Virus record (IMG/VR): IMGVR_UViG_3300010318_000048
Span: 1 to 24,093 of that record
Source: a virus
Reading direction: 5' to 3' (one strand)
Length of the DNA: 24,093 nt
Each line of letters starts with the position of its first letter. The stretch's first letter is position 1. A program made the translations under genes and the position numbers. The notes beneath the pieces are model-generated. The model was not told the origin of the DNA. It was given only the letters and a program-made list of their open reading frames with translations, and searched no databases. Shown one piece after another: positions 1 to 24,093 of the stretch.

Positions 1-921
1 ACCAAGAGTTCCAGAAATACCTTGAATTCCTTGAATTCCTTGAATTCCTTGAATTCCTTGAATACCCTGTTCTCCTTGAGAACCAAGAGTTCCAGAAATA
101 CCTTGAATTCCTTGAATTCCTTGTAATCCTTGTAATCCTTGTAATCCTGTACCTTGAATTCCTTGAATTCCTTGAATTCCTTGTAATCCTTGTAATCCTT
201 GAATACCTTGGAATCCTTGAAGACCTGTGCCAGTTACTCCCTGAAGACCTTGTATTCCTTGAATTCCTTGAATTCCTTGGATACCTTGAATTCCCTGTTC
301 TCCTTGAATTCCTTGTAATCCTTGCTCTCCAGTTATTCCTTGTAATCCTTGTAAACCTTGTGTTCCTTGAGAACCAAGAGTTCCAGAAATACCCTGGATA
401 CCCTGGATACCTTGAGTACCCTGAATTCCTTGAATTCCTTGGATACCTTGAATTCCCTGTTCTCCTTGAATTCCTTGTAATCCTTGGAATCCTTGAATAC
501 CTTGGAATCCTTGAAGACCTACTCCTAAAATACCCTGGATACCCTGGATACCTTGAGTACCCTGGATACCTTGAGTACCCTGGATACCTTGAGTACCCTG
601 GATACCTTGAATTCCTTGAATTCCTTGAGTACCCTGAATTCCTTGAATTCCTTGAAGACCTATATCACCTTGAATTCCTTGAATTCCTTGAGTACCTTGT
701 TCTCCAGTTGTTCCTTGAGTACCTTGAAGACCTAAATCACCTTGAATTCCTTGAATACCTTGAATTCCCTGAATTCCCTGAGGTCCTATACCACCCTGAA
801 TTCCTTGTATACCCTGTTCTCCTTGGATACCCTGAATTCCTTGAAAACCCTGAATTCCCTGAATACCTTGAATACCTTGAATACCTTGAGTACCTTGAAT
901 ACCTTGAGTACCTTGAGGTCC
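1..921 (-). repeat. 9-nt collagen-coding tandem repeat tract
   Basis: The dominant unit is GGNATTCAA (Gly-Ile-Gln) on the minus strand, with variants for GTQ, GLQ and GFQ. Where Gly is GGA and is followed by ATT CAA, each unit creates a GAATTC palindrome, and I count about 29 of these between 1 and 860. Larger blocks also recur: a segment coding GISGTLGSQGEQ or a close variant appears near 1-25, 73-105 and 365-393. This suggests growth by slippage and unequal recombination. Confidence 0.9.
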
Positions 922-1578
922 AACTGCTGCAGCCCAAGTAACACCTAGTCCAGTTCCTAATGCCTTTAAATATAAATCAGTTCCTATACCACCAGATTTA
1001 TCTAAAATATCTCCTTTAATGCTTATAGTGGATTCACCAAGATCAATATCAGATTGTGGAATAACTGATCCAATTCCAAGTCTTTGTGTATTTGGAATAT
1101 ATACTAAAGTTTCTGGAGCGACATCAAGTGTTGTTACTGCAACACCAGATCTAGCAGTTGTAAATCCAATAAACCTTGGGAATGCATCTACTGGTTCTCT
1201 TGCTTCTGAAATTACAGCTGAAATATTAACTGTTGCTATACCTATACCGTCAGTTACAAAACCTGTTACATTTACAGCAGGACCAACAAAATTTATCTGA
1301 GTAATAGATCCAATACCAGCATTTCCACCGATAAGATCTCCTTCGTTTCTTACAGTAATACCAAGCTCAATAAGTCCAGGTGGAACAGCAACCCAAAATC
1401 TTTCACCAGGATTTTCAATCAAACTGACCAACATATATTGCTGACCAATTGGTAGATCTAAACCAGGGGGATCTCCCAAATTTGGTTCAGATTGATTTAA
1501 CCCAAGAAATTGATATCTATCTGGGGTTAATCTTGATTGAGGTGTTCTTGTAACTCTTTTGCTTAGGTATCTTGCCAT
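1..1578 (-). CDS. Collagen-like phage fibre protein (partial, C-terminus outside window)
   Basis: An open frame runs leftward from an ATG at 1576-1578 off the window edge (526 codons seen, no stop). Residues 1-219 form a non-repetitive head starting MARYLSKRVTRTPQSRLTPD, probably the virion-attachment part. From Gly220 to the edge it is a collagen-type Gly-X-Y tract, almost all GIQ, GTQ, GLQ and GFQ, with occasional GEQ, GDI and GTT. Three G-X-G breaks, each lacking one residue, lie near residues 352, 450 and 478. Phage collagen-like proteins are known as trimeric fibres or fibre shafts; the specific role here is inferred from its place downstream of two fibre genes. The ribosome site AGGGGG lies about 18 nt before the ATG and a late-promoter octamer about 32 nt before it. 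It could be a tail fibre, whisker or decoration fibre. Confidence 0.85.
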   Translation of the reverse strand, partial: MARYLSKRVTRTPQSRLTPDRYQFLGLNQSEPNLGDPPGLDLPIGQQYMLVSLIENPGERFWVAVPPGLIELGITVRNEGDLIGGNAGIGSITQINFVGPAVNVTGFVTDGIGIATVNISAVISEAREPVDAFPRFIGFTTARSGVAVTTLDVAPETLVYIPNTQRLGIGSVIPQSDIDLGESTISIKGDILDKSGGIGTDLYLKALGTGLGVTWAAAVGPQGTQGIQGTQGIQGIQGIQGIQGFQGIQGIQGEQGIQGIQGGIGPQGIQGIQGIQGIQGDLGLQGTQGTTGEQGTQGIQGIQGDIGLQGIQGIQGTQGIQGIQGIQGTQGIQGTQGIQGTQGIQGIQGILGVGLQGFQGIQGFQGLQGIQGEQGIQGIQGIQGIQGTQGIQGIQGISGTLGSQGTQGLQGLQGITGEQGLQGIQGEQGIQGIQGIQGIQGIQGLQGVTGTGLQGFQGIQGLQGLQGIQGIQGIQGTGLQGLQGLQGIQGIQGISGTLGSQGEQGIQGIQGIQGIQGIQGISGTLG

Positions 1579-1609
1579 TTTTGGGTTCCACTATCCCCCT
1601 GTATAAGTT

Positions 1610-1617
1610 TATTTATT
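1610..1617 (-). promoter_or_regulatory. T4-type late promoter (AATAAATA) for the collagen-like gene
   Basis: On the minus strand the octamer AATAAATA matches the T4 late -10 element (TATAAATA) at 7 of 8 positions. It overlaps the stop codon of the 132-aa gene and lies 32 nt from the ATG of the collagen-like gene, with a clear AGGGGG ribosome site in between. Confidence 0.55.
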
Positions 1618-2014
1618 ATTGATTTAAAGTTTCTAATATACTAACAGTATATTTTAGATGATTTGGATCACTTGTTGAAACTCCAACTAATCTAAGACTA
1701 TCAGTTCTAAGTGCTGTTTTTTCTAAAATTAATCTACCATCAAGTAAAACTAATGCATCATTAGGTGGGACTTGAATATCTTGTAGTAATTCTGTGGTTT
1801 CTGTTGAAATATTATTACTTCCTGATCTTGTTTCTCTTTGGTGATAAAATCTTATAGTTCCAATTCCTGCTCCAGTGTTTGCCACTTGTGCATAAAGAAC
1901 TACACTGGTATAACCAGTTTTTGAAGTATAAATTCCTACTGGTTCAAGAGGGTCTGTTATTGTTGATACAGTTCCTACAATTGTTCTATATTGATTTAGA
2001 GGTAATTGTGCCAT
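1616..2014 (-). CDS. Small virion structural protein, 132 aa (function unassigned)
   Basis: The 132-aa protein starts MAQLPLNQYRTIVGTVSTIT and reads as an all-beta small structural protein: alternating hydrophobic strands, no membrane segment, no signal peptide. The central part (SVVLYAQVANTGAGIGTIRF, then PPNDALVLLDGRLILEKT) looks like a compact beta-sandwich. It is six bases downstream of the 1458-aa fibre stop and is followed after 37 bases by the collagen-like fibre, so it sits inside the fibre operon. My impression is that similar short proteins occur beside fibre genes in marine T4-like phages. A fibre adaptor or connector is plausible, but that is inference. The ATG at 2012-2014 has only a weak ribosome site, which suggests coupling to the upstream gene. 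Confidence 0.75.
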   Translation of the reverse strand: MAQLPLNQYRTIVGTVSTITDPLEPVGIYTSKTGYTSVVLYAQVANTGAGIGTIRFYHQRETRSGSNNISTETTELLQDIQVPPNDALVLLDGRLILEKTALRTDSLRLVGVSTSDPNHLKYTVSILETLNQ

Positions 2015-2020
2015 AATTGT

Positions 2021-5000
2021 TTATTGTTGAAGTGCTATAATTAAGGGAGTAACTTCTGCTTGTAAACTCTTACTAAATGCTTGACCACGAATTGTTCCAG
2101 TATTTTGATTGATAGTAATACCTTCACTAATTTTGAAGTTTCCTCCTTGATCTGTGCTTGTAAATGGCACTTGACCACCATTTGTAGCAACAATTTCATT
2201 TTCTACGATTGGAACTGCTCCTTTTGAAGGAATAGCATTAACAATATTTATACCAGTTCCAATGTATTCAAATGTTATGCTACTTGCAATAATTTTACTT
2301 GATTGGAAAAATTGAATAGTATTTCCAATACTAACTGGATAGGTAATGAATTCATCAAACGTTATATTTGTTGTTCCTCCGGCAGAAACAGGAGTGGATC
2401 CTGTTGGTCTGAAGAATAATTTTTCAAGAACAACTTCTGCAGTTGCAGTAGTTCCATTTGGATCAGGTGGAGCAGAAATATTAATTACTGGATGATCACC
2501 ACCTGTTTCGTATCCAGTTCCAGATACGATAACAGTAATTTCAGTAATAGATCCAATACCACTACTTACATTTTCTGGGACAACTACAGCCTGTGCAGGA
2601 ACAAAGAAATCAGGATCTGGAGGTAGGTCTATTTGAACTTCAATTGGAACATTTGGATCATATCCAGATCCACCATCTATAATTTTAATAGAACTTACGA
2701 AGAAATATTGAGTTTCAATGATTGAAATTTGTCCATCATAGGGTCTTTGACCTTTTGGAAGAATTAATGCTGGTGCTGCATCTGTACCAATTCCAATAAT
2801 ACTTGTTATAATTCCAGCTCTATTTACTATGAAGTCATTTATTAATGGTGAGTAAAGTTTAGTGTTATCTGTAACCTGTGGGAATGTTCCAACACCTGTT
2901 TGATATTGATCAGGAACAGATATATTTTGAATAATAAATGTAGATATTCCAGCGATATGTTCTATTGCTGCAATTTCAGCATCTTTAACATATCCAGTAT
3001 CAAAACCTACTGGTCTTGTAGATTTTTCTCCAAGATAAGTTAAAGATCCATCAGGAGAATCTCTATACGAAAGTCCTGCCTCAATTGAATTTCCATTACC
3101 AAGAGTCAATATATCCGATGCAATTTTTTCTACAATTATCTTAGAATCTCTCCTACATAATTCTCTACCTTTTGAAGATCCACCGTAATCAAAATTAGGA
3201 CCTAAAGCTCCAAAAGGACCATCAGTGCTTGTTAAAAATCCTACAACTTCTGATGCGATAAAATCTTTATTTAAACGAAGAAGACTTACAGAGTCAATAA
3301 ACTCTTGAGATGCTCCAGCACCAACGTTAATTGTAAGAGTATCAATATTATCTACATCAGGAACAGAAGTTACCTCTGCAACATACTGTAATGGAGTTGC
3401 TCCATTTGAAACAAGTCCAAAATTACCAAAACTAGAGTTACTGTTGTTTAAATCACAAACACCGCCACTATCACAGAAAACAGCAGTATCACAACAAATA
3501 GTAAATAGAGAAACTAACTGAGCATATCCAAAGTTAGTTATCGAAACACCAATTCCACCTTGATTATATTGTGTATATGCATCAAGAACCATTGATTTAA
3601 ATCCACCGGCACGACTTCCATCAATTCTCATTCCAATACTATCTGGAACAAAATTGGTACAGTTTTGAACGTATGGAGATTGCCAATTTTCTTCAGTACC
3701 ATCAGCAAATCCAAATCCCTGTGTAGGGAATGATATCATTGCTTTACCTGGATTACTTTCACCTACAAATGATTGCTCTGCTACATAACATCCTCTCTTT
3801 ATATAATATAAATCTGTCTTATGTCTAGTTGAAACAAGAGTTCTTCTTAGATCTTCTCCAACAACAGCGACTCTTTCATTTAAACTAATTGGAGCATCTT
3901 CAATATAAAGACCAGCAAAAACTTTAATCGTATCTCCTGGTTCTGCAACTGATGCCGCTTTCTTAATAGTTAAAAATGCATCTCCTGGACTATCTCCACT
4001 ATTTAAATCGCTACCAAATTTGTTAACAAAATATTCATTTCCAATTAAAGGTCCTGGTGCTTTCCACTCTAATTCTCCTGATGGTAGATTTGTACTAATT
4101 CCAGTACCATCGAGTCCATTATTATTTACGATTGTTGTTACAATTCCTACAGCAGTATGAATTGCAGATACAACATTTGCACATCCTGCAGGATTTTGAT
4201 TACTATCACCATCTGCTGTTATTGTAAGATCTTTTAATTGGAAAACAGTAGTAATTCCAGATTGAAATGATTTAGGAGGAGTAGAATTATTGACAATAAG
4301 CTGTGCATAATATGCTATAGAACTAATTCCAGCAAGTGTTGCAAATTTTACATATCCTCCTGGGAATCCAGAAAGTCCTGATGGTGCTGGACTAGTTGAT
4401 TCTAAAAAGTTTCCTAAAGTATATGATACTCCTGCTCCAACAGATTGTGAGTTACCACCTCTAGTAATGTCAAAAGCAACTGCATCAATAATAATTCCAA
4501 GATCTCTCTTACATTTCGCTCTTCCAGTTTCTACTCCGACTGGACCATAATCAAAGTTTGGTCCAGATATACCAAATAGACCATCTGTCGATGTAATAAA
4601 ACCTACAATTTCTTCAGTAATAAATTCTTTATTTCTTACTAATAGATTTGCAGCATCAAAAAATCTATCAGTAATTCCTGGATTTCCTTTCGATGAAAGA
4701 ACAGAGAAAGCATATCCAACGTGATTATTTGCATCAATAATTTCTCCACGAACTCTTAAATCTCCAGCAACATCTAAAGTTCTAGTTGGTATTGTTGTTC
4801 CGATACCAACAATTGGTTCAATATTTTTTACTAAACTATCATCTAATGCAAAAACTGAAGTTATACCAAGACTCTCAAATTTAGCTAGTGTTGCTCCAAT
4901 ACCAACATCTAATTTATTTGTAGTTGTAATTCCAGTAACAAGAAGATTTTCAATTTCCGAATCAATTACATCTTCTCTGAAAATAGTTGCAACTCCGATG

Positions 5001-6397
5001 AAAGCATCAGTTATAGTTGCAAATCCTACAGTTCCAACTCCGATGAAAGCATCAGTTATAGTTGCAAATCCTACAGTTCCAACTCCGATGAAAGCATCAG
5101 TTATAGTTGCAAATCCTACAGTTCCAACTCCGATGAAAGCATCAGTGATTGTTGCAAACCCAATTGTAGATACACCTACAAATTCATTAGTGATTGTAGC
5201 GAATCCTACAGTAGCAACTCCAATGAAAGCATCCGTAATAGTTGCAAAACCAACTGTAGCAACTCCGATGAAAGCATCAGTGATTGTTGCAAACCCAATT
5301 GTAGATACACCTACAAATTCGTTTGTAATAGTTGCAAAACCAACTGTAGCAACTCCGATGAAAGCATCAGTGATTGTTGCAAACCCAATTGTAGATACAC
5401 CTACAAATTCGTTTGTAATAGTTGCAAAACCAACTGTAGCAACTCCTATAAATGCATCCGTAATAGTAGCAAAACCAATAGTAGAAACACCTACAAATTC
5501 GTTTGTAATAGTTGCAAAACCAACTGTAGCAACTCCTATAAATGCATCCGTAATAGTTGCAAACCCAATTGTAGAAACACCTACAAATTCATTAGTAATA
5601 GTTGCAAAACCTACAGTAGCAACTCCTATAAATGCATCAGTAATAGTAGCAAAACCAATTGTAGATACACCTATAAATGCATCAGTGATTGTTGCAAACC
5701 CAATTGTAGAAACACCTACAAATTCATTAGTAATAGTTGCAAAACCTACAGTAGCAACTCCTATAAATGCATCAGTAATAGTAGCAAAACCAATTGTAGA
5801 AACACCTACAAATTCATTAGTGATTGTAGCGAATCCAACTCTCAATTCTCCATTAATATCTAAATCAAACTCTGGTTCAAAAGTATTAATACCAACTAAA
5901 CCCTCACCAGTAATTACAAAATCAGTGTCAGTTTCAGTAGATTTTAATTCAAAATCATATATTGGTTCTTCAACTCCAACACCTATAAATCCTTGTTCAT
6001 TAATATATACTCCTTCTTTACCATTATTTACTTGAAATTTTTGTATAGGATTTGTTACTCCAATACCAAAACTTCCAAATCCTGTAGCTACAATTATAGA
6101 ACTTCCAGATGATACTTGTAAAAGTTGTACTGGATTAGTAGTTCCAATTCCAACACCAGTAGAAAATATTCCTACACCTCTTACGTCTAGTTCTTGAAGT
6201 GGTACTGTTGTACCAATTCCAACGTCACGATTAACTAATAGATCTGCATCACCATATACAGTTCCATAAACATCTAATTTGTAGTCAGCATCCGTATCTC
6301 CTATTGCAACATTTTTATCTACAGCATTAGCGTATAGAGTATCTGTTCCAACACCTAAACCAACTTTAACTTTGAAAAAATTGTCTAGTATTGACAT
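2021..6397 (-). CDS. Giant modular tail fibre protein, 1458 aa, with 15-residue repeats and beta-helix
   Basis: Modules in order: residues 1-186 carry VGIGTT-x-P-x-x-x-LDV fibre motifs; 187-471 hold nineteen 15-residue repeats (VGFATITDAFIGVAT / VGFATITNEFVGVST types); 472-580 return to VGIGTT motifs; 582-712 and 1036-1167 are two diverged copies of one domain (both contain EFI/DFI, GPNFDYG, and CKRD/CRRD); 786-1000 is a pectate-lyase-like parallel beta-helix; 1240-1322 holds GGSGY/SGTGY beta modules; the end (1370-1458) is the TSTDQGGNFKI...TPLIIALQ module. These parts indicate a long trimeric adhesin on the virion. The beta-helix and C-terminal module are shared with the upstream 1698-aa protein. 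Its promoter overlaps that gene's stop codon. The exact fibre type (long tail fibre or other) cannot be told from sequence alone. Confidence 0.85.
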   Translation of the reverse strand: MSILDNFFKVKVGLGVGTDTLYANAVDKNVAIGDTDADYKLDVYGTVYGDADLLVNRDVGIGTTVPLQELDVRGVGIFSTGVGIGTTNPVQLLQVSSGSSIIVATGFGSFGIGVTNPIQKFQVNNGKEGVYINEQGFIGVGVEEPIYDFELKSTETDTDFVITGEGLVGINTFEPEFDLDINGELRVGFATITNEFVGVSTIGFATITDAFIGVATVGFATITNEFVGVSTIGFATITDAFIGVSTIGFATITDAFIGVATVGFATITNEFVGVSTIGFATITDAFIGVATVGFATITNEFVGVSTIGFATITDAFIGVATVGFATITNEFVGVSTIGFATITDAFIGVATVGFATITNEFVGVSTIGFATITDAFIGVATVGFATITDAFIGVATVGFATITNEFVGVSTIGFATITDAFIGVGTVGFATITDAFIGVGTVGFATITDAFIGVGTVGFATITDAFIGVATIFREDVIDSEIENLLVTGITTTNKLDVGIGATLAKFESLGITSVFALDDSLVKNIEPIVGIGTTIPTRTLDVAGDLRVRGEIIDANNHVGYAFSVLSSKGNPGITDRFFDAANLLVRNKEFITEEIVGFITSTDGLFGISGPNFDYGPVGVETGRAKCKRDLGIIIDAVAFDITRGGNSQSVGAGVSYTLGNFLESTSPAPSGLSGFPGGYVKFATLAGISSIAYYAQLIVNNSTPPKSFQSGITTVFQLKDLTITADGDSNQNPAGCANVVSAIHTAVGIVTTIVNNNGLDGTGISTNLPSGELEWKAPGPLIGNEYFVNKFGSDLNSGDSPGDAFLTIKKAASVAEPGDTIKVFAGLYIEDAPISLNERVAVVGEDLRRTLVSTRHKTDLYYIKRGCYVAEQSFVGESNPGKAMISFPTQGFGFADGTEENWQSPYVQNCTNFVPDSIGMRIDGSRAGGFKSMVLDAYTQYNQGGIGVSITNFGYAQLVSLFTICCDTAVFCDSGGVCDLNNSNSSFGNFGLVSNGATPLQYVAEVTSVPDVDNIDTLTINVGAGASQEFIDSVSLLRLNKDFIASEVVGFLTSTDGPFGALGPNFDYGGSSKGRELCRRDSKIIVEKIASDILTLGNGNSIEAGLSYRDSPDGSLTYLGEKSTRPVGFDTGYVKDAEIAAIEHIAGISTFIIQNISVPDQYQTGVGTFPQVTDNTKLYSPLINDFIVNRAGIITSIIGIGTDAAPALILPKGQRPYDGQISIIETQYFFVSSIKIIDGGSGYDPNVPIEVQIDLPPDPDFFVPAQAVVVPENVSSGIGSITEITVIVSGTGYETGGDHPVINISAPPDPNGTTATAEVVLEKLFFRPTGSTPVSAGGTTNITFDEFITYPVSIGNTIQFFQSSKIIASSITFEYIGTGINIVNAIPSKGAVPIVENEIVATNGGQVPFTSTDQGGNFKISEGITINQNTGTIRGQAFSKSLQAEVTPLIIALQQ
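4985..5839 (-). repeat. Nineteen tandem 45-bp coding repeats (855 bp)
   Basis: Nineteen in-frame units of exactly 45 bp encode residues 187-471 of the fibre. Two unit types alternate for most of the tract (DAFIG-type and NEFVG-type), giving a 90-bp super-repeat. The 90-bp blocks 5241-5330 and 5331-5420 are identical, and three identical 45-bp copies stand at 4991-5125. Units nearer the protein N-terminus differ in synonymous codons, so the C-terminal-side copies look like the most recent expansion. Confidence 0.95.
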
Positions 6398-6423
6398 TTA
6401 ATTCTACTGCTCCATTATAGAGA

Positions 6424-6431
6424 TATTTATG
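6424..6431 (-). promoter_or_regulatory. T4-type late promoter (CATAAATA) for the 1458-aa fibre
   Basis: The minus-strand octamer CATAAATA matches the T4 late consensus at 7 of 8 positions. It overlaps the TAA stop of the 1698-aa gene (6427-6429) and ends 26 nt before the next ATG, in the only gap between the two large fibre genes. A GGAG ribosome site (AATGGAGCAG) lies between it and the ATG. Confidence 0.55.
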
Positions 6432-9400
6432 AAACTCTTATTATAAAAGCTAAAGCATAATATGGTGGAAGATTTTTCCCGACTCCAGACTCACCCCTAT
6501 CAAGGACTGCAATGTTAGTAAGGTTTGGTGAAGCCTGTCCTTCTACTGAATTTACTGAATCCCCTTGCCAATCATCATCAATAATATTTGCTAAAGCAGC
6601 ATTTATATCAGAAGCAAGATCTGGTGGTAGTGCTCTTCCTGATAATCCGTGAGAGTGACCTTCATCATTTAAACCATCTCTAATATCATGATTGTGTTCA
6701 ACAACAACTGCATCTGCTGAACCACCAGTATCATTTGGATTGTAATTACTTCCAGCACCAACAATAAATCTATCTCTTAAGTCAGGTCTACCATCAACTC
6801 CATCACATAATTCCCATCCAGTTAGAGTTGATATCTCGCTAACTGATCCAGACCACATAACAATTCCACCAATAGGTATTGTTCCTTGACCAACAAATGT
6901 AGTTGCAGTAACAATTCCTGAAGAATTTATATTTTTAGAATTTATTTGTTCATTAACAATTAAATTTTCAGTTGTTATTGTTTTTAAAACCTCTAGAGTA
7001 TCTGCAGTAATTTTTGCAGTAGAAGCATCTAATTCAGAAGCTACTATAAATTTTGTTACCTCTAATTCATCAGAAAAAGTTGTTTTACCACTATTAATAT
7101 TTTCAGTTGCAGGAACTGATATAGAAACCTCTTCTCCAGTTAGAGCATTAATTCTCTTCCTACCAATAAAGAATTCTCCATCACTATTCATTCCAGTATA
7201 TAAAACTAATCCACCTTTACTAGGTAAAGCTTGAGAAATTAAAGATTCATCCTCACTTAAAACTCTATCCTGATTTGTTGGTAATCCTGTAGAATAATTA
7301 CCTGGACCAAATCCAGTGTATTCAAATGTGTGTCCTGAAGCACGTAGAATTGAATTTCTTCTCAATTCTATTGGAAGTGGATTTATTTTTCTGACTAAAA
7401 CATTTGGCTTATGTTCAGATGGTTTTGTATTAAATAATCCTCTAACTATATTTAAAGTAGATCCTGCTATGGAGGATATATACATAATTTCTTCTTCAAC
7501 TTGTATATAATCTCCAGGGAAAAATCCTAAGGATGATATAAGTCTAAATGAAGTATCATTAGAAGAAAGTTCACCAGAAGCACTAGTGGAAGATCTAACA
7601 TAAACTCCAGTGAATAGTGGATATTGTCTAGATGATAAATTTTCTGCTGAAGAATTACTATCTCTGAATGATGGAGATAATGATACTTCGTAAACATTGT
7701 CACCATTTTGAAGAGATGATATGGAAGATGCATCTGCATCAGTTTTAAATACCCTTAAAGTTGATGTTGAAACTACATTAAATGATTTATTAATACGTGG
7801 GAAATAAACTTTACTTCCAACAGTGAATGAATTTCTTTTATCTGTTGTTATTTTTCCGTCTGTATCGATAGAAGAAATAGTATTTCTTGCTCCTGATGGT
7901 ATAAAAATTGCTGGTGAACCGGATTCATCAGATCCAGATGAATTTTTATAAGTAATTGTATTAGGAGTTATACTTACAATTTCAAAAAATCCATTGTTTT
8001 CATTATGTTTTGCATTAAATATTTGAATACCATCGGCAGGATTGTTTAAAACAGAATCTACTCTCAATACAGCCACTGCACCTTCTGTTGATGTATGTGG
8101 AATTCCCCTAACTTGGACAATACTTTCTTGTTCATATCCACTTCCAGGGTAAGAAACATTTGCACTAGTTACTTCTCCACCACTAACAGTTATATCAACT
8201 TTTGCCCCTCTACCTATAGTAGAAGAATCATTAGGACAAACTGGTATATCATACCAAGTCCCATCTATAAAACCAGTTGCAGATTGAGCAGATAAGGTGG
8301 CAATTTGTTGAATACCTCTTAATCCGTGATTAATTTCTGTAGTTAAAGTACAATTTGATCCTGATAAATTTATATTAGTAACTTTATTAGAAAGTCCATA
8401 ATCTTTTAAGAATTCTATAGTCGATTCTTTTGTAGTACTATTTTCGATATCATTAACTTCTACTTTTCCAATAGTTTTTCTAGATGCAACTGTACTTGTT
8501 TCTAGAGGATCTGCTATAGGATTATCTACATCAATTTGAGGATATAGATTTTCAATACTTTGGGAGAATTTTATACTTGAGTCATTGAAAGGAGATACAG
8601 ATGGAGTATTTGTAAAAGAATTTAAAGTTGCGTAATAAACACCATCCGAAGATCCTGGAGAAAATTCTTGAATAGTATCAACTTTAAAGCATTGATATGC
8701 TGATGGAACTTCCTTACAAATAAAATAAGGAAGATTACTTCTAGAACTAGAATCAACTGTATATGGTGGAGATCTGAAAGTTGAAGAATCACAATTTCCT
8801 TGATCTAACCAATTACTTGCAGATCCAGAAACAGTTGAAATTCCACCAGGACTTACACCGCTTGGTAAAGAATATGAAAACTGAGTTTCGCTCTCAACAG
8901 AAGAAACTCTAAATGATCCATTGAATCCAGTTCCTGATCCTAATCCAACTGGGTTTGGTTCATTATCGCTTTTTAAATTATAAACTTCAACTAAACTATT
9001 TACACTCAATTTATGTGGATTTCTTGTAATTACATTTGCAGTTCCTGAGGATTCCCAAGCATCTATAATTATATTTTTATTTCTAAATTCTTTTAGTGAT
9101 GTTAATTCTTGATCCGAAGAATATACAGAAGATAAATCTGAAGAAGTATTTTGAATAATGAATCCTGTAGTTGGTTTGGAAGCATTTTCAAATTCTTTAG
9201 GAATTACTATCCTTGCCCTGTAGGACTTATCATCGTCAGAACGAGTATCAATTATTCTCTTCAATGAGAAAATATAATCTTGATCTAAATTAGATATAAA
9301 ATTACTATTTGCTTCTATTTCAATATACCATTGACTTTCAGTATCATCCCATTTAATTGGTGATGCAACATCATTTGGTAATCTATCTTTTACCCTTGTT

Positions 9401-11523
9401 ACTAATTTTAAATTTTCATTAGCAACACCAGTTTCATTTTTTATATCTAAAACAACATTACTAGTTGAGTTTAAAAAATTGGATGAAATTTTTAAAGTAT
9501 TGTTAACTGCATCAATGTCATTGTTTACAAAATAAACTTTGTTTGGTTCTAGTCCATCTGGAAGATCACCATCTTTTGATATTACTCTAACCTTTTGACT
9601 AGTGCTAATACCAGAGTTAGTTCCAACATCAAAACTTGAAGATAATGTTATAGTTCCATCTGTTGTATCAATACTACTAATATTAAATTCTAATTTATTA
9701 TTTGGGGAAATTGTAGCTGAGTATTCAGTTCCAGATGCACGATAAAAAATTTGATCAGAATCTTTTGCACCAACAGTAAAATTTCTAAATTTATTGCTTG
9801 GAGGATCTAATAAACTATTAAAATCTTTTAAGTATACTCTTGTGTTACCATTTGCAGATGCTTGAGCAGTAGTAACTGTACGATCAATTGCAATACATCT
9901 AATTTCATCTTCATTAATAGAAATTTCTTTTGGAGGTATGATATGTGTAATGTAACCACAATTATCTTTAGGTAATGTAAAGTCTCTAAAACCATCAGAG
10001 AATAAAGAAATTGCTCCAAAGTTTGAATTAGAATTCGTTATAGATTGATCTCCACCACTTTCAGCAATAAATTGTTTTGCATATCCAATTGCGAAAATAC
10101 TTACACACTGAATAAAGGCATTATTAGAAACTTTTATATGATAGCTTTCATACTCTGGACGATATCTTGATTTGGAATCTTGATATAAAAATTTACTAGT
10201 TCCAAATGCACTTTGGAACTGATAAGTTCCAGTATCCTCATCATATAAAACAAAAGCATTATTATCTTTTTGTAAAGAGATTCCAGTGAACTGAGCTGTA
10301 ACCATGCTCTTGAATCCAGTAGCCTTAGATCCATCTGCGTGAAGTCCACACATTCCAAAAACAGATCTTAGACTACAATTGAATACATATGGAGATGCTG
10401 ATGATACAGTATCAGATACTATAGTAACAGAACTTCCATCATCACCAGAAACTATTGTAGGATTTAAAGACGATAGTGGTGTATTAGGAACTCTGTAAGT
10501 AAAGACTGTATCACTAACAATCTGAGATACAGTAAAAGGTCCATTGTATTCTGCTCTCTGTTCATCACTTCCACCAACATTAGATATTAAAATTGCAGCA
10601 AATGGAGATAATCCGTGATCAGTAGTTGTAGTTACAGTAATAACATTAGTACCATTTGAACCATCTCCTGAAACTACACTAGAAATTTCAATAGATCCTT
10701 GACCTAAATCACCTACAATTTTATTTTCTTCTGGATTTGGTTGGAGGTTATCATAACCATCGATGATATTTGGAGATCCAGCAGCATTTCCATATCCTAA
10801 ACTGATCTTATAATAATACATTTCAAGATCAGTTTTATTGAGATCAACTCCACCTTTTTTCTGTTTATTTTTACCATCAGCGTATTCAAAAGCTGTTAAT
10901 TTATGGTGAGAATATGATGGTACAACTTGTGCTGTTGAAGATGGATTTGAAAAAACTGCTCCGTTAGGATCACCGTCTAATATACTAAATCCAAAAATAT
11001 AACATCCACCAGTTAGTCTGAAAATTGCAGATCTATCAATTAAATCATCACTTGGATTTGGTACATACTTAGGACGAATTTTTGTTTTTCTTATATCTTC
11101 TGCAACAATTGAAACTCCTCTAGGAACTATAACACCACCTTCTATACTATTATAAGTATATAAAACATTATTAGGATCCTCAATATCAAAATTACTTTCC
11201 AATGAAAGTTCTTCAATTGCTGTTATAGATCCAGAAAAAGTTTTAATTGTTGTTTCTTCTACATAATAACCTGGACGATTATCAATATAATGATCTCCAG
11301 GAGAAAGAACGATTGTAGTTTGATTAAATATATCGTTATTTACGCCAGTTAAATAGGAAAATCTAACAGCTTCAAGTAAAGCTCTTTGAATTGTTTTGAA
11401 TGGCCTTATAGCAGAGTTACCTCTATTGTCAATAGAATCTGTTGCATCTAACTGCCCCGAATCTACATAGAGAACAGTGCCCTTTAAATTTTTCAGAAAA
11501 TTTTCTAATCTAGCTAAAGCCAT
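6427..11523 (-). CDS. Giant beta-helix fibre protein, 1698 aa, with C-terminal tail-collar/receptor-tip domain
   Basis: The N-terminus (MALARLENFLKNLKGTVLYV) leads into a pectate-lyase-like parallel beta-helix over about residues 1-520, with the paired phrases ATGFKSM and NSNSNFG that recur in the 1458-aa protein. A long stretch of beta repeats follows, including a YPGSGY module and an HTFEYTGFGPG...ALPSKGG module. Residues 1545-1698 are a phage tail collar domain: WELCDG, PDLRDRF, TGGSADAV, then HNH (1610-1612) and HSH (1623-1625), ending LPPYYALAFIIRVS. Collar domains occur at T4 gp12 and related fibre tips. Their paired HxH motifs bind metal in T4 gp12 and gp37, so metal binding here is likely but inferred. 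It is first in the fibre operon, with its own late promoter. It is probably a baseplate-attached adhesin. Confidence 0.85.
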   Translation of the reverse strand: MALARLENFLKNLKGTVLYVDSGQLDATDSIDNRGNSAIRPFKTIQRALLEAVRFSYLTGVNNDIFNQTTIVLSPGDHYIDNRPGYYVEETTIKTFSGSITAIEELSLESNFDIEDPNNVLYTYNSIEGGVIVPRGVSIVAEDIRKTKIRPKYVPNPSDDLIDRSAIFRLTGGCYIFGFSILDGDPNGAVFSNPSSTAQVVPSYSHHKLTAFEYADGKNKQKKGGVDLNKTDLEMYYYKISLGYGNAAGSPNIIDGYDNLQPNPEENKIVGDLGQGSIEISSVVSGDGSNGTNVITVTTTTDHGLSPFAAILISNVGGSDEQRAEYNGPFTVSQIVSDTVFTYRVPNTPLSSLNPTIVSGDDGSSVTIVSDTVSSASPYVFNCSLRSVFGMCGLHADGSKATGFKSMVTAQFTGISLQKDNNAFVLYDEDTGTYQFQSAFGTSKFLYQDSKSRYRPEYESYHIKVSNNAFIQCVSIFAIGYAKQFIAESGGDQSITNSNSNFGAISLFSDGFRDFTLPKDNCGYITHIIPPKEISINEDEIRCIAIDRTVTTAQASANGNTRVYLKDFNSLLDPPSNKFRNFTVGAKDSDQIFYRASGTEYSATISPNNKLEFNISSIDTTDGTITLSSSFDVGTNSGISTSQKVRVISKDGDLPDGLEPNKVYFVNNDIDAVNNTLKISSNFLNSTSNVVLDIKNETGVANENLKLVTRVKDRLPNDVASPIKWDDTESQWYIEIEANSNFISNLDQDYIFSLKRIIDTRSDDDKSYRARIVIPKEFENASKPTTGFIIQNTSSDLSSVYSSDQELTSLKEFRNKNIIIDAWESSGTANVITRNPHKLSVNSLVEVYNLKSDNEPNPVGLGSGTGFNGSFRVSSVESETQFSYSLPSGVSPGGISTVSGSASNWLDQGNCDSSTFRSPPYTVDSSSRSNLPYFICKEVPSAYQCFKVDTIQEFSPGSSDGVYYATLNSFTNTPSVSPFNDSSIKFSQSIENLYPQIDVDNPIADPLETSTVASRKTIGKVEVNDIENSTTKESTIEFLKDYGLSNKVTNINLSGSNCTLTTEINHGLRGIQQIATLSAQSATGFIDGTWYDIPVCPNDSSTIGRGAKVDITVSGGEVTSANVSYPGSGYEQESIVQVRGIPHTSTEGAVAVLRVDSVLNNPADGIQIFNAKHNENNGFFEIVSITPNTITYKNSSGSDESGSPAIFIPSGARNTISSIDTDGKITTDKRNSFTVGSKVYFPRINKSFNVVSTSTLRVFKTDADASSISSLQNGDNVYEVSLSPSFRDSNSSAENLSSRQYPLFTGVYVRSSTSASGELSSNDTSFRLISSLGFFPGDYIQVEEEIMYISSIAGSTLNIVRGLFNTKPSEHKPNVLVRKINPLPIELRRNSILRASGHTFEYTGFGPGNYSTGLPTNQDRVLSEDESLISQALPSKGGLVLYTGMNSDGEFFIGRKRINALTGEEVSISVPATENINSGKTTFSDELEVTKFIVASELDASTAKITADTLEVLKTITTENLIVNEQINSKNINSSGIVTATTFVGQGTIPIGGIVMWSGSVSEISTLTGWELCDGVDGRPDLRDRFIVGAGSNYNPNDTGGSADAVVVEHNHDIRDGLNDEGHSHGLSGRALPPDLASDINAALANIIDDDWQGDSVNSVEGQASPNLTNIAVLDRGESGVGKNLPPYYALAFIIRVS

Positions 11524-11555
11524 TCTTAGATTATCCTACAATATTTCTTCTGTCT

Positions 11556-11563
11556 TATTTATC
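11556..11563 (-). promoter_or_regulatory. T4-type late promoter (GATAAATA), leftward, for the fibre operon
   Basis: The minus-strand octamer GATAAATA matches the late consensus at 7 of 8 positions. It lies 32 nt before the ATG of the 1698-aa fibre. It directly abuts a rightward octamer on the other strand (11564-11571). Confidence 0.6.
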
Positions 11564-11571
11564 AATAAATA
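11564..11571 (+). promoter_or_regulatory. T4-type late promoter (AATAAATA), rightward, for the 254-aa gene
   Basis: The plus-strand AATAAATA begins 28 nt before the ATG at 11592. This is exactly the distance seen between the AATAAATA at 23135 and the gp4 ATG at 23163, which supports both as real promoters. Confidence 0.6.
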
Positions 11572-11591
11572 AATTCATTAGTATTTAAATT

Positions 11592-12356
11592 ATGGCAATC
11601 AGTACTCAAACTCAAGACTTAATTAACTTTTACAATCAAAAGAAATCTTTAGATAGTAAGCAAATAGAACAGATCAATTTTGTACAAAAAGGATATACTT
11701 TAAAAACAGGTATTGGGGAAACTGAAACACTTAGGATTTGGGGTCAAGATGAAATTATAGATAACTATACATTTTCAATTAAAAAATTAGACACTAAAAT
11801 ATTAGAACTAAATTCTGATATTGTTGTATTGCAAAGAGAAATTTTAGATTTAGGTGAAGCTGCAAATGCAGTTGGTTGCGGAACAACTGGAATTTTTGAA
11901 GATAGTCCACCAGGGTTTACAACAGTCACTGTATTTAAGGATCAACTCAAATATAAGGGATATACTTATAGTGGAGATAATCCATTTGAAGGAACTGAAG
12001 GTGATATTACTTCAGAAAATATTGGAATAGGAACTTTCAATGAAGTTGTACAAGTTTCTATAGGAAGTTATTTTGGACCAATTAATCAATGTAATGGTTT
12101 ACTTTGCTTAATACCTTCTAATTCTTGTGCAGGATATGCAGATTCAATATCAGAATTAGAAAATCAAATTCCGCCAATAAGAAATGAAAGGGATGATTTA
12201 ATTGAAACTGTAAATTTTTTAAAGAAAGGTAGATCTGATTATGAACTTCAAAACTATTCATATGAACAAGCTAAATCAGAAATCAATGCATCTATTCAAT
12301 CAAGTAATAATATTTTAGAAGTACTTAATGATCCAGAAAATGATGAATTTTTATAA
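11592..12356 (+). CDS. Uncharacterised 254-aa phage protein, probable coiled-coil structural protein
   Basis: I do not recognise the family. Residues 1-90 are largely helical, with heptad-like stretches (TKILELNSDIVVLQREILDL). Residues 95-180 form a glycine- and cysteine-containing beta-like insert (Cys96, Cys167, Cys172, Cys179; GYTYSGDNPFEGTEGD). Residues 183-245 are again helical and charged (SISELENQIPPIRNERDDLI). Two helical arms around a compact head suggest a folded-back coiled-coil hairpin, as in some fibre chaperones or virion rods; this is inference. It is the only rightward gene between the fibre and hub operons, has its own late promoter, and stops two bases from the 3' end of the convergent tRNA gene. 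No signal peptide or membrane segment is seen. Confidence 0.75.
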   Translation: MAISTQTQDLINFYNQKKSLDSKQIEQINFVQKGYTLKTGIGETETLRIWGQDEIIDNYTFSIKKLDTKILELNSDIVVLQREILDLGEAANAVGCGTTGIFEDSPPGFTTVTVFKDQLKYKGYTYSGDNPFEGTEGDITSENIGIGTFNEVVQVSIGSYFGPINQCNGLLCLIPSNSCAGYADSISELENQIPPIRNERDDLIETVNFLKKGRSDYELQNYSYEQAKSEINASIQSSNNILEVLNDPENDEFL

Positions 12357-12357
12357 G

Positions 12358-12442
12358 TGCGAGTAGGGAGACTTGAACTCCCACGACCGCAATGGTCAAC
12401 AGATTTTAAGTCTGGTGCGTCTACCGATTCCGCCATACTCGC
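12358..12442 (-). tRNA. tRNA-Leu(UAA)
   Basis: Folding the minus strand gives a full class II tRNA of 85 nt. The acceptor stem is GCGAGTA/TACTCGC with discriminator A. The anticodon loop is CTTAAAA, giving anticodon UAA. A long variable arm has a GACC/GGTC stem, and the T arm is GGGAG/CTCCC around TTCAAGT. CCA is not encoded. It reads UUA leucine codons, which are frequent in AT-rich phage genes. It lies tail-to-tail with the 254-aa gene, with one base between. Phage tRNA-Leu genes are common in marine T4-like phages. Confidence 0.95.
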
Positions 12443-12444
12443 AT

Positions 12445-12468
12445 AAAAAGGAGAAGTTTATTTCTCCT
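12445..12468 (-). terminator. Rho-independent terminator-like hairpin abutting the tRNA 5' end
   Basis: On the minus strand, AGGAGAA and TTCTCCT form a 7-bp perfect stem with a 6-nt loop (ATAAAC). A run of five T follows and ends two bases before the tRNA 5' end. The opposite strand has no T-run, so the direction is leftward. It would end transcripts from the hub operon and the 56-aa gene, or act as a leader hairpin or attenuator for the tRNA. Confidence 0.7.
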
Positions 12469-12495
12469 AGAAACTTCCTTCACACGGACAATGAA

Positions 12496-12524
12496 ATAAT
12501 AACATAAAATTCAAATTAAGTCAA
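12496..12524 (-). promoter_or_regulatory. Sigma70-type promoter upstream of tRNA-Leu
   Basis: The minus strand reads TTGACT, a 17-bp spacer, then TATTAT: five of six matches in each box with ideal spacing. The -35 box overlaps the TGA stop of the 56-aa gene. The predicted start near 12489 gives a leader of about 45 nt before the tRNA, holding the hairpin at 12445-12468. This is a host-polymerase (early) type promoter, unlike the late octamers elsewhere in the window. Confidence 0.55.
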
Positions 12525-12691
12525 GAATCATAAACAAGTTCACCACGAAGTTCTGCAAGTTTGGTTTCTGCAAGACACTGTAAACAAGTCCAATATGTTT
12601 CTCCACTAACAATATAAGAATCAGTAAAGTATTGAGCAACGTCTTCTTGAATATCTTGAAGATCTTTCAGTTGGTCTCGGTCAATTTGCAT
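12521..12691 (-). CDS. Small hypothetical protein, 56 aa, CxxC motif
   Basis: A short frame starts MQIDRDQLKDLQDIQEDVAQ and ends LRGELVYDS. It is acidic and mostly helical, with a CxxC pair at Cys36 and Cys39 (WTCLQCLAETK) that could bind metal if dimerised, or be redox active. I recognise no family. The ATG at 12689-12691 follows the hub operon by 38 bases, with AGTAGGTGAAGAA upstream supplying a possible, rather distant, ribosome site. An octamer GATAAATA overlaps the start codon, so it cannot serve this start in the usual way. The amino acid pattern looks like a real small protein, but the length leaves doubt. Confidence 0.5.
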   Translation of the reverse strand: MQIDRDQLKDLQDIQEDVAQYFTDSYIVSGETYWTCLQCLAETKLAELRGELVYDS

Positions 12692-12729
12692 ATTTATCGT
12701 AAGTGGTTCTTCACCTACTTATCATAGCA

Positions 12730-13428
12730 CTAGAATGGGTGGTTGGCAAGCCTATTGGACAGTTCCTGAACTGTCTCCTTGAGTGCTGAGATTTGATCTT
12801 GCTGTTCCTTTATTGCCTCGACTAAAAGACCAGTAAGGTTTCCATATTCTATTGTCTTTAATTTATTATCTTCTATCATTTCTTCAACTACAACTTCTGG
12901 AATTATTTTTTCAACTTCTTGTGCAATTAAACCAATAGAACTTTTCTGAGATTTTGCTCTTTGTGGAACTACTTCAGAATTCCAACCAAAGGAAACTCCC
13001 TGCAATCTTAGGACTTTTTCTAGTGAACTTTCAAGTGGTTTAATATTAATTTTTGCACTTTTATCCGATGGGCAAGGAGCACATATATTTGAACCATTAT
13101 ATGTAAAAAATCCATTTAATTTTCCAAGAGGTGAGGATAAACTTATTTTAGGTGAAGCACTAATGCTTTTTGGTTGTGCTTTAACTTCACCACCAACTGC
13201 AGTTTTGAAACCAATTAAAGATGTAAGTCCATTTAAAAGGTGTGCTCCTACACCTTGATGAACTCCGATTTGTTGATGAGCACCAACAAAATTTGAAACT
13301 CCCCAATTCTGAGCAGAGAATGGTTTTGTTGGATCTAAAGATGGCCAAATATCTATTGATGATACTGGTGGTACTGGAGCATCCCCAATTTGAACAATTC
13401 CAGATTGTAATTGATCGATGTAAGACAT
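12730..13428 (-). CDS. Small virion protein with C-terminal S74 intramolecular chaperone (self-cleaving)
   Basis: Of 232 aa, residues 121-230 match the peptidase S74 / intramolecular chaperone domain. It begins SDKSAKINI, with the expected Ser121 and Lys126 dyad at the +5 spacing known from endosialidase-type chaperones. It continues with IGLIAQEVEKIIPEVV and YGNLTGLLVEAIKEQQDQIS, then a terminal coiled coil. Cleavage before Ser121 would leave a 120-aa mature piece. That piece holds a glycine-rich stretch with histidines six residues apart (His51, His57, His63 in GAHQQIGVHQGVGAH) and ends NGFFTYNGSNICAPCP. S74 domains drive trimer folding of fibres and spikes and are then removed. It starts two bases after the beta-helix spike gene, so a spike-tip or hub-attached trimer is likely (inference). 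No key catalytic residue is missing. Confidence 0.85.
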   Translation of the reverse strand: MSYIDQLQSGIVQIGDAPVPPVSSIDIWPSLDPTKPFSAQNWGVSNFVGAHQQIGVHQGVGAHLLNGLTSLIGFKTAVGGEVKAQPKSISASPKISLSSPLGKLNGFFTYNGSNICAPCPSDKSAKINIKPLESSLEKVLRLQGVSFGWNSEVVPQRAKSQKSSIGLIAQEVEKIIPEVVVEEMIEDNKLKTIEYGNLTGLLVEAIKEQQDQISALKETVQELSNRLANHPF

Positions 13429-13430
13429 TT

Positions 13431-13982
13431 TTATACTATATCAAAAAGTAAGTTTTCTACTATTTTATTAAAAAGTCCCGAAAGACTTGTTGGAATTAAT
13501 GGAGAATTTCCTGATGAAATAGATGTTATATCTGAGGTAAAAATACCACCTCTAGAACGAATAACCATCTTATTCCTTGCACCAATTCCAACATTAGAAC
13601 CTGTAATTTTTAAAGTATCACCAGCGTCCATTCTTATATTTGAATTTGACTTTATAATAAAATCACTTTTTTGATTTGTTGCTTCAAATGCAATTTCACT
13701 TGCCTTTACTGTAAATTTACCTTCAGTTCTAATATCAATGTCTCCGCCATTTTCAGATACAATTTTTAGACCTTGACTTTGACGACTTACGATATGATCT
13801 GCTAGATCATCAGGTTTTAATGGTTTTTGACTTTGAATTTCAAATCCACCATTTTCAAATAACTTTACAGTTGCTCCAGATGTTGAACTAATTTGTACTT
13901 GTCTTTTTCTATTGGAGTCATCCTCTCCAATATAAATCGTTCCAAATTCTGGATCATTAAATACAAATCCGTCTTTACTCAT
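13431..13982 (-). CDS. Central spike (gp5 C-terminal beta-helix-like) protein, 183 aa
   Basis: The protein is rich in short, regularly spaced beta strands: VQISSTSGATVKLFENGGFEIQ, then phrases such as GGDIDIRTEGKFTVKASEIAF, SDFIIKSNSNIRMDAGDTL and VGIGARNKMVIRSRGGI. This is the pattern of the triple-stranded beta-helix of T4 gp5C and related tail spikes, here encoded apart from the hub gene. Together with gp5 and gp27 it should form the membrane-piercing needle. I chose the ATG at 13980-13982 over an upstream GTG at 13994, because GGAG sits just upstream (GTGGAGAAGATAATG). The start overlaps the gp5 stop by eight bases, implying translational coupling. Confidence 0.8.
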   Translation of the reverse strand: MSKDGFVFNDPEFGTIYIGEDDSNRKRQVQISSTSGATVKLFENGGFEIQSQKPLKPDDLADHIVSRQSQGLKIVSENGGDIDIRTEGKFTVKASEIAFEATNQKSDFIIKSNSNIRMDAGDTLKITGSNVGIGARNKMVIRSRGGIFTSDITSISSGNSPLIPTSLSGLFNKIVENLLFDIV

Positions 13983-16032
13983 TATCTTCTCCACAAAGAA
14001 CTACGTTATTGACTTTAGTGGTATCAGTTTCAACAAAAGCAAAATCTTTGACAGATGTTGGATCTGATGGTTTATTATTAAATTTAAGCACTGGTAAAAG
14101 AACTGCTCCTTGACCATTCTCACTATTTATCTGAAGTTCTGGGAATACTCTAATTGCTGTTCCTGGATTTCTAATAGTTGCGGAAATAATTCTTCCTTCA
14201 TCATCAACATTCGCAACCAAATCAATATCAGTATTACAAGAAGAATCGGATATTTTATCTGAATTTGTATATCCAAATCCAGGTTCTACAACAATTACTT
14301 CATCTATTGTTCCAAATACTTCTGATCCATTTTCAGTTACTGGATTTACATCACAAGCAGTTTTTGATTCTATATCCAATTGAGATTGGGATCCTAGATA
14401 ATTTAATCCTGGATCTGTAATTATAATTTTTTCAACTTCTCCTGAACTATTAATTCTAGAAACTGCTTTAACTCCACTACCTAAGTTGCAAGGATCATCA
14501 AATGAAATTAAAGGATTGGAATCATACCCAACACCACCACTCAATACATTAACTCCAATGATTTGACCAAGTGAATTAACAACAGATTCTCCAGATGCAC
14601 CAAATCCTCCACCACCAAAAATTGAAACTTTTGGAATAATACAATTTAAATTTGTAACGCTACAATCTCCAGTTTGGTCTATGTCCCCCAAAAATGAAGA
14701 TATGCCTGCTTTCGCATCTTCTGACAAATTTCTTATTCCTTGAGAAGCAGAGAAATTAACTACATTTTTAAATCCTTCGCCCGGTTCTGGTAAAAATCCT
14801 TTATTTAATTCATAAGCATATTGCTGAGTACATTGATTTTCTTCACAAGATAAGAAAGTAACAGCACTTGCAGAAGCATTAATTACTTGCTCTAAAATAG
14901 ATAATACTGTAGGGATAGTTCCATTTAGAGATGATGTAACTTCATCTAAAGTATCTTGAATAGAATCAGTAATTTCATTTACAGCTGATCCTAAAATAGT
15001 TCCTAAAAATGCCTCAGCAGCACATACAGGAAAACTTATAATATCTTCAAAGATATTGAAGAGAAAATCAAAAATAAACTTAGAGATTTTTTTTGCAACT
15101 TTTTCAAATACACACCATATTTGCTTAACTGCTTGATCAGCAGCAAGTTCTTTAATAGATTTAAGATTTGCTGGAAGTAAATTATCTAAAAATTGTTTTA
15201 AAAGTTTGTAGATAATAGAGATAATTCTATCTCTAACTCGTTTAAGTATAAAAATAATCAAATCAGCAATTGCATCTGCAATTAATTTGATTTCACTTTG
15301 AATATTAGTAATTTGATTTAAAACTGGATTCACGTAAAAATTAATTGCATCTTTAACAGTATTTGCAATCCTTATAAAATTTCTAAGAAGATTTGTAATT
15401 CTAGATAAAGTTCCAGAAGAAGTCTCACATTTTAAAATTGGTTCAACAAAAACTCCGGAGACTTCACATTTTGCACCTAGAATAGTTTGTTTTTTCTTTC
15501 TTTCCTTATCAATTACTTTACCATCCTTAGAAGAAGCACCTCTATCTGCACCAGTATTTTCATTTGAAGGAGATATTGGAGTTGTTGCTGGAGGTATAAT
15601 CTTTTTAGGACTAGGAGAAAATGGATTAAATTCAGAAGTTCCTTGAGATAATATCCTATTCCAAGTTAAAACAGATTCAATATCTGATCCAGAATAAAAA
15701 GCACCAACAATTACTGGTTGTTGACCATCATCCCCATCTAAAAAGAATCCAAATACAGTGCTTCCTGGTTGTACAGATCCAAGAGCAGAATAGTTTCCCT
15801 CACCAGTACCAAGACTGGGTGGAACTAAAACGTGAGCCCAAGGAAGATCTTCATCACGAACTCTATTATCAGCAGGATGATAACCAAGAATTCTAACCTT
15901 ACAACGGAGTCCACCTCTTGCCTCTTCAATCTCATTTACATTTGAGACATTTGGAGCAATCTGTCCAATAAACCATTTAAAACCATCTCTTCCTGCAAAA
16001 TTAGGATTAATTAACGTATTTTCTAACATCAT
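13975..16032 (-). CDS. 5: Baseplate hub subunit gp5-like (OB domain, no lysozyme), 685 aa
   Basis: Residues 1-118 are the gp5 OB-fold: GLRCKVRILGYHP, LPWAHVLVPPSLGTGEGNYS, then GFFLDGDDGQQPVIVGAFYSG. T4 gp5 continues with a lysozyme domain and beta-helix; neither is present. A low-complexity linker (135-180) is followed by a long hydrophobic, amphipathic helical region (210-400). Residues 485-650 then carry four repeats of a beta module (GGVGYDSNPLISF, PGLNYLGSQSQLDI, PGFGYTNSDKI, NPGTAIRVFPELQI). Ten cysteines are scattered after residue 185, in three groups. The start overlaps the gp27 stop (ATGATG). The family call rests on the OB domain and on position between gp27 and the spike. The middle helical part is unusual for a hub protein and its job is unknown. 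Confidence 0.85.
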   Translation of the reverse strand: MMLENTLINPNFAGRDGFKWFIGQIAPNVSNVNEIEEARGGLRCKVRILGYHPADNRVRDEDLPWAHVLVPPSLGTGEGNYSALGSVQPGSTVFGFFLDGDDGQQPVIVGAFYSGSDIESVLTWNRILSQGTSEFNPFSPSPKKIIPPATTPISPSNENTGADRGASSKDGKVIDKERKKKQTILGAKCEVSGVFVEPILKCETSSGTLSRITNLLRNFIRIANTVKDAINFYVNPVLNQITNIQSEIKLIADAIADLIIFILKRVRDRIISIIYKLLKQFLDNLLPANLKSIKELAADQAVKQIWCVFEKVAKKISKFIFDFLFNIFEDIISFPVCAAEAFLGTILGSAVNEITDSIQDTLDEVTSSLNGTIPTVLSILEQVINASASAVTFLSCEENQCTQQYAYELNKGFLPEPGEGFKNVVNFSASQGIRNLSEDAKAGISSFLGDIDQTGDCSVTNLNCIIPKVSIFGGGGFGASGESVVNSLGQIIGVNVLSGGVGYDSNPLISFDDPCNLGSGVKAVSRINSSGEVEKIIITDPGLNYLGSQSQLDIESKTACDVNPVTENGSEVFGTIDEVIVVEPGFGYTNSDKISDSSCNTDIDLVANVDDEGRIISATIRNPGTAIRVFPELQINSENGQGAVLLPVLKFNNKPSDPTSVKDFAFVETDTTKVNNVVLCGEDNE

Positions 16033-17339
16033 TTTTGCTGTACTCCATAAGAATCTCTAATGAGTTTTAGTCCTGTATATCCTTTATTGTCATTAGCAGG
16101 AAAGGAATGTGCAAGTTCTTTTATTAAATAAAGACCAGACTTTTTCTCATCTCTTTCTTTTTCTTGTTTTGTAATCTTTCCTATATTTAACTCTATAACA
16201 TCTCCAACTGTAAGATTTAAATTAAGTGGTACTGTAAAATTTATAGTTTGACTGAAAGCAAGATTATATCTTGCTACTGATTGTGATTGATATTTTTCTT
16301 TCAAATCTCTCAAATCTCCTGATGGTGATAATTTATCCAAGGAGTAATTATCAATTAATTTTACCATAAGTCTTGAAGGAGAATTTTCAAGTCCATTTGG
16401 TATTTTCGGTTTTTCATTACTCTTTGATGAGTGTTTCATAATATCATAACTTTCAGTAAGTTTATAGTTATAAAAAGATGGAATACGAGTATTAACATCG
16501 TAGAAGTAATTCACACTTGAATACATTCCAATTCTTAAATTTTCAAAAATATTTACATTCTTTTCAAATTTAGGGATCGTTAAGATCTTAAAATTTTGAT
16601 CTTCAGAAGCAGGTGCATTAACATTCTCAGTATAAAAATATCTTTCATATTTTTTTGCATTTCCAGAACTTTCTTGCAATCCAGTTATTAAAGAATCTAC
16701 ACTTCTAAAATTGTATCCATTTTTGTTTTCATAAAATAAAAATCCGGCAGTTCCTGCAGTAGGTGAAGATTTTCCAATCTTAGGTATTGCCTTAGGACAT
16801 AACCAAGTCAAAACATTAAATGGTTTTTTAGAATTTCCGTAAAATGAGTAACTATTGAATGTTGGTTCTATATCTTTATTTTTAGTAGTTTTAAGAACAT
16901 CATCTAATATCTTTCTTACAGAGTCACTGATATTTTCTACTGAACCTTCTCTTTTTGGATAACGATTAAAAACTCTTGAAGTTTCATTTGTATACAATTC
17001 AGATGGAGCTAGTTCTACTAATAAAGTTTCTCTCGTAGATTGTGATGTAGATCCATAAACTTTGTAAATATAATATGTATTTTTTGTTTCATTAATAGTA
17101 ATTGATTTTTGAGTTGCTTCTTGATCAATTTTCAATCTAACTCTTTCTCCTCCTCTAACTGGAAGAGAAGACAAAAGTCCATCAGTATTTACAAGAACCA
17201 TAGAAATGAACACTGATGGTGAGAATAAATCTTCGTAATATTTTATTTCCGATATGCAACTAGTAGCATCAATAGAGCGAGATTGATCTAAAGACTCAAT
17301 TATAAATTCCTGAATTTTGTAATTAAAATATGATGCCAT
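16029..17339 (-). CDS. 27: Baseplate central hub protein gp27-like, 436 aa
   Basis: In T4, gp27 forms the trimeric ring that joins the tail tube to the gp5 spike. Here the N-terminus (NYKIQEFIIESLDQSRSIDA, then YEDLFSPSVFISMVLVNTDG) and the core (FNVLTWLCPKAIPKIG, then AGFLFYENKNGYNFRSVDSL) match my knowledge of gp27 proteins in marine T4-like phages. The C-terminus (LTVGDVIELNIGK, then SGLYLIKELAHSF) matches hub proteins more widely. The length is close to T4 gp27 (391 aa). Its ATG shares one base with the stop of the M23 protein, and its stop overlaps the gp5 start, so the hub partners are translationally coupled. No enzymatic motif is seen. Confidence 0.85.
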   Translation of the reverse strand: MASYFNYKIQEFIIESLDQSRSIDATSCISEIKYYEDLFSPSVFISMVLVNTDGLLSSLPVRGGERVRLKIDQEATQKSITINETKNTYYIYKVYGSTSQSTRETLLVELAPSELYTNETSRVFNRYPKREGSVENISDSVRKILDDVLKTTKNKDIEPTFNSYSFYGNSKKPFNVLTWLCPKAIPKIGKSSPTAGTAGFLFYENKNGYNFRSVDSLITGLQESSGNAKKYERYFYTENVNAPASEDQNFKILTIPKFEKNVNIFENLRIGMYSSVNYFYDVNTRIPSFYNYKLTESYDIMKHSSKSNEKPKIPNGLENSPSRLMVKLIDNYSLDKLSPSGDLRDLKEKYQSQSVARYNLAFSQTINFTVPLNLNLTVGDVIELNIGKITKQEKERDEKKSGLYLIKELAHSFPANDNKGYTGLKLIRDSYGVQQK

Positions 17340-19378
17340 TATACTAGTGTGTTGAGAAGAACTCTCTTATAGTAACTATTTAACACTTCTTCTTCAGTTA
17401 AACCTCCTATCAATAAAGGTTGAGAAGAATTTTGAATAATTGTTTTTGGTTGCTGACTTGGTATTGGTATTGAAACTGGTATTACCTGATTTTGCATTGT
17501 ACTTGGAGAGTATGATGGGTATTGTTCAATATTTCTCCCTCTAGGTAAAGTTGAAACACTTCTTTGTTTATTTTTATTCATTCTCATATATTTTTCTTTT
17601 GATTCATTAAATTCTTCTTCAGTAAGAACTACTTTATCATCTTGAGATTCTTTATAATATCTGTTATCTGATCCTTTGTAGAATTTTTTCCCATCAATTT
17701 TAAATTCATTAATAGAACTTTCTTCAGGTTTTTCTTCAGGTTTTTCTTTTTTCTCCGATATTTTTTTTGCTCTTTCTTTTGATAGTGGAGTTGTAATTTT
17801 ATTTTTACCAGTTCCAAATTGTTTAGGATCTACATTTGTACCATTTTCTATAACCTCAAAGTGTAGGTGAGTATTTTGACCGACTGGATATAATGTTCCA
17901 AGTTGCTGTCCACCATAAACAATATCACCAACATTAACTGAAGGAGTTATATGGTAATACATTGTCTGCAATCCTTCACCGTGACTTAATATAACATATC
18001 CGTTATATCCGTTAGTTTCTGATACTATGACCTTTCCAGTTTTAAATGCAACAACTGGAGCAGATAAATCTCCCGTAAATTTAACCATATCCAATCCTTT
18101 ATGAGATCTTGTTCCTCTAGATGCTCCAAACTGTTGATTAGATTGCTGTCCCTCCTGACCACCAGGAAGTGGGAAAAATGTCTCTCCACTGATAGGACCT
18201 CTGTATGCTTCTGTTGAATTTAATCTTCTTACATTTGGATAGTTTATACCTTTCTCAGGATCAGGACTAATTTTATATGAAAACTGTTTTGAAAATTCTT
18301 CAAATTTTTCAATTGCTTTCGAATAACTTTCCAAAGTTTTTCCAAAAGTAAGTTTATTTTTATCTAACTTTAAACTTTCAACAATAGATTTCTGTTTTTC
18401 TGTTTGCTCCTTAAGTCTATCTTCAGGAGTTTTATTTTCTTCTTCTAATTTTTTATTTTTTTCTTCTTCTCTTTCACTAAATCCAAACAAATCTCTAGAC
18501 AAATTTACAAGATCTAATGCAAAAGATCCTATTGAAAGTAATCCAGCAACTGGTAATCCTATTCCTGTTGCTGCGCTAGCTGCAGCTGCAGCATCTAAAC
18601 TTGCAGATACTCCAGCAATAGCTGATCCAGTAACATCTCCAGACTGGGCTCTAAGTGTAGCATCAGCAGCACCAACAACTGCACCCAAACCGGGAACGAT
18701 TGCTGCTCCAAATTTTCCAAAAGACTTTGCTACTCTACTACCTCTACCTATATTCTTTACAGGACTTTTATTTTTCGACCTTCTTAACTCATCTTGTCCA
18801 AATCTATTCTTAAAATTTTTATCTCCAAATCTTCTTCTATATCTTTCTCTAGATCTAGGAGAAACTCTTCTACCAGTTACATCAAATCCTCTTGGTATTT
18901 TTCTATTTCTATTAAGTAAAGAACCTGCTGCACCACCGATTAAAGGTGCCCCAAACATAAGTCCGGCGATTAATGCTGGAGGAATCGCTCCACTTAAATC
19001 TCCAGAAGAAGCTCTAGTTGCTGCCTTAAATGCTGCTAGAGCTCCTATTGCTTTAAGTGGATCATCTGATGATCCAGGACTAAAAAAGTTTCCAGCAAAT
19101 TTTTTAATTTGAGGAAGTTTTACTTTTCTTTTCGATTTCCTTTTTGTCGCCCTTTCATCTTCCTTTTCAATTTGATCTAATCTTTTTTTATATCTATCTA
19201 AAATTGAAAGTTGTGTTCTCTTTTGATAAATTCCTTTCTCAAAAGTTTTTCTTAATTTTATAGAACTTTTTTTTGCCTTATTGGAAAAATCTAAAATAGA
19301 ACTAATCTTTGTTACTTTTGCAGTAACCTTTGGAGTAACTTTTTTAGTTTTATTTGGTTTTAAAATAGTATCTTTCAT
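17339..19378 (-). CDS. Tail protein with M23 peptidase domain, 679 aa (tape-measure- or hub-associated)
   Basis: Residues 1-90 are very basic (repeated TKKVTPKVTAKVTK, KRKSKRKVK). Residues 91-155 and 222-295 are hydrophobic, Ala/Gly-rich helices; 300-370 is a charged coiled coil. Residues 415-520 are a complete M23 (lysostaphin-type) metallopeptidase: SHKGLDM gives His426 and Asp430, YYHI gives His476, and HLHFEV gives His504 and His506. The C-terminus (NQVIPVSIPIPSQQP and then YYKRVLLNTLV) resembles the end of the upstream 715-aa protein. The M23 domain should cut peptide cross-links in peptidoglycan during DNA entry. The helix-rich hydrophobic body is typical of tape-measure proteins; no other gp29 candidate is visible here. 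Place between gp51 and gp27 fits a hub or tape role. The enzyme call is firm, the structural role inferred. Confidence 0.85.
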   Translation of the reverse strand: MKDTILKPNKTKKVTPKVTAKVTKISSILDFSNKAKKSSIKLRKTFEKGIYQKRTQLSILDRYKKRLDQIEKEDERATKRKSKRKVKLPQIKKFAGNFFSPGSSDDPLKAIGALAAFKAATRASSGDLSGAIPPALIAGLMFGAPLIGGAAGSLLNRNRKIPRGFDVTGRRVSPRSRERYRRRFGDKNFKNRFGQDELRRSKNKSPVKNIGRGSRVAKSFGKFGAAIVPGLGAVVGAADATLRAQSGDVTGSAIAGVSASLDAAAAASAATGIGLPVAGLLSIGSFALDLVNLSRDLFGFSEREEEKNKKLEEENKTPEDRLKEQTEKQKSIVESLKLDKNKLTFGKTLESYSKAIEKFEEFSKQFSYKISPDPEKGINYPNVRRLNSTEAYRGPISGETFFPLPGGQEGQQSNQQFGASRGTRSHKGLDMVKFTGDLSAPVVAFKTGKVIVSETNGYNGYVILSHGEGLQTMYYHITPSVNVGDIVYGGQQLGTLYPVGQNTHLHFEVIENGTNVDPKQFGTGKNKITTPLSKERAKKISEKKEKPEEKPEESSINEFKIDGKKFYKGSDNRYYKESQDDKVVLTEEEFNESKEKYMRMNKNKQRSVSTLPRGRNIEQYPSYSPSTMQNQVIPVSIPIPSQQPKTIIQNSSQPLLIGGLTEEEVLNSYYKRVLLNTLV

Positions 19379-19381
19379 ATA

Positions 19382-21529
19382 TTACACAATTTGATATATT
19401 AACTTAGAATATAAAGAATAATAATTATCAGAATATGTTGTAGAAACATTGTTAACAACTAAATTTCCTGCATCAGTTGTTGATGCCGGAAGTTTTTCAG
19501 ATTTTTGTTGAATTGGAACTGGAAGAACTGTTAGGGAAGAAGATAAAGGAGAAGTTTCAACACTTGGAAATTCTCTTCTAGTTTGACTAATTGTATCATT
19601 AGTCATATTTCTAGAGTAAGATCTTCCACCCTTAAGATATTCTCTAGCTTTAATTTGAACCGCTTCCTCTTGCGATTGATCTGTTCCTGGTAATGATGGC
19701 CAAACGTCCTTCAATAATCTATCTGCACTGTCATAATCTCCCTCTAAAATTGCATCATATGCTGCTCTCTTATTTTTATATATCCAAGCCATAACTGATT
19801 TTGAAGCAGTAGCAAAATTTGAAGAACGAGGAGAAAGTCCTCCAGAATCTCTAATTGCTTCTTCAGTAAAGGGATCCTTAGCTTGAAAAAATCCTTCTGC
19901 TCCAGATCTTTGTTGATTAGGAATATTTCTTATACGAGTTTCTAAGTAAGAAAGTCGAGTTAAATATCCTGCCATATTCGGATTCATATCAGAATTAAGT
20001 AATTCTTCAGGAATTTGCGCTCCTCCACCAGGATTTAATCCTCCAGAACTTGATTGTGCTGAACCTGAAGATTTATTATTGTTGTCTTCATTTTTTTTCT
20101 TTTCATCTTTCATAGATTTCATCAAGAAATCTAAAGATTCTTCAAATTTATTATTTAAACTTTTAAATTTTTTCAAATCACTTTCAGGAATTTGATTTAA
20201 ATCTTCTGGAGATATTGATTCTTTTTGTTCTTTATTAATTTCGTCTAGTTTTTTTTGTATACTTGAATCGTCATCTTTATTAATTTTATTAATAAATGCC
20301 CCACCTAAAGCAAGTGATCCAGCACCCAAAGCAAGAAGTTTACTAAATTTACCAACTCTAGGTAAACCTCTTCCAGGAACTCCCCCTCTAGGAGATCCTC
20401 TTCTAGGTAAACCTCTTCCAGGAACGCCCCTTCCAGGTCTAAATATTCCACCAATAACTTTAGCTGCAATAATTCCACCAATAGCCTGTGCTATTGCTGG
20501 TAAGTATGTTGCACCAATTCCAAGAAGAGGTCCAAGTGCATCAATTGGATTCCCATTAACAAGAGCTTCAACCATTTTAAATAATGATAAAGCTCGAATA
20601 GCACCACCAGTACCACTAAAGAAACTACCAGTATATTTTTTAACAATGCCTTTTAGATCTTTTTTATTATTACCAAGTTCTCTTTTACCAATCTTCTTAC
20701 TGCGCTCTGCAACTCTCTTACGAAAATCTTTGGTTTCTTCTTTATTTTTTTCTTTGGTTCTCTTATAATCCTCTACAATAATTTCTCTAATTTTATCTAA
20801 GTTATCATTAATCTGAACTAAATCCAGAGTTAACTTTCCGAAAACAGATACAACTCTTTTTGGAGCATCAATACTATCCTCTACATTTGATTCTTCTACA
20901 TTTGATTCTTCTGCAGGTTTTGATATTTTATCTAGAATTGTACTGGGTATAGGTTTCTTAGGAATTATTCCACTTAATTTTGTAGACTTTATTGTTACTC
21001 TTTTTCCTGGACGAAAATTAGTTGCACCAGATATAAATTTTGTTGCTTTTTTTTGCTTCTCTGATGATTGATTTTCTTTTTTTTCTTCTTCTTTTAAATT
21101 TTTTCTTTTTAATGAAGCTTTTTGCTCTTCTTCTGCTCTTCTTACAATTATTTTTGTAAGATCATAAAACCTAACAATATAATCGCAAGCTTCTTCAAAG
21201 TTTTTTGAACCTTCTGGATCTTTGAAGAATGGTCCACTATTAATAAAATCTTTGTAGTTACTAAGTTTTCCTCCAAAATATCTTAAATTTCCAATTGCCT
21301 TTGCATATTCTGGATTTGTTGGTTTAACATAACCAACTTGCATTATTAAGTCAAGATCTTGACCTAAAAATTCTCTCCAATTTTCTTCTGCTACACTTCT
21401 GTTTGGACTATATTTTTGCCTTTCTTTCTCCGTAGGATAAGCAGACCAAGAGAATCCAGGGGGAATAATCTTCTGAATTTCCTCCTCGATTCTCTGTTTC
21501 TTAAAATTAATAAGATCTTTAGTATCCAT
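19382..21529 (-). CDS. Tail protein with lambda-endolysin-like (GH104) muramidase domain, 715 aa
   Basis: Residues 1-135 are a folded N-terminal part (PPGFSWSAYPTEKERQKYSP, LNFKKQ-type helix); 130-290 is a highly charged coiled coil; 295-365 is hydrophobic and helical; 366-393 carries RGxP repeats. Residues 517-636 look like the GH104/lambda gpR lysozyme fold: YLETR with Glu530 as the likely catalytic acid, GAEGFFQAK (compare GAGRYQLL in gpR), and DVWPSLPGTDQSQ (compare IWASLPGAGYGQ in gpR). It should cleave glycan strands locally at injection. Segment 295-345 (KKYTGSFFSG...) aligns by eye with 91-143 of the neighbouring M23 protein (KKFAGNFFSP...), suggesting paralogy. The start is three bases after gp51. 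It could be a tape-measure or hub-lysozyme protein. Confidence 0.75.
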   Translation of the reverse strand: MDTKDLINFKKQRIEEEIQKIIPPGFSWSAYPTEKERQKYSPNRSVAEENWREFLGQDLDLIMQVGYVKPTNPEYAKAIGNLRYFGGKLSNYKDFINSGPFFKDPEGSKNFEEACDYIVRFYDLTKIIVRRAEEEQKASLKRKNLKEEEKKENQSSEKQKKATKFISGATNFRPGKRVTIKSTKLSGIIPKKPIPSTILDKISKPAEESNVEESNVEDSIDAPKRVVSVFGKLTLDLVQINDNLDKIREIIVEDYKRTKEKNKEETKDFRKRVAERSKKIGKRELGNNKKDLKGIVKKYTGSFFSGTGGAIRALSLFKMVEALVNGNPIDALGPLLGIGATYLPAIAQAIGGIIAAKVIGGIFRPGRGVPGRGLPRRGSPRGGVPGRGLPRVGKFSKLLALGAGSLALGGAFINKINKDDDSSIQKKLDEINKEQKESISPEDLNQIPESDLKKFKSLNNKFEESLDFLMKSMKDEKKKNEDNNNKSSGSAQSSSGGLNPGGGAQIPEELLNSDMNPNMAGYLTRLSYLETRIRNIPNQQRSGAEGFFQAKDPFTEEAIRDSGGLSPRSSNFATASKSVMAWIYKNKRAAYDAILEGDYDSADRLLKDVWPSLPGTDQSQEEAVQIKAREYLKGGRSYSRNMTNDTISQTRREFPSVETSPLSSSLTVLPVPIQQKSEKLPASTTDAGNLVVNNVSTTYSDNYYSLYSKLIYQIV

Positions 21530-21532
21530 TGA

Positions 21533-21715
21533 TTAAAGACTCTGCTTCCTTGATGATTTTTCTTCTTCTTCCTTAATGTGATTTTCAAGTAAAGTTAAAT
21601 ATATATCCCTCTCCCAAGGAATCATATTTTCAATCTCAGTTAATGAATATTTATGATACTGCATCAAGGCAAAATTAATTCTATAAAATGATTCTAAGTC
21701 TTCATGACTTAGCAT
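21533..21715 (-). CDS. 51: Baseplate hub assembly protein gp51-like, 60 aa
   Basis: This short helical protein has the phrase TEIENMIPWERDIYLTLLEN followed by HIKEEEEK. That phrase is characteristic of the gp51 baseplate hub assembly catalyst in T4-like phages, although T4 gp51 itself is longer. The N-terminus (HEDLESFYRINFALMQYHKY) fits the same family. I start it at the ATG at 21713-21715, which shares a base with the gp26 stop (TGATG), rather than at an in-frame TTG one codon upstream. It would act only in assembly, not as a virion part, if it works like T4 gp51. The position right after gp26 agrees with T4 gene order (26-51-27). Confidence 0.8.
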   Translation of the reverse strand: MLSHEDLESFYRINFALMQYHKYSLTEIENMIPWERDIYLTLLENHIKEEEEKSSRKQSL

Positions 21716-22446
21716 CAACCGAAAAAACTGGATAACCCTTCTAAAACAATATCAGATTCTACACCAGTCTTTGGATTTTTTACAACTAAAGTATGTGATA
21801 ATTTTGGCATAGTATCAAAGAAGTTTTCAATACCTTTAAATTGATTAGAATCAAAAGTTTGAAGCCATTCAACTAATTCTTTTTTTGTTAAGTCTGAAGC
21901 AGACCAACACTCATCTTTAGTATATACCATATCAACACAAGATGAAACAATTTCAAAGGATCTGTCAATAGTTTCTTCACTGCTATCTGGCTTTGAGAAG
22001 TCAAAATTATTATCAACGAATTCTTGAAGTGATGGATACTTCATTTTAATTTTTACATTATCATCAATTTCAATCTCAGGGTTATGATTTTCAGGAATTT
22101 CAACTTGAATTTCATCTATGTTCACAGTAACATCTACTTTTGTTACATCATCATCTGGACAAGTTATGATAAGTTCAACAGACTCACCTACAGATTTTGC
22201 ACGAATATTTAAAAACAAATATTCAATATCAAAACTTGGGAGAGTCTCTACTTTGACTCCACGGCTAAGAATACAATCTTTTAAAATATTTTTAACTGAG
22301 TTTGTGATCTGAACTGGATCACCACTTTCCATTGCAAGAATTAATACTTTTTCTTCTTTAACTAAGAAAGGACGATACTTAATGGTTTTTTTATTTGAAG
22401 GCAAAGTCAACTCATAAGTTGGAGTGACAATTTTTGGTAAGGGCAT
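21715..22446 (-). CDS. 26: Baseplate hub protein gp26-like, 243 aa
   Basis: The N-terminus (PKIVTPTYELTLPSNKKTIK, then YRPFLVKEEKVLILAMESGD) is the hallmark opening of the T4 gp26 family (Pfam T4 baseplate protein). The rest is soluble and acidic, with FDIEYLFLNIRAKSVGESVE, a cysteine in ITCPDDD, and a helical C-terminus (WSASDLTKKELVEWLQTFDS). Length is slightly above T4 gp26 (208 aa). gp26 works in assembly of the baseplate hub. It overlaps gp51 by one base and is preceded by a 40-bp gap holding a late-promoter octamer, so it likely heads the downstream hub transcript. Confidence 0.85.
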   Translation of the reverse strand: MPLPKIVTPTYELTLPSNKKTIKYRPFLVKEEKVLILAMESGDPVQITNSVKNILKDCILSRGVKVETLPSFDIEYLFLNIRAKSVGESVELIITCPDDDVTKVDVTVNIDEIQVEIPENHNPEIEIDDNVKIKMKYPSLQEFVDNNFDFSKPDSSEETIDRSFEIVSSCVDMVYTKDECWSASDLTKKELVEWLQTFDSNQFKGIENFFDTMPKLSHTLVVKNPKTGVESDIVLEGLSSFFG

Positions 22447-22471
22447 TTAAAATATTAAAGTCAGATAAGAT

Positions 22472-22479
22472 TATTTATT
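22472..22479 (-). promoter_or_regulatory. T4-type late promoter (AATAAATA) for the gp26-hub operon
   Basis: The minus-strand AATAAATA lies in the only gap of the hub block, 25 nt before the gp26 ATG. It matches the late consensus at 7 of 8 positions. No other octamer appears in intergenic sequence between here and 12730, so it may drive all eight downstream hub genes. Confidence 0.55.
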
Positions 22480-22486
22480 AGGAATT

Positions 22487-23131
22487 TTATTTGTTTACTG
22501 TTGGGTTATAAGTATAAAAATCATAATTAAATGTAATAGTTGTTCTCAAAATATCTGTCTGAGAATATGAAACTGGTAAAGAAATTATATTTACAGGAAA
22601 TGCATTTTTCAAATTGTAAGTGATTTTATTTCCAACTCTTATAATTCCTCCTTTTTTAAGACGTTCTGACTTTTCCCTAAAATCTCTTTCAAACTTTGTA
22701 ATTACCAAATCTTTTTTCCAACTTTTTAAAGGATCATTGGGAATAATGGGATATTTAAATTTACCAAAACTGGAATTGAGATTCGATCTTTCAGTTTTGA
22801 ATATAGATTCAATCCAATTTTCAAAGTAAGTAATCAATTTATAATCTATATTTACATAAAAACTTACATCAATTGGCGGATAAGTTCTTCTGATTGGATA
22901 ATTTTCTGTAATACCTTGCCTATCACCGAAAACTTGTCCCACTTCAAAAGAAGTTCCTGGAAGCACTGCTTCATAAGCAAATATATTAACTTCATCGTTA
23001 CTAACTTCACCAAAAGTTGAGTTTGGAATAAAAACACTAAAGTAATTAGTTAGTGATGGATTAAATTGTTTTGTAAGTTCTTCAGTATCAAGGTATAAAC
23101 GATTTAATTGTCTTTCTGGTTTTTCTGCCAT
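22487..23131 (-). CDS. Tail-tube-fold protein, gp48/gp54 (tube initiator/cap) or gp19 type, 214 aa
   Basis: The sequence has the layout of T4-type tail tube proteins: an early strand (NPSLTNYFSVFIP), a loop with AYEAVLPGTSFEVGQVFGDR, then the long loop and strand (YPIRRTYPPIDVSFYVNIDY) leading to the helix KLITYFENWIESI. It ends with the tube-type strand LRTTITFNYDFYTYNP. Tube protein gp19 and the baseplate proteins gp48 and gp54 share this fold. Because it sits at the head of the gp26-gp51-gp27-gp5 cluster, a tube-initiator (gp54- or gp48-like) role is more likely than the main tube. It is shorter than T4 gp48 (364 aa) and gp54 (320 aa). A minus-strand TATAAT at 23154-23159 is a weak promoter candidate; no late octamer was found. 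Confidence 0.75.
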   Translation of the reverse strand: MAEKPERQLNRLYLDTEELTKQFNPSLTNYFSVFIPNSTFGEVSNDEVNIFAYEAVLPGTSFEVGQVFGDRQGITENYPIRRTYPPIDVSFYVNIDYKLITYFENWIESIFKTERSNLNSSFGKFKYPIIPNDPLKSWKKDLVITKFERDFREKSERLKKGGIIRVGNKITYNLKNAFPVNIISLPVSYSQTDILRTTITFNYDFYTYNPTVNK

Positions 23132-23134
23132 CTA

Positions 23135-23142
23135 AATAAATA
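23135..23142 (+). promoter_or_regulatory. T4-type late promoter (AATAAATA) for gp4
   Basis: The plus-strand AATAAATA lies in the 31-bp gap between the divergent tube-fold gene and gp4. It starts 28 nt before the gp4 ATG, the same spacing as the octamer before the 254-aa gene. Confidence 0.6.
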
Positions 23143-23162
23143 CTGGGTGCTATATTATATGT

Positions 23163-23597
23163 ATGAGTTATAAAGGAAATTTCAAACCTACATTCTCTGA
23201 GAAGTATATTGGTGATCATAAAAATATAATATACAGATCTCTTTGGGAATTAAAGTTTATGAATTATTGTGATAAGAATGAAAATATAATGAAATGGTCA
23301 TCTGAAGAGATATGGATTCCATATATATCACCACTAGATAATAGATGTCATAAGTACTTTCCAGATTTTTATATAAAGTACAAAGATGCTGATGGAAAGT
23401 TAAAAGAAAGTCTTATTGAAGTAAAACCAAAAAGACAAGTGAATGGTCCAAAAATTAGATCAAAAGTTAATCAAAAACAACTTTATGAAATAAAAGAATA
23501 TGCTAAGAATCAAGCAAAGTGGAAGGCAGCAAAAGAATTTTGTGAAGATAGAAGATGGGAATTTCAAATTATCACAGAAGATAACCTAGGAGTCTAA
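23163..23597 (+). CDS. 4: Head completion protein gp4-like (TnsA/PD-(D/E)xK nuclease fold), 144 aa
   Basis: The protein matches the gp4 head-completion family of T4-like phages. It has YRSLWELKFMNYCD, with Glu29 at the first active-site position, then KYFPDF (Asp68), then ESLIEVKPKRQ (Glu86, Lys88). Together these form the E...PDF...ExK set of TnsA-like restriction-fold nucleases. In T4, gp4 acts late in head maturation, after DNA packaging and before tail joining; nuclease activity is suggested by the motifs and not shown here. Length is close to T4 gp4 (about 150 aa). It is divergent from the tail core genes and has its own late promoter. Its TAA stop shares a base with the next ATG (TAATG). 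Confidence 0.9.
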   Translation: MSYKGNFKPTFSEKYIGDHKNIIYRSLWELKFMNYCDKNENIMKWSSEEIWIPYISPLDNRCHKYFPDFYIKYKDADGKLKESLIEVKPKRQVNGPKIRSKVNQKQLYEIKEYAKNQAKWKAAKEFCEDRRWEFQIITEDNLGV

Positions 23598-24093
23598 TGG
23601 CTTATCAGACAATTTTTGAAGAACTAAAAACTAAAACAAGAGGGCAATCAAAGTCTAAAGATTGGTATCGTTCTAATATATTCTTTGCACGTTCAATGAA
23701 ATATGAAAAAAATCCAAACTCAATGATCACTGATGAAATAAATGATGATGCTGATGAGATGGGTGGTAGAGATAAAAATATTGTCCGTCCTTTTCCAAAA
23801 TTATATAGTTTGATGTTATGGGAATATAAGGCAAAGTATAGAAGAGAGTTGCCTTATTATGATAAGTATCCTCTTGCTTTTATTTTAGACTTCCAACCAA
23901 ATTCTTTTTTCGCGGTAAATCTTCATTATTACTCACCAGAAGAAAGAGTTGCAATCGCTAGAAGTTTAGCAGAAAATCAAATTCCAAGATTTAATAGAGG
24001 AGCACATAAATACTTATTATCAGAAGTCCGTAGTCCTTATTTAGATTTTGATACTAGAGAATGGGATACTATATGCTTATTGCCTATAGAAGA
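23597..24093 (+). CDS. Conserved T4-like phage protein of uncertain role (partial, C-terminus outside window)
   Basis: An open frame starts at the ATG sharing one base with the gp4 stop and runs off the right edge (165 codons seen). It starts MAYQTIFEELKTKTRGQSKS and includes the phrases LYSLMLWEYKAKYRRELPYY and PLAFILDFQPNSFFAVNLHY, followed by YSPEERVAIARSL. My recollection is that many T4-like phages have a protein with a similar '[YD]-[PL]...G/S-F-x-x-(L/V)-N-(L/M)-H-Y' core, usually left unnamed. In T4 the next gene after 4 is 53 (baseplate wedge), but I do not see the gp53 signature, so I do not give that name. It is mixed alpha/beta and charged, without membrane segments. Translational coupling to gp4 suggests a virion assembly role. 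Confidence 0.75.
   Translation, partial: MAYQTIFEELKTKTRGQSKSKDWYRSNIFFARSMKYEKNPNSMITDEINDDADEMGGRDKNIVRPFPKLYSLMLWEYKAKYRRELPYYDKYPLAFILDFQPNSFFAVNLHYYSPEERVAIARSLAENQIPRFNRGAHKYLLSEVRSPYLDFDTREWDTICLLPIE

What the first reader, a model, noticed from the sequence alone, without database searches (positions are those of the whole stretch)
12730..13428. S74 self-cleaving chaperone on a tiny protein in the hub operon, with period-6 histidines
S74 domains usually end long fibres or endosialidases. Here the domain, with the intact Ser121/Lys126 dyad, is attached to only about 120 residues and lies next to the spike gene. The mature piece contains His51, His57 and His63 in near-repeats (GAH, GVH, GAH). 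In a trimer these could form three stacked histidine rings that bind metal, as histidines do in the fibre tip of T4 gp37 and in some spike tips. It may be an undescribed form of needle tip.
Basis: partly seen in the sequence, partly recalled or inferred. Interest (0 to 1): 0.6.

Follow-up and report, generated by a model that had tools for sequence, protein, structure and literature searches.

The report
Spike-tip protein with self-cleaving chaperone

Summary
The 232-aa ORF (window 13428-12730, minus strand) ends in an S74 intramolecular chaperone with Ser121/Lys126 and lies 2 bp behind a VgrG-like beta-helix spike gene ('A'), itself behind gp5. It is not a one-off. In IMG/VR loci fetched with gp5 alone, 46 of 80 carry such a short gene right after A: 41 with a different C-terminal domain ('FDIKHP'; cyanophage family phrog_17490, function unknown) and 5 with S74. 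On a gp5 tree the C-terminal domain switches 4-5 times. No locus has both this gene and PAAR, and none of five complete cyanophage genomes with it has PAAR, while PAAR occurs in relatives without it. Best reading: a trimeric spike tip used instead of PAAR, folded by an exchangeable C-terminal domain, which in the S74 form cuts itself off (position and cleavage inferred). His51/57/63 belong to a Gly-every-six repeat; they are not conserved (10, 10, 5 of 24) and share the polar face with Lys/Ser/Asn, so metal rings are unlikely. A better metal candidate is the C-terminus left by cleavage: CxxC or HxH in 15 of 27 tip proteins versus 0 of 94 other S74 ORFs.

The parts
12730..13428 (-). Protein B (the finding): 232 aa, N-terminal hexad-repeat part plus C-terminal S74 chaperone
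   Evidence: homologues L001-L006, L045-L064, L098
13303..13428 (-). Residues 1-42: N-terminal region, W28 and W42 conserved in close homologues; possible docking part (inferred)
13177..13302 (-). Residues 43-84: seven Gly hexads (G43, 49, 55, 61, 67, 73, 79), including His51/57/63
13240..13278 (-). His51 (13276-13278), His57 (13258-13260), His63 (13240-13242), variable polar hexad position
13069..13083 (-). Residues 116-120 CAPCP: predicted C-terminus of the mature piece after cleavage
13051..13068 (-). SDKSAK, residues 121-126: predicted scissile bond P120/S121 and Ser121-Lys126 dyad
   Evidence: invariant in 24 of 24 homologues
12733..13068 (-). Residues 121-232: S74 intramolecular chaperone with C-terminal helix 195-228
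   Evidence: MyRF ICA 7dc3 Z 9.3; endosialidase chaperone 3gw6 Z 7.0
13431..13994 (-). Protein A: beta-helix spike, 187 aa, on which B is proposed to sit
   Evidence: family profile matches VgrG-type spikes 7aef_q 4e-5 and 7b5h 1.5e-4
13975..16032 (-). gp5-like hub protein, OB fold (phrog_1922)
16029..17339 (-). gp27-like hub/tail protein (phrog_350)

Best explanation
B is a structural protein of the central puncturing device. Three copies fold together: residues 1-120 form a short, slender trimer built on a six-residue glycine repeat, and the C-terminal S74 domains hold the three chains in register. Once the trimer is formed, Ser121/Lys126 cut the chain before Ser121 and the S74 domains leave. 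The 120-residue trimer caps the beta-helix spike (protein A) below gp5, where other T4-like phages use the PAAR protein gp5.4. In related phages the same tip gene carries a different C-terminal domain (FDIKHP) instead of S74. SHOWN by sequence, synteny or fold: S74 fold and intact dyad, hexad repeat, constant gp5-A-B order, homology of the N-terminal part between the two C-terminal types, exclusion with PAAR in the sampled set. INFERRED: trimer, cleavage, departure of S74, location at the spike tip.
For: S74 family and fold; S-D-K invariant in 24 of 24; dyad and trimer-dependence known from MyRF/endosialidase. Gene order gp5-A-B with gaps of -9 to 16 bp in nearly all loci where B's N-terminal profile matches. 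Gp5-seeded survey, not chosen by B: 62 of 64 untruncated loci have A next to gp5; 41 FDI-B plus 5 S74-B of 80 loci, PAAR in 0; S-CREM2-type gp5 loci: PAAR in 25 of 80, B in 0. Complete genomes: PAAR in 0 of 5 with B; of 8 without B, 4 strongly and 2 more weakly. In S-N03, S-CRM01 and S-CREM2 PAAR lies in the same cassette, shortly after gp5 and the 300-350 aa spike-like gene. A profile built only from N-termini of S74 forms finds FDI-type cyanophage proteins at E 2e-9 in the set of fetched ORFs; L059 is a chimera. On the gp5 tree the S74/FDI label changes 5 times, at least 4 forced by starred branches. A matches VgrG-type spikes.
Against: No direct evidence that B is in virions: the S-SCSM1 record marks neither A nor B as a detected virion protein, although the spike gene's equivalent was detected in S-CREM2 (PMC10665884). 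N-terminus unresolved in the monomer model (pLDDT 28-59), so trimer and tip shape are not modelled. The PAAR/B exclusion follows two gp5 lineages, so it is not many independent events; P-SSM2 and S-SRM01 have neither, so a cap may be dispensable or of a further kind. The FDI domain resembles C-terminal domains of receptor-binding tailspikes (Z 8.1 and below), which would also fit a short fibre.
Confidence: 0.55

Rival explanations
1. B is a short receptor-binding or baseplate fibre encoded beside the hub, not the spike cap; S74 or the FDI domain folds it as it folds other fibres.
For: S74 elsewhere ends fibres; the FDI domain resembles small beta-sandwiches at the C-termini of Pam1 and Sf6 tailspikes and pyocin fibres (Z 8.1 to 5.7) and also occurs in long fibre-like proteins; in several gp5 loci the gene after A is a 1000-1800 aa protein.
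Against: Mature piece only 118-175 residues, directly after the spike gene with almost no gap, never together with PAAR in the sampled set.
Confidence: 0.25
2. One reading: three stacked histidine rings (His51, 57, 63) bind metal along the trimer axis.
For: The three His are real and lie at identical hexad positions; metals do stabilise spike apices (PMC10715212).
Against: Positions not conserved, 10, 10 and 5 of 24; polar face shared with Lys, Ser, Asn; no HxH there.
Confidence: 0.06
3. B stays uncut: S74 serves as a permanent trimer clasp, and the full 232-aa protein is the functional piece.
For: Cleavage cannot be tested here; the alternative FDI domain shows no S74 match and is probably kept (inference).
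Against: Ser, Asp and Lys of the dyad region are invariant in 24 divergent copies, which argues for selected cleavage.
Confidence: 0.1

Closest known systems
S74 intramolecular chaperones (endosialidase NF/K1F, T5 L-shaped tail fibre, MyRF ICA)
   Same: Pfam match, fold, Ser-Lys dyad at S(+5)K, C-terminal long helix
   Different: Attached to a 120-residue hub-operon protein instead of a long fibre, tailspike or transcription factor
phrog_17490 / phrog_28536 proteins of cyanophages (function unknown)
   Same: Same gene position after gp5 and A, homologous hexad-repeat N-terminal part
   Different: C-terminal domain is the FDIKHP all-beta domain, not S74
T4 gp5.4 and other PAAR spike caps
   Same: Proposed role and place: cap of a gp5/VgrG-type beta-helix spike
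   Different: No PAAR sequence match; PAAR is one small monomer on a trimeric spike, B is expected to be a trimer; the two never occur together in the set examined
Spike apices of P2 gpV, phi92 and R2 pyocin (Fe held by six His from three chains)
   Same: Candidate metal motif at the very C-terminus of a presumed trimeric needle; two relatives (L047, L059) have HxH there
   Different: Window protein has CAPC instead; here the end would be created by self-cleavage and the tip is a separate gene

Membership tests
Peptidase_S74 (PF13884) intramolecular chaperones | Profile match above the curated cut-off | tested here: met
   55.7 bits against 22
Peptidase_S74 (PF13884) intramolecular chaperones | Ser-Lys dyad, Lys five residues after Ser | tested here: met
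   Ser121/Lys126, invariant in 24 of 24
Peptidase_S74 (PF13884) intramolecular chaperones | Fold of the chaperone domain | tested here: met
   7dc3 Foldseek E 7e-6, Z 9.3; 3gw6 Z 7.0
Peptidase_S74 (PF13884) intramolecular chaperones | Trimerisation and self-cleavage before Ser | not testable with these tools
   needs expression or virion mass spectrometry
phrog_17490 tip-like family of cyanophages | Position directly after gp5 and A | tested here: met
phrog_17490 tip-like family of cyanophages | Homologous hexad-repeat N-terminal part | tested here: met
   N-terminal profile finds L040 at 2e-9, L039 at 6e-9 among fetched ORFs
phrog_17490 tip-like family of cyanophages | FDIKHP C-terminal domain | tested here: not met
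   replaced by S74
PAAR / gp5.4 spike caps | PAAR_motif profile match | tested here: not met
   Pfam scan of B lists no PAAR
HxH-iron spike apices (P2 gpV, phi92, R2 pyocin) | HxH motif at the apex (C-terminal end) | tested here: not met
   window has CAPCP; HxH only in relatives L047 and L059
HxH-iron spike apices (P2 gpV, phi92, R2 pyocin) | Bound metal on the three-fold axis | not testable with these tools
   needs structure or metal analysis

The most novel reading that the evidence does not exclude
Self-cleavage makes the sharp end: the cut before Ser121 leaves a new C-terminus, CAPCP here and HxH in two relatives, and three chains bring these together as a metal (or disulfide) apex on a separately encoded needle tip. 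The S74 domain would then both align the chains and uncover the apex, a third kind of spike cap beside PAAR and the built-in HxH-iron apex. CxxC or HxH stands at this place in 15 of 27 tip proteins and in 0 of 94 other S74 ORFs (relatedness not corrected).
Probability: 0.22. Interest if true: 0.68.

Novelty: new variant of a known kind. Interest (0 to 1): 0.5.

Why it matters
Contractile injection machines are thought to need a sharpened, metal-braced end, either PAAR or an HxH-iron knot. A large group of aquatic T4-like phages seems to lack PAAR and carries instead an uncharacterised gene in the spike operon with interchangeable folding domains. If it is the cap, it gives a function to a cyanophage family annotated only as hypothetical, and lets one test whether metal or chain alignment is what a puncturing tip requires.

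Tried and rejected
Isolate phages (50,697 records): no S74-type tip found; B's N-terminal part gave only weak FDI-type hits (best E 0.04) and that of L047 none. AlphaFold2 monomer: N-terminal 115 residues not resolved, so no check of His direction; trimers cannot be submitted. PDB sequence search with the FDI-type profile: nothing; fold matches of the FDI domain are suggestive only. Classical left-handed beta-helix hexads were considered from general knowledge and set aside because two hydrophobic positions flank the Gly here; not proven. Of the plus-strand ORFs overlapping B's region, the 87-aa one gives no Pfam match and the 69-aa one was not pursued. Virion proteomes: S-CREM2 has no B and S-SCSM1's record does not mark B as a virion protein, so no proteomic support. 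An early bias (loci fetched by B itself all carry B) was removed by the gp5-seeded survey.

Full report
WHAT IS THERE. The ORF lies on the minus strand, 13428 to 12730, 232 aa. Residues 121-180 match Peptidase_S74 well above its cut-off. The predicted chaperone part (pLDDT about 77-93 in most blocks) matches the MyRF ICA domain (Foldseek 7e-6, Z 9.3) and the endosialidase chaperone (Z 7.0). Ser121-Asp122...Lys126 is invariant in 24 of 24 homologues, with the S(+5)K spacing shown to be catalytic in endosialidase NF and MyRF, where cleavage requires a trimer (PMC8326128). The window is a 24-kb IMG/VR virus fragment with T4-type tail genes.

SURROUNDINGS. Downstream of the M23 peptidase protein and the gp27-like protein come gp5 (OB fold, phrog_1922), then A (187 aa), then B with a 2-bp gap. 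A's family profile matches spikes of contractile injection systems and VgrG (7aef_q 4e-5, 7b5h 1.5e-4), so A is read as the beta-helical spike encoded apart from gp5.

A FAMILY, NOT A ONE-OFF. Full-length relatives were found in IMG/VR (L001-L006; L045-L064 and L098). In cyanophages such as S-SSM7, S-8S56, DSL-LC03 and P-TIM68 the same slot holds phrog_17490-type proteins of unknown function. Their C-terminal domain is different ('FDIKHPxKEGHRLRHxCxEGPE'), but a profile made only from N-termini of S74 forms finds some of them (L040 2e-9, L039 6e-9, E-values for the small set of fetched ORFs). L059 is a natural chimera: an L040-like N-terminus with an S74 end. S74 and N-terminal identities to the window disagree between relatives (L046: N 35%, S74 68%; L003: N 53%, S74 56%). 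On a gp5 tree of 75 loci the S74/FDI state changes 5 times, at least 4 forced by well-supported branches. I conclude that one tip-like gene carries exchangeable C-terminal folding domains. The FDI domain resembles small beta-sandwiches at the ends of trimeric tailspikes and pyocin fibres (best Z 8.1), weak evidence that it too is a trimer domain.

RELATION TO PAAR. S-CREM2, S-N03 and S-CRM01 lack B and have PAAR in the hub cassette. Among 13 complete genomes, 0 of 5 with B have PAAR; of 8 without B, 4 have it clearly, 2 weakly, 2 (P-SSM2, S-SRM01) not at all. Twenty-eight B-bearing IMG/VR fragments have none. To avoid selection by B, loci were fetched with gp5 alone: window-type gp5 gave 80 loci, 41 with FDI-B, 5 with S74-B, 0 with PAAR; S-CREM2-type gp5 gave 80 loci, 25 with PAAR, 0 with B. 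This tracks two gp5 lineages and is not a count of independent events, but it is what a replacement of the cap would look like. T4 gp5.4 (PAAR) is the known tip of the gp5 spike (PMC4576200).

THE HISTIDINES. The period of six is real and general: all 35 unique homologues examined carry Gly hexads, 3 to 10 in a row, and the window's seven exceed every one of 100,000 shuffles. The residues just before and after Gly are hydrophobic (mean hydropathy 2.3 and 2.1); the His position (Gly+2) is polar (-1.6) and filled by H, K, S, N, T, Y. His51 and His57 are kept in 10 of 24, His63 in 5 of 24. I therefore read them as surface variants of the repeat, not as rings. Caveat: the T4 gp5 beta-helix has no well-defined hydrophobic core, so this in/out argument is not proof.

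WHERE A METAL COULD SIT. Published spike ends are braced by metal: Zn by His/Cys in PAAR, Fe by six His from three chains in P2, phi92 and R2 pyocin (PMC10715212). In B the residues directly before the scissile Ser, the C-terminus after cleavage, read CAPCP in the window. CxxC-type pairs (13) or HxH (2: L047 LHNH|S, L059 LHTH|S) occur there in 15 of 27 unique tip proteins, against 0 of 94 other S74 ORFs in the fetched loci, of which none has any His in the last ten residues and five have a Cys. CAPCP is shared by proteins with divergent N-termini (L046, L051, L052, L060), so it may have travelled with the S74 cassette; the counts are not corrected for descent.

MECHANISM, MARKED. Shown: S74 family, fold, dyad; hexad repeat; operon order; module exchange; PAAR exclusion in the sampled set. 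From known families: S74 domains trimerise and cut when the trimer is formed. Inferred: B is a trimer, is cut before Ser121, and sits on A as the cap. Not shown: presence in virions, metal, role in puncture. The strongest rival is a short baseplate or receptor-binding fibre.

VERDICT. Observation confirmed; metal-ring interpretation not supported; needle-tip idea plausible and strengthened; new variant of a known kind.

Noticed in passing
window 12730-13428 and L047:5971-6690, L059:5833-6678: CxxC or HxH directly before the S74 scissile Ser in 15 of 27 hub-tip proteins, never in 94 other S74 ORFs.
   Followed up: partly
window 4989-5840 (minus strand gene 2021-6397): Fibre-like protein of 1458 aa with about 19 tandem copies of a 45-bp unit (VGFATITDAFIGVAT...), grouped as a 135-bp higher-order repeat.
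   Followed up: no
window 16-916: About 100 copies of a 9-bp unit, about 50 of an 18-bp unit; looks like a collagen-like Gly-X-Y region cut by the window edge.
   Followed up: no
window 6427-11523, minus strand: 1698-aa fibre-like protein with HNH and GHSHG histidine motifs near its C-terminus and a collar-like sequence; no Pfam match at 0.01.
   Followed up: no
L212:9812-13183 (P-SSM2) and gp5-seeded loci such as L281, L284, L296: In some relatives the gene right after A is a 1000-1800 aa protein, and neither B nor PAAR is seen: what caps their spike is open.
   Followed up: partly
L207:18231-19046 and L211:6321-6989: PAAR-type cyanophages have a 222-271 aa protein of unknown kind between the spike gene and PAAR; the S-CREM2 copy has no Pfam match and is listed in the virion proteome.
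   Followed up: no
window 11592-12442: A 254-aa plus-strand ORF without significant Pfam or PHROG match next to a tRNA-Leu(taa) gene interrupts the minus-strand tail block.
   Followed up: no
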